Positions 1 through 64,000 of a DNA stretch of 64,000 nt are shown one piece after another (position 1 is the first letter of the stretch; every line of letters starts with the position of its first letter). Position numbers and translations under genes: made by a program. Under the pieces are notes generated by a model. The model ran no database searches, was not told the DNA's origin, and saw only the letters and a list, made by a program, of their open reading frames with translations. Origin of the DNA: SAR86 cluster bacterium AG-422-O05 (GTDB lineage Bacteria; Pseudomonadota; Gammaproteobacteria; Magnimaribacterales; D2472); contig QCMW01000001.1 in the NCBI GenBank assembly GCA_003213495.1, positions 310,001-374,000 of the forward strand, given 5' to 3'.

Positions 1-149
1 TATTGTAATCCAGGTTCTAACTCAATCACTTGATCATTTTTCTTGTTATCAATGAAAAACTGCATATTTTCTATCTGTTGAATGTTTGGGCTGTCTTGAT
101 TGCATCCATATATAGAAAACAAAATACTTAAGATTAAAAAATTTTTCAT
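1..149 (-). CDS. Partial (3' end outside window) lipoprotein, probably FKBP-type peptidyl-prolyl isomerase
   Basis: Minus-strand ATG at 147-149 gives MKNFLILSILFSIYGCNQDSPNIQQIENMQFFIDNKKNDQVIELEPGLQY...; lipobox-like IYGC and 'PGLQY' as in FkpA/FKBP N-termini. Not in the ORF track. Confidence 0.55.
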   Translation of the reverse strand, partial: MKNFLILSILFSIYGCNQDSPNIQQIENMQFFIDNKKNDQVIELEPGLQ

Positions 150-151
150 AT

Positions 152-1339
152 CTATGTCTTTATTTTTAGAAATTTTCTTTTACCAACTTGATAAATATTT
201 TCAGTACCAGATGATATTAAAAGCTTTGGATCAATTACTTTTTCTGAATTAATTTTAATTCCGCCTTGTTTTATGAGTCTATTGCCTTCAGATACGCTAG
301 CAATCATATTAGTATTTTTTAGAAGATTAACTAACAAAATTTGATCTTCAGTTAAGTTTACAGAAATTGATTCTATTTCTTCAGGCATATTGCCTTTTTG
401 AAATCTATTTAAAAACTCTTCTTTGCATTTTTTACCATCGCCTTCTTGATGAAATCTATCTACAAGTTCTTCAGCTAATACAAATTTTATATCCCTAGGA
501 TTTTTACCTTCTTCCATTTCTTGTTTCAACATAGCAATATCTTCTTCTGGCATAAAACTTAATAAATCAAACCATCGCCACATTAAATCATCTGAAATAG
601 ACATAATCTTTCCAAACATTTCATCAGGAGCTTCGTCTATAGCAATATAGTTATCTAGAGATTTTGACATCTTATTGACACCGTCAAGACCCTCTAAAAT
701 CGGTACGGTAATAACAACCTGAGGTTCTTGTCCATAATCTCTTTGGAGCTCTCTTCCAACAAGAAGATTGAATTTTTGATCGGTACCTCCGCATTCGACA
801 TCAACCTTTAGTGCCACTGAGTCATAGCCCTGCACAAGAGGATATAAAAATTCATGAACTGCAATGCTTTTATTTGAGGAAAAACGCTTATTGAAGTCAT
901 CTCTTTCAAGCATTCTCGCAACATTATATTTTGATGCAAGATTTATTAATCCATCTGCTCCTAAATCATCACACCATTCTGAATTAAATTTAACTTCTGT
1001 AAGTTCTTTCTTAAGAATTTTAAAGACTTGTTTTTCATATGTTTTAGCATTTTCTAATAAATCTTTAGAATCCAAAGTAGGTCTTGTCTTATTTGTTCCA
1101 GATGGGTCTCCAATTCTGCCCGTAAAGTCGCCAATCAGAAATACAACTTTATGTCCAAAATCTTGAAAGTGACGAAGTTTATTTAGCAAAACAGTATGGC
1201 CGAAATGTAAATCGGGTGCAGTTGGATCAAATCCTGCCTTAACTACAAGTTGTTTACCAGATTTTAATTTTTTTTGAAGATCATCTTCAGTAAGAATTTC
1301 ATCTGAACCTCTTTTTATATGCTTTAGTGCATCATCCAT
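152..1339 (-). CDS. tyrS: Tyrosyl-tRNA synthetase
   Basis: 395 aa; class I aaRS HFGH motif, KMSKS signature, C-terminal S4 domain. Confidence 0.97.
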
Positions 1340-1417
1340 ATCACTATCATAGTATTTTTATATCATTAATAGAATCACAATGTTGCTACTTAGTGCTTAA
1401 AGATTAAAATATTATGT

Positions 1418-4400
1418 ATGCCTGATGCAAAAAATAAATTTATTTGTGAAAAAGAGCTTTTATTAACTATAGCGGATGACACTAAATTTCTAGAAAATGA
1501 AGTCATTTCTCAAAATGCACAAAAAATAATTGAGCTTTGTCGTAAAAATAAAAAAGATAGAACTAAACTAGATGCATTTTTAAGTGAGTATGGTCTTGAT
1601 AACAAGGAAGGTGTAGCCTTAATGTGCCTTGCTGAGTCTGTGTTAAGAATTCCAGATAAAAATACCAGAGACCTCATAATTTCTGAAAAATTATCTGAAG
1701 GTAGATGGATAGATCATCTGAACAAAGCTGATAGTCTCTTTGTAAATGCCTCTACCTGGGGTCTATTGCTTGCGGGCAAAGTAGTATCGACTCCATCAAA
1801 ATGGTCAAAAGATCCTAATAATTTTATTACAGAATTAATTTCAAAATCTGGAGAGATGCCAATTAGAACGGCTGTATTAGCAGCAATGGGGATATTGAGT
1901 CAGGAATTTGTGATTGGAAAAGATTTTAAAGATATTGAAAATATACAAGGTTTAGAAAATGAATCTTATTCTTTTGATATGCTTGGAGAGGCAGCAAGAA
2001 CATCAAGTCAAGCAGAAAAATATTTCGAATCCTATTTTAATGCAATTGATGAGGTTGGAAGATTGAATTTGACTAAAGATTTATCTAATGGTGTTTCAAT
2101 TAAAATTTCAGCTCTTCATCCAAGATATGAAATGAGAAAATTAGATGAACTAGAATCTAAACTTTTTCCAAAGCTTGCTGAGCTTGTTAATTATGCTCAT
2201 TCAAAAGATGTTGAGATTACTATTGATGCTGAAGAACAAGATAGACTAAGTCTAAGCTTTCATATTATTAAAAAATTAGCATTTGAGAAAAAAATTAAGG
2301 ATTGGTCAGGGTTTGGAATTGCTCTTCAGGCATATGGCAAAAGAGCTTTGAGAGCAGTAGATTGGTTAAATAAAATTGTGGAAAAAAGAGCTGGGATGCA
2401 CTTAAGGTTAGTTAAAGGAGCATATTGGGATTATGAAATTAAACATTCACAAGTTTATGGATACGAGGGATATTCTGTGTTCTCAAAAAAATCCATCACA
2501 GATATTTTCTATCTCGCATGTGCAAAAGAAATATTAAAAAATAAAAAACTTTTTGCTAAATTTGCAACACATAATGCTCATACTATCTCATCAATTCAAT
2601 ATTTAGGTGAAGGTTCTGATTATGAATTTCAAAGGTTATATGGAATGGGCGAGCTTTTGTACCAAAGTGCTTCAGAAGCTTTAGAGCTCAGTTCAAAACC
2701 ATCTATTTATGCGCCTATTGGGAGTCATAAGGATTTACTTCCATATCTTGTGAGAAGGCTTCTTGAAAATGGAGCAAATAGTTCTTTTATAAATAGGCTA
2801 CTTGATCCTGAAACTGATTCTTCTTGGTTGGCAGAAAATCCATATGAAAGATTGAAAAAAGAAACAAAAGATATTCCAGTTCCAAAAAAAATATTTTTTG
2901 ATAGAGAAAATTCTAGTGGTAAAGACATCTCAGAAATAGAAAACCTAGAAGATCTTAAATCAAAGATTGATAACTTTAGTGGATTAAAAGTTGATGCAGA
3001 ATCCATCTATGCAGGAAGACTTGATGCAAATAATACAGAAGAAAAAGCTTTTTCAATAAGCAATAGACGTAAAATTGGAACAATAACTCTGGACGATCCA
3101 ATTCAAATTAAAAAGGCTCTTGAAAAAGATACATTGGATGAATGGAAAGAAATTGAAGTTAATGAAAGAGGAAAAATTTTGAATCTTATTGCAGATGATT
3201 TAGAGAATAATCCCTATGAACTTATTTATTTCTTAATTAATGAAGCAGGAAAAACTATTCAGAATGCGATAGATGAGATTAGAGAAGCTGTAGATTTTCT
3301 TAGATACTATTCTAGTCGATCTATTGAATTGTTTAATAATACAGAATTGAATGGTCCAACCGGTGAAGATAATCAAATGAGTTTCACACCAAAAGGAACA
3401 TTCTTATGTATTAGTCCTTGGAATTTTCCAGTAGCAATATTAATTGGTCAAATATCTGCTGCACTTTCATGTGGGAACAGGGTTATTGTAAAGCCATCAG
3501 AATATTCTTCTATTTTGGGGTATTTGGTTGTAAAAAAATTTCATGACCATGGAGTTCCAATAAGTGCTTTAAGCTTAATATTAGGTGATGGTTTATATGG
3601 GGATTTTTTAACAAAGATAAGGCCTCTTCATGGCGTTGCATTTACAGGTTCGCTTTCAACAGCAAAAAAAATTCAAGCTAATATTATTGATAACCAAAAT
3701 CAAATTATTCCTCTAATAGCTGAAACTGGCGGGGTAAATACAATGATAGTGGATTCAAGTGCTCTTCTAGAACAAGTCACTGATGATGTTGTTAGATCAG
3801 CTTTTGATAGTGCTGGTCAAAGATGTTCTGCATTAAGAGTGCTCTGTGTGCAAGAAGAAATATATGATGATCTTAAAGATATGATCATTGGCAATATGCA
3901 AATTCAAACTGTTGGTGACCCTAATTTTTTTGACACAGATATAGGACCAATAATTAATGATAAGGCATATAAAAAAATTACTAGTTATATATCGCTATGC
4001 TCTGAAAAGGGCTATAAAATTCATCAGCCTAATCAGAAAGTTTCTGATATGCATATTGTACCAACTCTTATTGAGATTAATTCAATTTCAAATATAACAG
4101 AGGAGCAATTTGGTCCAATTTTACACATCCTCAAATACTCATCAAATGAGATAGATGAACTAATTAACCAAATTAATAAAAGTGAATATGGTCTAACAAT
4201 GGGCATTCACTCAAGAATTGAAGCTAGAGCTGATTATATGAGCTCAAAATCAAATGTTGGTAATATCTATATAAATAGAGATATGGTGGGTGCGGTGGTA
4301 GGGTCACAGCCCTTTGGAGGAATTGGTTTATCGGGAAGTGGTTTTAAAGCAGGTGGGCCAAACTACCTTCTTCAATTTGTTAATGAAAAGGTGGTATCTA

Positions 4401-4459
4401 AAAACTCTGTTGCATTTGGAGGTAATACTGAACTTCTTAATATCCAAGAAGATATATGA
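1418..4459 (+). CDS. putA: Bifunctional proline dehydrogenase / delta-1-pyrroline-5-carboxylate dehydrogenase, no RHH DNA-binding domain
   Basis: 1013 aa; PRODH domain (LRLVKGAYWDYEIK) and ALDH domain (AGQRCSALR, ISPWNFPVAI). Confidence 0.95.
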   Translation: MPDAKNKFICEKELLLTIADDTKFLENEVISQNAQKIIELCRKNKKDRTKLDAFLSEYGLDNKEGVALMCLAESVLRIPDKNTRDLIISEKLSEGRWIDHLNKADSLFVNASTWGLLLAGKVVSTPSKWSKDPNNFITELISKSGEMPIRTAVLAAMGILSQEFVIGKDFKDIENIQGLENESYSFDMLGEAARTSSQAEKYFESYFNAIDEVGRLNLTKDLSNGVSIKISALHPRYEMRKLDELESKLFPKLAELVNYAHSKDVEITIDAEEQDRLSLSFHIIKKLAFEKKIKDWSGFGIALQAYGKRALRAVDWLNKIVEKRAGMHLRLVKGAYWDYEIKHSQVYGYEGYSVFSKKSITDIFYLACAKEILKNKKLFAKFATHNAHTISSIQYLGEGSDYEFQRLYGMGELLYQSASEALELSSKPSIYAPIGSHKDLLPYLVRRLLENGANSSFINRLLDPETDSSWLAENPYERLKKETKDIPVPKKIFFDRENSSGKDISEIENLEDLKSKIDNFSGLKVDAESIYAGRLDANNTEEKAFSISNRRKIGTITLDDPIQIKKALEKDTLDEWKEIEVNERGKILNLIADDLENNPYELIYFLINEAGKTIQNAIDEIREAVDFLRYYSSRSIELFNNTELNGPTGEDNQMSFTPKGTFLCISPWNFPVAILIGQISAALSCGNRVIVKPSEYSSILGYLVVKKFHDHGVPISALSLILGDGLYGDFLTKIRPLHGVAFTGSLSTAKKIQANIIDNQNQIIPLIAETGGVNTMIVDSSALLEQVTDDVVRSAFDSAGQRCSALRVLCVQEEIYDDLKDMIIGNMQIQTVGDPNFFDTDIGPIINDKAYKKITSYISLCSEKGYKIHQPNQKVSDMHIVPTLIEINSISNITEEQFGPILHILKYSSNEIDELINQINKSEYGLTMGIHSRIEARADYMSSKSNVGNIYINRDMVGAVVGSQPFGGIGLSGSGFKAGGPNYLLQFVNEKVVSKNSVAFGGNTELLNIQEDI

Positions 4460-5700
4460 TTGGATTTAAAAAAATACCAAAAAAATCAATTTTTAGTGTT
4501 TTTGTGGTTGCTGTTATATCAATTCTATTGGTATATGTGGATACTCGATATAACGATCCATTACCTATTGAAGAAGTTAGTTTCTCTGAAGAACTTAACA
4601 ATAATCCTGAACCAATTCAAAATAAACAAATTCATGTCGTTCAAAAAGGTGAAAGCTTATCTGTCATTTTTGATGATAAAGAAGTTCCTTTAAACACAGC
4701 ATACAAAATTTTCAATTTTGATAAAGATAATCTGTTAACAAGTATCAAGCCTGGTGACATAATGGAATTTTCATATTTAGGTAATACACTTGAAAGTATT
4801 CAAATCAATAAAGATGACATAAGTTCAATAATTATAGAAATTAAGGATGACATCTTAATTAAAGAAGTAGTAAATGAGATACAGGTTGTCCAGTCATTTG
4901 CAAAAGGAGAAATTACAGGCTCTTTCTATAAGAGTGCCCTAGATGTTGGGATACCAGATAGCATTATTATGGATTTCGCTTATATATTTGGTTGGGATAT
5001 AGATTTTATTCTTGATGTTAGGCAAGGTGATAAATTTTCAGTAATTTATGAAACCGATTACTCTGGTGGAGAGAAAATTTCTAGTGGTGATATCATTTTT
5101 GCTAAATTTATTAATAAAAACAAAATTTATATAGCCCAAAGATTTTATGATGATTTTCAGGGCAAACAGTACTTCAATCAAAATGGCGATAATGTTAAGA
5201 AAGGTTTTTTAAGAGCTCCGTTAGACTTTACAAGAATCAGTGATCATTTTAATCCAAACAGAAAGCATCCGATTCTTCATACAATTAGAGCTCACAAAGG
5301 AACAGACTATGCTGCAGCTACGGGGACGCCAATTCAAGCAACAGGTGATGGTGTTATAGCTTTTGTTGGAGTAAAAAATGGTTGCGGCAATGAAATTCTT
5401 ATAAGGCATGCAAATAACTATCAAACCAGATATTGTCATTTGCAAAAATTTCATAAAGGCATAAAAAAAGGAAAAAAAGTTAGTCAGGGAGAGGTTATAG
5501 GTTACGTTGGGAGTACCGGTTTGGCTACTGGACCTCATCTACATTATGAGTTCATGATTGGTAATAAACACACTGACCCTGTTAAGGTAAAACTTCCATC
5601 TGCAAAGCCTTTAAATAAAAATCAAATTGAAGATTTTAATAAACTTCTTGAATTAAATTTAGAAAAAATTGCAGAGTATAATTCGATTTATGGCAACTGA
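4456..5700 (+). CDS. mepM: M23 peptidoglycan DD-metalloendopeptidase with LysM/OapA-like domain (MepM-like)
   Basis: N-terminal TM, IHVVQKGESLSVIF, C-terminal HKGTDYAAATGTPIQATGDG...GPHLHYEF M23 motifs. Confidence 0.9.
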   Translation: MIGFKKIPKKSIFSVFVVAVISILLVYVDTRYNDPLPIEEVSFSEELNNNPEPIQNKQIHVVQKGESLSVIFDDKEVPLNTAYKIFNFDKDNLLTSIKPGDIMEFSYLGNTLESIQINKDDISSIIIEIKDDILIKEVVNEIQVVQSFAKGEITGSFYKSALDVGIPDSIIMDFAYIFGWDIDFILDVRQGDKFSVIYETDYSGGEKISSGDIIFAKFINKNKIYIAQRFYDDFQGKQYFNQNGDNVKKGFLRAPLDFTRISDHFNPNRKHPILHTIRAHKGTDYAAATGTPIQATGDGVIAFVGVKNGCGNEILIRHANNYQTRYCHLQKFHKGIKKGKKVSQGEVIGYVGSTGLATGPHLHYEFMIGNKHTDPVKVKLPSAKPLNKNQIEDFNKLLELNLEKIAEYNSIYGN

Positions 5701-6715
5701 AAATTTTATTGGGATTATGACTGGGACAAGTGCTGATTCCCTTGATGGCTGTATTGTATCTTTCGATAAAGAATTTCAGCTGCACGAAAGTATGAGCATT
5801 GATATTTCTGAAAACTATAAAAGTCTTATAGAGGATTCAATAAAAAAAGGCTTTAAAGATATATCAGAGTCTAACGATCTTTATGAGGCTGAAATTGCAC
5901 TGAATAATAAATCTATTGAACTAATAAATAATCTATTAAAAAATTCTAATTTGAATAAGTCTGAAATATCAGGAGTTGGATTCTCAGGTCAAACAGTCTT
6001 TCATACATATCAAAAAAGCTATCAAATTGGTAATCCGCAAACTATTGCAGATAATTCAAAAATTGATGTTATATCAGATTTTAGAAATTTTGATATTAAA
6101 AATGGTGGTATGGGAGCTCCTCTTATACCAAAGTTTCATCAATATTTATTTGGCAGTGAAAATAGCAAAAAGATTATTTTCAATATTGGTGGCATTGCTA
6201 ATGGTACGTACCTAGATAATAAAAAAATAATGCTTGCTTCCGATGTGGGTCCGGGTAACTGCTTGATGGATTTAGTAGCTACAAAAAGGCTTGATTCTAA
6301 CTTTGATCTAAATGGAGAAACAGCATCAAAGGGAAAAATAATAGAGAGTGTGCTAAAAATGCTTCATGCTAGCTGTGTTCACTTAGATTATCCAAGAGCT
6401 GACGATAAACAAGATTACTATAAAATTTTAAATACTAATTTCGATAAGTATCAAACTGAGGATATTTTAAGAACATTGGCAGAATTTACTGCTGACAAGG
6501 TCTGTGAGTTTTTTAATAACTGTGGAAGTCCAGAAGAAGTTATTTTTCATGGTGGTGGAATAAATAATAACTTCCTGATGAATTTAATTGAAGAAAAATT
6601 AAAAGTACAAATAAAAACAAGTGATTTTAAAATTCCAGCAAAATTTGTTGAATCTGCAGCGTTTGCATATTTAGCATTTTTAAGAAAAGGAAAGTTATTT
6701 TCAGCTAAATTGTAA
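5690..6715 (+). CDS. anmK: Anhydro-N-acetylmuramic acid kinase
   Basis: MATENFIGIMTGTSADSLDG; internal Met of the 5669 ORF is the likely start; synteny with tyrS/mepM/erpA. Confidence 0.93.
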   Translation: MATENFIGIMTGTSADSLDGCIVSFDKEFQLHESMSIDISENYKSLIEDSIKKGFKDISESNDLYEAEIALNNKSIELINNLLKNSNLNKSEISGVGFSGQTVFHTYQKSYQIGNPQTIADNSKIDVISDFRNFDIKNGGMGAPLIPKFHQYLFGSENSKKIIFNIGGIANGTYLDNKKIMLASDVGPGNCLMDLVATKRLDSNFDLNGETASKGKIIESVLKMLHASCVHLDYPRADDKQDYYKILNTNFDKYQTEDILRTLAEFTADKVCEFFNNCGSPEEVIFHGGGINNNFLMNLIEEKLKVQIKTSDFKIPAKFVESAAFAYLAFLRKGKLFSAKL

Positions 6716-7052
6716 AAGACTCTCCACAGCCGCATGTGGTTTTAGCATTTGGATTATTAATTACAAACTTAGAGCCTGATAAATCTTCAACAAAATCTAA
6801 GGTTGAACCATATAAGTATGGATATGACATTGAATCTAATAATACTGAAAAGTTTTCAAAATCAACAACATCATCGTCAAAAGCAATCTCTGAATCAAAC
6901 TTAAATCCGTACTGAAAACCAGAACACCCTCCTCCTGTAACATAGACCCTAAACTTGTTGCCGAGATCAGAATCATTATTCATTACTTTACAAATTCTAT
7001 TAGCTGCACTTGGTGTCAGTTGTATTGAGTTATTTGATAAACTTTCTGACAT
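6705..7052 (-). CDS. erpA: Iron-sulfur cluster insertion protein ErpA
   Basis: 115 aa A-type carrier with GGCSGFQYGF and CGCGESF cysteines. Confidence 0.93.
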   Translation of the reverse strand: MSESLSNNSIQLTPSAANRICKVMNNDSDLGNKFRVYVTGGGCSGFQYGFKFDSEIAFDDDVVDFENFSVLLDSMSYPYLYGSTLDFVEDLSGSKFVINNPNAKTTCGCGESFTI

Positions 7053-7053
7053 G

Positions 7054-7545
7054 TTAAGAAATTCGTTTGACTTTAATTTTTACATTTGATGAAGTATTTA
7101 TCATCCAAAATCCGCCCATTGTTGCTTCCTCAATAACTATTTTATTTTTAGCTCTGAAATTATTAAGTTTGATTGATGATAAGACTGATTGTGACTCCCA
7201 TAACTGATCATTTGATAACTTGAATCTGGTCTTTCCTCCAACTGCCTTTGCAACACTTGATATTGATGAAGCTAATTGCGATTTAATAACTTGAATGTTG
7301 GCATCTTGTTTTTGTCTATTTGATAAACCGAAAGTAGAAATTTCTTCATTTTGAGCAGATGCAACATTCTCTTTTTTAACTAACTCTTCGGATGATTTTG
7401 AAACTCCGGTTAAAATATAGTCATAACACGCAAGCCTCTTTACATCAGATTTTATTGTCGCACAATCTTCTAGTTTAACTTCAGCAAAACTATAAAATGC
7501 AATAAATAGAAATGTAGTTATAAAAAATTTTTTCATGTGTAGCAT
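7054..7545 (-). CDS. Exported protein of unknown function (CxxI...RLACYD-type periplasmic protein)
   Basis: Signal peptide MKKFFITTFLFIAFYSFA; CATIKSDVKRLACYD; C-terminal beta-rich region. Confidence 0.6.
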   Translation of the reverse strand: MLHMKKFFITTFLFIAFYSFAEVKLEDCATIKSDVKRLACYDYILTGVSKSSEELVKKENVASAQNEEISTFGLSNRQKQDANIQVIKSQLASSISSVAKAVGGKTRFKLSNDQLWESQSVLSSIKLNNFRAKNKIVIEEATMGGFWMINTSSNVKIKVKRIS

Positions 7546-7625
7546 TATAAGTTTAAATATCAGTATAAAATATAATTATGCTCAAATACTTTTTTTTCAA
7601 GAATTTCATAACTATTTAAAGCTTC

Positions 7626-8138
7626 ATGAAAAAAATCTTATTAACTTATTCAACGGTAGACGGACACACTAAAACAATATGCGAAAAAATATTGTCATAC
7701 TGTAAAACTTCTCATGTTGATATCTTACCAATTGATAGCAGCATCAATATTAAAGATTACGATACTGTTGTTATAGGGGCAAGTATTAGATATGGAAAGT
7801 ATAGAGAAGAAATATTTGAGTTTATAAAAGAAAATGAGGAGCTTTTAAATTCAAAGGATAATGCTTTCTTCTCTGTTAATGTTGTTGCTAGAAAGGAAAA
7901 CAAAAACAAACCTGAAACAAATCCATATTTAATAAAATTTTTAAATAAGATTAGTTGGCAACCTAAAATTTTAGATGTATTTGCAGGTAAAATAGATTAT
8001 CCGAAATATAAATTCCTTGATAAGTATGCTATTAAGTTTATTATGTGGATTACTAAAGGCCCAACTGACACATCTAAAGTTTACGAATTTACTGACTGGA
8101 ATAGAGTAAAGTCATTTGCTGAAAAACTTGAATTATGA
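7626..8138 (+). CDS. hemG: Flavodoxin-type menaquinone-dependent protoporphyrinogen oxidase
   Basis: 170 aa flavodoxin fold, YSTVDGHTKTICEKI and GASIRYGKYREEIFEF; adjacent to hemL. Confidence 0.88.
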   Translation: MKKILLTYSTVDGHTKTICEKILSYCKTSHVDILPIDSSINIKDYDTVVIGASIRYGKYREEIFEFIKENEELLNSKDNAFFSVNVVARKENKNKPETNPYLIKFLNKISWQPKILDVFAGKIDYPKYKFLDKYAIKFIMWITKGPTDTSKVYEFTDWNRVKSFAEKLEL

Positions 8139-9424
8139 AAAGTATCAACAAATCAATCAAATTATTTAAAGAGGCTAAATTACATATGCCAGGAGGTGTC
8201 AATTCTCCAGTAAGGGCATTTAAGAATATTGATGGTAATCCTATATTTTTTAAAAAAGCTAAAGGTCCATATGTTTACGATGAAGATGGTAATAAATATA
8301 TTGACTATATTGGCTCATGGGGTCCAATGATTATGGGGCATTCGCATCCAATAATTATTAAAGCGATTGCTAAACAGATGAAATTAGGTACTAGTTATGG
8401 TGCTCCAACAAGTATCGAATCAGACACAGCTAAATTAATTAAAAAATGTGTTCCGTCGATAGAAAAAATTAGAATGGTTAATTCAGGTACTGAGGCAACC
8501 ATGAGTGCAATTAGGCTTGCCAGAGGATACACGAATAGAGATAAAATTATTAAATTTGATGGATGTTATCACGGACATGTTGACTCTTTGTTGATAAAAG
8601 CGGGATCTGGTGTCTCAACTTTTGGACTACCTGACTCTCCAGGAATTCCTTCAGAACTAGCAAGAAAAACTTTAAGCTGTGAGTTTAATAATAAAGAAGA
8701 ATTTCTAAAAGTATTTAATAAAAATAAAAAAGATATAGCTGCGGTAATAGTTGAGCCTATTGCAGGAAACATGGGTTTTATCCCAGCAGATAAATCTTTC
8801 TTAAAATTACTGAGAAAAACAACAAAAGCAAATAAGTCGTTACTAATTTTTGATGAAGTGATGTCAGGTTTCAGGGTGGCTCTTGGTGGAGCTCAAGAAC
8901 TTTATAAAATTAAGCCAGATCTTACGACTCTTGGTAAAGTTATCGGAGGCGGATTACCGGTTGGGGCTTTTGGTGGAAATAAAAAAATTATGGACTATCT
9001 AGCTCCTAATGGTCCCGTATATCAAGCCGGTACTTTGTCTGGTAATCCTCTTGCTATGGCGGCAGGGTCGTCTTTAATAAAATTACTAATCAAAAATAAT
9101 CCATATAAAAATCTTGAAAGTAAAGCTTCTGCCCTGCTGACTAATATGAAAGATATTTTTCAAAAACATGATATACACTTATCTGTTAATCAAAAAGGAG
9201 GTATGTTTGGATTCTTCTTTTCAAAAAACCTGCCTAAGAATTTAAATGATGTCATTAACACAGATGACATTCTCTTCAAAAGTTTTTTGAACAAATCAAT
9301 TGAAAATGGCATATATTTTGCTCCTTCAAAGTTTGAAGCAGGATTTATATCAACAAAACATACTAATAAAGAAATTAATAATACAATAAGGATTATTCAA
9401 AACATTTTAAAAAAAGGAATTTAG
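8135..9424 (+). CDS. hemL: Glutamate-1-semialdehyde 2,1-aminomutase
   Basis: MPGGVNSPVRAF, DEVMSGFRVALGGAQ, LGKVIGGGLPVGAFGG PLP-lysine region. Confidence 0.97.
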   Translation: MKSINKSIKLFKEAKLHMPGGVNSPVRAFKNIDGNPIFFKKAKGPYVYDEDGNKYIDYIGSWGPMIMGHSHPIIIKAIAKQMKLGTSYGAPTSIESDTAKLIKKCVPSIEKIRMVNSGTEATMSAIRLARGYTNRDKIIKFDGCYHGHVDSLLIKAGSGVSTFGLPDSPGIPSELARKTLSCEFNNKEEFLKVFNKNKKDIAAVIVEPIAGNMGFIPADKSFLKLLRKTTKANKSLLIFDEVMSGFRVALGGAQELYKIKPDLTTLGKVIGGGLPVGAFGGNKKIMDYLAPNGPVYQAGTLSGNPLAMAAGSSLIKLLIKNNPYKNLESKASALLTNMKDIFQKHDIHLSVNQKGGMFGFFFSKNLPKNLNDVINTDDILFKSFLNKSIENGIYFAPSKFEAGFISTKHTNKEINNTIRIIQNILKKGI

Positions 9425-10426
9425 ATGAAATATGATATCAGTGCCTTAGGAAATGCTCTTGTAGATACCCAATATATGGTTAACCATGATTTTTTAAGTG
9501 ATATTGGTTTAGAGCCAGACTCTATGACTCTTGCCACTGCAGAAGAACATGCCCCAATAATAAAAAAACTTGAAGAAATGGGATCTGAATCAGTTTCAGA
9601 TTGCGGAGGTTCAGCTACAAATTCCTTGGTTGCAGCTTCCAATTATGGATCAAAATGTCATCATGTTTGTAGGGTTGCTGAAGATACTGACGGTAAAAAA
9701 TATTTAGATAGTTTGCAAAATGCTGGCGTGGAACATATTGGATATAGTAAGGAAAATTCTGATTTGCCAACCGGTAAATGTTTAATATTTGTTACTCCTG
9801 ATGCCAAAAGAACAATGAGCAGCATGTTAGGAATCAGTGCTTATCTAGGATCTAAAGATATTAATTATGATGCCGTTGAAAACTCAAAAATTTTTTATAT
9901 AGAAGGTTATATGGTCACAAGCGATGACAACTTTAGCGCAGTTACTTCAGTTTTAGAACATCTAAAAGATAAAAATACGATTAAAGCTTTATCTCTTTCA
10001 GATGCTGGAATTGTGCATGGGTTTAGAGAAAAATTTAATATCATAGAGTCATATGGCATTGATATGATTTTTTGTAATGATGATGAAGCAATTGCATTTT
10101 CTGGCAAAAATACACTAGAAGAAGCAATAGAATTCTATAAAAAGCAGACATATCTTATGGCAATCACAAGAGGTGGTGATGGAAGTATTGTTATTAAAGA
10201 TGGAGAATTGACTTCATCTCCGGCAGAATCAATAACTCCTGTAGATACTAATGGGGCTGGAGATATTTATGCTGGATCATTTATGCATGCTTACTTGCAA
10301 GGCAACAATATTGAAGATTGCGCAAGCTTCAGCAACTATGCCTCTTCAAAGGTTGTGGAGACATTTGGGCCTAGACTTTCATCAGATGGTTATAAAAAAG
10401 TTTTAAATAAATTAAAAAAAAGCTAG
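9425..10426 (+). CDS. PfkB-family carbohydrate/adenosine kinase
   Basis: DTNGAGDIYAGSF catalytic motif and GGSATNS N-terminal region. Confidence 0.9.
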   Translation: MKYDISALGNALVDTQYMVNHDFLSDIGLEPDSMTLATAEEHAPIIKKLEEMGSESVSDCGGSATNSLVAASNYGSKCHHVCRVAEDTDGKKYLDSLQNAGVEHIGYSKENSDLPTGKCLIFVTPDAKRTMSSMLGISAYLGSKDINYDAVENSKIFYIEGYMVTSDDNFSAVTSVLEHLKDKNTIKALSLSDAGIVHGFREKFNIIESYGIDMIFCNDDEAIAFSGKNTLEEAIEFYKKQTYLMAITRGGDGSIVIKDGELTSSPAESITPVDTNGAGDIYAGSFMHAYLQGNNIEDCASFSNYASSKVVETFGPRLSSDGYKKVLNKLKKS

Positions 10427-10481
10427 CAAATTTCTTAACTATCTGATACTTTCTCCACCCTAAAAATTAAACCACAATTAT

Positions 10482-11054
10482 ATGCCGGCAAAAAAAACTA
10501 CAAAAGCTAAAAAAAAGATGCCAAATAAAGCATCTGCGAAAAAAGTCTCAACCAAAAAAGTCTCAACCAAAAAAGCATCAAAAGTATCAAAAACTGTAGC
10601 AAAGAAAAAAATATCGCCTAAATCTAAAGCTACATTGGCAAATAATAAATCTAAAATTGCGCCATACAAACTTAGAAAAAATGAAAAATATATGAGTGCT
10701 CGTATGAAGAAACATTTTATTGCTGTTCTGCTGTTATGGAAAGAGCACTTAAAAGAAGAGATGCAAAAAACTTTTGATCATTTAAAGACAAAGGGAGAAA
10801 CTTATGCAGATCCGGTTGACAGAGCCTCCCAAGAAGAAGAGTTTGCTTTCGAGTTAAGAACAAGAGATAGAGAAAGAAAACTCATTAATAAAATAGCTAT
10901 TTCTATTGAACTCATTAAACAAGATGAATATGGTTGGTGTGAATCATGTGGAGATGAAATTGGAATCAAAAGACTCGAAGCTAGACCAACTGCAACTCAT
11001 TGCATTGACTGCAAAACTCTCGATGAGATAAAAGAAAAACAATTAAGCGGATGA
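10482..11054 (+). CDS. dksA: DksA/TraR-family transcription factor with lysine-rich N-terminal extension
   Basis: CxxC-17-CxxC zinc finger (CESCGDEIGIKRLEARPTATHCIDC) plus ~70 aa Lys/Ser/Ala-rich tail. Confidence 0.92.
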   Translation: MPAKKTTKAKKKMPNKASAKKVSTKKVSTKKASKVSKTVAKKKISPKSKATLANNKSKIAPYKLRKNEKYMSARMKKHFIAVLLLWKEHLKEEMQKTFDHLKTKGETYADPVDRASQEEEFAFELRTRDRERKLINKIAISIELIKQDEYGWCESCGDEIGIKRLEARPTATHCIDCKTLDEIKEKQLSG

Positions 11055-11081
11055 TCTTTTTTTCTTATCAAATAAGATATT

Positions 11082-12314
11082 TTGATAAATAATAAAAAAA
11101 TAAGTAAATTTGCAATTTCCATTGTCAAAGACCTTCATAAAAATAATTTCCAAGCATACCTAGTTGGCGGCTGTGTAAGGGATTTGTTGTGTGGCATAAA
11201 TCCAAAGGACTTCGATATTGCAACTGATGCAACACCAGAACAAATAAGAAAAATATTTAGAGCTTCTAGAATAATTGGTAAAAGATTTAAATTAGTTCAC
11301 GTTTTTAATAGATCAGAATTGATAGAGGTAGCAACCTTCAGGTCTGGGAATAATGGATTTAATGATGGCAATCTGGTTACAGACCAAAGCGGAAAGATTA
11401 TTAGAGATAATGTCTGGGGAACTCTTGAAGAAGATACTTACAGAAGAGATTTCACAATAAATGCACTTTATTACTGCCCTATCACTGGAAAAATTGAAGA
11501 CTATAATAAAGGACTAAAACATATTCATAACAAAGAAATAGTTTCTATCGGTGACCCTGATTTAAGATTTGAAGAAGATCCTGTAAGGAGCTTAAGAGCA
11601 ATAAGATTTTGTACAAAACTAAACTTTAAGATAAACAATAATATTAAAGAAGCCATATACAAAAAAGGCCACTTACTGTCTAGCGTTTCAAATGCACGCT
11701 TATTTGATGAATTTTGTAAAATATTTCTCAATGGCATGGCCGAAAAAAATTTCAATAAGCTTGTTTCATTTGGTTTAAATAAATATCTTGTTTCCACAAA
11801 CTTAAATGGATGTGAATTTTCAAATCAACTTATTATTGAGGCTTTAAGAAATACTGATAAACGCATTAAAAATAATCAATCAATAACGCCAGGTTTTTTG
11901 ATTGCTGCTCTCTTGTGGCCTCAATTAATTAAAAAATCATTAAAAGGAAACGAGATTAATCTCAAAAAATTTTTTAGGTCTATGGATTCAATATTGAGAA
12001 ATCAACAAAAAATTACAGCTATACCAAGAAAGTTTCATACATATATAAAAGATATTTGGGTTTTGCAGCTTAAACTGCATAGCAGAATTGGAAGACAGCC
12101 ATATAAGACACTCAAACATCCTAGGTTTAGAGCTGCTTATGATTTTCTTTTAATTAGAGAAAAGGCTGCTGCCAAAACAAAGGATTTAGGATTTTGGTGG
12201 ACAGAGTTTCAAAAAAATAACGAAGACTTGAAAAAGAAACTTATCATTGATTTGAAAAAAAATAACTTAGAAGAATCTACTAAAATATTTGGATTCTCTA
12301 AAGAGTTGCGATAA
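11082..12314 (+). CDS. pcnB: Poly(A) polymerase I (tRNA nucleotidyltransferase family), TTG start
   Basis: YLVGGCVRDLLCGINPKDFDIATDA; RRDFTINALYY. Confidence 0.93.
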   Translation: MINNKKISKFAISIVKDLHKNNFQAYLVGGCVRDLLCGINPKDFDIATDATPEQIRKIFRASRIIGKRFKLVHVFNRSELIEVATFRSGNNGFNDGNLVTDQSGKIIRDNVWGTLEEDTYRRDFTINALYYCPITGKIEDYNKGLKHIHNKEIVSIGDPDLRFEEDPVRSLRAIRFCTKLNFKINNNIKEAIYKKGHLLSSVSNARLFDEFCKIFLNGMAEKNFNKLVSFGLNKYLVSTNLNGCEFSNQLIIEALRNTDKRIKNNQSITPGFLIAALLWPQLIKKSLKGNEINLKKFFRSMDSILRNQQKITAIPRKFHTYIKDIWVLQLKLHSRIGRQPYKTLKHPRFRAAYDFLLIREKAAAKTKDLGFWWTEFQKNNEDLKKKLIIDLKKNNLEESTKIFGFSKELR

Positions 12315-12341
12315 TCTATTGATTATAGAAATTTAGTAACA

Positions 12342-13007
12342 ATGAAGCCTGCGTTAAACGAGATACCACTTCCAAAATACATTGCTATTGAAGGGCCTAT
12401 TGGAGTTGGTAAAACCACTCTAGCTAATAAAATTGCTAAAACTTTTAACTATGATGCTTTCCTAGAACAACCTTCTGAGAATCCTTTTTTAAAAAATTTT
12501 TATAGAAACCAAGGTCAATCGGCTTTAGCTACTCAGCTTTTCTTTCTTTTCCAACGAATGCAGCAAATTCAAGATCTTAAGCAAAGAAGTTTGTTTGAAA
12601 ATGTTCGAGTTGCTGACTTTCTTATTGAAAAAGATAGATTATTTGCAGAAGTAACACTCACTAATGAAGAAATGGATTTGTACAACAAAGTATACGAACA
12701 TATAACTTTAGATGCGCCAACACCTGATTTAGTAATTTATCTTCAAGCACCAATTGAAATTTTAAAAGAAAGAATAACTAAAAGAGGAAACATCAACGAA
12801 CAATATCTAACTTTAGATTACTTGGAGAGACTTAATGATGAATATTCCAGATTTTTTCTAGACTATAAATCTGCTCCACTACTTATTATCAATGCTGCAG
12901 ATATAAATCTAGAATCAAATGACGAAGATTATGAGTCCTTGATAACTATGATAATGTCAAATCCAAAAGGTACAAATTTTGTAAATCCACAACCTTCGCT
13001 TATCTAG
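12342..13007 (+). CDS. Deoxynucleoside kinase
   Basis: P-loop IAIEGPIGVGKTTLA; DFLIEKDRLFA (DRS-like) motif; dNK family. Confidence 0.9.
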   Translation: MKPALNEIPLPKYIAIEGPIGVGKTTLANKIAKTFNYDAFLEQPSENPFLKNFYRNQGQSALATQLFFLFQRMQQIQDLKQRSLFENVRVADFLIEKDRLFAEVTLTNEEMDLYNKVYEHITLDAPTPDLVIYLQAPIEILKERITKRGNINEQYLTLDYLERLNDEYSRFFLDYKSAPLLIINAADINLESNDEDYESLITMIMSNPKGTNFVNPQPSLI

Positions 13008-13016
13008 TAAATTGTA

Positions 13017-14939
13017 GTGTCCAAAGATTTATATAGTCCTCTATCCTCAAATATTCATATAAAAGACATAGAAGAATATAAAAAACTTTACACAGAATCG
13101 ATTAAAAACCCTAAAGACTTTTTTGGAAAGTTGGCTAAAGAAAATATAGCTTGGTTTGAAGATTTTGATGAAGTACATAATGATAAATTTTCAAATACAA
13201 AATGGTTCAAAGGCGGTAAAACAAATCTAAGTTTTAATTGTATTGATAGGCATCTTAAAAATGATGCAAATAAAACTGCAATAATTTGGGAAGGTGACGA
13301 TACTTCTGACTCAAAAATAATTACTTATCAAAATTTACATGACGAAGTATGTAAGTTTGCTAATGTCTTAAAAAAAATTGGTGTTAAAAAAGGTTCAAGA
13401 GTATGTATTTACATGCCTATGATTCCAGAAACAGCATTTGCAATGCTTGCTTGTGCAAGGATTGGAGCAATACATTCAGTTGTCTTTGGTGGTTTTTCTC
13501 CTGAATCTCTAAAAGACAGGATTCTCGATGCAGATTGTTCAATTGTAATTACTGCAGATGAGGGTATCCGAGGTGGAAAGAAAGTGCCATTGAAGACTAA
13601 CGTAGATGAAGCCCTGAAAGCTTGTCCTGGAGTTAAAAATACATTGGTTATAAGAAGAACAGGTGGAGATATTTCTTGGAATGAGAATAAAGATTTATGG
13701 TATGAAGATTTAGCAAATGAGTCTGATACTAGCTGTGATCCTGAACCAATGGATTCAGAAGATCCCCTTTTCATTCTTTACACATCTGGTTCTACTGGAA
13801 AACCCAAAGGAGTACTTCATACAACTGCAGGATACTTATTGGGCGCACATATTAGCTTCAAATATTTATTTGGTGTGAGACCAGAAGATAATTATTGGTG
13901 TACTGCTGATGTGGGTTGGATTACTGGACATACTTATATTTTGTATGGTCCTCTATCAAATGGCTCCTCAACTTTAATGTTCGAAGGGGTACCTACATAC
14001 CCTACAGCTTCTAGATGTTGGGAAATATGTGATAAGCACGAAATAAATATTTTTTATACTGCGCCAACTGCTATTAGAGCACTGATGGCCCAAGGCAATG
14101 ATCCTGTAACAAGAACAAAAAGAGATAGCTTAAGAATTCTGGGTACAGTCGGTGAACCAATAAATCCAGAAGCATGGGATTGGTACTTTAATGTTGTTGG
14201 TGAATCCAAATGTGAAGTAATAGATACTTGGTGGCAGACCGAAACTGGTTCTGTACTGATATCACCAATTGCAGGAGTAACTCCGACAAAGCCAGGCTCA
14301 GCAACTCTCCCTTTCTTTGGAGTAAAGCCAGCTCTCTACGATGAACATGGAACTGCACTTGATGGTGCAAATTCAGGGAATCTTGTAATTGAAAGTTCTT
14401 GGCCAAGCCAAATCAGAAGTGTTTTTGGTGATCATCAAAGAATGATAGATACCTATTTTAGTCTGTATAAAGATATCTATTTCACTGGAGACGGAGCTAG
14501 AAGAGATGAGGACGGTTACTATTGGATAACAGGCAGAGTTGACGATGTGCTAAATGTTTCTGGACACAGGTTAGGTACTGCAGAAATTGAAAGTGCTCTT
14601 GTGCTTCATCCAAAAGTTGCTGAAGCGGCAGTTGTAGGTTTTGACCACCCTATTAAGGGTCAAGGTATATATGCTTTTGTTACTCTTATGATTGAAGAAT
14701 CATTTTCTGATGATCTTAATAATGAATTAAAACAATTTGTAGCAAAAGAAATCGGCGCAATCGCAAAACCAGATTTAATTCAAAATGCACCAGGACTTCC
14801 AAAAACAAGATCAGGAAAAATCATGAGAAGAATTCTAAGAAAAATTGCTGAAAATGATTTATCTAATTTAGGTGATACCTCAACGCTTGCAGATCCTACA
14901 GTTGTAGAATCATTAATTAATAATAAAATTAGTTTATGA
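13017..14939 (+). CDS. acs: Acetyl-CoA synthetase, GTG start
   Basis: 640 aa; [51 protein letters not shown]. Confidence 0.97.
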
Positions 14940-15271
14940 AAAAAATTAGTTTCTTAATTTTTATTTTACTAACTTTTATTGGTTGTAATACAAACCAAAA
15001 CTATGATAAATCAATGCTACCTGATGCAGATCCAAAAGCTCTAAGTGGAGTCAATTCAAAGGTATTAATTTCTTGTATGCAAATACCAGTGCCTCGTCCA
15101 CCAGTTCCAATAAATCCTAATCATAAAGTTCCAACGGGTGAAGTTTATGATCAAAACGATTGTGTCGAAAATAAAATGGGTGACAATGAACGAAAAAAAC
15201 TTCTAAGTGAAAAAAAAGAAAAAGAAAAATTTAAGCTCGAAATTAATTTAGAGGATCAAGAAGAAGAATAA
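14936..15271 (+). CDS. Small lipoprotein of unknown function
   Basis: [20 protein letters not shown] lipobox; 111 aa; Pro-rich middle, charged C-terminus; overlaps acs stop by ATGA. Confidence 0.7.
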
Positions 15272-16056
15272 AGATTATCTTTGTTTAATATTTTTCCATC
15301 TTCAAAAAGTTTTATTAAATGGGCCAAAAGGCTCATTTTTGCAATTGGGTATAACATTTCAGGTACATCATCGTAGACCAAGGGCAGAAGATCATCAATA
15401 TTTGAATTTTGATTTTTTTCAACACATCTTAATACTTTTGATTCTCTAGATAATCTATGTCTAATAATAGATTTAATAGTTTTAGTTGGCTCGCTCATAA
15501 AGTTGCCATGACCTGGTGCAAAGTAATCAATATCATAATTATTTAATAAATTTAGAGAATTTATGTATTCGGTCATATTGCCATCTGGTGGTGCGATTAC
15601 AACTGTTGAACCATCCATAATATGATCGCCTGTTAACAAACAATTTATTTCTTTCAAATAAAAACATAAATGATTAGATGCATGTCCGGGTGTATGAATC
15701 ACTTCAATAGAATACTCATCAGTTGAGATTACATCACCGTGATTCAACACAGTGTCTGGCTGAAAGGATTCATCCTCCCAATCAGATTCTCTATCAACTA
15801 ATCTTCCAAACATTGGAATCTTTAATTCTTGTGATATTGGTAATGCAGCAGGCGAATGATCTGTATGTGTGTGGGTAACTAAAATTCTTTTAATTTTTCC
15901 GCTTCCCGCTTTCAAAATTTCTTCAATATGTTCAGGAATATTCGGTCCAGGATCAATAAGAGTAATATCCTTTTTTCCAATTAAATACGTGTTAGTTCCT
16001 TGTCCAGTAAAAACACCACCGTTAGGTGCAGTAATTTTTTGTACCAATTCATTCAT
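15256..16056 (-). CDS. MBL-fold metallo-hydrolase (LACTB2-like)
   Basis: THTHTDHSPA metal motif; GQGTNTYLIG; HTPGHASNH; C-terminal winged-helix-like region. Confidence 0.9.
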   Translation of the reverse strand: MNELVQKITAPNGGVFTGQGTNTYLIGKKDITLIDPGPNIPEHIEEILKAGSGKIKRILVTHTHTDHSPAALPISQELKIPMFGRLVDRESDWEDESFQPDTVLNHGDVISTDEYSIEVIHTPGHASNHLCFYLKEINCLLTGDHIMDGSTVVIAPPDGNMTEYINSLNLLNNYDIDYFAPGHGNFMSEPTKTIKSIIRHRLSRESKVLRCVEKNQNSNIDDLLPLVYDDVPEMLYPIAKMSLLAHLIKLFEDGKILNKDNLYSSS

Positions 16057-16847
16057 TAATGATCCTCGTAACCTTCATCACCAGGAAATAATACAACCCA
16101 ATTTCCATTGTCCTTAAAAAATTTTGGCAAGATAGGTTTTATTTCATTATGAGAAATTTGTTTTTGATTATCCAGCATATCCATTGCGCTTTTAAACTCC
16201 ATACAGGATTTAAGATTTTCAGTAGTTGGCAAAATCATTTGCATTTCTCCATCCAGAGCTTTCTTTAGTGCCATGTTTGGATTGATCCACAAACTCTTGG
16301 TCAATTCCATACCATCATGTTGCACAATCTGTTTTTCTGGCAAATAAGCTATAAAAAATCTAGTGTCATATCTTCTAGTCTCAAATTCAGGAGTTATCCA
16401 ATGAGAAAGTGGTGCTATATTTGATGTTGAGAGAATTAAGTCTTCCTCTTTACATACATCTAAAATATTAATTTCATTATTGATTAACATTTTTCTATAT
16501 TTATCAAACTTAGATTTATCTTCATCCTCTAAATTAAGCTTTTCTCCAGATATTTTTGTTGCTAAAAGTATGCCAACCTCTTCAAAACATTCTCTAATAC
16601 AAGCAACCCAATAGCTCAAGCCTCCATTATTTAAACCTAAAGTAAGCGAAGCTTCTTGATCATTATGTCCATCACAATATGACTCTAGATCTTTTGAACA
16701 ATCCCCCTCATCGATTTTGCCTCCAGGAAAAACATATAGATTTTCAAAAGGAGGTTTTTTGGATCTTTTTACCATTAGCACCTCCATACCCTCCTCAGAG
16801 TCTCTAAGAACAAGGACTGTTGCAGCAGGTGTTAAATTATTATTCAT
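16056..16847 (-). CDS. NUDIX hydrolase (NUDT19-like, insertion within the Nudix box)
   Basis: FPGGKIDEGD...ACIRECFEEVGILLA. Confidence 0.88.
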   Translation of the reverse strand: MNNNLTPAATVLVLRDSEEGMEVLMVKRSKKPPFENLYVFPGGKIDEGDCSKDLESYCDGHNDQEASLTLGLNNGGLSYWVACIRECFEEVGILLATKISGEKLNLEDEDKSKFDKYRKMLINNEINILDVCKEEDLILSTSNIAPLSHWITPEFETRRYDTRFFIAYLPEKQIVQHDGMELTKSLWINPNMALKKALDGEMQMILPTTENLKSCMEFKSAMDMLDNQKQISHNEIKPILPKFFKDNGNWVVLFPGDEGYEDH

Positions 16848-16879
16848 AAATTTAATTGATATAGCTTAGAATACTGCTT

Positions 16880-17770
16880 ATGCAAATTACTAACAATCTA
16901 AATAATGATATTTCTGCAGCACCAGCATGGTTTAATCATGCTATAAATATAAAACCTTCTGAAAAAATTTTAGAAAGTGAAAAAGGACCTCTTTCATATT
17001 CAATATGGCCAACTGAATCTAAAAATAATAATCTTCTTATTTTCATTCATGGCACAGGAGCTCATAAAAAATGGTGGTATCCAATTGCTCCACAATTTAT
17101 AAATTATTCAAATGTAATAGCAATTGATTTACCTGGCATGGGAGATTCTGGATTCCGACAGAAATACAGCATTAAAGATTTTGGTCAATGTGTTATTTCC
17201 ATTATTGAAAAGGAACAATCTAACTTAGACATCGATAATATATTTATTGTTGGTCATTCTTTAGGCGGTCAAGTGGCCGGTTATGTAGCTTCTGAAGAAA
17301 AAGAGCTTGTTTCGAACTTGATTATGATTGACACATTTATTAGGCCTCCTGATTGGGATCCATCTCAAAACGAAGGAGGTCCCTTAAGAATGATTAAGTA
17401 CTATTCTGATAAAACTACAATTTTGAAAAGGTTTAGATTACTGCCACAACAAGAATGTGAAAATGAATGGTTTGTTCGTTATATAGCAGAACATTCCGTA
17501 AAGCAGACTGAAGAAGGTTGGCGTTGGAAATTTGATGATTCAATGTTTAATAGTCTTGAAAGATTATTTGGTTATAAATTTTCTTTTGGCTGTCCAGCAC
17601 TATTTATTCATGGGGCAGATAGTTTACTTATGTCAGCTAATATCTTGGATAATATTAAAAAGACATATTCCGACATTATGGATTTTAACGAAGTAAAAGG
17701 AGCAGCTCATCATGTTCCACTCGATAAGCCCCTAGAAATAGTTGATATAATTAAAAAACGACTTTTTTAG
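16880..17770 (+). CDS. Alpha/beta hydrolase
   Basis: IHGTGAHKKWW oxyanion region, VGHSLGGQVAG nucleophile elbow, GAAHHVPLD catalytic His. Confidence 0.9.
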   Translation: MQITNNLNNDISAAPAWFNHAINIKPSEKILESEKGPLSYSIWPTESKNNNLLIFIHGTGAHKKWWYPIAPQFINYSNVIAIDLPGMGDSGFRQKYSIKDFGQCVISIIEKEQSNLDIDNIFIVGHSLGGQVAGYVASEEKELVSNLIMIDTFIRPPDWDPSQNEGGPLRMIKYYSDKTTILKRFRLLPQQECENEWFVRYIAEHSVKQTEEGWRWKFDDSMFNSLERLFGYKFSFGCPALFIHGADSLLMSANILDNIKKTYSDIMDFNEVKGAAHHVPLDKPLEIVDIIKKRLF

Positions 17771-17777
17771 ATTTTTT

Positions 17778-19163
17778 ATGAATTATTTTTATTTCTTCTT
17801 TTTCTTAACCCTTGCCGTTTTAATCTTAATAAAACCATTTGTAAGTTATATTTCAGACTGGGTAATGCGATCTGAGAAATTAACTAAAACTGGTTCATTT
17901 ACTGTTTTGGTAGGTGCGATATGTTTGTTTGTAAGTTTAGGTAATGAATTTTGGTATGAGCGAGTTTGGTTAATTACTACTTTTTCTCTAGGAATAATAC
18001 TTTCTATAAGGGGCTTGGTAGTGATTTTTTTCTTTGAAAAAATTAAAAATATATTACCTATCTATTTGAAAAACTATTTCAAGTTTTCTATTCCAATATC
18101 CTTAGCTCTAATTTGTTTATCTTTATTTGTAGTATCAACTGATTATATTGGTCCACAAAAAGATATTAGTTCTTGTGAATCTGATAACAACATAGATGTT
18201 ATATGTAATTTTTCTAATCCTGAGGACATTGTCATAACACCTGATAATGAATTTCTTCTAATGTCAGAGTTTGGAGGAATTGAACCTTACGAAGATCAAA
18301 AATCTGGTTATTTTGCGCTTCTAAATCTAAAAACAGGGCAGAAAATTGTCCCAAAAATAACTCTTAGTGAAAATTCATGGGGAGATCCAAGTTGCTCTAG
18401 AAACAGTGATGAAAAATATGGCCCGCATGGAATAGATTTAATTAAACTTGATAATGGTTCATTTAAACTTGGTGTTGTTAGTCATTTTCCTGATGAAACA
18501 ATAGAGATGTTCGAATTAGTTAAAAGCGGTGGGTCTTGGAATTTAATTTGGCGAGGATGTATTGATGTTCCTTTCAAGTTTTATTTTAATGACATTAGTC
18601 TTAAAAAAGATGGCAGTTTCTATGCCTCTCACATGTATAAAAGAGATATCACACTTAATGAATGGCTTTTAACCTCGCTTTTAAAAAATAATTCTGGATA
18701 CATAGTTAAATGGAAAGATAATTCATTTAAAAAAATTCCATATACTGAAGGAAGTGGTCCGAATGGAATAGCTTATGATGAAGAAGATAAAATGCTATAT
18801 GTAAATTACAATCAAGGAGATAAGATTGTAAGTTTTAATATGGGTACTAATGAAGGGACTTCTTATAGCAAAATTAATAGTACATTTATTGAGGCTCCCG
18901 ATAACCCATATATACATCAAAATAATATCTGGGTTACATCATTAGACTTTCAACCAAATGATTTTGGCGAGTGTGAATTTAAGGAAAGTTGCTCATTGCC
19001 ATTTTCTATTTATCAACTGGATAAAAAAAGTTTAAAAATTATAAATAAATACTCATTTAACAAAACAGTTTTTGGTCTACCAACTGTTGCCGTCCCTTTT
19101 GAAAATAAAATATATATGGGCTCATTTCACTCTGACAGATTAGGCGTCTTTGAGGTTGATTAA
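17778..19163 (+). CDS. Membrane-anchored beta-propeller protein (paraoxonase/arylesterase-like)
   Basis: N-terminal hydrophobic helices, then propeller-like PEDIVITPDNEFLLMSEFGG, YGPHGIDL, GPNGIAYDEEDKMLYVN. Confidence 0.65.
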   Translation: MNYFYFFFFLTLAVLILIKPFVSYISDWVMRSEKLTKTGSFTVLVGAICLFVSLGNEFWYERVWLITTFSLGIILSIRGLVVIFFFEKIKNILPIYLKNYFKFSIPISLALICLSLFVVSTDYIGPQKDISSCESDNNIDVICNFSNPEDIVITPDNEFLLMSEFGGIEPYEDQKSGYFALLNLKTGQKIVPKITLSENSWGDPSCSRNSDEKYGPHGIDLIKLDNGSFKLGVVSHFPDETIEMFELVKSGGSWNLIWRGCIDVPFKFYFNDISLKKDGSFYASHMYKRDITLNEWLLTSLLKNNSGYIVKWKDNSFKKIPYTEGSGPNGIAYDEEDKMLYVNYNQGDKIVSFNMGTNEGTSYSKINSTFIEAPDNPYIHQNNIWVTSLDFQPNDFGECEFKESCSLPFSIYQLDKKSLKIINKYSFNKTVFGLPTVAVPFENKIYMGSFHSDRLGVFEVD

Positions 19164-19165
19164 AA

Positions 19166-20005
19166 ATGATGGCTAATGAATTTAGCTTAGACTCAATTAA
19201 AATAACAATACCAAAAAGGTCTAAAAACTCGCATAAGGGAGACTTTGGCAGAGCACTTATTCTGGCTGGTTCAGAAGGTATGGGGGGAGCAGCAATCTTA
19301 TCATCTGAAGCATGTTTATTTTCTGGAGCTGGTTTAGTATCCATGTATACTCATCCCTCAAACGTTGAAGCAAGCCTCATCAGAAATCCAGAAATAATGG
19401 CTCTAGGAATTAAAAAAGACTTTGAGATACCAAAAAATATTGACGTCCTTTTGTGCGGGCCCGGTCTAAGAAATAATGAATGGTCTGCAAATATTGTTAA
19501 AAAAGCTTTTGCTACCAAAAAATTAAAAATACTTATTTTTGATGCTGGTGCTTTTTATTTTTTACATGATTTATCTTCTAAATTTAGTTGCCATAATGCA
19601 CAAATAATCTTAACGCCTCATCCAGGTGAGGCCGGTAAATTATTAGGTATTTCAAATGACGACGTGCAAAAAAATCGAGAAGATTCTGCTAAAGAACTTT
19701 CAAAAAAATATAATGCTAATGTAATATTAAAAGGAAAGGATACTATTGTTTGTTTAAAAGATAGCAATGATGTTTATGTTTGTTCAGATGGAGGTCCAGA
19801 ACTTTCTTCAGGCGGGACTGGAGATGTCTTGGCTGGTGTGATTGCCGGACTAACATCTCAAAAATTATCTATTTCTGATGCATGTATGCTATCTGTGGCA
19901 GTTCATGCTAGAGCCGGAGAAGCGTTTAAAAAAGATATTGGTGAAATTGGATTAAATGCTGGATCTTTAAGCCCTATCATCAGAAACTTACTTAACAAAT
20001 TATGA
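19166..20005 (+). CDS. nnrD: ADP-dependent (S)-NAD(P)H-hydrate dehydratase (standalone NnrD domain)
   Basis: HKGDFGRALILAGSEGMGGAA; ILTPHPGEAGKLL; GGTGDVLAG. Confidence 0.93.
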   Translation: MMANEFSLDSIKITIPKRSKNSHKGDFGRALILAGSEGMGGAAILSSEACLFSGAGLVSMYTHPSNVEASLIRNPEIMALGIKKDFEIPKNIDVLLCGPGLRNNEWSANIVKKAFATKKLKILIFDAGAFYFLHDLSSKFSCHNAQIILTPHPGEAGKLLGISNDDVQKNREDSAKELSKKYNANVILKGKDTIVCLKDSNDVYVCSDGGPELSSGGTGDVLAGVIAGLTSQKLSISDACMLSVAVHARAGEAFKKDIGEIGLNAGSLSPIIRNLLNKL

Positions 20006-20457
20006 AAAAAATTTATCTTGAAAACGATGACGCTACAAATAATATTGGCAAGTTGATATCGGAAGATATTTTAAACATCTCTAAAGATAATATTGAGATT
20101 CACCTTGAGGGTGATTTAGGCGCTGGAAAAACCTTTTTAACACGTTCTATTATTTCTCATGCAGGATGGTCTGGTTTAGTAAAAAGTCCAACCTATACTC
20201 TTTGCGAAGAATATGAATTAAATAAAATACTTTTCTTACATATTGATTTATATAGATCAGATGAATCAGAAGATCTAGATATCTTTAATTTAAATCGTGA
20301 AACAAAACTAAAAAAAATTATTATTATAGAATGGTCAGATAAGTTAAAAGAAAATAGATCATTTGATTTGAAAATTAAATTCGAACATATTAACAATCAA
20401 AGAGAAATTGAGATAATAGATAAAAATAACTTATTTTTAACATTAACAAAATCATAA
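20002..20457 (+). CDS. tsaE: tRNA threonylcarbamoyladenosine biosynthesis ATPase TsaE
   Basis: LEGDLGAGKTFLTR Walker A; KSPTYTLCEEYE. Confidence 0.95.
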   Translation: MKKIYLENDDATNNIGKLISEDILNISKDNIEIHLEGDLGAGKTFLTRSIISHAGWSGLVKSPTYTLCEEYELNKILFLHIDLYRSDESEDLDIFNLNRETKLKKIIIIEWSDKLKENRSFDLKIKFEHINNQREIEIIDKNNLFLTLTKS

Positions 20458-21713
20458 TGAATAAACTATTTATTGGATGCCTTATTTTTTCATCTTTATT
20501 ACAGTCTAATGAAATAAGCTTCATTAAGGTGACTGAACCAAGTCAAAATACTATTGAAATATCATTTATCTTAGAAAATGTTGCATTCATAAAATCATAT
20601 TCCCTAGAAAGTCCCTCGAGAATTGTTTTAGACGTATTTGATTCAAAACTTAAATCAGATATTGATGAGGTTTATAACTATCCTGTAAAAAAAATACGGG
20701 GGTCTACAGATAAGAATATTACCAGAATAGTAATTGATTTATATGAATACGTGTATTGGAAAAAGCCCATTCAAACCAAAACTGATAATGGGGTTTTATT
20801 GAGTCTAGAAATAACAAAAACGAAAAAATTAAAGGCAAATATGAGAGATATCATTGTCGCTATTGATGCAGGTCATGGTGGCAAATATCCCGGCGCTGTA
20901 GGCACAAATAACATTTTGGAAAAAGACGTGACCTTATTGATTGCCAAACAGCTTGAAAGGACTTTGAAAGATACTGAAGGGTTTAGTCCATTAATGATAA
21001 GAGCTGGAGATGAAACAGTAAGTTTGAACGATAGATACCAAATAGCAAGAAGAAATGCAGCAGACATTTTTATATCAATTCATGCAGATGGATTTAGATT
21101 GTCGTCTGTCAAAGGTGCGTCTGTTTTTATTTGGTCTGAAGAAGCTTCAAGTACAGTCGCAAGAAATCTATCAGATGCTAAAAGAAAAAGAATACAAGCC
21201 GATATTAAAAATTTAAAAATTTATGACTTTGATGAAGATACTGCGAGAGAAATGTATCCTGAAATCTATCAAGCTAAAATTCAAGAAAGCAAGTTACTGG
21301 GAACAAAAGTCTTAGATCAGCTTAAAAAAGACCCAGCGACTAAAATTCATAAAAAAAATGTCGAATATGCAGATTTTAGAGTTTTAAAATCAATTGATAT
21401 CCCATCTATTCTCGTGGAGTCAGGTTTTCTAACAAATCCTGAAGATGCTGAAAGACTTAAGACAATGGAAGGAAGAAGAATGATAGCTAGGTCTATTTTT
21501 GTAGGTATATTTAATTACTTTGTTGAAAAACCAATTCCAAACACTGTGATAAGAAATGATTCTGAATATCTAACTTATGAAATACAAAATGGTGATACGT
21601 TATTAGAAATAGCTATTAGATTTGGTGTAACTATAGATTCCATAGTATCTGCAAATGACATAAAAAATAATTCAATTTTTAAGGGTCAAAAAATCTTAAT
21701 CAAGATGAGTTAA
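20457..21713 (+). CDS. amiB: N-acetylmuramoyl-L-alanine amidase (AMIN + amidase_3 + LysM)
   Basis: IDAGHGGKYPGAVG; SIHADGF; VESGFLTNPEDAERL; C-terminal YEIQNGDTLLEIAIRFGVT LysM. Confidence 0.93.
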   Translation: MNKLFIGCLIFSSLLQSNEISFIKVTEPSQNTIEISFILENVAFIKSYSLESPSRIVLDVFDSKLKSDIDEVYNYPVKKIRGSTDKNITRIVIDLYEYVYWKKPIQTKTDNGVLLSLEITKTKKLKANMRDIIVAIDAGHGGKYPGAVGTNNILEKDVTLLIAKQLERTLKDTEGFSPLMIRAGDETVSLNDRYQIARRNAADIFISIHADGFRLSSVKGASVFIWSEEASSTVARNLSDAKRKRIQADIKNLKIYDFDEDTAREMYPEIYQAKIQESKLLGTKVLDQLKKDPATKIHKKNVEYADFRVLKSIDIPSILVESGFLTNPEDAERLKTMEGRRMIARSIFVGIFNYFVEKPIPNTVIRNDSEYLTYEIQNGDTLLEIAIRFGVTIDSIVSANDIKNNSIFKGQKILIKMS

Positions 21714-21720
21714 ATAATTT

Positions 21721-23709
21721 CTACGACATATCATAGGGATCAATATCAAAACTCCACTTAGTCTTTTTAATCTCAGGCCAATTTTCAAGATCTTTTATCA
21801 AAGACTTTAAAACTCTATTTAGATAGGATCTCGAGGATGCTTTAATAATTAAGTGATGTCTGACATTCCCTTTTATCATTGAAGGTATGGAAGGAAGTGG
21901 TCCTATTAAACTTATGCCTTTCTTTTTTGCAAGAAAAAGACTTACCTTCTGTAAAAGATCAATACTGCCTTTTGATTTAGGCGAAGATGTTCTTAATATA
22001 CAAACATGTGAGTACGGAGGTAAGTCTAGATTTTTATTGTTTTGTAAGCATTGATCAGCAAATTTTTGATAATTACCAGTTTTTATTTGCTTTAAGTTAA
22101 TATCATCTGGATATCTAGTTTGAATTATTACTTTTGCAAGATTGTTATTTCTTCCGGCTCTCCCTGATACCTGAATTAACTGTTGTGAGATTTTCTCAAG
22201 GGCGTTAATTTCTGGGCTAATTAAGCCACTATCTGCATTTAAGATCACACAAAGAGTAACCTTTGGGAAATCATGACCTTTTGAGAGCATTTGTGTCCCT
22301 ACTAATATTGCTGCATCATTGCTGTGCACTTTTTCATAAATAGATTCAATAGCTCCTTTAAGTCTGGTTGAATCATAATCAAATCTTATAATAGGTATTT
22401 TTTTAAAGGCATTCTCAAGCACTTCTTCCACCCTTTCAGTTCCATATCCCTGAAGATTTATTTCTTTTGAGTAACAGTCTGGACACTCATCGTTAACTCC
22501 ATAAATAGATTCGCATTTATGACAAATTAGTCTGTTTTTAGACTTATGAAATACCAAATTTGATTCACATGAATTACATTTTGCGACCCAGCCACAAGCA
22601 TCACATTCATACAAAGGTGCAAAACCTCTTCTATTAATAAAGATGAGTGCTTGTTCACCTTTTGCTATAGTTGATTGAATAATGCCCATTGTTTGCATTG
22701 CAATACCACCTATCAATGGCGAGTTAGATATGTCAAGAGGTATTAATTTAGGTGGTTTTTTTCCATCTATTCTGTTCAGAAGATTGACTTGTTTAAATTT
22801 TTTTTCTTTAACCAGCTTTAAAGTTTGTAATGAGGGTGTAGCTGATCCCAAATAAATTGGTATATTTTCTAATTGTGCTCTCTTTATTGCCAAATCTCTT
22901 CCAGAAAATTTAAACCCTTCAGATTGTTTGTATGACTGGTCATGCTCTTCGTCAATTATTATCGCGCCAATATTTTTAAGCGGCATCATCACAGCCGATC
23001 TTGTGCCAATAACAATCTTTAGGCCGCCCAATCTTGATTTTAGCCATATTTTAAGTCTTTGATTTGGAGTCAATTTTGAATGGTAAGCCCCTATCTCGCC
23101 ATCAAATCTTTTTTTAAATCTATCCAGCATTTGAGGAACAAGATTAATCTCAGGCACTAATATCAAAACAGATTTTTTTTCTTGAACCAATTTCTCTACA
23201 AGCCTTAAATATATCTCTGTCTTGCCTGATCCAGTTACTCCGTAAATTAAAGTTGGATTGAATTCTTCTATTTTTTTAAGCTTTTTTAAGGCTATTTCTT
23301 GTTCACTTGTTAAATCAAAATTTTTATCTGTAGAGTTAATTTTATAATTAGATGATTCATCAATATTAATGATTGATTTATTTGTTTGCTTTCTAAGTAT
23401 TGAAGGTAAAAATGATAAAAATACTTCACCAATTGGATGGTGATAATATTCTGATGCCCACAATAAAGTATTAAATAAAGGCTTTTTAAAACAAATATAT
23501 TGATCATCAACAGAAATAATTTCTTTGATGGCACTTGTTTTAACAATAGATGTTGAGATTGAAGAAACTTTTATTACAATACCTATAAGAGTTTTTCTAC
23601 CAAAAGGTACTGTTACTCTTGTACCCTTTTTAATTTTACTAATTGATTTGTATGTAAAACACCGTCTAACAGGAATATCTACTGCAACATCATAATAAAA
23701 AATATTCAT
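21721..23709 (-). CDS. priA: Primosomal protein N' (replication restart helicase)
   Basis: GVTGSGKTEIYLRL, DEEHDQSYKQ, zinc-binding cysteines CDACGWVAKCNSCESNL. Confidence 0.97.
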   Translation of the reverse strand: MNIFYYDVAVDIPVRRCFTYKSISKIKKGTRVTVPFGRKTLIGIVIKVSSISTSIVKTSAIKEIISVDDQYICFKKPLFNTLLWASEYYHHPIGEVFLSFLPSILRKQTNKSIINIDESSNYKINSTDKNFDLTSEQEIALKKLKKIEEFNPTLIYGVTGSGKTEIYLRLVEKLVQEKKSVLILVPEINLVPQMLDRFKKRFDGEIGAYHSKLTPNQRLKIWLKSRLGGLKIVIGTRSAVMMPLKNIGAIIIDEEHDQSYKQSEGFKFSGRDLAIKRAQLENIPIYLGSATPSLQTLKLVKEKKFKQVNLLNRIDGKKPPKLIPLDISNSPLIGGIAMQTMGIIQSTIAKGEQALIFINRRGFAPLYECDACGWVAKCNSCESNLVFHKSKNRLICHKCESIYGVNDECPDCYSKEINLQGYGTERVEEVLENAFKKIPIIRFDYDSTRLKGAIESIYEKVHSNDAAILVGTQMLSKGHDFPKVTLCVILNADSGLISPEINALEKISQQLIQVSGRAGRNNNLAKVIIQTRYPDDINLKQIKTGNYQKFADQCLQNNKNLDLPPYSHVCILRTSSPKSKGSIDLLQKVSLFLAKKKGISLIGPLPSIPSMIKGNVRHHLIIKASSRSYLNRVLKSLIKDLENWPEIKKTKWSFDIDPYDMS

Positions 23710-23767
23710 TTTTTAATTGTAAAGGGATTATTTTTTGATATAGTTCTCATCCTAATTGTATTTTATT

Positions 23768-24013
23768 ATGAAAAAAGATATACATCCTGAATACCGAGAA
23801 GTTCTATTCCATGATATCAGTGTGGATGAATATTTTGTAATTCCGTCAACCTTAAAAACTGATAAAACAAAAGAGTATGAAGGCAAAACTTATCCATATT
23901 ACACTGTTGAAGTATCTTCAGCTTCGCATCCTTTTTATACTGGTAAACAGAAAATTATCGATTCTGGCGGACGAGTTCAGAAGTTTGAAGAAAGATTTGG
24001 TAAAAAAAAATAG
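23768..24013 (+). CDS. rpmE2: Ribosomal protein bL31 type B (Zn-independent)
   Basis: [16 protein letters not shown]...[25 protein letters not shown]. Confidence 0.95.
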
Positions 24014-24018
24014 CTTTT

Positions 24019-24474
24019 TCAATTTAAGCCTGAACTCCCAAAACCCTTTGTTCCTCTTGCAGTCTGTGTGAATTCTTCTACGATTTCAAAATTTGCTTGC
24101 ATTACAGGCACTATAATCATTTGAGCAATTCTGTCTCCTGGATGGATCTCAAAATCAATTTCAGACCTATTCCAAGCCGGTACCATTAATTCACCTTGAT
24201 AATCTGAATCTATAAGGCCAACAAGGTTGCCTAAGACAATACCATGCTTCGAGCCCAACCCAGATCTTGGAACAACAAGCGCGGCTAAATTTTCATCATC
24301 CAAGTGCATGGCAAATCCCATAGGAATCATATTTGTTGTTCCAGGCTTTAAAACTAATTTATTGTCTAAACATGCACGAAGATCGAGTCCAGCTGAACCT
24401 TTTGTTTCATATTTTGGTAAAGGAATTTTGCTTCCAATCAGCGAATTAATTATTTTTAATTTTATATTTATCAA
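24019..24474 (-). CDS. dut: dUTP diphosphatase, TTG start
   Basis: [40 protein letters not shown] motifs. Confidence 0.97.
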
Positions 24475-24628
24475 ATATTTTTCCTTAAGTCTTATATATG
24501 ATTTTAAACCATATATGGATAGATTAAGATTTTTTTGATAGCAAATAAGGATAATTGAAAATATTCTTTTATATATTATTAGTTATAGTATTGATATGTT
24601 AGCTTCTGTTCTATAAAATCGCGTTTCT

Positions 24629-24865
24629 ATGAGTAAAAAATGTCAAGTAACTGGTAAAACTCCACAAACTGGGAATAATGTTTCTCATGCGAACAATCGT
24701 ACTAAAAGAAAATTTTTTCCAAATCTACATACGCATAAATTTTGGGTAGAATCTGAAAATAGATTCATTAGCTTAAAGGTATCAGCAAAAGGCATGAGAA
24801 TCATTGATAAAAAGGGTATAAGCCAGGTTCTGAAAGAAATCCGCGCGCGCGGCCAAAAAGTTTAA
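24629..24865 (+). CDS. rpmB: Ribosomal protein bL28
   Basis: [33 protein letters not shown]. Confidence 0.97.
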
Positions 24866-24871
24866 TTAGAT

Positions 24872-25867
24872 TTATTTATAGCCTACTTCTTGAGCAAGAA
24901 GCACAGCTTCTTTTTGCAATTCTCCTAATTTAGCAACATTTATATTATCTTCAATAAATGCACCCCAGTCTTTGATAGATTCATCTATAACAACATTCTC
25001 AACGACAGGATATTCTTTGTTTGCAGATGCATAAAAATTTTGTGCGTCTACAGAAGATAAATACTCTAATAACTTTACAGCATTTATTTTATTTCTTGAT
25101 GATTTAACAACTCCAGCACCAGAAATATTTACATGGACTCCTCTATCATTTTGATTAGCCCAAAAAATTTTAAGATTACTATAGTTTGGATCATCTAATA
25201 ATCGAGCAAGATAATAGGTGTTTACAATAGTGACTCCACATTGACCACTTGAAACTGCTTTTAGGGCATTGGTATCATTTGAGAAAACTTCAGTTGCTAA
25301 ATTAGAAACCCAACCAGAAACTACTTCCTTTGTTTTTTCAAAACCATATGCATCTATCATGCTTGCAATAAGTGATCTGTTGTACACTTTCTTTGATGTT
25401 CTCAGACATAATCTTCCTTTCCATTTAGGGTCAGCTAAGTCTTCATATGTAGAAAAGTCATCTTCTGAAAATTCATCACTCGAATAAACAATTGTCCTGG
25501 CTCTTTTAGAAAAACCAAACCAATTATTATTGGGATCTTTTAGGTAAGTAGGTATGTTGTTTGTAAGTATATCTGATTCAATCTCACTAAATATTCCTCT
25601 TTCATTGGCCTGCCAAAGGACGCCAGCATCAACAGTCATAAAAATATCAGCATTAGTATTTTCTCCTTCAATATCAATTCTTTCCATTAACTCTTGAGCG
25701 TTACCAGATAAAAGGTTTACTTTAATGCCAGTATTGGCATAAAAATCTTCTATTATTGGTTCTAATAACTGAGGTTGTCTTGATGTATAAATGTTCAGTT
25801 CGTTATCAGATTGATTTGAGCATGAAATTAATAGAAACACACTCAAAGCTACAAATATTCTTTTCAT
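24872..25867 (-). CDS. Fe(3+) ABC transporter substrate-binding lipoprotein (FutA/FbpA-type)
   Basis: Lipobox LLISCS; LNIYTSRQPQLLEPI; paired-Tyr C-terminal region NTYYLARLL. Confidence 0.88.
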   Translation of the reverse strand: MKRIFVALSVFLLISCSNQSDNELNIYTSRQPQLLEPIIEDFYANTGIKVNLLSGNAQELMERIDIEGENTNADIFMTVDAGVLWQANERGIFSEIESDILTNNIPTYLKDPNNNWFGFSKRARTIVYSSDEFSEDDFSTYEDLADPKWKGRLCLRTSKKVYNRSLIASMIDAYGFEKTKEVVSGWVSNLATEVFSNDTNALKAVSSGQCGVTIVNTYYLARLLDDPNYSNLKIFWANQNDRGVHVNISGAGVVKSSRNKINAVKLLEYLSSVDAQNFYASANKEYPVVENVVIDESIKDWGAFIEDNINVAKLGELQKEAVLLAQEVGYK

Positions 25868-25908
25868 TTTTTTTTCCTCATAAAGAATAAATTAAGTGTG
25901 CAAATTTA

Positions 25909-27066
25909 TTATATCTTATTTTTACCAGAAGCATGATTGATAAAAAATCTTTTTAGAAATGAGGTCTCATTTACGCTTGATAGGCCTATATTTCTTAACA
26001 ATCTCATATATAAGTTTTCTGATTTAAAAATTTCAACAAATATTTGCATTGACCTGAGCATTAATTCATTAAAAGTTTTTCGCCTTACTTCATATCTTTT
26101 CAACACTTTTTTATGATTAACATTTGCTGTCCGTTCATATTCAGCAATTATTTCCTCACAAAAAGCGTCTGCATCTGCAAAGCCAAGATTTATGCCCTGT
26201 CCAGCAAGAGGATGAATAGAATGAGCTGCGTCTCCAATTAAAACCTTTCTTCCAGCAACATAGTTTTTAAAAGAGTGACTTGAAAGCTTAAAGCTAAGTA
26301 CTTCTGAGTGAATAGTTATTTTTGTTCCAAGTTTTTTTTCAAAATATCCTAAATAGTCTTTTAAAAATTGATTTGCTTCGTATTTATCTAAGATCTCATC
26401 ATCGATCGACCATACAATTGTATGCGTAGGTCCATTTTTTTCAGCCGGACAAGGCATAATTGCAAAGATTCCTTTATCTGAAAATATTTGAATAGCTGTG
26501 TGATTATCTTCAAGTTTTGCATTTGCAGTGAATGTTATTGCAGTTTGGTCGTAATTTTGTTTTATCTCATCTAATTTAGCTATTTTTGCAACATTTGAGT
26601 TTCTCCCATCACATCCAGCAACAACCATAGCATTAAGAAGCTTATTATTTGATAACAACACCTCACAAAAATTTTCGCTATCGTTTTCTTTTATATCTTT
26701 TATATAAGTTTCATATACTGTTCTTTCGTTTTCTATTTCTTGCAATTTTTTTTGTAAATCATTGAAAAAGACTACGTAAGATAAAGCATCTTCTTGAATT
26801 TGGTCGGATGAAAAATTAATTTTTCCACTACCTTCTCCATCAAAAACTCTCATTTTTTTTATTTCAGCATATTTAATTTTTATATCTAGCTCGTCTAAAA
26901 GCTTTTTTGAAAATGAATTTAATGTGAGAGTTCTTATATTATGTTTATATTCGATATTTCTTAGCTCTTTCTCTACTACAATCGATTGAATGGAATTAAG
27001 TTTTAATCTAGAAGATATATAGTTTCCTATAATTCCTCCTCCAGAAATTACAACAACGGGATCCAC
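25909..27066 (-). CDS. UbiH/COQ6-family FAD-dependent monooxygenase
   Basis: GGGIIGNYISSRL; GCDGRNS; IGDAAHSIHPLAGQGINLGFADA signature. Confidence 0.88.
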   Translation of the reverse strand: MDPVVVISGGGIIGNYISSRLKLNSIQSIVVEKELRNIEYKHNIRTLTLNSFSKKLLDELDIKIKYAEIKKMRVFDGEGSGKINFSSDQIQEDALSYVVFFNDLQKKLQEIENERTVYETYIKDIKENDSENFCEVLLSNNKLLNAMVVAGCDGRNSNVAKIAKLDEIKQNYDQTAITFTANAKLEDNHTAIQIFSDKGIFAIMPCPAEKNGPTHTIVWSIDDEILDKYEANQFLKDYLGYFEKKLGTKITIHSEVLSFKLSSHSFKNYVAGRKVLIGDAAHSIHPLAGQGINLGFADADAFCEEIIAEYERTANVNHKKVLKRYEVRRKTFNELMLRSMQIFVEIFKSENLYMRLLRNIGLSSVNETSFLKRFFINHASGKNKI

Positions 27067-27070
27067 AACT

Positions 27071-28366
27071 TTATGACATTAAAGATTCAATTTCTTCAGG
27101 ATCAGATGGGACTTTTTTAGTAAGATTTTCATTACCATCTATTGTTACAAGAATGTCATCTTCAATTCTTATACCAATACCTTTCCATTTATCATCTATG
27201 TCCATTGAGCTGCTAATGTAAATTCCAGGTTCAATTGTTGTAATCATACCTGGTTTGAATTTCATATACTCCTCTCCTTCGACATAGTCTCCAGCATCAT
27301 GCACATCTAAACCTAACCAGTGTCCAATCTTATGCATGTAGAATTCCTTATATGCTCCACTTTTATGTAATTCTTCTGGGTCACCATCTAGAAGTCCTAA
27401 TCTTACAAGGCCTTCTGTTATAACTTTTTCAGATATCTCTTGAGGTTGCATAACATGGTTTCCAGGTTTAACCATATCAATAGCAGCATTCATTGCATCC
27501 AATACAACTTTATAAATTGCTAGCTGTTCATCTGAAAATTTTCCACTAACAGGGAAAGTTCTTGTGATATCAGCTGCATACATCTCGTACTCACAACCTG
27601 CATCAACTAACAACAAGTCATCATTGTTCAGTTGTTGATTATTTTCAACATAATGTAAAACACAGGCATTCTCACCTCCAGCAACTATAGGATTATATGC
27701 AGGATACCTTGCGCCTCTTTTAGAAAATTCATGAATATACATACTTTCTATAAATTGCTCACTATCACCACCTTTTACTGACTTCATAGCCTCGATGTGA
27801 GCATCAGCAGATATGCTGCATGCTTTTTTAATTAAACTTATTTCATGATCGTCTTTTATTAGTCGAGCATTACCAATAATTGAGGAGGCATCTGATATAT
27901 TTAAAGATTTACTGTGTCTATCTTTTTTGCTTGCTTCTGATGTCCAATTTATGACTTTTTGATCAAATCCATTTTTTTTACCTATTGGATATAAAACAAT
28001 ATCTGACCCAAATAAAATATCAGGCAACATTTCATCAATCTGTGTATTGTCATATGCTTTATCAAATAGAAAGTCTTTTACAGCTCCTATTGGTCCGGCT
28101 CTATACCCATCCCAAATCTCTTTAAGTTTATCTTTTGGAGGTACAAATATTAATGATGCAATTTTGTTATCTTTTTTTGTAATTGCTATCAAAGAGGCTG
28201 GCTCACAAAAGCCTGATAAATAATAAAAATTACTTTCTTGTCTAAATGGGAATGAAGAGTCAGAATTTCTATACTGAGTTTCAGCTCCAGGAATAAGTAA
28301 TACAGAATTTTCAGGTAGTAGTTCTAATAAGTTTTCTCTTCTATTTTTATATATGCTGATGTCCAT
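27071..28366 (-). CDS. pepP: Xaa-Pro aminopeptidase P
   Basis: 431 aa; FRQESNFYYLSGFCEP; metal-binding DAGCEYEMYAADITRTFP; HKIGHWLGLDVHD. Confidence 0.95.
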   Translation of the reverse strand: MDISIYKNRRENLLELLPENSVLLIPGAETQYRNSDSSFPFRQESNFYYLSGFCEPASLIAITKKDNKIASLIFVPPKDKLKEIWDGYRAGPIGAVKDFLFDKAYDNTQIDEMLPDILFGSDIVLYPIGKKNGFDQKVINWTSEASKKDRHSKSLNISDASSIIGNARLIKDDHEISLIKKACSISADAHIEAMKSVKGGDSEQFIESMYIHEFSKRGARYPAYNPIVAGGENACVLHYVENNQQLNNDDLLLVDAGCEYEMYAADITRTFPVSGKFSDEQLAIYKVVLDAMNAAIDMVKPGNHVMQPQEISEKVITEGLVRLGLLDGDPEELHKSGAYKEFYMHKIGHWLGLDVHDAGDYVEGEEYMKFKPGMITTIEPGIYISSSMDIDDKWKGIGIRIEDDILVTIDGNENLTKKVPSDPEEIESLMS

Positions 28367-28428
28367 TTGTGTATTTTACTTAAATAAACAAACTTTCCAA
28401 TTCCTTAAAGTATAATTAAACTATTGAA

Positions 28429-28623
28429 ATGCCAAAAGATATTAAACCAGCCTCTAAAAATCTTGAAAAAAAATTAGATTTGTTAATTAAAAGATTTGAT
28501 GAACAGAAAGGCATCATTGACACTTATATAAAAAGAGAAAGGGATTGGAAAAAAGATAAAGTGTTACATCAAAGAGAAGTTAAAAAATTAGAAAAGACTT
28601 TAAAGAAGTATAGAAATGAGTAA
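28429..28623 (+). CDS. Small coiled-coil protein (TIGR02449/ZapB-like position)
   Basis: 64 aa coiled-coil immediately upstream of zapA; ATGA overlap. Confidence 0.65.
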   Translation: MPKDIKPASKNLEKKLDLLIKRFDEQKGIIDTYIKRERDWKKDKVLHQREVKKLEKTLKKYRNE

Positions 28624-28882
28624 AGAGAATGTATCTATACGAATTTTTGGAAGAGATATGACGTTTTCTGTTTCTCCAAAAGAAAAAAACAATCTTATTA
28701 AATCTGCAGAAATTCTTAACAACGAATTAGAAAATATTAGTGATAAAAGCAATGCCTTAGTTATTGCAGGTCTTAATCTGGCCAACAAATCTCTTAATCA
28801 AAAAGAAAGCTCATCGAATAAAAATTCCGATATTAATCTCTCTAAACTTATAGAAAAAATTGATAAAGCACTTGAGAAATAA
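28616..28882 (+). CDS. zapA: Cell division protein ZapA
   Basis: VSIRIFGRDMTFSVSPKEKNNLIKSAEILNNEL; position upstream of 6S RNA and fau. Confidence 0.85.
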   Translation: MSKENVSIRIFGRDMTFSVSPKEKNNLIKSAEILNNELENISDKSNALVIAGLNLANKSLNQKESSSNKNSDINLSKLIEKIDKALEK

Positions 28883-28919
28883 CCTTTATCTTATCAATTA
28901 ACTAAACTATACTTATTTT

Positions 28920-29088
28920 ACATTCTGGTTCATTAGCTAATGTGTTAATAAATTTGAACCGATACTATTAATAAGGTGATTTTCCACTGTCATTGTTGTG
29001 CGGTACCTTATAGGGAAGCCTGATTTGACATGATGTTCACCACCTGAACTTTCGGTTCAGGTATAACACATAGCGGTGATCTGGTTTG
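28920..29088 (+). ncRNA. ssrS: 6S RNA
   Basis: GAAGCCTGATTTGACATGATGTTCACCACCTGAACTTTCGGTTCAGGTATAACACATAGCGGTGATCTGG parallels the 3' half of E. coli 6S; closing stem CUGGUUCAUUAGCUAAUGUGUUA / UAACACAUAGCGGUGAUCUGG; zapA-ssrS-fau synteny; -10 TATACT at 28908-28913. Confidence 0.92.
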
Positions 29089-29106
29089 CTAGCCTCTGCA
29101 TTATTT

Positions 29107-29676
29107 ATGGTGAAAAACTTAATAAGAAAATCACTTCTTGAGCAGGGGCAACTTTTATCTAAAAATTTCGTCCACAAGGCTAATATCGACATACAAAATG
29201 CTGCCATAAAACATTTAGATATTAAATCATCTAAAAATATACTTTCGTACTTTCCATATAAGAATGAGGTTACATTAGAAATAATTTCTCAGGAATTTAA
29301 AAAATATAAAAATAACATTTTTATGCCAAGAATAGTTTCTGCCAATAAGCTTAAATTCAATTTATTTAAAGAAAATGCGACTCTAGAAAAAAATAAATAT
29401 GGCATTAACGAAGTTAAAAATGAAGACTACCTTGACTCAGTTTCATTTGATCTAATGTTTATCCCTTTTGTTGGTGTTGATAAAGGTGGTTACAGGTTAG
29501 GCTATGGTGGTGGTTATTTTGATAGATCTCTGGGAAATATTTCATTTATAGAAAAAAAGCCTATCATTGTCGGTTTGGGTTATGACTTTCAAGTTTTAGA
29601 AGAAGACTTTGCAGAATCTCATGACCTTAAATACGATATAGTCATAACTCAAACTCGTATACATTCTTATAGCTGA
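29107..29676 (+). CDS. fau: 5-formyltetrahydrofolate cyclo-ligase
   Basis: GVDKGGYRLGYGGGYFDRSL; start placed at internal ATG 29107 so it follows 6S RNA. Confidence 0.92.
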   Translation: MVKNLIRKSLLEQGQLLSKNFVHKANIDIQNAAIKHLDIKSSKNILSYFPYKNEVTLEIISQEFKKYKNNIFMPRIVSANKLKFNLFKENATLEKNKYGINEVKNEDYLDSVSFDLMFIPFVGVDKGGYRLGYGGGYFDRSLGNISFIEKKPIIVGLGYDFQVLEEDFAESHDLKYDIVITQTRIHSYS

Positions 29677-29699
29677 GCTATAAAATACCACCATAAATC

Positions 29700-31985
29700 A
29701 TGCATACAAAATTCATTAAATATTTAATAGTTTTCTTAACTCCGTTTTTGTATGCAGAATCTATTATCATTGATGCTAAATTAGATGAACCAGACTGGGA
29801 CAATGCCCTTGTAATCAATGACTACTATGAAACTGTTCCTTACACACTGGCGCCTGCAAAAGTAAAGACTATTACCAAAATATTTTCAAATGAAGAAGGA
29901 ATTTATGTAGGATTCAAAAACTTCCAAGAGAATTCTTCAATGCAATCTAATAAGTCTATGCGAGATGAAGTCCCAAATAATGTTGAACAAAATGGTGTTG
30001 CAATTGACTTTGATGAAGAGGGTCTAAAAGCATACATGTTTTTTGTTACACTGGCGGACATCCAAGGAGATGGAATCAGGCGTCTAGGAGGATGGCCTCA
30101 GTTTGATTGGGATGGTGATTGGGAGGTAAAGACAAAAGAGTACGATGGATATTGGATTTCAGAATTTTTAATACCATGGAATGTTGTATTACTAAAAAAT
30201 ATTGATAGCGAAAAAAGAACAATTAATATCACTACTTTTCGCTATGTAGCTGAAACTCAATCATGGCTCAATGACTCAAAAACAAGTGGATATAGAGCAA
30301 GTTTTTTATCAAAACTGAAGCCAATTCAGGTTGCAAACTATACAAAAGGTAAGGTTAATTATTTCCCATATGTATCTAAAACATATAACTCTGTAACTGG
30401 CTTTAATGAAAATAAAGTTGGTACAGAAATTTTTGTTAATACGGGCACAGGTAAGCAAATTAATCTCACATTAAATCCAGATTTTGGCCAAGCTGAAAGT
30501 GATGAAGTTATTGTTAACTTCTCAGCACAAGAAACATTTTATTCTGAAAAAAGAGCTTTCTTTAATGAAAACCAGTCTCTGTTTGATCTATCTCATTACG
30601 ATAGATATCGAGTAATAAATACAAGAAGAATTGGAGCAAAAAGTTCATATGATTGCAATAATTCCATTGACGAAGATGAATGTAACAATGCTAAAAAAAG
30701 CTATACAGATATAGACTTTGCATTACGCTATACTCAAAAAAATCTTAATACAGACTTAGGAGTTTTTGTTGCTCAAGAATCAGATGAATCTTTTACAAGA
30801 GGAAAAAACTTTTATGCCATCAGATCCAAAACTAAAGTAAATAATAGATCTATTGGGTATTTTTTAACACATGTTGTTGACAATTTTACAAATGAAAAAG
30901 CTACGGTAAATGTAGTTGATTTTACAAATATTAAGTCAGATAAATTAACTCTTTACAATGACATCCTTTTCTCTGAAAAAGAAGATGATAACGGCTTAGG
31001 AATTAGGTCACAATTTACTTATCAGCCTACTCCATTGGTAAGAAGATCCGGAAGTATTCTATACTTTGAAGACTCTTTTAAACTGAATGATTTTGGATAT
31101 TTAAAGAAGGCTGATTGGTTTCATTTTGGTATTGGCTCTGATTTAACTAAAATCAATTTTAAAGAATCTAGTCCAATTAAGGAAAGAAAAATTGGAATAG
31201 ATTTTAACTACGACTCTGATACTTCAGGTAATTCAAATCCAATTCAATTGAGACAAGAATATAATTATAAATATAAGAATACGTCTGCCTTCCAGGCTTC
31301 ATGGAATCTTAAAACCTCAGGAAAAAATACGACTATCACCAGAAAAAATGTTGATTTTCCATTTGTAAAAAATAAAGGGAGTTTTAGTTTTAATTTAGAT
31401 TATGAATCGCCTAGTTTTGGAACTTGGGAGTATGATTGGAGAATTGGTTATGAGACTGCTGACAGGTACAAATCTTGGAGCTCGGAAGGTTATGAAAGAA
31501 GGTTTGCAAAAATTGCTGGATCATATTACCCAATAGATAATTTTAAATTAAGTTACTCCTTCCGAGTTAGGGAAGAAGATGAATGGCTTAATTGGATAGA
31601 TGGTAATGAATTAGCTGTATATGATCTAACTCAAAAAATTATTTCTTTTAATATGAATTGGTTTAAAGGAAGAAAGCATGAGGTGAGACTTAAAAGTCAA
31701 TTTGTTGCATTGGATGCAGAAAACCCAATAAGTTTGATTTCTAATTCAGATGGCTATCTTTTTAATCATACGAGTGATGTAAAACCATTTACTCAAGGAA
31801 TTGCCTCTTTTCAAATAAGGTATAAATATGAGATTGCTCCTTTATCTTATATCTATGCCGTCTATACAAAAGGTGGAAGAGTATATGACGATGAAAATGA
31901 AAGAAATACTTCAAAAGTTTTTAAAGATCCTTGGAACAATCCTGATAATGAAATTTTCTCTTTAAAGTTTAGACTAAAATTTTAG
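29700..31985 (+). CDS. Outer-membrane CBM9-like/DUF5916-type protein
   Basis: Signal peptide; IDAKLDEPDWDNA...NVEQNGVAIDFDEEG N-terminal CBM9-like domain; alternating beta-barrel C-terminus ending in LRLKF. Confidence 0.8.
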   Translation: MHTKFIKYLIVFLTPFLYAESIIIDAKLDEPDWDNALVINDYYETVPYTLAPAKVKTITKIFSNEEGIYVGFKNFQENSSMQSNKSMRDEVPNNVEQNGVAIDFDEEGLKAYMFFVTLADIQGDGIRRLGGWPQFDWDGDWEVKTKEYDGYWISEFLIPWNVVLLKNIDSEKRTINITTFRYVAETQSWLNDSKTSGYRASFLSKLKPIQVANYTKGKVNYFPYVSKTYNSVTGFNENKVGTEIFVNTGTGKQINLTLNPDFGQAESDEVIVNFSAQETFYSEKRAFFNENQSLFDLSHYDRYRVINTRRIGAKSSYDCNNSIDEDECNNAKKSYTDIDFALRYTQKNLNTDLGVFVAQESDESFTRGKNFYAIRSKTKVNNRSIGYFLTHVVDNFTNEKATVNVVDFTNIKSDKLTLYNDILFSEKEDDNGLGIRSQFTYQPTPLVRRSGSILYFEDSFKLNDFGYLKKADWFHFGIGSDLTKINFKESSPIKERKIGIDFNYDSDTSGNSNPIQLRQEYNYKYKNTSAFQASWNLKTSGKNTTITRKNVDFPFVKNKGSFSFNLDYESPSFGTWEYDWRIGYETADRYKSWSSEGYERRFAKIAGSYYPIDNFKLSYSFRVREEDEWLNWIDGNELAVYDLTQKIISFNMNWFKGRKHEVRLKSQFVALDAENPISLISNSDGYLFNHTSDVKPFTQGIASFQIRYKYEIAPLSYIYAVYTKGGRVYDDENERNTSKVFKDPWNNPDNEIFSLKFRLKF

Positions 31986-31988
31986 ACT

Positions 31989-33542
31989 CTATCTAAGAAA
32001 ATCAATGTATGCCTTATTATTGCTTTCCTCAGTAAATGGCGTGTCACATTTTTCTAAATGTTTTATGAGTAGTCTTTTATTTGTGTTTGGATCTTCAATT
32101 CCAATCAGAATATTTCCATACGCAGATCCAATATTCCTATAGTGGAACAAAGATATGTTCCATTTAGTTCCAAATTTTTTAAGAAAGTCTAATAAAGCTC
32201 CAGGCTTTTCAGGAAATTCACCATTAAAAAGCCTCTCAATATTCTTTGATTTCATTGCACTATTTCCTCTTCCACCTACCATATGCCTCAAGTGATCATT
32301 AGAAATTTCATTGTTGGTATAGTCGCTAAATTTATATTTTAATTTTCTGAGCTTCGTTTTTAACTTTTTATAGCTTTCCTCTGAGGAAGTTCTTATACCA
32401 ACAAGCACATAAGCATCATCATCGTCTGATTTTCTATAATTAAATTCTGTTACAGGTAATTTTCCAAATATTTTTGCGAGTTTAAGGAAGCTGCCTGGTT
32501 GCTCAGGTATTTTTATACTTAATATTTTCTCTCTATTTTCACCCAGTTCTGATCTTTCAACAATAAAGCCAAGCTTTTGAAAATTTATATTTGCTCCAGA
32601 ACTGACTGCTAAAAGATTTTTATGCTTAACTCTTTTTGAATATTTTTTTAAACCAGCAAGGGCAACTGCACCAGATGGCTCAGATAAAACTCTTGTATCT
32701 TCAAAAATATCTTTTACAGCAGCACAAACCTCATCAATATTTACTGTCATTACTTCATCTACACATTCTTTAATAACATCTAAATTGTTCTTGCCAACTT
32801 GAGATACAGCAACTCCATCTGCAAATAGCCCCACTCTTTCTAACATTACTCGTTTATTAGATTTGAGTGCTTCCGTTAAACAAGCGGAATCATTAACCTC
32901 AACACCAATAATTTTTATTTTTTTCTTATGTTGTTTAACCCAGGCAGAAATCCCTGCTAACAAGCCTCCTCCCCCAACAGGTACAAAAATTACATCATAA
33001 TCAATCTCATCATCTAAAATTTCTCTTCCAACAGTGCCTTGGCCTGCTATTGTGAATGGATCATCAAAAGGATGAACAAAAGTATATTTATTTTGTTTTG
33101 ACATTTTTGAAGCTTTAACTAATGCATGAGCTAGATTCTCACCATAAAGCGTTACTTTGGCTCCTAATCTTTTTACATTATTTAATTTGTTTTCAGGTGC
33201 CGTTACAGGCATAACAATATTACATTTTATTTTTAGCTTCTTACAAGCCAAAGCAACACCTTGAGCATGATTGCCTGCAGAAGCTGCAATGATACCTAAA
33301 GATTTCTTTTTATCTGAAAGATTGACTATTTTGTTATATGCGCCCCTATTCTTAAAGGAAAATATAGGTTGAAGATCTTCTCTTTTTAGATAAATATTAT
33401 TATTTTCTTTTATAGAAAGATTAACTGCATGAGTAGTAGGCGAATCTATTGCAACATCATATACAACTGATGCCTCAGGAATTAGGTTTAAATATTTCTT
33501 TGAATTCTTAAAGTTTCCTGTTTTTTTAATTTTTAATCTCAA
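31989..33542 (-). CDS. ilvA: Threonine dehydratase, biosynthetic, TTG start
   Basis: KREDLQPIFSFKNRGAYNK; SAGNHAQGVA; GGGGLLAG; two C-terminal ACT-like domains. Confidence 0.96.
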   Translation of the reverse strand: MRLKIKKTGNFKNSKKYLNLIPEASVVYDVAIDSPTTHAVNLSIKENNNIYLKREDLQPIFSFKNRGAYNKIVNLSDKKKSLGIIAASAGNHAQGVALACKKLKIKCNIVMPVTAPENKLNNVKRLGAKVTLYGENLAHALVKASKMSKQNKYTFVHPFDDPFTIAGQGTVGREILDDEIDYDVIFVPVGGGGLLAGISAWVKQHKKKIKIIGVEVNDSACLTEALKSNKRVMLERVGLFADGVAVSQVGKNNLDVIKECVDEVMTVNIDEVCAAVKDIFEDTRVLSEPSGAVALAGLKKYSKRVKHKNLLAVSSGANINFQKLGFIVERSELGENREKILSIKIPEQPGSFLKLAKIFGKLPVTEFNYRKSDDDDAYVLVGIRTSSEESYKKLKTKLRKLKYKFSDYTNNEISNDHLRHMVGGRGNSAMKSKNIERLFNGEFPEKPGALLDFLKKFGTKWNISLFHYRNIGSAYGNILIGIEDPNTNKRLLIKHLEKCDTPFTEESNNKAYIDFLR

Positions 33543-33581
33543 TTTAAATCACAATTAATATTTTTCTTGTATTATAACTGC

Positions 33582-34220
33582 ATGAGTGCTGCAAAGATAA
33601 GTGTTGCAAAAAAAGCTGTTGAATATATTGAAAGCAAAATTTCAAGAGGGACTGTTCTCGGCATTGGAACAGGTTCTACTGTAAATTTTTTTATTGAAGA
33701 GCTTGGCAATTTAAAGCATCATTTTAAAGGAGTTGTTTCAAGTTCTAATGCTTCTTCTGAAATTTTAATTAATAAAGGTATTGAAGTATTTAGTTTAAAT
33801 GATGTCAATGAAGTTGAGTTCTATATCGATGGAGCAGATGAGGTAACGCCTGAAAATTTTTTAATTAAAGGTGGTGGTGGTGCTCATACGCGAGAAAAAA
33901 TAGTTGCGGCTGCATCTAATGAATTTATTTGTATTATAGATAAGACAAAACTGGTAAATAAACTTGGTGCCTTCCCTCTTCCATTAGAAGTTATACCCGA
34001 AAGTAGGAGTATGGTAGCTAGAAAAATTATTGCTATGGGAGGAAGGCCAGTATATAGGAACAATTTTCTTACTGATCAAAAAAATCACATACTAGATATT
34101 CATGAAATAGATATTAGTGATCCTGTAAAACTTGAAAAGATTCTCAATAATATCCCAGGAGTCGTAGATAACGGTATTTTTGCAAATAATAAGCCTGAAA
34201 TAGTATTGATTTCAGATTGA
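33582..34220 (+). CDS. rpiA: Ribose-5-phosphate isomerase A
   Basis: GTVLGIGTGSTVNFFI; YIDGADEV; KGGGGAHTREKIVA. Confidence 0.97.
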   Translation: MSAAKISVAKKAVEYIESKISRGTVLGIGTGSTVNFFIEELGNLKHHFKGVVSSSNASSEILINKGIEVFSLNDVNEVEFYIDGADEVTPENFLIKGGGGAHTREKIVAAASNEFICIIDKTKLVNKLGAFPLPLEVIPESRSMVARKIIAMGGRPVYRNNFLTDQKNHILDIHEIDISDPVKLEKILNNIPGVVDNGIFANNKPEIVLISD

Positions 34221-34223
34221 AGG

Positions 34224-34748
34224 TTATAAAAGCTCTTCTATTTGTTTTGTAAGCTCAGGCGAATCAGGCTTTATTTTTGAGCCATATTTATATATCTGTT
34301 GGCCATCTCTTGAAATAAGGTATTTATTGAAATTCCATGATGGCTCTTCCCCAGATGCAGCAATAAGTTTTTTGTACAAGGGACTGGCTTTGTTACCTCG
34401 AACTTTGGAAGTAGCAAACATTGGAAAGTTTACTCCATACTCGGTTGAACAAAATTCGGCAACATCTTCTTCACTGGAGTATTCCTGAAAAAAATCTCTC
34501 GAGGGGACACCAAGTACTACAAAACCTTTATCTTTATACTTTTCATAAAGACCTTGAAGTGATGCATATTGATATGTATAGCCGCATCTACTTGCTACAT
34601 TTACAACCAAAACAACCTGATCTTCATATTCGCATAAATTTACAGTATCAGATGAATCTAATACTCGCATCTCAGTATCTAAAATATTTGAGCATGCGAA
34701 TGAATAGGATGTAACAAATATAAGAACGTAGAGTTTGATGCCTTTCAT
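34224..34748 (-). CDS. btuE: Glutathione peroxidase
   Basis: VNVASRCGYTYQYASLQGLYEKYKDKGFVVLGVPSRDF; WNFNKYLI. Confidence 0.93.
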   Translation of the reverse strand: MKGIKLYVLIFVTSYSFACSNILDTEMRVLDSSDTVNLCEYEDQVVLVVNVASRCGYTYQYASLQGLYEKYKDKGFVVLGVPSRDFFQEYSSEEDVAEFCSTEYGVNFPMFATSKVRGNKASPLYKKLIAASGEEPSWNFNKYLISRDGQQIYKYGSKIKPDSPELTKQIEELL

Positions 34749-34755
34749 GAGTTTT

Positions 34756-34842
34756 TTAAGAGATAGGTGTTATTGCTGATAAAGAGGTAATAAAAATTGT
34801 GATTAAAAAAAGTATTTCTATATTATCTCTAAATTTGTTCAT
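34756..34842 (-). CDS. Candidate 28-aa membrane peptide / leader ORF upstream of btuE
   Basis: ATG...TAA: MNKFRDNIEILFLITIFITSLSAITPIS; upstream AGG (SD-like) 8 nt before ATG; 7-nt gap to btuE start. Not in ORF track. Confidence 0.45.
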   Translation of the reverse strand: MNKFRDNIEILFLITIFITSLSAITPIS

Positions 34843-34859
34843 AAAATAAACCTAGCTTT

Positions 34860-34887
34860 AAAAGATTGGAGGGACAAAGCCCTCCAA
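34860..34887 (-). terminator. Intrinsic terminator-like hairpin in the btuE leader
   Basis: Minus strand TTGGAGGG-CTTTGT-CCCTCCAA-TCTTTT: perfect 8-bp stem followed by U-rich tail. Confidence 0.7.
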
Positions 34888-34933
34888 ATTCCAGAGTGTC
34901 AGCAAAATTAATAGGGGAGAGGAGTGCTGACAT
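34860..34933 (-). ncRNA. Candidate ~73-nt leader RNA or sRNA (C-rich loop hairpin plus terminator)
   Basis: TGTCAGCA/TGCTGACA inverted repeat at 34897-34904/34925-34932 with loop CTCCTCTCCCC...; terminator downstream; promoter upstream. Confidence 0.55.
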
Positions 34934-34938
34934 TAATT

Positions 34939-34966
34939 ATTATACTTATTTATAATTAATTATCAA
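34939..34966 (-). promoter_or_regulatory. Sigma70-like promoter for the btuE leader RNA
   Basis: Minus strand TTGATA - 16 nt - TATAAT. Confidence 0.7.
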
Positions 34967-35036
34967 TAGTATTTATAAAATAAAATGTTTTTTTTTATGT
35001 ATAATGATTTTTTAATTTAAATTTTGGAGAATTACT

Positions 35037-37190
35037 TTGAAAGGCACTGTTTTATATGAAGTTAGGGATGATGTAGCAATACTTACTGTTGATAACCCAC
35101 CTGTTAACCCTTTAAGTGATGGAGTTAGAAATGGTTTGTATGAATCAATTGTAAAAGCCGAAGAAGATTCTGATGTAAAAGGCATAGTTTTGACCGGAAA
35201 TGGTAGAGCTTTTATTGCAGGAGCTGATATCTCAGAATTTGGTGGCAATGTAGAAGGAAAGAGTCTTAATGAAGTATTTAGAAAATTAGAGTTCTGCGAT
35301 AAGCCCGTAGTTGCTGCAATTAATGGAATTGCATTAGGTGGAGGGCTTGAAACAGCTTTATGTTGTAATTATAGAATTGCTGATATTAATGCATTTGTTG
35401 GTTTGCCTGAGGTGAATTTGGGGCTTTTGCCAGGCGGTGGAGGAACACAAAGACTTCCAAGATTAACAGGTCCTAGCGAAGCTCTTAAAATGATGCTTAC
35501 AGGATCTCATGTGCCAGCTAAAAAAGCCTTAAATATGGGCATAGTAGACCAAATTTCTGAAAATATTCTAGAAGATTCAATTGAATTTGTTAAAAATATT
35601 GCTTCTGAAACTGATGCTCATCCTAAAGTAAGGGATAAAAATGACAAAATGCTTGAAGCTAAAAGTAATGATAATGTTATGGTTGAGGCTCAAGCAATGG
35701 CAGCTAAAGGCAGGAAAGGTCAATTTGCCCCTGGTCAAATAATAAAATGCGTAGAGGCGGCAATTAATCTTGATGATTTTGATGAAGGTTTAAAAAAAGA
35801 GGGTGAATATTTTCTTGAGTGCCTAATGCACCCTCAAAGAGAAGCTATGATTCATATCTTCTTTGGTGAAAGAGCTGCATCAAAAATTTCTGATGTTCCA
35901 AAAGATACAAAAATCATGGATATTAAAAAAGCTGGCATCATTGGATCTGGAACTATGGGTGGTGGTATAGCAATGTGTTTTGCGAATGCTGGCATTCCTG
36001 TTCATATCATTGATCAAGATGAAGAAAACTTAAAAAGAGGTATTTCTGTTATTGAAAAAAACTACGATTTTATGGTTAATAAAGGAAAGTTAACTAGTGA
36101 GCAAAAAGATTCGGTATTTGGTCTCGTAACATCCAGTCTTAATTATTCAGATATTTCTGATTGCGATATAGTTATTGAAGCAGTATATGAAAATCTAGAA
36201 TTAAAACATGAAATATTTAAGGCTTTAGATCAACACGTAAAACCTGAGGCAATACTCGCAAGCAATACATCTGGATTAGATATAGATTCTATAGCATCAA
36301 TTACATCAAGACCTGAAAAGATAGTGGGTACTCACTTTTTTAGTCCAGCTAATATAATGAGATTGCTTGAAGTCGTTAGAGGAGAACAAACATCGAATGA
36401 GACTTTAGCCACCATTATGGCAATAGGTAAAAAACTAAAAAAAGCTGCTGTGGTATCTTTAAACGCTCCAGGTTTCATTGGCAACAGAATGTTGTTTGGT
36501 TATACAGCACAAGCAAATATGCTTTTACTTGAAGGCGCCCTGCCCCATCAAATTGACCAAGCTTTAGAATCTTTTGGACTAAACATGGGTCCATTTAGAA
36601 TGATGGATCTTGTTGGATTAGATTTAGGTTGGAGGGCTAGAAAGTTAAGTGGAAAAGAATCACCATTACACGCAAAAATTGGAGATGAGCTTTGTGAGCA
36701 AAATAGATATGGTCAGAAAAGTGGTGCAGGTTATTACAATTATTCAGAGGGATCCCGTGCACCTAATCCAGCTCCTGAGAATGAAGCAACATATGAAAAA
36801 ATATCCTCGGAAAATGGTTTTACAAGACGAGACATAACGGATGAAGAAATTGTTGATAGATGCATTCTTGCATTAATCAATGAAGGTGCTGATATTTTAT
36901 CTGAGGGTGTTGCTCAACGAGCAGCAGATATAGATGTTGTATACATTAATGGATATGGTTTCCCAATTTGGAGAGGCGGTCCAATGCATCACGCTAATGC
37001 ATTGGGACTTGAAGTTGTTATAGAGAAGCTTGAAAAATACAAAGAAATTACGGGCAGTGATGTATATAAACCAAGTGAGATGTTACTTAAACTAGCTAAA
37101 GATGGACTGAAGCTTGGAGAAGCACCTAGCAAGGAAGAAAGAAAAGAAAAATTAGGCTTTGAGATGTCATCTGTTGCAAACAATTTCTAA
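35037..37190 (+). CDS. Bifunctional enoyl-CoA hydratase / 3-hydroxyacyl-CoA dehydrogenase (FadJ/FadB-like), TTG start
   Basis: Crotonase AFIAGADISEFGG; GIIGSGTMGGGIAMCFANAG NAD-binding; THFFSPANIMRLLEVV. Confidence 0.95.
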   Translation: MKGTVLYEVRDDVAILTVDNPPVNPLSDGVRNGLYESIVKAEEDSDVKGIVLTGNGRAFIAGADISEFGGNVEGKSLNEVFRKLEFCDKPVVAAINGIALGGGLETALCCNYRIADINAFVGLPEVNLGLLPGGGGTQRLPRLTGPSEALKMMLTGSHVPAKKALNMGIVDQISENILEDSIEFVKNIASETDAHPKVRDKNDKMLEAKSNDNVMVEAQAMAAKGRKGQFAPGQIIKCVEAAINLDDFDEGLKKEGEYFLECLMHPQREAMIHIFFGERAASKISDVPKDTKIMDIKKAGIIGSGTMGGGIAMCFANAGIPVHIIDQDEENLKRGISVIEKNYDFMVNKGKLTSEQKDSVFGLVTSSLNYSDISDCDIVIEAVYENLELKHEIFKALDQHVKPEAILASNTSGLDIDSIASITSRPEKIVGTHFFSPANIMRLLEVVRGEQTSNETLATIMAIGKKLKKAAVVSLNAPGFIGNRMLFGYTAQANMLLLEGALPHQIDQALESFGLNMGPFRMMDLVGLDLGWRARKLSGKESPLHAKIGDELCEQNRYGQKSGAGYYNYSEGSRAPNPAPENEATYEKISSENGFTRRDITDEEIVDRCILALINEGADILSEGVAQRAADIDVVYINGYGFPIWRGGPMHHANALGLEVVIEKLEKYKEITGSDVYKPSEMLLKLAKDGLKLGEAPSKEERKEKLGFEMSSVANNF

Positions 37191-37751
37191 TTAAGTTCTA
37201 ATTAAGACTTTTGTCCCTTCTTCAACTTTATTGTAAAGATAAATTACATCTTGATTAAACATACGTATGCAACCATGGCTTGCTTTTTGTCCTATAAGCC
37301 CTTCTTCGTGAGTTCCATGGATATAAATATATCTATCATATGAATCCACTCCCGATCCCTTATTTTTTCCTATTTCAAGTCCATCTAACCATAAAATTCT
37401 TGAAGTAACATAGTCATCATCAGAATCAATTTTTTTATAGATAATCTTGGCTTTTTTGCTTGTATTCTCTCTAGCAATAAATATAGTGTTAATAGGGACA
37501 TTAGTTCCTATTTTTTCTTTAATTTGATGTAATCCGAGAGGAGTTTTAAATGAATTTTCTATAGACCCCTCGCCAAGGCTTGAGGTTGAAACAGGAAAAC
37601 TTTGTTTTAATATATCTTTTTCAAATAAATATAGTCTTTGTTCTGAAATATCAATAATAATTTGGTTTCTAGTATTACTATTAGCGTATGTAAACTCAGA
37701 AAGTAGTACAAGCGCAAAGAGGATTATTATATTTTTTTTGATCTGAAACAT
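37191..37751 (-). CDS. L,D-transpeptidase (YkuD domain)
   Basis: Signal peptide; YIHGTHEEGLIGQKASHGCIRMFNQD. Confidence 0.92.
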   Translation of the reverse strand: MFQIKKNIIILFALVLLSEFTYANSNTRNQIIIDISEQRLYLFEKDILKQSFPVSTSSLGEGSIENSFKTPLGLHQIKEKIGTNVPINTIFIARENTSKKAKIIYKKIDSDDDYVTSRILWLDGLEIGKNKGSGVDSYDRYIYIHGTHEEGLIGQKASHGCIRMFNQDVIYLYNKVEEGTKVLIRT

Positions 37752-39181
37752 ACTATTAAAAACATAAGCAGCGAAATAAAGATAATAACATAGGAGAATA
37801 TATAGCCATACTCATTATAAAAACTTCTAGATTCCCTTAAATTCAAATATCCTTCCATAATTCCTGCATCTCCTTTACCCAAAAAATCAACAATTGTTCC
37901 TTTATTAGATATTAATGCAGAATAGCCATCATTTGTAGCTCTAATTGTCCATTTATCATTCTCAATAGATCTAATTCTTGCAATTTCTAAATGATGATGT
38001 GGACCTATTGAGCTTCCAAACCATGTATCATTTGAGATATTAATAATGAAATCAGAGCTTTGATTCATTTTTCTAACAGTTCTTGGAAAAGCTATGTCAA
38101 AACAAATTGGAGTAGCAACGGTAATATTGTTATTGATCTCGATGTTTTTTTGGCTTTCTTGCCCATGAATTACATTTGACATAGGTAAATCAAAGAAATC
38201 AATAAGTCCTCTTAAGCTAGAAATAAAAGGAATATACTCCCCAAATGGGACTAAGTGTATCTTTTTATATAGGGTGTTATTATTTGGATTATAGATTACG
38301 TTAAATAATTTATTATTTTCAACACTCCAAGCTCCTAATAAAATTTTTTCAGAAACATTAGATTTCTGTAAGAAATTATTAAACCTTGATTGTTGGATTG
38401 AATAGGGTAACTCAGCTTCAGGCAGAACTATTAGCTGACTTTCTATTGATGATTCATTAATTAATTCTAATAAATTATTTTCGATTGTTTCATAATATCC
38501 TTCCGTATATTTTAAAAATGGATCTGAAGATGGTTGAATTATTGTTACTAAATAATTGCCTTCTATTTCTTCTGATTTGTATTGAGGCAGTACACAAATA
38601 AAGCTTAGTACCAAAATAGCATAGAAAGTTTTTCTATTCTTAAACGTTAAAATGCTTACGCACAATAAATAAAATAAAAATGAGGCAGAACTAACTCCAA
38701 AAATAGGATATATATTTTGTGTGATTGTATCTATAAATATATTTCCAGGTATAAGCCAAGGAACTCCATTTAATAAAAAATATCTACTTGTTTCACCTAT
38801 TAATAGTAAAGTTGAAATTATGAATATTTTTATGAATGTATTGTTAATTTCTACATTCAATAAAAGTTTATTTATAAGGATAAGAGGGTATGTAAATACC
38901 AAAGCTAATATTATAATTAATAAGATATAAATCAATGCAGATAATGCTATAGTGGTTTCTCCATAATAGTACACACTTACTATTATCCACGACATACCTA
39001 ATCCCCAATGACCTATTCCCCAGAATAATATTCTAAGAAAACTAGCTTTCTTATGACTTATTAATTCATTAATTAAATAAATGTATGAGACGAAAATTAA
39101 GAACTCAATTGAAAAGGGGGCAAATGCAAATATTCCTACTAAACCAAATAAAAGAGGTGTTAATACAGATTTAATAATCAT
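37727..39181 (-). CDS. lnt: Apolipoprotein N-acyltransferase
   Basis: Multi-TM N-terminus, nitrilase domain LPEAELPYS, TPICFDIAFP, ISNDTWFGSSIGPHHHLEIAR. Confidence 0.95.
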   Translation of the reverse strand: MIIKSVLTPLLFGLVGIFAFAPFSIEFLIFVSYIYLINELISHKKASFLRILFWGIGHWGLGMSWIIVSVYYYGETTIALSALIYILLIIILALVFTYPLILINKLLLNVEINNTFIKIFIISTLLLIGETSRYFLLNGVPWLIPGNIFIDTITQNIYPIFGVSSASFLFYLLCVSILTFKNRKTFYAILVLSFICVLPQYKSEEIEGNYLVTIIQPSSDPFLKYTEGYYETIENNLLELINESSIESQLIVLPEAELPYSIQQSRFNNFLQKSNVSEKILLGAWSVENNKLFNVIYNPNNNTLYKKIHLVPFGEYIPFISSLRGLIDFFDLPMSNVIHGQESQKNIEINNNITVATPICFDIAFPRTVRKMNQSSDFIINISNDTWFGSSIGPHHHLEIARIRSIENDKWTIRATNDGYSALISNKGTIVDFLGKGDAGIMEGYLNLRESRSFYNEYGYIFSYVIIFISLLMFLIVCFRSKKI

Positions 39182-40035
39182 GTATTTGTAGTAACTACAA
39201 ATTTCTTTATTCTTCTACCATCTGTGTCGGATACTTTGATGGTTAATTTCTCGATACTTATCTTGTCTTCAATTTCAGGCAAAACTCCAAACTCAGAAAT
39301 AAATAAACCACCTAATGTTTCAGCATCTACTGTTAGTGGGTCTATTTTTAAATTAAAAAAACTAATAAATTCTTCTAATTCTATTTTTGCATCAACAATA
39401 AATTGGTTATCTGAAATATTTACAATTTCTTCATCGTCTACATCATGCTCATCTTCAATTTCACCAACAAGCTCCTCCAAAATATCTTCTATGGTTACTA
39501 AACCGCTTATTTCTCCATATTCATCTATAACAACTGCCAAATGAGATCTATCTTGCTTAAACTCTTCTAATAATGAATCAGCTTTCTTAGTTTCTGGAAC
39601 AACATTTGGGTCTCTTAACATTCCTATAATGTCGAAATCTTTAATTCCTTTAAACAGCTTGGGTAGAATATCTTTTGCAAGTAAAACACCAGCAACATCA
39701 TTTCTTTCTTTTCCTAAGACTGGATATCTTGAATGGCCTGATTCTATAATTTTAGTGATTATTTCTGTTGTATTCTCGTCAATATGTATGGTTACCATAT
39801 CAACTTTAGGTATCATTATTTCTTTAACAGTAATATCGCCTAGTTTGATTGCTTTTCTAGCTATAAATTCTGCTTCTTTATCAATTACGTTTTGATCAAC
39901 AGCATCTTTTAAAAAATCAGTTACTTCTGAAACGCTTTGCGTTTTCATGAAAAACGGATTTCTGAAGTATTTTTTTAATTTGCCAAAAATACTCGACGGA
40001 GGCTGACTTTCGTCGTTATTTTGCTTTTCGTTCAT
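39178..40035 (-). CDS. corC: CorC-family CBS-domain protein
   Basis: Two CBS domains plus CorC_HlyC domain; operon with ybeY-phoH-miaB. Confidence 0.93.
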   Translation of the reverse strand: MNEKQNNDESQPPSSIFGKLKKYFRNPFFMKTQSVSEVTDFLKDAVDQNVIDKEAEFIARKAIKLGDITVKEIMIPKVDMVTIHIDENTTEIITKIIESGHSRYPVLGKERNDVAGVLLAKDILPKLFKGIKDFDIIGMLRDPNVVPETKKADSLLEEFKQDRSHLAVVIDEYGEISGLVTIEDILEELVGEIEDEHDVDDEEIVNISDNQFIVDAKIELEEFISFFNLKIDPLTVDAETLGGLFISEFGVLPEIEDKISIEKLTIKVSDTDGRRIKKFVVTTNT

Positions 40036-40481
40036 TTATAAGGATTTTTTATATCTAGTTTTTTTAATAAATTAATTTCTTTGAGTTCCATATTATTTGC
40101 TTCTTCGTTATGTTCGTGATCATATCCCAGTATATGATAAACCCCATGAATTAACATGTGAATCATATGATCATCATATTGTTTATTTTGTTCATTAGAT
40201 TCTCTAGTAACATAATCGCTATTTATAGCTATATCTCCCAAATCACCTGTATGTTCCTTTGAGATATCCTCATTAACAAATGACAGAACATTGGTAGGTT
40301 TGTTTATGCTTCTGAAGTCTTTGTTTAATTTCTGCATTTCCGTATCATTTATTATTTTCAAGTTTATTGAACAATTTGTTATATTTTCTTCTTCGCACAA
40401 AAAGATAAAAGCCTTATTTAATTTAATTTTAAGAGCATCGTTGGGAGCACAGTTGGGATTAGAAGTTATAAATAAATTCAT
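40032..40481 (-). CDS. ybeY: rRNA maturation endonuclease YbeY
   Basis: HMLIHGVYHILGYDHEH metal motif. Confidence 0.95.
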   Translation of the reverse strand: MNLFITSNPNCAPNDALKIKLNKAFIFLCEEENITNCSINLKIINDTEMQKLNKDFRSINKPTNVLSFVNEDISKEHTGDLGDIAINSDYVTRESNEQNKQYDDHMIHMLIHGVYHILGYDHEHNEEANNMELKEINLLKKLDIKNPYK

Positions 40482-41432
40482 TTAGGATTCAAATCGCTTA
40501 TAGGCATCAATTATTTTTCTAACTAAAGGGTGTCTAACGATATCCTTTGAATCAAAATTAATAACACCAATATCTTCGGTATCATTGACGACACGAACTG
40601 CGTGCGCTAGACCAGATTCAATATTTTTTGGTAAATCTATTTGTGTTAAGTCACCATTTATCAAAAGGTATGAACCAAAACCCATTCTTGTTAATATCAT
40701 TTTCATTTGTTCTTTGGTTGTATTTTGGCTTTCATCTACAATTATGAAGGAGTTATTTAATGTTCTTCCTCGCATATATGCAAGCGGAGCTATTTCAACA
40801 ATACCTTTTTCTAGATATTTTTCAGTTCTCTCTATTCCTAGCATTTCATATAAGGCGTCATAAAGAGGGCGTAAGTATGGATCCACTTTTTGAGATAAAT
40901 CCCCAGGAAGAAAACCTAATTTTTCTCCAGCCTCTACAGCAGGCCTCATTAAAATAATCCTATCAACCTTTTCCTTTAAAAGTGCGTCTACAGCTGAGGC
41001 TACCGCTAAATATGTTTTACCAGTTCCTGCAGGTCCAATTCCAAAATTTATATCATTTTGGTTAATGCTTTCAATATAGCTTCTTTGATTATTTCCTCTC
41101 GGAACAATACTTTTTTTTGGTGTTTTAATCTTTATTTCTTTTTCCATTGCTTTTAACTCAGAGTCTTTTATACATAAATAAAGAGTTTCTTTGGTGATTT
41201 CAACTCCTTGACCTGCAGCCTCATAGAGTCGTTTTAGTGCTTCTGCCGATAGTCCAACATTTTTTTTGGAGCCTTTAATTTTGAGATTATTGCCATTTTG
41301 AAAAATTTTTACATTGAAAGTTTTCTCAACAAATTTAAGATTTTCATTAAGCTCACCAACAAACCTTATCATTACATTGGCATCGGATGGTTGTAATTCA
41401 AGATTAGTTAAAGCAGAATCTTTTGACATCAA
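40482..41432 (-). CDS. ybeZ: PhoH-family ATPase (YbeZ)
   Basis: [42 protein letters not shown]. Confidence 0.95.
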
Positions 41433-42754
41433 TTTTGTAAATTTCCTCTCAAACAGTTCGGTAGTGCTTCATTAATTTTAATATTAATTAATTGGCCAAC
41501 TAAATCAATATCATTTGATGGAAAGTTTACAACTCTGTTACAAATTGTTCTCCCCTGAAGCTGTCCTGGGTCTCTTTTAGATTGGCCATATATTAAACAG
41601 TTCTGAATAGTACCAACCTTTTTTCTGCTGTATCCAAAGGAAAGCTGACTAAGCCTATTTTGAAGAATGCTTAATCTTTCCTTTTTCTCTTGATTAGAAA
41701 CATCATCAGGCATATCTGATGCTGAAGTATTGGGTCTTGGACTATATATAAAACTAAATGACTCATCGAATCTAACTTCGTTTATAACTTCCATTGTTCC
41801 CATAAAATCATCTTTAGTTTCTCCAGGAAAGCCAACAATAAAATCAGAAGAAAAACTCATATCTGGTCTAACATTTCTTATTCTTTCAACTAAATCGAGA
41901 TATTTCTCAACGTTATATCTCCTTCTCATCAATTTTAATATTCTGTCTGATCCGCTTTGGACTGGAAGGTGAACATGGCTAACAAGTTCAGGAACAGAAT
42001 CATATATCTCTACTAAGTCATCTTTAAATTCATACGGATGGCTTGTTGTATATCTAATCCTTTCAATATTTTCAATCTTTGAAATCAGCTCAATCAACTT
42101 TGCAAGAGATGACTTTTCTCCCTTGTAAGTACCTTTAAAATTATTTACATTTTGTCCCAAAAGATGAATCTCTCTAGTTCCTTTATCAGCTAGGGCAGAG
42201 ATTTCATTAAGAATATCCTCAATTGTTCTTGATACTTCATGTCCTCTTGTTTTAGGAACTACACAGAAAGAACAATACTTATTGCAGCCTTCGATAATTG
42301 ATACAAAAGCAGAGGGCTCTCCTGTTCCATGAACTGGTAAATGATTAAATTTTTCTAGCTTTGGAAAAGATATATCAATTTGGTTAATATCTGTTTTTGA
42401 TTTTTCATTATATAGTTCTGGCAATTTATGAAGCGTTTGAGGGCCAAATACAATATCAACTGCTGGTGCTCTTTTTATAATATTTTCGCCTTCCTGAGAT
42501 GCAACACAACCACCAATTGCAATTTTTAAGTTAGGATTTTTTTCTTTAATTTTTCTCCATCTTCCAATTTGATGAAATACCTTTTCTTGAGCTTTTTCTC
42601 TTATGGAGCAAGTATTTAATATTAAAAGATCTGCTTCATCTTCAGTTTCTGCTAACTCAAAATTCTCTTTCTCCTCTAACAAATCAAACATCTTTGCAGA
42701 ATCATATTCATTCATCTGACAACCATGTGTTTTTATAAATAATTTTTTTGTCAT
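41429..42754 (-). CDS. miaB: tRNA-2-methylthio-N6-dimethylallyladenosine synthase
   Basis: [21 protein letters not shown]; radical [12 protein letters not shown]-terminal TRAM-like. Confidence 0.97.
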
Positions 42755-42813
42755 TTTAAATAGTCTATCAATAACTTTAATTATTAAAATTAATTCCCAT
42801 ATAATTAAGTATC

Positions 42814-43140
42814 ATGAAAACAAAAAGCGTTTACAAGATAATTTTTATCCAACTTGGTGAAATCTATGAGGTATTTGCCAAACAAATTTACCAGAGTGAC
42901 ATGTACGGATTCATCGAGGTTGAAGAGTATATCTTCAATAAAGATAAACAGCTAGTAGTTGATCCAAGCTCAGAAAAGCTCAAAAATGAATTTGCAAAAG
43001 TTGATAGAAGTTACATCCCTATAAATTCAATTATTAGAATAGATGAAGTAAATGAATCTGGCGAGGCAAAAATCAAAGAAAATAAAGGCCAAGTTAGTCC
43101 TTTCCCACTAAATATTCAGCCATCAAATTCAAAAGAATAG
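42814..43140 (+). CDS. DUF1820-family protein
   Basis: VYKIIFIQLGEIYEVFAKQIYQSDMYGFIEVEEYIF. Confidence 0.75.
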   Translation: MKTKSVYKIIFIQLGEIYEVFAKQIYQSDMYGFIEVEEYIFNKDKQLVVDPSSEKLKNEFAKVDRSYIPINSIIRIDEVNESGEAKIKENKGQVSPFPLNIQPSNSKE

Positions 43141-43141
43141 C

Positions 43142-43690
43142 CTATTCAGGAAAAAACAATTTCTTATAAAACTTTAGCTCTTCAACAGATTCTTTAATAT
43201 CACCTAGGGCTCTATGAGAGCCTTTTTTTTCATAAACCTGAGCTTCATTCATCCAACGGACAGCTACCTCCTTAAAGGATGAAACATCTATGTGTCTATA
43301 ATTGAAATAAGATTCTAATCTTGGCATATATTTTGATAAAAAACGTCTGTCATGTGACACAGTATTCCCACACATAGGAGAAGTATTCTCTCCAACGTAT
43401 TTTGAAACAAAGTCTAATGTCTCAATTTCTGCCACTTGTTCAGTAATATTACTATTACTTACCTCCTCTGTTAAACCAGATAATCCATGTTGATTGGTAT
43501 TCCACTCATCCATTGCATCAAGAATTTCTTTAGGCTGCGAAATTATTAAGTTAGGTCCCTCAGCGAGTATGTTTAGATCAGAATCAGTAACTAGGGTAGC
43601 AATTTCAATTATTTTTTCTTTTTCTGGATTCAGTCCTGTCATCTCAAGATCTATCCAGATAAGGTTATCTCGTGATTGTAATGTCTTCAT
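43142..43690 (-). CDS. orn: Oligoribonuclease
   Basis: LIWIDLEMTGLNPEKEKIIEIATLVTD DEDDh exonuclease; divergent from rsgA. Confidence 0.97.
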   Translation of the reverse strand: MKTLQSRDNLIWIDLEMTGLNPEKEKIIEIATLVTDSDLNILAEGPNLIISQPKEILDAMDEWNTNQHGLSGLTEEVSNSNITEQVAEIETLDFVSKYVGENTSPMCGNTVSHDRRFLSKYMPRLESYFNYRHIDVSSFKEVAVRWMNEAQVYEKKGSHRALGDIKESVEELKFYKKLFFPE

Positions 43691-43731
43691 ATCTTTTTAT
43701 AATCGCCTGTTTAGTGTATTTTGTGCTTATT

Positions 43732-44589
43732 ATGAAAAAAGTTCAATCCGGGCAAGTAATAGAGTTTTACTCTAATAGCTGCCTTGTAAAGACAAATTTT
43801 GGAGATTTTAGCTGTTTGGCAATAAAAAATGTTGTTGTTGGAGATTATGTTGAACTTGAAATCATTCAAGACAGTAAGCAGCTTCAAGGGAAGATTAGAA
43901 ACATAAAAAGTAGGTCATCTAAACTATCTAAATTTGAAAGAAATAAAGAGAAACTCTTTGCTTCTAATATAAGTCATGTTGGGATATTGGTAACACCTTC
44001 ACCAAAAACATCTACAGAATTTATAGATAAATGGATTTTGAAATCAAGATTATCTAACATTATTCCTTTCATAATAAATAATAAAATAGACACCAAATCT
44101 GATCAATCTTACGAGAAAAAGTTAAATATTTATAAGAATATAAATATAGAAACAATTAATTGCTCAGCTAAGTATGAGCAAAATCTAGATCAACTTATCA
44201 GCTTTATAAAGAATAAAAGCGTTCTTTTTGTAGGAAATTCGGGAGCAGGAAAATCAACGCTTACATCAAAACTAATTGGAAAAGATTTAAAAACTGCTGC
44301 TTTATCTAATGACCAGGGTGTTCACACAACTTCAATATCATCATTATATAAACTTAAAAATAATACAAAAATTATTGATTCTCCTGGCATGAGAGATATT
44401 GAGATTGACAATTATGATTCAAATCAAATAATTCTTGGTTTTAAAGAAATTCTTGAGGCTTCAAGGTATTGTAAATTTAATAATTGCAATCATATTAATA
44501 ATGATGGTTGTAATGTGATTAAATGCTTATCAAATGATGAAATTAATCAAAGCAGATACAATAACTTTATTAGTTTTCGAGATTGTTAA
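43732..44589 (+). CDS. rsgA: Ribosome small subunit-dependent GTPase A
   Basis: Circularly permuted GTPase: VGNSGAGKSTLTSKL, DSPGMRD; zinc motif CKFNNCNH; start placed at internal ATG. Confidence 0.93.
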   Translation: MKKVQSGQVIEFYSNSCLVKTNFGDFSCLAIKNVVVGDYVELEIIQDSKQLQGKIRNIKSRSSKLSKFERNKEKLFASNISHVGILVTPSPKTSTEFIDKWILKSRLSNIIPFIINNKIDTKSDQSYEKKLNIYKNINIETINCSAKYEQNLDQLISFIKNKSVLFVGNSGAGKSTLTSKLIGKDLKTAALSNDQGVHTTSISSLYKLKNNTKIIDSPGMRDIEIDNYDSNQIILGFKEILEASRYCKFNNCNHINNDGCNVIKCLSNDEINQSRYNNFISFRDC

Positions 44590-44592
44590 CAT

Positions 44593-45333
44593 ATGAATAA
44601 AAAAACACATTTTGGTTACAAAGAGGTTAATGAATCTGACAAAAGCAAATATGTTGGTGAAGTATTTACATCTGTAGCTGAAAACTATGATGTTATGAAC
44701 GATGCTATGTCGTTTGGCATGCATAGATTATGGAAAAAGATTTTAGTTGAATTAGCAGGCATAAACTCAAAAGACTATATTTTAGACATAGCAAGTGGCA
44801 CAGGTGACATTTCGAAATTAATTTCAAGAGAATATCCTGAAACAAGCATCTTTATGAGTGACATTAATTATGAAATGTTAAATGAAGGAAGGAATAGAGC
44901 TATTGATGAGAGTTTTAATCAGAACTGTTGCTTTTGTCAGTTAAGTGGAGAAGTGCTTCCTTTTAAAAGTAATACATTCGACATAATTACGGTTGGTTTT
45001 GGCCTAAGAAACTTTACAGATAAAGAACAAGGCTTGTCTGAAATGAAAAGATGTCTAAAAAAGCATGGCAAATTATTAGTCCTAGAATTTTCAAAGCCTA
45101 TCAATCCGGTCTTTTCAAAAATTTATGACTGGTACTCATTTAATATACTGCCAAAAATGGGCTCAATGCTTGCAAATGATTCTGAAAGTTATCAATATCT
45201 AGCCGAATCAATAAGAATGCATCCTAATCAAGAACTGCTTAAAGAAATGGTGATAAATTCAGGATTTAAAGACTGTAAATTTTATAATCTATTAAATGGT
45301 GTCGTTGCAATTCATATTGGATACAATGATTAA
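44593..45333 (+). CDS. ubiE: Demethylmenaquinone/ubiquinone C-methyltransferase
   Basis: HFGYKEVNESDKSKYVGEVFTSVAENYDVMNDAMSFGMHRLWK; DIASGTGD. Confidence 0.97.
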   Translation: MNKKTHFGYKEVNESDKSKYVGEVFTSVAENYDVMNDAMSFGMHRLWKKILVELAGINSKDYILDIASGTGDISKLISREYPETSIFMSDINYEMLNEGRNRAIDESFNQNCCFCQLSGEVLPFKSNTFDIITVGFGLRNFTDKEQGLSEMKRCLKKHGKLLVLEFSKPINPVFSKIYDWYSFNILPKMGSMLANDSESYQYLAESIRMHPNQELLKEMVINSGFKDCKFYNLLNGVVAIHIGYND

Positions 45334-45820
45334 ATTTAATAAATCTTTATCAAAGATTATCAGTGATTTAGAAGAATCATCGCCGATATTGAAAAATTCA
45401 CTTTTAGAAATATCTCCAGTTAATTTCTGTATAAATATTAAAAATCATCAAAACATATATATCGTTATTGATAGAGATAATTCAAATATATTATTTGAAG
45501 AAATAGAGCATCAGTTCGAGATAAATGGGTCCTTATTTGAATTACTAAAAGTAGTGATTACAAAAAAAATCGATAAAAATGTTGTTAAAGGTGATGTTGA
45601 GATGGCTATGACTTTTTTTAATATCATTTTTAATTCAAATATAGATCTAATTTATTTGATTGATAAATATTTTGGTAGCATGCCAGCTGTTTTTACTTTG
45701 GCTGTGACACAAAGACTTTTTAATACTTCATTAGTTTATGATGATATTGAATACAGAAATATAAGGAAGCGCCTAAGAGATATATCAATTAGATTGGATA
45801 GGTTAGAGGTAATAAGATAA
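45326..45820 (+). CDS. ubiJ: Ubiquinone biosynthesis accessory factor UbiJ
   Basis: SCP2-like domain between ubiE and ubiB; ATG overlaps ubiE stop. Confidence 0.8.
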   Translation: MIKFNKSLSKIISDLEESSPILKNSLLEISPVNFCINIKNHQNIYIVIDRDNSNILFEEIEHQFEINGSLFELLKVVITKKIDKNVVKGDVEMAMTFFNIIFNSNIDLIYLIDKYFGSMPAVFTLAVTQRLFNTSLVYDDIEYRNIRKRLRDISIRLDRLEVIR

Positions 45821-45822
45821 AT

Positions 45823-47304
45823 ATGAATATTGTTATTGTTTTATATGAATTAATAAGGATTTCAGTTATCGGCATTCAAAAAGGAGTTTTTTATAAACCA
45901 AATGGTAGGAAGCTAGCATCTTATTTAGAATCACTTGGTCCAATATTTACAAAATTTGGTCAATTGCTATCTACTCGTACCGACATCTTAGATTTTGCTA
46001 CTGCAAAAGAATTAGAATCCCTCACAGACAGCTGTAAACCATTTGATGTTTCAACTTTCAAAAAAATTGTTGAATCGGAGCTTGGAGATAGCTTAACTAA
46101 TATTTTTGAAACATTTGATGAAAGTCCAATGGCAGCAGCCTCATTGGCTCAAGTTCACTCTGCAACCCTCAAAAATGGTAATGAAGTAGTTATTAAGGTT
46201 TTAAGGCCAAATATTGAAAAGAGGGTTAAAAGAAATCTCAGACTGCTAAAATCAGCAGCAAAAATTTTCACGTATATCTATAAGGACAGCTACAGACTAA
46301 AACCAAATGAAGTAGTGAGAGATTATGAATCAACCATACTTAAAGAGCTTGATTTAAGACTTGAAGCATCAAATACAAACCTAACAAGAAAAAATTTTCT
46401 TGGCTCCAAAGAGTTATATATACCTGAAGTATATTGGGATCTAACTACTTCAAAAGTGATGGTGCTAGAAAAAATAGACGGCATACCATGCACCGATATT
46501 GTTGAAATAGATAAGTATGGAATTAATAAAAAAGAACTTGCTGAAAACGGTGTAATGATATTTCTTAATCAGGTTTTTAGAGATAATTTTTTTCATGCCG
46601 ATATGCATCCTGGAAATATTTTTGTATCAAAAAAAGATCCTGATAATCCAGGTTATATTGCTATTGACTGTGCAATCACTGGATCATTATCAAATGATGA
46701 GCGATATATTCTGGCAAGGATGCTTCAATCTGTTTTGAAACAAAACTACAAATCGCTGGCTAGTTTGTTTATTTCTTCGGGGTGGGTAAACTCTGACACT
46801 AACAATATTGAACTAGAAAATACTCTAAGAGCTTGCTGTGAGCCTATCTTTGAAAAACCTTTGTCTGAAATTGAATTTGGAAAACTGCTTTTATATTTAT
46901 TTCAAAGCACAAGACAATACGGCTTATCTCTGCAAACTTCTTTAGTGCTGCTTCAAAAAACACTTATTCATATTGAAGGGATGGGCAGACAAATTTATCC
47001 AGAACTTGATTTTTGGGGTATAGCAGAGCCTTATCTTGATAATTGGCTTACTGAACAGTTTAGTCCACTAAAGCTTAAAGATTACTTGATAGAAAATAAG
47101 GAAGATATCTTATTAAAGGCGTCTGAAATGCCTGTTATGGTATATGAAGCTTTTGATGAGCTTAAGAATTATTCGAAAACTAAAAAATCAAATGATGAAA
47201 AAATCAAAAACTTAGAACTTCAACTGTCAAAACAAAAAAATCTAATCCGTTTAACTGGTATTGGTATAATAGTTACAGTTGTTATATTGCTAGTAGTTAC
47301 TTAG
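45823..47304 (+). CDS. ubiB: UbiB-family atypical kinase
   Basis: LGPIFTKFGQLLSTRTDIL KxGQ motif; AAASLAQVHSA; FFHADMHPGNIFV; C-terminal TM. Confidence 0.96.
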   Translation: MNIVIVLYELIRISVIGIQKGVFYKPNGRKLASYLESLGPIFTKFGQLLSTRTDILDFATAKELESLTDSCKPFDVSTFKKIVESELGDSLTNIFETFDESPMAAASLAQVHSATLKNGNEVVIKVLRPNIEKRVKRNLRLLKSAAKIFTYIYKDSYRLKPNEVVRDYESTILKELDLRLEASNTNLTRKNFLGSKELYIPEVYWDLTTSKVMVLEKIDGIPCTDIVEIDKYGINKKELAENGVMIFLNQVFRDNFFHADMHPGNIFVSKKDPDNPGYIAIDCAITGSLSNDERYILARMLQSVLKQNYKSLASLFISSGWVNSDTNNIELENTLRACCEPIFEKPLSEIEFGKLLLYLFQSTRQYGLSLQTSLVLLQKTLIHIEGMGRQIYPELDFWGIAEPYLDNWLTEQFSPLKLKDYLIENKEDILLKASEMPVMVYEAFDELKNYSKTKKSNDEKIKNLELQLSKQKNLIRLTGIGIIVTVVILLVVT

Positions 47305-47313
47305 GAGTAATGT

Positions 47314-47493
47314 ATGGGATTTGGATGGCAAGAATTATTAATTATTTTAGTAATAGTAGGGTTAATCTTTGGTACAAGTAAATTGAGAAATATGGGCTCT
47401 GATCTTGGTGGAGCGGTGAAGGGCTTTAAAAAAGGCCTTAAAGAAGATGAACACTCAGCTGAAGAAGAAGTTAATCAAGAAAAAGAAGATTAA
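47314..47493 (+). CDS. tatA: Sec-independent translocase TatA (59 aa)
   Basis: [46 protein letters not shown]; missed by ORF length cutoff. Confidence 0.95.
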
Positions 47494-47495
47494 AA

Positions 47496-47744
47496 TTGTT
47501 TCAAATTGGTTTTCTTGAAATTCTAATTATATTGATATTGGGGCTAGTTATTATTGGTCCCAAAAGGCTTCCTGTGGTTGTAAAAAATTTACTTAAGTTA
47601 TACAGAAGAATGCAAAATAAGTTCAGTAACTTCAGGAAAGAGTTTGAAGAAGAAATTGGTTCTGAGGAAATTAATAAAGATGTTTTTAATGAACTCAGAA
47701 TGGAAGAGCTAAAAAAGGAAGACAAATCAAAAAATAATGACTGA
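47496..47744 (+). CDS. tatB: Sec-independent translocase TatB, TTG start
   Basis: MFQIGFLEILIILILGLVIIGPKRLPVVVKN. Confidence 0.95.
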   Translation: MFQIGFLEILIILILGLVIIGPKRLPVVVKNLLKLYRRMQNKFSNFRKEFEEEIGSEEINKDVFNELRMEELKKEDKSKNND

Positions 47745-48438
47745 TGATTCAATATCAAATCACTTATTAGAGCTTAGAAGTAGACTCTTAAAAGTTATTG
47801 CTTTATTTGCAGCATTGACGGTTATAGGTATTCCTTTTGCAGCTGATATTTATGAGGTAATTGCGCTACCGCTTAATCAGCTTCTGCCAGTTGGAAGCAC
47901 CATGATTGCAACTGAAGTATCATCTCCATTTATGGCGCCATTAAAATTAGTTTTGTACTTAGCGCTCCTTTTGACAATGCCTTGGCTTTTTTATCAAACA
48001 TGGACTTATGTATCTCCTGGTTTGAGGAAGAATGAAGAAAAATTTGCTGGGCCTTTAATGCTATCAACTATCATTCTTTTCTTTAGTGGTGTTTGTTTTG
48101 CTTTTTATGTGGTTTGTCCAATTATTTTTAAGTTTTTTATTGGAATGGCTCCTGATTCTATTTTAGTTCTTACCGACATTAATCAATATCTTAATTTTAT
48201 ATTTAAACTCGTTTTTGCTTTTGGAATTGCCTTTGAAATTCCAGTGGCCACAATTCTGTTAGTAAACAGCGGTATCACAACAAAAGCCTACTTAGTAAAA
48301 GCAAGGCCATACTTAATTATTCTTTTTTTGGTAATTGGAATGCTTTTAACGCCACCGGATGTATTCTCGCAACTATTCTTAGCACTACCAATGTGGCTTT
48401 TGTTTGAAATAGGAATCTTGATATCTAGAGACAAATAA
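47737..48438 (+). CDS. tatC: Sec-independent translocase TatC
   Basis: NHLLELRSRLLKV; multi-TM; FEIPVATILL; LLTPPDVFSQ. Confidence 0.97.
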   Translation: MTDDSISNHLLELRSRLLKVIALFAALTVIGIPFAADIYEVIALPLNQLLPVGSTMIATEVSSPFMAPLKLVLYLALLLTMPWLFYQTWTYVSPGLRKNEEKFAGPLMLSTIILFFSGVCFAFYVVCPIIFKFFIGMAPDSILVLTDINQYLNFIFKLVFAFGIAFEIPVATILLVNSGITTKAYLVKARPYLIILFLVIGMLLTPPDVFSQLFLALPMWLLFEIGILISRDK

Positions 48439-49029
48439 TTACTTGTTTAAATTTATTATTATTCCATAAAAGAACCATGGCAATGTCATCCATGGTATCT
48501 GTGATTGAAGCATTATTGTGCGTTCATTGAACTCAAAAAGTACTGGATTAAAATATGGGCCAAATGGTGAAAGAGGGGCCCAAGATAATGGCTTTCCATC
48601 AGCTAATTGATCGTGGTATAAAAACATTTCTACAAGAATATTTTGGCTTACGCACCAAATATATAGAACTAAAAAAGCTGTCCAGTTCCATTTTTTAAAT
48701 ACAATTAAATTCTTTTTATGGGTGATCCACATCAACCAAGCGCCTCCAAGAAGAACAGCACCTGCATCACCCATGGAGTTTAATAACCAATTAATGTCTT
48801 TTGGTAACCACTTATTCAGATTATCTGATCTTCTGAGATCTACTGGATCGCCATCTAACCAACCATATGTAAACCATAGCTCCCAACCTAAAGAACAAAC
48901 TACTAATGAGATTATGTAAAAAGATGGAATCCATTTTGGCAACCTAGATTTATACTTCCAATAAATTATTAAAGGTAATAAGACTGCTAAATAAACTACT
49001 GTTATTACTCTAATTTCTTCAGACGACAT
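48439..49029 (-). CDS. Uncharacterised multi-TM membrane protein
   Basis: 196 aa, about 5 hydrophobic segments, conserved-looking Trp/Asp-rich loops (WELWFTYGWLDGDPVDLRRSDNLNKWLP). Confidence 0.65.
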   Translation of the reverse strand: MSSEEIRVITVVYLAVLLPLIIYWKYKSRLPKWIPSFYIISLVVCSLGWELWFTYGWLDGDPVDLRRSDNLNKWLPKDINWLLNSMGDAGAVLLGGAWLMWITHKKNLIVFKKWNWTAFLVLYIWCVSQNILVEMFLYHDQLADGKPLSWAPLSPFGPYFNPVLFEFNERTIMLQSQIPWMTLPWFFYGIIINLNK

Positions 49030-49032
49030 TAA

Positions 49033-49614
49033 CTATAGGCCTAGCCTTTTAGTCCAATCATCGTCAGAAGGTCTTTGATGATTCACTACCATGTCAACTA
49101 ACTGATTTGGTGAATCAGATACCAAAAGCTCATTTAAATTCGCTGACGAGATAAATCCTTCTTCTACCGCCTTTTTAAACCAACTCAGCAGATGATCATA
49201 ATAGCCTTCGGTGTTTAAGATTCCTACAGGCTTATTGATTATGCCTAATTGATTGCTTGCCATAATCTCTGCAAGCTCGTCTAAAGACCCAACACCACCT
49301 GGAAGAACAATGAATGCATCTGATCGAGACATAAATTCATCTTTCCTATCAAGCAAAGTATCTGCAATGACAATATCGGTTAATCTTGGATTTGCAAGCT
49401 CAAGTGCGTGAAGGGACTTTAATGATATTCCAAGCACATCCACTCCATTGTCTAAAGCTGTGTCGGAAATAATTTTCATTAGACCAACATTTCCTCCTCC
49501 AAAAACCACATTAATACCTTTTTTTGCAATTGCCTCAGCAACAGATTTAGCTGCTTTAGTGTATTCAGGATTTTTGCCCTCATGAGCACCACAGAATATT
49601 GATATATTTTTCAT
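49033..49614 (-). CDS. LOG-family (TIGR00730) nucleoside 5'-monophosphate phosphoribohydrolase
   Basis: FGGGNVGLM and VLPGGVGSLDELAEI. Confidence 0.92.
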   Translation of the reverse strand: MKNISIFCGAHEGKNPEYTKAAKSVAEAIAKKGINVVFGGGNVGLMKIISDTALDNGVDVLGISLKSLHALELANPRLTDIVIADTLLDRKDEFMSRSDAFIVLPGGVGSLDELAEIMASNQLGIINKPVGILNTEGYYDHLLSWFKKAVEEGFISSANLNELLVSDSPNQLVDMVVNHQRPSDDDWTKRLGL

Positions 49615-49621
49615 AAATTTT

Positions 49622-50059
49622 TTAAGTCTTAAAATTAAAAGTTACCGGTCCTCTATTAATTAAAGATATTTCCATGAAAGCTCCAAATTTACCTTCTTGA
49701 ACATTTGAAAATGAATTCTTAAACCCACATACAAACTCATCATACAATAATTTAGCATCATCAGGATTTGCTGCTCTATGAAAGCTTGGTTTATTTCCTT
49801 TATTAGTTATAGCGGCCAAGGTAAATTGACTAACTATTAATACCTCTTCAGAAGAATCCTTTAAAGCTGAGGTCGTTATACCTTTTGGTCCATCCAACAT
49901 TCTAAAATTAAGAATTTTTGAAACCATGTCTATTATTGATTGCGAAGTATCATCTTGTTCAACGCAAACAAAAACAAGACATCCAGGACCAATAGAAGAA
50001 AAAATTTTCTCATCTACAAAAATTTCAGCTTGAGAAACTCTTTGAACTGTAGCTAACAA
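49622..50059 (-). CDS. dtd: D-aminoacyl-tRNA deacylase
   Basis: MLATVQRVSQAEIFVD; VSQFTLAA; GPVTF. Confidence 0.95.
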   Translation of the reverse strand: MLATVQRVSQAEIFVDEKIFSSIGPGCLVFVCVEQDDTSQSIIDMVSKILNFRMLDGPKGITTSALKDSSEEVLIVSQFTLAAITNKGNKPSFHRAANPDDAKLLYDEFVCGFKNSFSNVQEGKFGAFMEISLINRGPVTFNFKT

Positions 50060-50062
50060 ATT

Positions 50063-51079
50063 TTATCTATCTTCTAAGTCTTCTTCCCATTCACCTAAGG
50101 AAGCTAATTTATTCATTTCTGCTCTGTGTGAGAGCTCATCTTGAGAAATAAATACATTCTCTGACTTTCCTCCCCAAGCTTGTAACGCAGCTGCTTGAAG
50201 CGCTCTTCCATATGAAAAACTCAATTTCCATGGGAACCCTCCGATTTTATTCATTGCATCTAAATGAGCTGTTGCAAGTACATCTGATTGGCCTCCAGAT
50301 AAAAAAGTAATTCCTGGAAGATCAGCTGGAACATTTGCAATGAGACAATTAAGAGTTTTCTTTGCAACTTCATCAATGCCAGCCTGCACACTTGCATCCT
50401 TGCCAGACGTCACCATATTTGGCTTTAATAGAGTTCCTTTGATATTAACTGCTTTTTTTTCTAAATGCTCAAAAAGAGACTTAAGTGAGCGTTCTGTTGC
50501 TTCATAACATTCGTCAATCGAATGCTCTCCATCCATAAGTACTTCTGGTTCAACTACAGGAACCATTCCAGTGTCTTGAGCACATTTTGCATAATCTGCT
50601 AATGCCTCCATATTTGCATCTATGCATTTGTCTGATGGAAGCCCATCTCCAATATTGATTACAGCTCTCCATTTAGTAAATTTAGCACCCATAGATGAGT
50701 ACTCTTTTAATCTTTCATCTAACCCATCTAATCCAATCGTGACAGTTTCTCCTGGACAGTCTTCAAGTGGTTGTAAGCCTTTGTCTACCTTTATGCCAGG
50801 AAGGGCGCTCTGATTTTTAATCAGATCTCTTAACAAAGTTCCATCTTTAGCAGATTGCCTTATAGTTTCGTCAAATAATATGACTCCGCCAATATTATCT
50901 TTCATGCCTTTAGATCTAAAAAGAAGCTCTCTATAATCTCTTCTATTTTCTTCAGTGGATTCAACACCAATTGAATCAAACCTTTTGCCGCATGTCGGAT
51001 TGCTTTCATCTGCTGCAAGAATACCCTTGCCATCTGCAACAATAAATGTAGCAATATCTTCAATGTTATTAAGTGACAT
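50063..51079 (-). CDS. Class I fructose-bisphosphate aldolase
   Basis: GILAADESNPTCGKRF; GTLLKPNMV Schiff-base Lys region; FLSGGQSD. Confidence 0.95.
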   Translation of the reverse strand: MSLNNIEDIATFIVADGKGILAADESNPTCGKRFDSIGVESTEENRRDYRELLFRSKGMKDNIGGVILFDETIRQSAKDGTLLRDLIKNQSALPGIKVDKGLQPLEDCPGETVTIGLDGLDERLKEYSSMGAKFTKWRAVINIGDGLPSDKCIDANMEALADYAKCAQDTGMVPVVEPEVLMDGEHSIDECYEATERSLKSLFEHLEKKAVNIKGTLLKPNMVTSGKDASVQAGIDEVAKKTLNCLIANVPADLPGITFLSGGQSDVLATAHLDAMNKIGGFPWKLSFSYGRALQAAALQAWGGKSENVFISQDELSHRAEMNKLASLGEWEEDLEDR

Positions 51080-51082
51080 AAT

Positions 51083-52237
51083 CTAACTCCCTATTTCTTT
51101 TGAATTTAATACTTCAATTGACGGCAAAACTTTACCTTCCATAAATTCTAAAAAGGCCCCTCCGCCAGTAGAACAATATGATACATCATCTAATTTTATA
51201 TATTTATTAATTGCGGATAATGTTTCTCCTCCTCCGGCTATAGAAAAGGCCTCGGATGTTGCTATAGCTTTTGCAAGCTCTCTAGTACCCTCTTCAAAGT
51301 AGATATTCTCGAAAACTCCCATAGGGCCATTCCATAAAATTGTTTTTGCACTATAAATCAAAGAGATGACTTCTTGCTCCAAACAGGCATCTAGAATCAT
51401 CTCACTTTCTAAAATGTCATGAATTGATTTTTTATTAACATTCTCTCCTTTAAATGTCTTTGATGTCACTACTCTTTTGGGCAAGATTATCTTCTTATGA
51501 TTAAGTATGTTTTTCGCCACATCTAACATTGAATCCTCTACTAATGATGTGCCTATATTTTTTCCCGAAGCTTTTAAAAAAGTATTTGCGATACCTCCTC
51601 CAACAATAATGTGGTCTGCTACATTACTAATATGCTTTATAAGTTCAAGCTTGGTTGACACTTTTGCTCCACCAATAACTGCTAAATATGGCCTATCATC
51701 TACATTTAACGCTTGTGAAAGAAAACTATTCTCTTTTTCCATTAATAGACCAGCGCATGCAATAGAAGCATGTTTTATTGCAGAATGTGTCGAAGCTTGC
51801 TTTCTATGTGCAGTACCAAATGCATCGAATACATATATATGACCTAAACTTCCCAAGATGCTACCAAGCTCATCAGAGTTATCTTTTTCACCCTTAAAAA
51901 ATCTAATGTTTTCAAGAATCTGAACTCTTGATGCACTATTAAATATTTTTTTAGAGTCAAGTTGATCAACAACCTCTACAGACTCATCAATAATTTCACT
52001 TAAACATGCTGCGACTGGCTTTAAGGAAAATTGATCTTCGAAAACACTTTCAGTAGGCCTGCCAAGATGACTTACTAATAGAATCTTTGCATTATTTTTT
52101 AGTGCATAATTAATTGTTGGTATGCATGCTGTAATTCTGGTTGTATCCAAAACCTTATCGCCTGATATAGGAACATTCATATCTACTCGAATAACGAGAT
52201 TTTTATTTTTTATTTCTAGCGAAGAAAGATTAATCAT
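51083..52237 (-). CDS. pgk: Phosphoglycerate kinase
   Basis: VIRVDMNVPI; VSHLGRP; GGAKVSTKLELI; WNGPMGVFE; GGGETLSAI. Confidence 0.97.
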   Translation of the reverse strand: MINLSSLEIKNKNLVIRVDMNVPISGDKVLDTTRITACIPTINYALKNNAKILLVSHLGRPTESVFEDQFSLKPVAACLSEIIDESVEVVDQLDSKKIFNSASRVQILENIRFFKGEKDNSDELGSILGSLGHIYVFDAFGTAHRKQASTHSAIKHASIACAGLLMEKENSFLSQALNVDDRPYLAVIGGAKVSTKLELIKHISNVADHIIVGGGIANTFLKASGKNIGTSLVEDSMLDVAKNILNHKKIILPKRVVTSKTFKGENVNKKSIHDILESEMILDACLEQEVISLIYSAKTILWNGPMGVFENIYFEEGTRELAKAIATSEAFSIAGGGETLSAINKYIKLDDVSYCSTGGGAFLEFMEGKVLPSIEVLNSKEIGS

Positions 52238-54218
52238 TTATTAATGATTTTGCTGCATCAATAACATTATCTTTGGTAAACCCAAAATGCTGAAGTAGCT
52301 CATTACCTGGAGCAGACTCACCGAAACTTTCTATACCTATTACCATGTCACCTCTATTTAAAATCTTATACCAGGAGTTTGGATGACTGCATTCAACAAC
52401 TAAAATTGGTTTGTCAGGATCTATAATGCTATTTTGGAAATCTTCTTTTTGTTGCATGAAGATGTCTAAAGAAGGCATTGATACAACGTTTGCCTTTATA
52501 GAGTCTATTTTTAATTCATTTGCTGCATCTATTGCAAGTTGAAGCTCACTCCCCGTAGCAACAATTGTTAGATGAGGATCTGGATTTGTTTCAAGCAAAT
52601 ATCCGCCTTTTTGAATATTAGAAATCTGTTCAGTGCTTCTTGATATTGAAGAGGTTCCTTGTCTGCTAAATATTAAGCATGTTGGTGTTGATTTAGAACT
52701 TACCGCCTCTTTCCATGCAACTGCAGTCTCAACCAAATCAGCCGGTCTCCAATTATTTAGATTTGGAGTAGATCTCAAGGTCACCATATGCTCTATTGGT
52801 TGGTGAGTTGGGCCATCCTCACCAAGTGCAACTGAGTCATGGGTGTAAACAAATATATTTGGTAAGCCCATAAGTGCAGAAAGCCTAACGGCATTTCTAG
52901 CATAATCTGTGAACACAAGGAAGGTTGCTCCATATGGTTTGATGCCACCGTGAAGAACCATTCCATTCATGATAGCTGACATTCCAAATTCTCTAACTCC
53001 ATAATTTATATGATTTCCTGATGGGTTTTCGTTTGAAAAAGTTGAGCTTGATGCAGAAAAAGTATTATTAGATGGCGTTAAGTCTGCTGAACCTCCTATT
53101 AATTCTGGCATTTCTTTTACAAAAAAGTCTAAGCAAGCTTTTGAAGCTTTTCTTGTAGCCATTGCACTATTATTTTTGTCACATTCTGCTAGAAATTTAT
53201 CAAAATCATACTTAAAACTCTGAGGAAGATCTCCATTAATTCTTCTGTTTAATTCTTTTGACTTTTCTGGATATTTTTCTTCATAAGAAGACATCAAATT
53301 ATCCCAATCTAAATTTAAAGATGAGCCCTTTTCAGTTGCATTCCAAAACTCATAAACATCCTCAGGCAATTCAAATGGCTCATATGTCCATCCCAAGGCC
53401 TCTCTAGTTTTGTTAATTTCTTCTTCTCCAAGAGGCGCTCCATGAACATCAGCTGTTCCTGATTTATTTGGAGAACCAAAACCAATTGTGGTTTTGCAAA
53501 AAATCATAGAAGGCTTATCAGATTCTTTCTTTGCCTCTTCTATTGCTTTTTCAATTTCTTCAACATTGTGACCATCAACACTTATTGTGTGCCATCCATA
53601 ACTGTTAAATCTTTTAATTGAATCATCAGTAAACCAATGTTCTATCTCGCCATCAATTGAAATTCCGTTTTGATCATAAAAACATATTAATTTTCCAAGA
53701 TTATGTGTGCCTGCAAATGAACATGCCTCATGAGAAACTCCTTCCATCAAACAGCCATCCCCAAGAAAAACATATGTATAGTGATCAATTGGTTTAATGT
53801 CCTCCTCATTAAATTCAGCTGCAAGTATTTTCTCTGAAATAGCCATACCAACAGCATTTGCAATGCCTTGCCCTAAAGGGCCTGTTGTTGTTTCGACGCC
53901 AATATCAATATCGTATTCTGGATGTCCGGGAGTTTTTGATTTTAACTGTCTAAAATCTTTCAAATCTTCAATAGATAGATCGTAGCCTGTTAAATGAAGC
54001 AAACTATATAACAGCATTGACCCATGTCCATTTGATAAAACAAATCTATCCCTATTAAACCAACGCGGATTTGAGGGATTGTGCTTTAAATGCTTACTCC
54101 AAAGCGCTGTTGCAATCTCAGCCATACCCATTGGCATGCCTGGATGTCCAGAATTTGCTTTTTGAACAGCATCAGCTGATAGGAATCTAAGGGCATTTAT
54201 TGAGTTATTTTGTTGCAA
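52230..54218 (-). CDS. tkt: Transketolase
   Basis: NSGHPGMPMGMA; GDGCLMEGVSHEA; THDSVALGEDGPTHQPIE. Confidence 0.97.
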   Translation of the reverse strand: MQQNNSINALRFLSADAVQKANSGHPGMPMGMAEIATALWSKHLKHNPSNPRWFNRDRFVLSNGHGSMLLYSLLHLTGYDLSIEDLKDFRQLKSKTPGHPEYDIDIGVETTTGPLGQGIANAVGMAISEKILAAEFNEEDIKPIDHYTYVFLGDGCLMEGVSHEACSFAGTHNLGKLICFYDQNGISIDGEIEHWFTDDSIKRFNSYGWHTISVDGHNVEEIEKAIEEAKKESDKPSMIFCKTTIGFGSPNKSGTADVHGAPLGEEEINKTREALGWTYEPFELPEDVYEFWNATEKGSSLNLDWDNLMSSYEEKYPEKSKELNRRINGDLPQSFKYDFDKFLAECDKNNSAMATRKASKACLDFFVKEMPELIGGSADLTPSNNTFSASSSTFSNENPSGNHINYGVREFGMSAIMNGMVLHGGIKPYGATFLVFTDYARNAVRLSALMGLPNIFVYTHDSVALGEDGPTHQPIEHMVTLRSTPNLNNWRPADLVETAVAWKEAVSSKSTPTCLIFSRQGTSSISRSTEQISNIQKGGYLLETNPDPHLTIVATGSELQLAIDAANELKIDSIKANVVSMPSLDIFMQQKEDFQNSIIDPDKPILVVECSHPNSWYKILNRGDMVIGIESFGESAPGNELLQHFGFTKDNVIDAAKSLIND

Positions 54219-54308
54219 ATTTGTTTCCCCGTTCTGCTTTTAAGGATAATAATATTTTTAAACTCAAAAGCATAGAAAAAATTTGTTTTTTTGATATAAA
54301 ATAGATTA

Positions 54309-54322
54309 ATTGTGATCACAAT
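54309..54322. promoter_or_regulatory. Perfect 14-bp palindrome ATTGTGATCACAAT upstream of metK
   Basis: Read directly; followed by T8 tract (54324-54331). Confidence 0.5.
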
Positions 54323-54382
54323 CTTTTTTTTGACTTACAAAATCTAAAAAAAATTCTTCACAGTATTTCGGGGAGAAAACTT

Positions 54383-55537
54383 ATGAGTTATATATTTACA
54401 TCAGAATCAGTTTCTGCAGGACATCCAGATAAAGTCTGTGATCAAATATCAGATGCTGTCTTGGATGCTTATCTAGCAGAAGATCCAGATAGCAGAGTTG
54501 CATGCGAAACAATGATAAAAAATAATATGGTTTATATCGCAGGTGAAATTACCTCATTAGGATCACCGGATTTAGAGCCAATTGTAAGACAAACAATTAA
54601 TGATATTGGTTATAACACTGACGATTATGGATTTAATGGCGATACATGTGAATTTACAAACTTAGTTTTTGAGCAATCGCCTGATATTTCTCAGGGGGTT
54701 ACAGAAGGCGAAGGAGAAAATTTAGAACAAGGGGCTGGCGATCAAGGATTAATGTTTGGATATGCATGTACAGAAACAGAATCGCTTATGCCTTTACCTA
54801 TTGATCTTTCTCATAGACTTGTAAAGAAACAGGCTGATGTTATGAAAAGTGGTGAGCTTCAATGGCTTCGACCAGACGCAAAGAGTCAAGTTAGTGCAAT
54901 ATATTCTGATGATGGAAAAACGATTGAGGGTTTATCGGCGATTGTTTTATCTACTCAACATGATGAAGATGTAACTCAGGAAGAAATCAAAGAGCAGGTC
55001 ATGGAAAAAATCATTAAGCCTATTGTTCCTAATGAATGGATACTTGATTCAACAAATATATATATAAATCCGACTGGGAAGTTTGTTATCGGTGGTCCAG
55101 TCGGTGACTGTGGCCTAACTGGTAGAAAAATTATAGTAGATACCTATGGTGGAATGGCTAGACATGGTGGAGGAGCATTTTCTGGAAAAGACCCCTCAAA
55201 AGTAGATCGTTCAGCTGCATATGCAGCAAGATATGTAGCAAAAAATATAGTTGCTGCTGGTCTTGCTGATTATTGTGAAATTCAAGTTTCTTATGCAATT
55301 GGTGTTGCCAAGCCGACCTCAATAAATGTAAATACTTTTAATAGCGAAAAGATATCTAAAGAAGCAATCGAAAAAATTGTAGAAGATAACTTTGACTTAA
55401 GACCAAAAAGTCTTATAAACATGCTTGATTTAAAAAGACCTATCTATCTCCCAACTGCAGCTTATGGTCATTTTGGAAGAACTGACATAGATTTGTCATG
55501 GGAAAAAACAGATAAAGCTTCAGAAATTTCACAATAA
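54383..55537 (+). CDS. metK: S-adenosylmethionine synthetase
   Basis: [58 protein letters not shown]. Confidence 0.98.
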
Positions 55538-55554
55538 AATTATAAGGAAATAAA

Positions 55555-56949
55555 ATGAAAAATGATTATAAAGTAGCTGATATTAATTTAGCTGAATTTG
55601 GTAGACGAGAAATCTCTCTTGCTGAAAATGAAATGCCAGCCCTAATGGCGCTTAGAGAAAAATATAAGGATGAACAGCCCTTGGCTGGAGCTAAAATAAT
55701 GGGTTGTATTCATATGACCATTCAGACTGCAGTATTGATGGAAACTCTTTTGGAGCTTGGCGCTGAACTTAGATGGTCTTCATGTAATATATTTTCAACT
55801 CAAGACCATGCCGCCGCTGCTATGGCTGCAAGAGGAGTTCCTGTTTTTGCATGGAAGGGTGAAACCGAAGAAGAATATGAATGGTGTATTGAACAAACTA
55901 TTTGTAAAGATGGTAACCCATGGGATGCAAATATGATTCTCGATGATGGCAGTGACTTGACTGCGATGGTACATGAGAAATTTCCTGACATGTTAGAGAC
56001 AATTCATGGTGTTTCCGAAGAAACAACTACAGGAGTTCATAGGCTAAAAGAAATGCTAGAGAAAGGTGAGCTTAAAATACCTGCAATAAATGTAAATGAC
56101 TCTGTTACAAAAGCTAAAAATGATAATAAATATGGTTGTAGGCATAGTCTGAATGATGCTCTAAAAAGAGGGACCGACATGTTGTTATCTGGCAAGAAAG
56201 GTCTTGTTATCGGTTACGGTGATGTTGGTAAAGGATCGGCTGCCAGCTTAGCCCAAGAAGGAATGATAGTAAGAGTAGTCGAATCAGATCCCATATGCGC
56301 CATGCAAGCATGCATGGATGGCTTTTCTGTAGTTTCTTGTTATAAAGATGGTGTTGTTACTAGAGATCCTAAAGACATTAATATGGAAATTATGGGGGAT
56401 ACAGACCTAATAGTTACAACAACTGGTAATGTAAATGTATGTGATTCAGCAATGTTAAGCACTTTAAAAAATACTGCGGTAGTATGTAATATTGGGCATT
56501 TTGATAATGAAATTGATACTGCTTTTATGAGAGAAAACTACTATTGGGATGAAATTAAACCTCAAGTGCATAGAGTTTTTAGAGATACTCCTCCTGATGG
56601 GACACCAGATCTCTCAAGTAAAAACTACATCATACTGCTTGCAGAGGGAAGATTAGTAAATCTTGGGAATGCTACAGGTCACCCAAGCAGAATTATGGAT
56701 GGATCATTTGCAAATCAAGTTTTAGCACAAATTCATTTATATAAACAAGGCTACGCTAATGTGAATGATGCAGACAAAAAAGCTGAAATGCTAACTGTTG
56801 AAGTTTTACCAAAAAAACTAGATGAAGAAGTGGCTAGTCTTATGGTCCAAGGTTTTGGTGGAACTGTTACTCAACTTACTAAAGAGCAAGCAGACTATAT
56901 TAATGTTCCACAAGAAGGACCATTTAAGGAAGAAACTTATAAATACTAA
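55555..56949 (+). CDS. ahcY: Adenosylhomocysteinase
   Basis: [42 protein letters not shown]-terminal PFKEETYKY. Confidence 0.98.
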
Positions 56950-56952
56950 TTA

Positions 56953-56972
56953 GGATTCACATTGTGAATTTT
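56953..56972 (+). terminator. Possible weak intrinsic terminator after ahcY
   Basis: GGATTCAC-ATT-GTGAATTT followed by TATT. Confidence 0.35.
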
Positions 56973-56991
56973 ATTGCTAATAATATGTAGC

Positions 56992-57075
56992 ATGGTTTTA
57001 TTAAAAGCTTTTATTTACTCTAGTTTATTATTTCTATTAATAGGTTGTGGTGTAAAAGGCCCCATAATATTTTAA
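56992..57075 (+). CDS. lptM: LptM/YifL-like mini-lipoprotein (27 aa)
   Basis: MVLLKAFIYSSLLFLLIGCGVKGPIIF; lipobox plus CGxKGP motif directly upstream of dapF. Not in ORF track. Confidence 0.85.
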   Translation: MVLLKAFIYSSLLFLLIGCGVKGPIIF

Positions 57076-57087
57076 AAATTTTATTCT

Positions 57088-57873
57088 ATGAATATTAATT
57101 TTGAAAAATGGCATGGTAATGGCAATGACTTTGTAATTGTAAATTCAATTGATAATGAAATTAAAATCAAGAAAAGCTTTGTAAAGAAAATATCAAATAG
57201 GAATACAGGCATTGGGTTTGATCAACTAATCCATATCTGCTTACCTACTAAATATGATAAGCACTTTTTTATAAAATTTTACAACTCAGATGGGTCTGAG
57301 GCAGGAATGTGTCTAAATGGTATTAGATGTGGGGCAAGATATATATGGGATAACAGTCTTCATCCACTATCACCAATTAAAATTCAAACTAAAACCAAAA
57401 ATATTCTATGTTCACTCAAAAAAAAAGATGTCTCTGTTTATATTGAACAACCATCAGAGATGAGAGTATCCCGCGAAATTTACAAAAAAATTGAAGCAAT
57501 AGCCGGAAAAAGATTCTTTTTCTCAAATATCGGAAATAACCATCTATGTATTGAGAAAAAATGCATAGAAAAAGTTAATTTAGATAATTTATATAAAAGC
57601 TTAGATGCAACATTAAAAAAGTTTGATGTAAACCTTTCTATTTTTAAAAAAAATAAAGCCGATATACAAATTAGGACATATGAAAATGGAGTCGGAGAGA
57701 CATTGTCATGTGGCTCTGCCTCATTATGCGTAGCAACTAAATTTCTTAATCTAAATCAAAATACGTTAAAAGTAAGTTCAATGGGCGGAGAATTAAGATT
57801 CAAACTTGATAAAAATGGTATATTAATGTCAGGACCAGCAAGCTTTTCTTACAAAGGTAATGTAAATGAGTAA
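57088..57873 (+). CDS. dapF: Diaminopimelate epimerase
   Basis: FEKWHGNGNDFVIVN; EAGMCLNGIRCGARY; ETLSCGSASLCVA. Confidence 0.96.
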   Translation: MNINFEKWHGNGNDFVIVNSIDNEIKIKKSFVKKISNRNTGIGFDQLIHICLPTKYDKHFFIKFYNSDGSEAGMCLNGIRCGARYIWDNSLHPLSPIKIQTKTKNILCSLKKKDVSVYIEQPSEMRVSREIYKKIEAIAGKRFFFSNIGNNHLCIEKKCIEKVNLDNLYKSLDATLKKFDVNLSIFKKNKADIQIRTYENGVGETLSCGSASLCVATKFLNLNQNTLKVSSMGGELRFKLDKNGILMSGPASFSYKGNVNE

Positions 57874-58483
57874 ATTAGATCCAAAAGATGTTGAGTTATT
57901 TTTATTAGAAAATTTGAATTTCTTTGAGACAAGAGAATCACTCGTTAGTGAGCTCAAATTTAAGCATGCGGCTGGATCTGCATCATCTTTGCTTGAAAGA
58001 CAAGTTACAAAACTTAGAGACGAACATAAAAGCCTTATAAGCTTATTGAATACTTTCATTAAAACAGCATCTATTAATGAGGACTTATTCAATAAGTCAA
58101 AGGATCTAACACTTAAAATCTTAGGTTCGAAAAATAAGAAAGAAATAGTAAATACAGTTGAAAATGCATTTAAAAAAGAATTCAAAGTTGATAAACCTAA
58201 ACTTGCCTTTTTTAAAAACGAAAAATTAGATGAATTGGAGAATACAACTGGTCTATCTTTTCACAAGGGTGCAATTCATTGCGGGTCATTTTCATCAGAA
58301 AAAATGAACATTTTATTCAAAGATAAAAAGATTGAATCAATGGCAGTAACTGTTGTAATAGCTAAAAATGAAATTGGTCTTCTTATGCTAGGAAGCTATG
58401 ACAGAACAAAATATCTGGGAGATGAGGATACAACATTCATAGAGTACATAAGAGATATTCTAGAGAAAAAATTAGAAAAATAA
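57866..58483 (+). CDS. DUF484-family protein
   Basis: Position between dapF and xerC; GAF-like region; LMLGSYDRTKYLGDEDTTFIEYIRDIL. Confidence 0.85.
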   Translation: MSKLDPKDVELFLLENLNFFETRESLVSELKFKHAAGSASSLLERQVTKLRDEHKSLISLLNTFIKTASINEDLFNKSKDLTLKILGSKNKKEIVNTVENAFKKEFKVDKPKLAFFKNEKLDELENTTGLSFHKGAIHCGSFSSEKMNILFKDKKIESMAVTVVIAKNEIGLLMLGSYDRTKYLGDEDTTFIEYIRDILEKKLEK

Positions 58484-58486
58484 TCT

Positions 58487-59383
58487 ATGAATGAATCTAC
58501 ATTTATTCTTAAAGATATAAATCAATATTTAGTTTTTATTTCTCAAGTTAAAAATTTATCTGAAAATACTACAAAATCTTATGAACGAGATTTAAGAAAA
58601 TTAAGTGCATTTATTAAAGAACTAAAAATCTCAAATTATTCTGACATCAGTCCTGAAATTTGCTCTGCATGGATCGGTAATCTTTATAATCAAAATAACA
58701 ATCCAAAAAGTATTCAAAGGCATTTATCTTCAGCTAAAGGATTTTTTCGTTTTCTTAAGAAAAATAATTTAGTAAACTCTTCACCTTTTGAATTAATAAC
58801 TGCTCCAAAATCTCCAAATACTTTGCCTGAAGTTTTATCACCTGAAAATGTTGAACAATTGTTAAATTTTAAACCTGCCAATCTTGTTGAGATAAGAGAC
58901 TTGGCAATTGTAGAGCTAATGTATTCTTCGGGATTGAGAGTGTCAGAGACAGTAAATATTAATTTATCAGATTTTGAGGATAATATGAGCTTTCTAAGGG
59001 TTTTTGGTAAAGGCTCTAAAACAAGATTAGTTCCTCTAGGAAGATTTGCTATCAATGCCATTAAGAACTGGTTAGTTGAAAGAAAGAAAATTGCAACAAA
59101 AACAGAAGCTCTGTTTCTCAATTCTAAAGGAACTAGGCTTGGCGTTAGGAGCGTCCAAATAAGATTAAAAAAGTTGGCTGTAAAACAAGGCCTTCCTCCG
59201 ATTCATCCACATATGCTTAGGCATAGCTTTGCTACACATATGCTTGAATCTAGCGGCGACTTAAGAACTATTCAAGAATTGCTCGGTCACAGCTCCTTGT
59301 CCACAACACAGATATATACAAAATTAGACTATCAACATCTTGCTAAGATTTATGATCAAGCACATCCAAGAGCAAAAAAATGA
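58487..59383 (+). CDS. xerC: Tyrosine recombinase XerC
   Basis: [50 protein letters not shown]. Confidence 0.95.
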
Positions 59384-60084
59384 GTAAAAAAATTCGCATG
59401 ATAACCTTTGATCTTGACGATACTTTATGGGACAACGTACCAACTATCACTAAAGCAGAAGTTGAAACTCGTAAATGGATTGAAAATAAAGTTGGCAAGA
59501 TAGATTGGGGAGACCTGAATGACTTTCTTAATCTAAGAGAAGAGCTAATAAAAGAAGATGAATCTATTAAATGGGATATAAGCAAACTTAGAAAAGAAAT
59601 CTTTAGAAAAAAATTAGCTCATATAACTCCTGAAAAATATCGAAATAAGATTGTTGAGGATGCATTCACAGTATTTATTAGCAAACGTCATGAGGTTAAG
59701 CTGTTTGATGGGGTCGAAACAGCATTGAAACAATTATCAAAAAATTTTGTACTTGGTGTTTTAACAAACGGAAATGCTGATATTTTTAGATTCGGTATTG
59801 GAAAATATTTCAGTTTTTCAGTGAGCTCTCTTGAGGCTAAAAATAGTAAACCTAACAGAGCGCATTTTGATAAGGCAATTAAAATTATGGGGGATATAAA
59901 AATAGATGAGATTCTTCATATCGGTGATCACCAAGTAAATGATATATTGGCTGCATATGATCTTGGTATTAAATCATTGTGGTTTAATAATAATGAATCA
60001 ATTTGGAATCAGAATTTTCCAAAACCAGATGAATTTAGCTCATGGAAGCGTTTACCTGAAATAATAAATAATAAATATGGATAA
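59380..60084 (+). CDS. yigB: HAD-superfamily hydrolase (YigB-like)
   Basis: [43 protein letters not shown]. Confidence 0.88.
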
Positions 60085-60307
60085 TAAAGATTTATCAGAA
60101 GCTTTAAAGAAAATTCTTGAGAAAGAAATTAAAAAATTTGGCAGCCTCATACCTAAAGACATTGTTACTGATATTGAAAGCAAGATATCGCCACAAATAG
60201 AAAAAATGATTGAACAGGGTGGTTACGTAAAAAAATCCAAATATGAAAATCTAGAAAGAATTATCTCTGACCTTGAAGATAGACTCGATAAATTAGAAAA
60301 AAATTAA
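60077..60307 (+). CDS. ubiK: BMFP-domain protein, UbiK-like ubiquinone biosynthesis accessory factor
   Basis: 76 aa amphipathic helix plus C-terminal coiled coil (GYVKKSKYENLERIISDLEDRLDKLEKN). Confidence 0.65.
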   Translation: MDNKDLSEALKKILEKEIKKFGSLIPKDIVTDIESKISPQIEKMIEQGGYVKKSKYENLERIISDLEDRLDKLEKN

Positions 60308-60891
60308 AGCTGGTTTAGATAATTATCAATTCTCTCAGAATTCATAACAAAAGAAGATTTCAATTTCTGAGATGCTTCTTTAATCTCATTCATGTTAACT
60401 GCCTCACCAACTTGAATAACACCGATCATTGCCATCATCACGTGCGGATCACACTGATAAACATAAACGCCTTCTGTGTCTAGAGTTACACTTATGTCAC
60501 TATTCATTTCTCCAGCCCATGATTTAGCGCCAGCAGGAACCATACCTTCAATAGTCGCAGAATTATGTGACATATCTACTGCCTTAAAATGTATGGTATC
60601 TCCTTTAGAAACTTTAATAACAGCTGGCTCAAAAATCATTTGACCACCTTCGCCAGAATTTAACATTTTGATGGTATGTTCTGAACCTTCAGAAAGCTCA
60701 ACTTTTGTTACTGCAACTGGCGCTACAGCTGCTGTTTGATTTGCTTGAGCAGCAGTTCCACATTCTTGGCCTTCAAGACATATTTTCACAGGAACAATAA
60801 GTCTGTCCTTCACAGCATCTTCATACTTTTTACCATTAAATAAAAATAAAAAACATAAAGGTAGGATTAATAGAAATATCTTATTTTTCAT
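60304..60891 (-). CDS. Pseudoazurin-like type 1 copper protein
   Basis: DMSHNSATIEGMVPAGAKSW and YQCDPHVMMAMIGVIQVG (CxxHxxxxM copper site); start placed at internal Met. Confidence 0.88.
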   Translation of the reverse strand: MKNKIFLLILPLCFLFLFNGKKYEDAVKDRLIVPVKICLEGQECGTAAQANQTAAVAPVAVTKVELSEGSEHTIKMLNSGEGGQMIFEPAVIKVSKGDTIHFKAVDMSHNSATIEGMVPAGAKSWAGEMNSDISVTLDTEGVYVYQCDPHVMMAMIGVIQVGEAVNMNEIKEASQKLKSSFVMNSERIDNYLNQL

Positions 60892-60895
60892 AGTT

Positions 60896-61510
60896 TTAAG
60901 AATTAGGTCTTTGGAGTTCAATTAAATAATCAACAATCTGAAGCATTTCATCATAAGATCTTTTTGGTTCGACAATATACTTTCCATCAACAACCACCAT
61001 GGGGGTTGAATCAATCTTTAATTGTCTTGCGTGTTTTGCATCACGATTTATTTTTTGTTTGATGGCCCATGAATTTAAATATTTTTCTGTAACTTCAGGA
61101 GCAACTCCAAATTTTTCTAAGAAATTTTTAATTCTTTTCGGCGTTGCTAAAAAATCTCCTTCTTGATGAATGGTGACAAAGACTGCCGAATGAGTTGAAG
61201 GATCAAGTTTTAAAGCATCAATTGTGTAATAAAGCTGTGCATGTAATTGATGAGTGCTACTCCATGGGACAGGCATTTTAGAAAATTTAACATCATCACC
61301 CTGTTTTGAAGACCAATCATTTATAGCTGGCTCAAAGGAATAACAACCCCCACATCCATACCAAAAAGATTCTACGACCTCTACTACTCCATCTTTCTTA
61401 ACCGGAAGCGGATTTGCAACTATTCTATAGTCTAAACCTACCTTGAATTGTGCATTAACTGAAATAGTAAAAACAGCAAGCATTAAAGTAATTAAATTAA
61501 TTTTTTTCAT
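60896..61510 (-). CDS. dsbA: DsbA-like thiol:disulfide interchange protein, CGGC active site
   Basis: FKVGLDYRIVANPLPVKKDGVVEVVESFWYGCGGCYSFEPAINDW. Confidence 0.92.
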   Translation of the reverse strand: MKKINLITLMLAVFTISVNAQFKVGLDYRIVANPLPVKKDGVVEVVESFWYGCGGCYSFEPAINDWSSKQGDDVKFSKMPVPWSSTHQLHAQLYYTIDALKLDPSTHSAVFVTIHQEGDFLATPKRIKNFLEKFGVAPEVTEKYLNSWAIKQKINRDAKHARQLKIDSTPMVVVDGKYIVEPKRSYDEMLQIVDYLIELQRPNS

Positions 61511-62172
61511 TGATACAACCCATGCATGTAATTTGCTAAAGCATCTATTTCATTATCTGTAAGATTTTCTGCAATTGCCTGCATAACCAATGAAGATTCT
61601 CCAGCGTTTCTTTCTTTTGATCTATAAGCTTTTAATGATGAAGTCAGATACCCAATTTGTTGTCCTGCAACTGAAGGATATCCTGCAAGACTGTTTCCCT
61701 CACCGTAAACGGAATGGCAAGATGTACAAGCCGGTATCTGTTTTTTCATATTTCCAAATCTATAAAGCTGTGTTCCAAGGGCAAGTAGATCTTCATCATT
61801 TTTAGCTTGTCCTACAGTTGGGTTATATTGTGCATAAAAAGCTGCAATGTCTAAAAGGTCTTCATCAGTTAAAGTTTGTAAATATGGAGTAACTGACATC
61901 ATTAAAACATTCATTCTTTCTCCATCTCTAAAATATTTTAATTGCTCATACAAATATCTTTGATTTTGACCATTAAGTTTTGGCCAATCTGTGCTTATGC
62001 TATTGCCATCTGCGCCATGACACGCAGCACAGGATTCGACTAACTGCGATCCTTTAGTAGCATCACCGGAAATAAATGTTTCTGGCATTTTAATTTCTTT
62101 AGATTTATCATCAGCAGCATCCAACCCGATTGTTAGGCCAAAATAAACAAACAATATTAAAGAATACTTCAT
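61507..62172 (-). CDS. Diheme cytochrome c4
   Basis: Two heme motifs CAACH and CTSCH; signal peptide; adjacent to dsbA and engB. Confidence 0.95.
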   Translation of the reverse strand: MKYSLILFVYFGLTIGLDAADDKSKEIKMPETFISGDATKGSQLVESCAACHGADGNSISTDWPKLNGQNQRYLYEQLKYFRDGERMNVLMMSVTPYLQTLTDEDLLDIAAFYAQYNPTVGQAKNDEDLLALGTQLYRFGNMKKQIPACTSCHSVYGEGNSLAGYPSVAGQQIGYLTSSLKAYRSKERNAGESSLVMQAIAENLTDNEIDALANYMHGLYQ

Positions 62173-62240
62173 TGAAAATATAAATGTGTGTCTTATTGGT
62201 GTGTATTATAAACATAGGTTGATATGATATAAACGATTAA

Positions 62241-62822
62241 ATGAAAAACCTTTTTAAAAAAACTGAGTTTGTTTTTGGTGTAACAAACTATAAAAATCTT
62301 CCCGAGGATGCTGGTTATGAAATTTTGCTTGCAGGAAGATCTAATGCTGGAAAATCAAGCGCTCTAAATGCGCTTACAGATAATCCAAAATTAGCCAGAA
62401 TAAGCAAGACGCCTGGGAGAACGACTGAGATTAATTTTTTTAAAGTTAATGATGATTTGATGCTTCTTGATTTACCGGGATATGGATTTGCAAAATCTAG
62501 TAAAGCCAAAAAGAAAGATTGGGGACCGCTATTAGGCGAGTACTTTCAAAAAAGAAAAGCACTGACAGCAGTAATAATTTTTATGGATATCAGACATCCT
62601 CTCAAAGAAAGTGATTGGGATATGATTCAACTTTGTAGAGATTTCAATGTTCCTTTTATCCCTGTACTCACTAAGAGCGATAAGTTATCAAATAATAAAA
62701 TTACTAACACTGTTAAGCTTGTTAAAAACAAAGTTAATGAAGCAGATGCAATAGCTGTTTCATCAAAAGATATCACTGGTTTTGACAAGCTTTCGAAAGA
62801 AATACTAAACTTTATAGATTAA
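62241..62822 (+). CDS. engB: Ribosome biogenesis GTP-binding protein EngB/YsxC
   Basis: GRSNAGKSSALNAL; KTPGRTTEINFF; DLPGYGFA; TKSDKL. Confidence 0.97.
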   Translation: MKNLFKKTEFVFGVTNYKNLPEDAGYEILLAGRSNAGKSSALNALTDNPKLARISKTPGRTTEINFFKVNDDLMLLDLPGYGFAKSSKAKKKDWGPLLGEYFQKRKALTAVIIFMDIRHPLKESDWDMIQLCRDFNVPFIPVLTKSDKLSNNKITNTVKLVKNKVNEADAIAVSSKDITGFDKLSKEILNFID

Positions 62823-63325
62823 TGCTTGAATATCAAAAACAAGATTGTGATTTAACGCTCCAAGAAGGTTTAGAGTGTTATTACAAATCTTTTCCTGAAT
62901 CTACAGAAGTATTCATGGATACTCTGGAGTCTGGGACTTTGATGCGAGACCATGACTGTACACACGTAATTTTTGGTCTTGATATTTCTTTAGAACAAGA
63001 AGCTATTTTGGATACTTGGGTTCTATGGGGCAGCAAATGGAAGCTAAAGTATATACTTGGATACAATAAACTTCCTGAAATTAAACAACTAACTAAGGAT
63101 TTATTTAAAGAGCTAGGCATTTTGGGTTTTCTAAAACTGTATTGGCAAGTTTCAGGTATTAAAAGAAAGGTTATGTTTAGAGCTTTTAAGATGAAAAAGA
63201 AATGGCCATTTAAAGTTCCTGAAGAATATCTCTATATGAAAATCTCAGATCTTAGAAAAGAATATGGTATTCAAGTGTTACTTGGAGAGGAAATGAAATA
63301 TGTTCCAATAGAGAGAGTAAGTTAA
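62822..63325 (+). CDS. Coq4-like protein (ubiquinone biosynthesis)
   Basis: HDCTH-VIFGLDISLEQ-E fits the HDxxHx11E Coq4 motif; overlaps engB stop. Confidence 0.75.
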   Translation: MLEYQKQDCDLTLQEGLECYYKSFPESTEVFMDTLESGTLMRDHDCTHVIFGLDISLEQEAILDTWVLWGSKWKLKYILGYNKLPEIKQLTKDLFKELGILGFLKLYWQVSGIKRKVMFRAFKMKKKWPFKVPEEYLYMKISDLRKEYGIQVLLGEEMKYVPIERVS

Positions 63326-63327
63326 CT

Positions 63328-63579
63328 ATGGGTTGGCTTAAAAATCTTTTACTGGGTGGTGCTGCAGCAAAAACATATCAAAATGTTTACAATAGACCAA
63401 TAATAACCCCACCATATGGCTATGTAATTAGAGGCCTTAAACAAAAAGGTTTGGGATCAACTTGGGTGGTAAAGTATTCAAAAAGAAAAAGTATGAATGT
63501 AACCGCTCAATTCACTGTGAACGGAAGCACTAGGTCGGTAAATATTGGTGGAGATCAATTTACAGTCGATTGGCCTTAG
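63328..63579 (+). CDS. Small protein of unknown function (83 aa)
   Basis: Complete ORF immediately after the Coq4-like gene, Gly-rich hydrophobic N-terminus. Confidence 0.55.
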   Translation: MGWLKNLLLGGAAAKTYQNVYNRPIITPPYGYVIRGLKQKGLGSTWVVKYSKRKSMNVTAQFTVNGSTRSVNIGGDQFTVDWP

Positions 63580-63618
63580 AGAGACTATTTAAACTAATCA
63601 ATAATTGGGGAGAAGATA

Positions 63619-64000
63619 ATGAAATTAAATGATGCAAGAAAAAAAGGAGCACAAAATTTAGCTGCACTTACAATTATTGCAGTTTGTGTATATCTTGGGT
63701 TTAAGCCTTTAACAGAATTTGTAGATGATCCTGTCTCCTCAGGCATTGTTGCAGCTTCTCTTGGTGCTGCTTTTGTAATAATCATAACTATGTATCTTTT
63801 AAATAAACAAACTGAAATTGAACAAGAAAGTAAGCAAGGAGAGAAATTATTCGAAGAAAAACTGAAAATTTATTGGCAAATCTTTGATGCTACTGAAGAG
63901 ATGCTAGAAGACGGTCGCATATCAAAAGAACAAGAAATGAAAAAATTACCATTTGTTATGGCAAGGCTCGTTACAATTGGCTCGGACGATGTCATATCAG
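63619..64000 (+). CDS. Partial membrane protein of unknown function (runs off window)
   Basis: GGGGAGA SD then ATG: MKLNDARKKGAQNLAALTIIAVCVYLGFKPLTEFVDDPVSSGIVAASLGAAFVIIITMYLLNKQTEIEQESKQGEKLFEEKLKIYWQIFDATEEM...; two TM segments plus coiled coil. Not in ORF track. Confidence 0.8.
   Translation, partial: MKLNDARKKGAQNLAALTIIAVCVYLGFKPLTEFVDDPVSSGIVAASLGAAFVIIITMYLLNKQTEIEQESKQGEKLFEEKLKIYWQIFDATEEMLEDGRISKEQEMKKLPFVMARLVTIGSDDVIS

Follow-up and report, generated by a model that had tools for sequence, protein, structure and literature searches.

A predicted trans-acting small RNA gene upstream of btuE in SAR86 bacteria, with a C-rich loop that co-varies with a candidate target site

The element that precedes a btuE-like glutathione peroxidase gene on the minus strand of a 64,000-nucleotide stretch of DNA (hereafter the window) from SAR86 cluster bacterium AG-422-O05 is very probably the gene for a trans-acting base-pairing small RNA, the loop of which would target the ribosome-binding site of a gene for a 72-aa membrane-type protein. 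The initial annotation had presented the element as either an attenuator or an sRNA leader. The latter part of that proposal stands, in that we found a conserved and covarying unit of promoter, structured RNA, and terminator that also occurs as stand-alone copies, whereas the attenuator and its antiterminator are not supported by the comparisons described below.

The promoter consists of a −35 hexamer, TTGATA (34961..34966), which is kept in both main and stand-alone copies, and a −10 hexamer, TATAAT (34939..34944), separated by a spacer of 16 nt. It scores 11 of 12 matches, is the sole minus-strand sigma70-like site between 34700 and 35100, and points to a transcription start at about 34932. 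The predicted small RNA of about 73 to 75 nt (34860..34932, minus strand) comprises hairpin A, a linker, and hairpin B. Hairpin A (34897..34932) is formed by the stem arms TGTCAGCA (34932-34925) and TGCTGACA (34904-34897) and presents a 20-nt C-rich loop, CTCCTCTCCCCTATTAATTT, within which lies the predicted seed CUCUCCCCUAUUA (34909..34921). Hairpin B and its T tail (34860..34887) have the form of an intrinsic terminator, TTGGAGGG-CTTTGT-CCCTCCAA-TCTTTT, with arms at 34887-34880 and 34873-34866 and the TCTTTT at 34865-34860; a terminator scan of 34700-35100 returned this single site versus 0.1 expected. The ATG of a 28-aa ORF on the same strand (34756..34842), which codes for the small hydrophobic protein MNKFRDNIEILFLITIFITSLSAITPIS, lies at 34842, 17 nt past the terminator tail, and is followed by the btuE-like gene for a Cys-type glutathione peroxidase (34224..34748, minus strand; PF00255, E value 1.9e-28). 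The promoter, both hairpins, and the 17-nt distance had been described in the initial annotation, and each is present as described, with exact coordinates. The 79-nt RNA folds with −23.4 kcal/mol versus −12.4 ± 2.6 kcal/mol for shuffled sequences (z = −4.3; 0 of 200).

Rfam covariance models did not match the element at the gathering score, and a relaxed threshold gave only chance-level scores. The window's only Rfam match at the gathering score is a 6S RNA (RF00013, 56 bits) at 28919-29091 on the plus strand. Further candidate features in this region were rejected: the arms of a palindromic operator between the −35 and −10 hexamers are no more complementary than column shuffles (1448 of 5000), and a 34-aa ORF spanning the element (34829-34933), which would support a peptide-coding reading, lacks its ATG in several relatives.

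Both hairpins persist in close relatives, one of the points on which the initial annotation had staked its proposal, with a DNA search recovering the element in 31 of the 34 genomes of the genus. Across 30 aligned copies from the genus, GTCAGCACTCCTCTCCCC, TGCTGACA, and GGAGGG/CCCTCC are invariant, and the terminator loop and the linker are variable. A covariance model (R1) detected the element in 95 of 108 genomes of the family f1, covering 10 of 10 genera and 18 of 19 high-quality genomes, and a broader model (R2) did so in 18 of the 19 genomes searched from a second family, f4. The 57 GTDB stretches with the 21-base core are all from SAR86 or are titled only gammaproteobacterial or proteobacterial, including SAR86A. 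We infer that f1 corresponds to D2472 ("Suzuki") and f4 to TMED112 (CHAB-I-7); as the D2472 and TMED112 clades have a common origin (PMC11582366), the sRNA would date to the ancestor of f1 and f4 if these family names hold.

Sequence comparisons across genera revealed compensatory forms of stem A, namely, GTCAGC/GCTGAC, GCTAGC/GCTAGC, ACCAACA/TGTTGGT, and CATCAAC/GTTGATG. Changes on both sides were seen at 14 of 15 stem pairs, with 65 such cells versus 14.8 ± 3.2 in shuffles (0 of 500); the underlying MAFFT alignment was not fitted to structure, no slid version of it comes near this value, and a second test agrees. Family-wide, every stem pair of hairpin A and 6 of 7 pairs of hairpin B show compensatory changes. 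Within the genus alone, covariation is uninformative, the stems being invariant. While the stems change, the core of the loop, UCUCCCC(C)UAU, is retained, and the loop is among the most conserved parts of the element. The compensatory stems and the constant loop core together establish that both hairpins are selected RNA structures and that they present the loop. The unit is thus a C-rich loop on a covarying stem within a short structured RNA, with a promoter and an intrinsic terminator of its own as recognized by sequence.

The main copies in f1 are flanked by divergent fadB/fadJ and by an ORF of 25 to 33 aa, then the peroxidase, then convergent rpiA; in this family, the small ORF follows almost all main copies examined, and btuE lies downstream of every one. 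The f4 copies are likewise followed by a small ORF, with the peroxidase and rpiA nearby in 3 of 3 cases tested. In the genus, the small ORF shows codon-position variation of 0.134/0.060/0.346 and 3217 synonymous versus 1385 nonsynonymous differences. On the basis of this pattern, we count it as a real gene under purifying selection that codes for a small hydrophobic protein; searches of Pfam and NCBIfam placed its product in no family. Stand-alone copies of the element occur in the genera g2, g8, and g9. They have the promoter, loop, and terminator of the main copies but neither the mini-ORF nor btuE, and most of them are located where a convergent exonuclease-like gene ends. Their occurrence under the same promoter suggests that the RNA is an independent unit; the best reading is an autonomous small RNA with a promoter in common with the mini-ORF/btuE operon. 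The U tract is interrupted in the main copies, with about 5.4 T in 9 nt versus 6.3 in the stand-alone copies. Barring a promoter that escaped notice, the mini-ORF and btuE can be expressed only by read-through, and the terminator is therefore probably leaky. The initial annotation had invoked such read-through into btuE, and this is likely, given that no other promoter was seen and the gap is 17 nt, but we found no support for the conditional termination that it had coupled to it.

Candidate trans targets were sought by running two seed patterns over the whole of the own genome and inspecting the matches for plausible ribosome-binding sites. Among those inspected, AACCUAAUAGGGGGGAGUUAUUAUG, in front of the gene for the 72-aa membrane-type protein downstream of pnp, was by far the best, forming 13 contiguous pairs with the seed CUCUCCCCUAUUA, one of them G-U. 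The predicted target site, UAAUAGGGGGGAG, lies on contig 1 at about 123692-123705 (minus strand). It ranked first among 474 sampled own-genome genes, a sample that includes the target and was drawn with the target already known, at −22.8 versus a mean of −6.8 (standard deviation 3.8; 4.3 standard deviations). These own-genome statistics derive from pattern searches and sampled stretches. Genome-wide, there is no excess of seed-complementary sites for either seed (42 versus 36 in the control and 71 versus 59), and hence the case rests on specific sites. The target gene was found in 95 of 108 f1 genomes and 10 of 10 genera. It is one of a tandem pair of membrane-type genes of a single family, coding for proteins of 72 and 78 aa (L129, 1276-1494 and 987-1223, both minus strand), which occurs downstream of pnp in SAR86 f1, f4, and parts of f2 and f3. 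Neither protein matched a Pfam or NCBIfam family, and a PDB fold search with a model of the 72-aa protein (pLDDT 74) gave no significant match.

The G-rich site at this distant mRNA start co-varies with the loop. In g1, g8, and g9, a target UAAUAG accompanies a loop CUAUUA; in g5, g7, and g10, CAUAG accompanies CUAUG; and in g6, CUAAAUAGGGGGAG and CUCCCCCUAUUUAG form 14 Watson-Crick pairs. Pairings within the own genus are stronger than shuffled ones (−20.6 versus −18.6 kcal/mol; 123 of 200,000, P about 0.0006; P = 0.002 by length), with these P values being approximate because the permutation treats related genera as exchangeable. The G-run site doubles as a strong Shine-Dalgarno sequence, and selection on translation could explain part of the match; a flank-only test, which uses bases outside the C run and G run and excludes the Shine-Dalgarno core, answers this partly, with P about 0.0003 when f4 is included and 0.003 in f1 alone. 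The f4 site was predicted in advance as GUCAUGGGGG and then found as UUUCAUGGGGGAGA. The match is poorer in places: in G191, a genome of f4, CCCCCAAAGG faces UUUCAUGGGGG with about 7 bp only; pairing is confined to the core in g2, g3, and g4 as well as in a few genomes of g1; and changed target sites in G023 and G033 pair poorly. In g2, sequence comparison showed a closer match to the target, CCUAUAGGGGGG, for the stand-alone copy, CCCCCUAUAU, than for the main copy.

As an alternative, the element could be a btuE attenuator in which GGAGGG is bound by loop A, forming an antiterminator, and the choice between termination and read-through depends on a peroxide, ligand, or protein signal. This reading draws on the terminator 17 nt before the first ORF with no other minus-strand promoter seen, on the main copy always standing ahead of the mini-ORF and btuE, and on the 6-bp loop-arm pairing, which exists as the initial annotation had stated. 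However, that pairing yields −8.4 kcal/mol versus −12.1 kcal/mol for the terminator, before any pseudoknot cost, and is thus not competitive in stability as an antiterminator. Moreover, the loop-arm complementarity is kept in the stand-alone copies of g2, g8, and g9, which have no downstream operon, so that the element is not always in cis to btuE; nor does attenuation predict a loop flank that tracks a distant ribosome-binding site. We consider the attenuator unlikely, and the conservation of the loop appears better explained by trans pairing with a co-varying ribosome-binding site than by attenuation.

It is very unlikely that the RNA acts instead by binding a protein, as a CsrA/ProQ-type sponge or site with CUGGA in the linker. 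The linker CUCUGGAA is conserved in the f1 main copies, as such a role would suggest, but it is missing from the stand-alone and f4 copies, in which the C-rich loop stays; furthermore, only a single GGA lies outside the terminator, and the co-variation of loop and target favors base pairing. Most improbable is that the hairpins are a leaky terminator only, fixing a low level of btuE with the short RNA as a functionless by-product, since this would fit the interrupted U tract of the main copies but neither the high conservation of a loop unneeded for termination nor the covarying stem A, the stand-alone copies, and the co-variation with the target.

Under the base-pairing sRNA hypothesis, the sigma70-type promoter would drive synthesis of an approximately 75-nt two-hairpin RNA ending at the second hairpin as an intrinsic terminator, with part of the transcription probably reading through into the gene for the mini membrane protein and btuE. 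The C-rich loop, CUCUCCCC(C)UAU(N), would then base-pair with the G-run ribosome-binding site of the 72-aa gene behind pnp, covering it and thereby blocking ribosome loading and lowering translation; repression is the outcome that we favor, with activation being possible. Hfq (PF17209) was not detected in any of 57 family genomes of at least 80% completeness, in a search that gave matches in 5 of 14 control genomes. This suggests that the pairing, in which a loop would contact a single-stranded site, is probably Hfq independent. The operon link suggests coinduction with the peroxidase, through which the sRNA might be coupled to peroxide stress.

TonB-dependent receptor mRNAs that carry G-run sites probably constitute additional, weaker targets. 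In the own-genome sample, ribosome-binding sites with at least five Gs precede 3 of 478 nonreceptor genes (the target being one) versus 3 of 6 TonB-dependent receptor genes. The receptor genes of the genus (L413-L441, L457) mostly have a run of 5 to 8 Gs in the ribosome-binding site, and G-run sites were present in 26 of 29 receptor genes in a selected set, the loci having been retrieved through their similarity to a single such gene. In the samples from f2 and f3 genomes, from which no btuE-linked sRNA was recovered, such sites precede 0 of 5 receptor genes, these being small numbers. These observations suggest a wider regulon including TonB-dependent receptors as a lead rather than a result. 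A DmdA/GcvT-like gene (L141, 1512-2816, plus strand), which scores 262 bits with the DMSP demethylase model, below its cutoff of 410, has the ribosome-binding site AGGGGGGAAUU and is a weaker possible target. More speculatively, and on balance doubtfully, one Hfq-independent sRNA could be the envelope regulator of D2472/Suzuki and TMED112/CHAB-I-7 (both names as inferred above), repressing the pnp-linked protein and TonB-dependent receptors via G-run sites and being switched on together with glutathione peroxidase and the mini membrane protein. If true, this would couple oxidative defense to nutrient uptake.

SAR86 ranks among the bacterial groups that are most abundant in the surface ocean (PMC11582366), and we found no description of a SAR86 small RNA in the open-access literature, most subscription journals being outside our coverage. 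The present analysis yields an sRNA family with a covariance model and a specific co-varying target, as well as a hypothesis for how sRNA regulation might persist in streamlined, apparently Hfq-less genomes, possibly acting on the TonB receptors, which are predominant in their uptake. It also indicates that sRNA targets can be identified without culture from the co-variation of loops and ribosome-binding sites in uncultured genomes.

Matches of the covariance model in f2 and f3 proved to be terminators of other genes, except for a very similar C-rich hairpin, GTCAGCATCTCTCTCCCCTGAAAATTGCTGAC, situated in f2 (g14) in the interval that separates polA from an engB-like gene in convergent orientation (L271, 1501-1568, plus strand; also L272, L102, and L103), which has no Rfam match and is possibly the ancestral form. 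The polA-engB interval is the position of Spot 42/ErsA, and any homology of the hairpin to that class would be putative; the f1/f4 element is found at btuE instead. Among characterized RNAs, sX13 of Xanthomonas (PMC3771888) carries C-rich loops on stable stems and represses, independently of Hfq, mRNAs with G-rich motifs near their translation starts. However, it measures 115 nt, carries three C-rich loops, and acts on many targets, whereas the SAR86 RNA is about 75 nt long, with a single C-rich loop and a single target that co-varies strongly; no family relation between the two was detectable, the SAR86 element having no Rfam match. In RepG of Helicobacter pylori (PMC8295292), a C/U-rich loop pairs with a G run in an mRNA leader; there, it is the terminator loop that meets a length-variable G repeat, while in SAR86 the loop of the first hairpin would meet a fixed run of five to six Gs inside the ribosome-binding site. 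Finally, the SmelA075 and SmelA099 sRNA models of Rhizobiales (PMC3927594) have CCUCCUCCC anti-Shine-Dalgarno loops on hairpins with more variable stems. These belong to other bacteria and have three or four anti-Shine-Dalgarno hairpins, in contrast to the single hairpin, with the loop UCUCCCCCUAU, of the SAR86 RNA.
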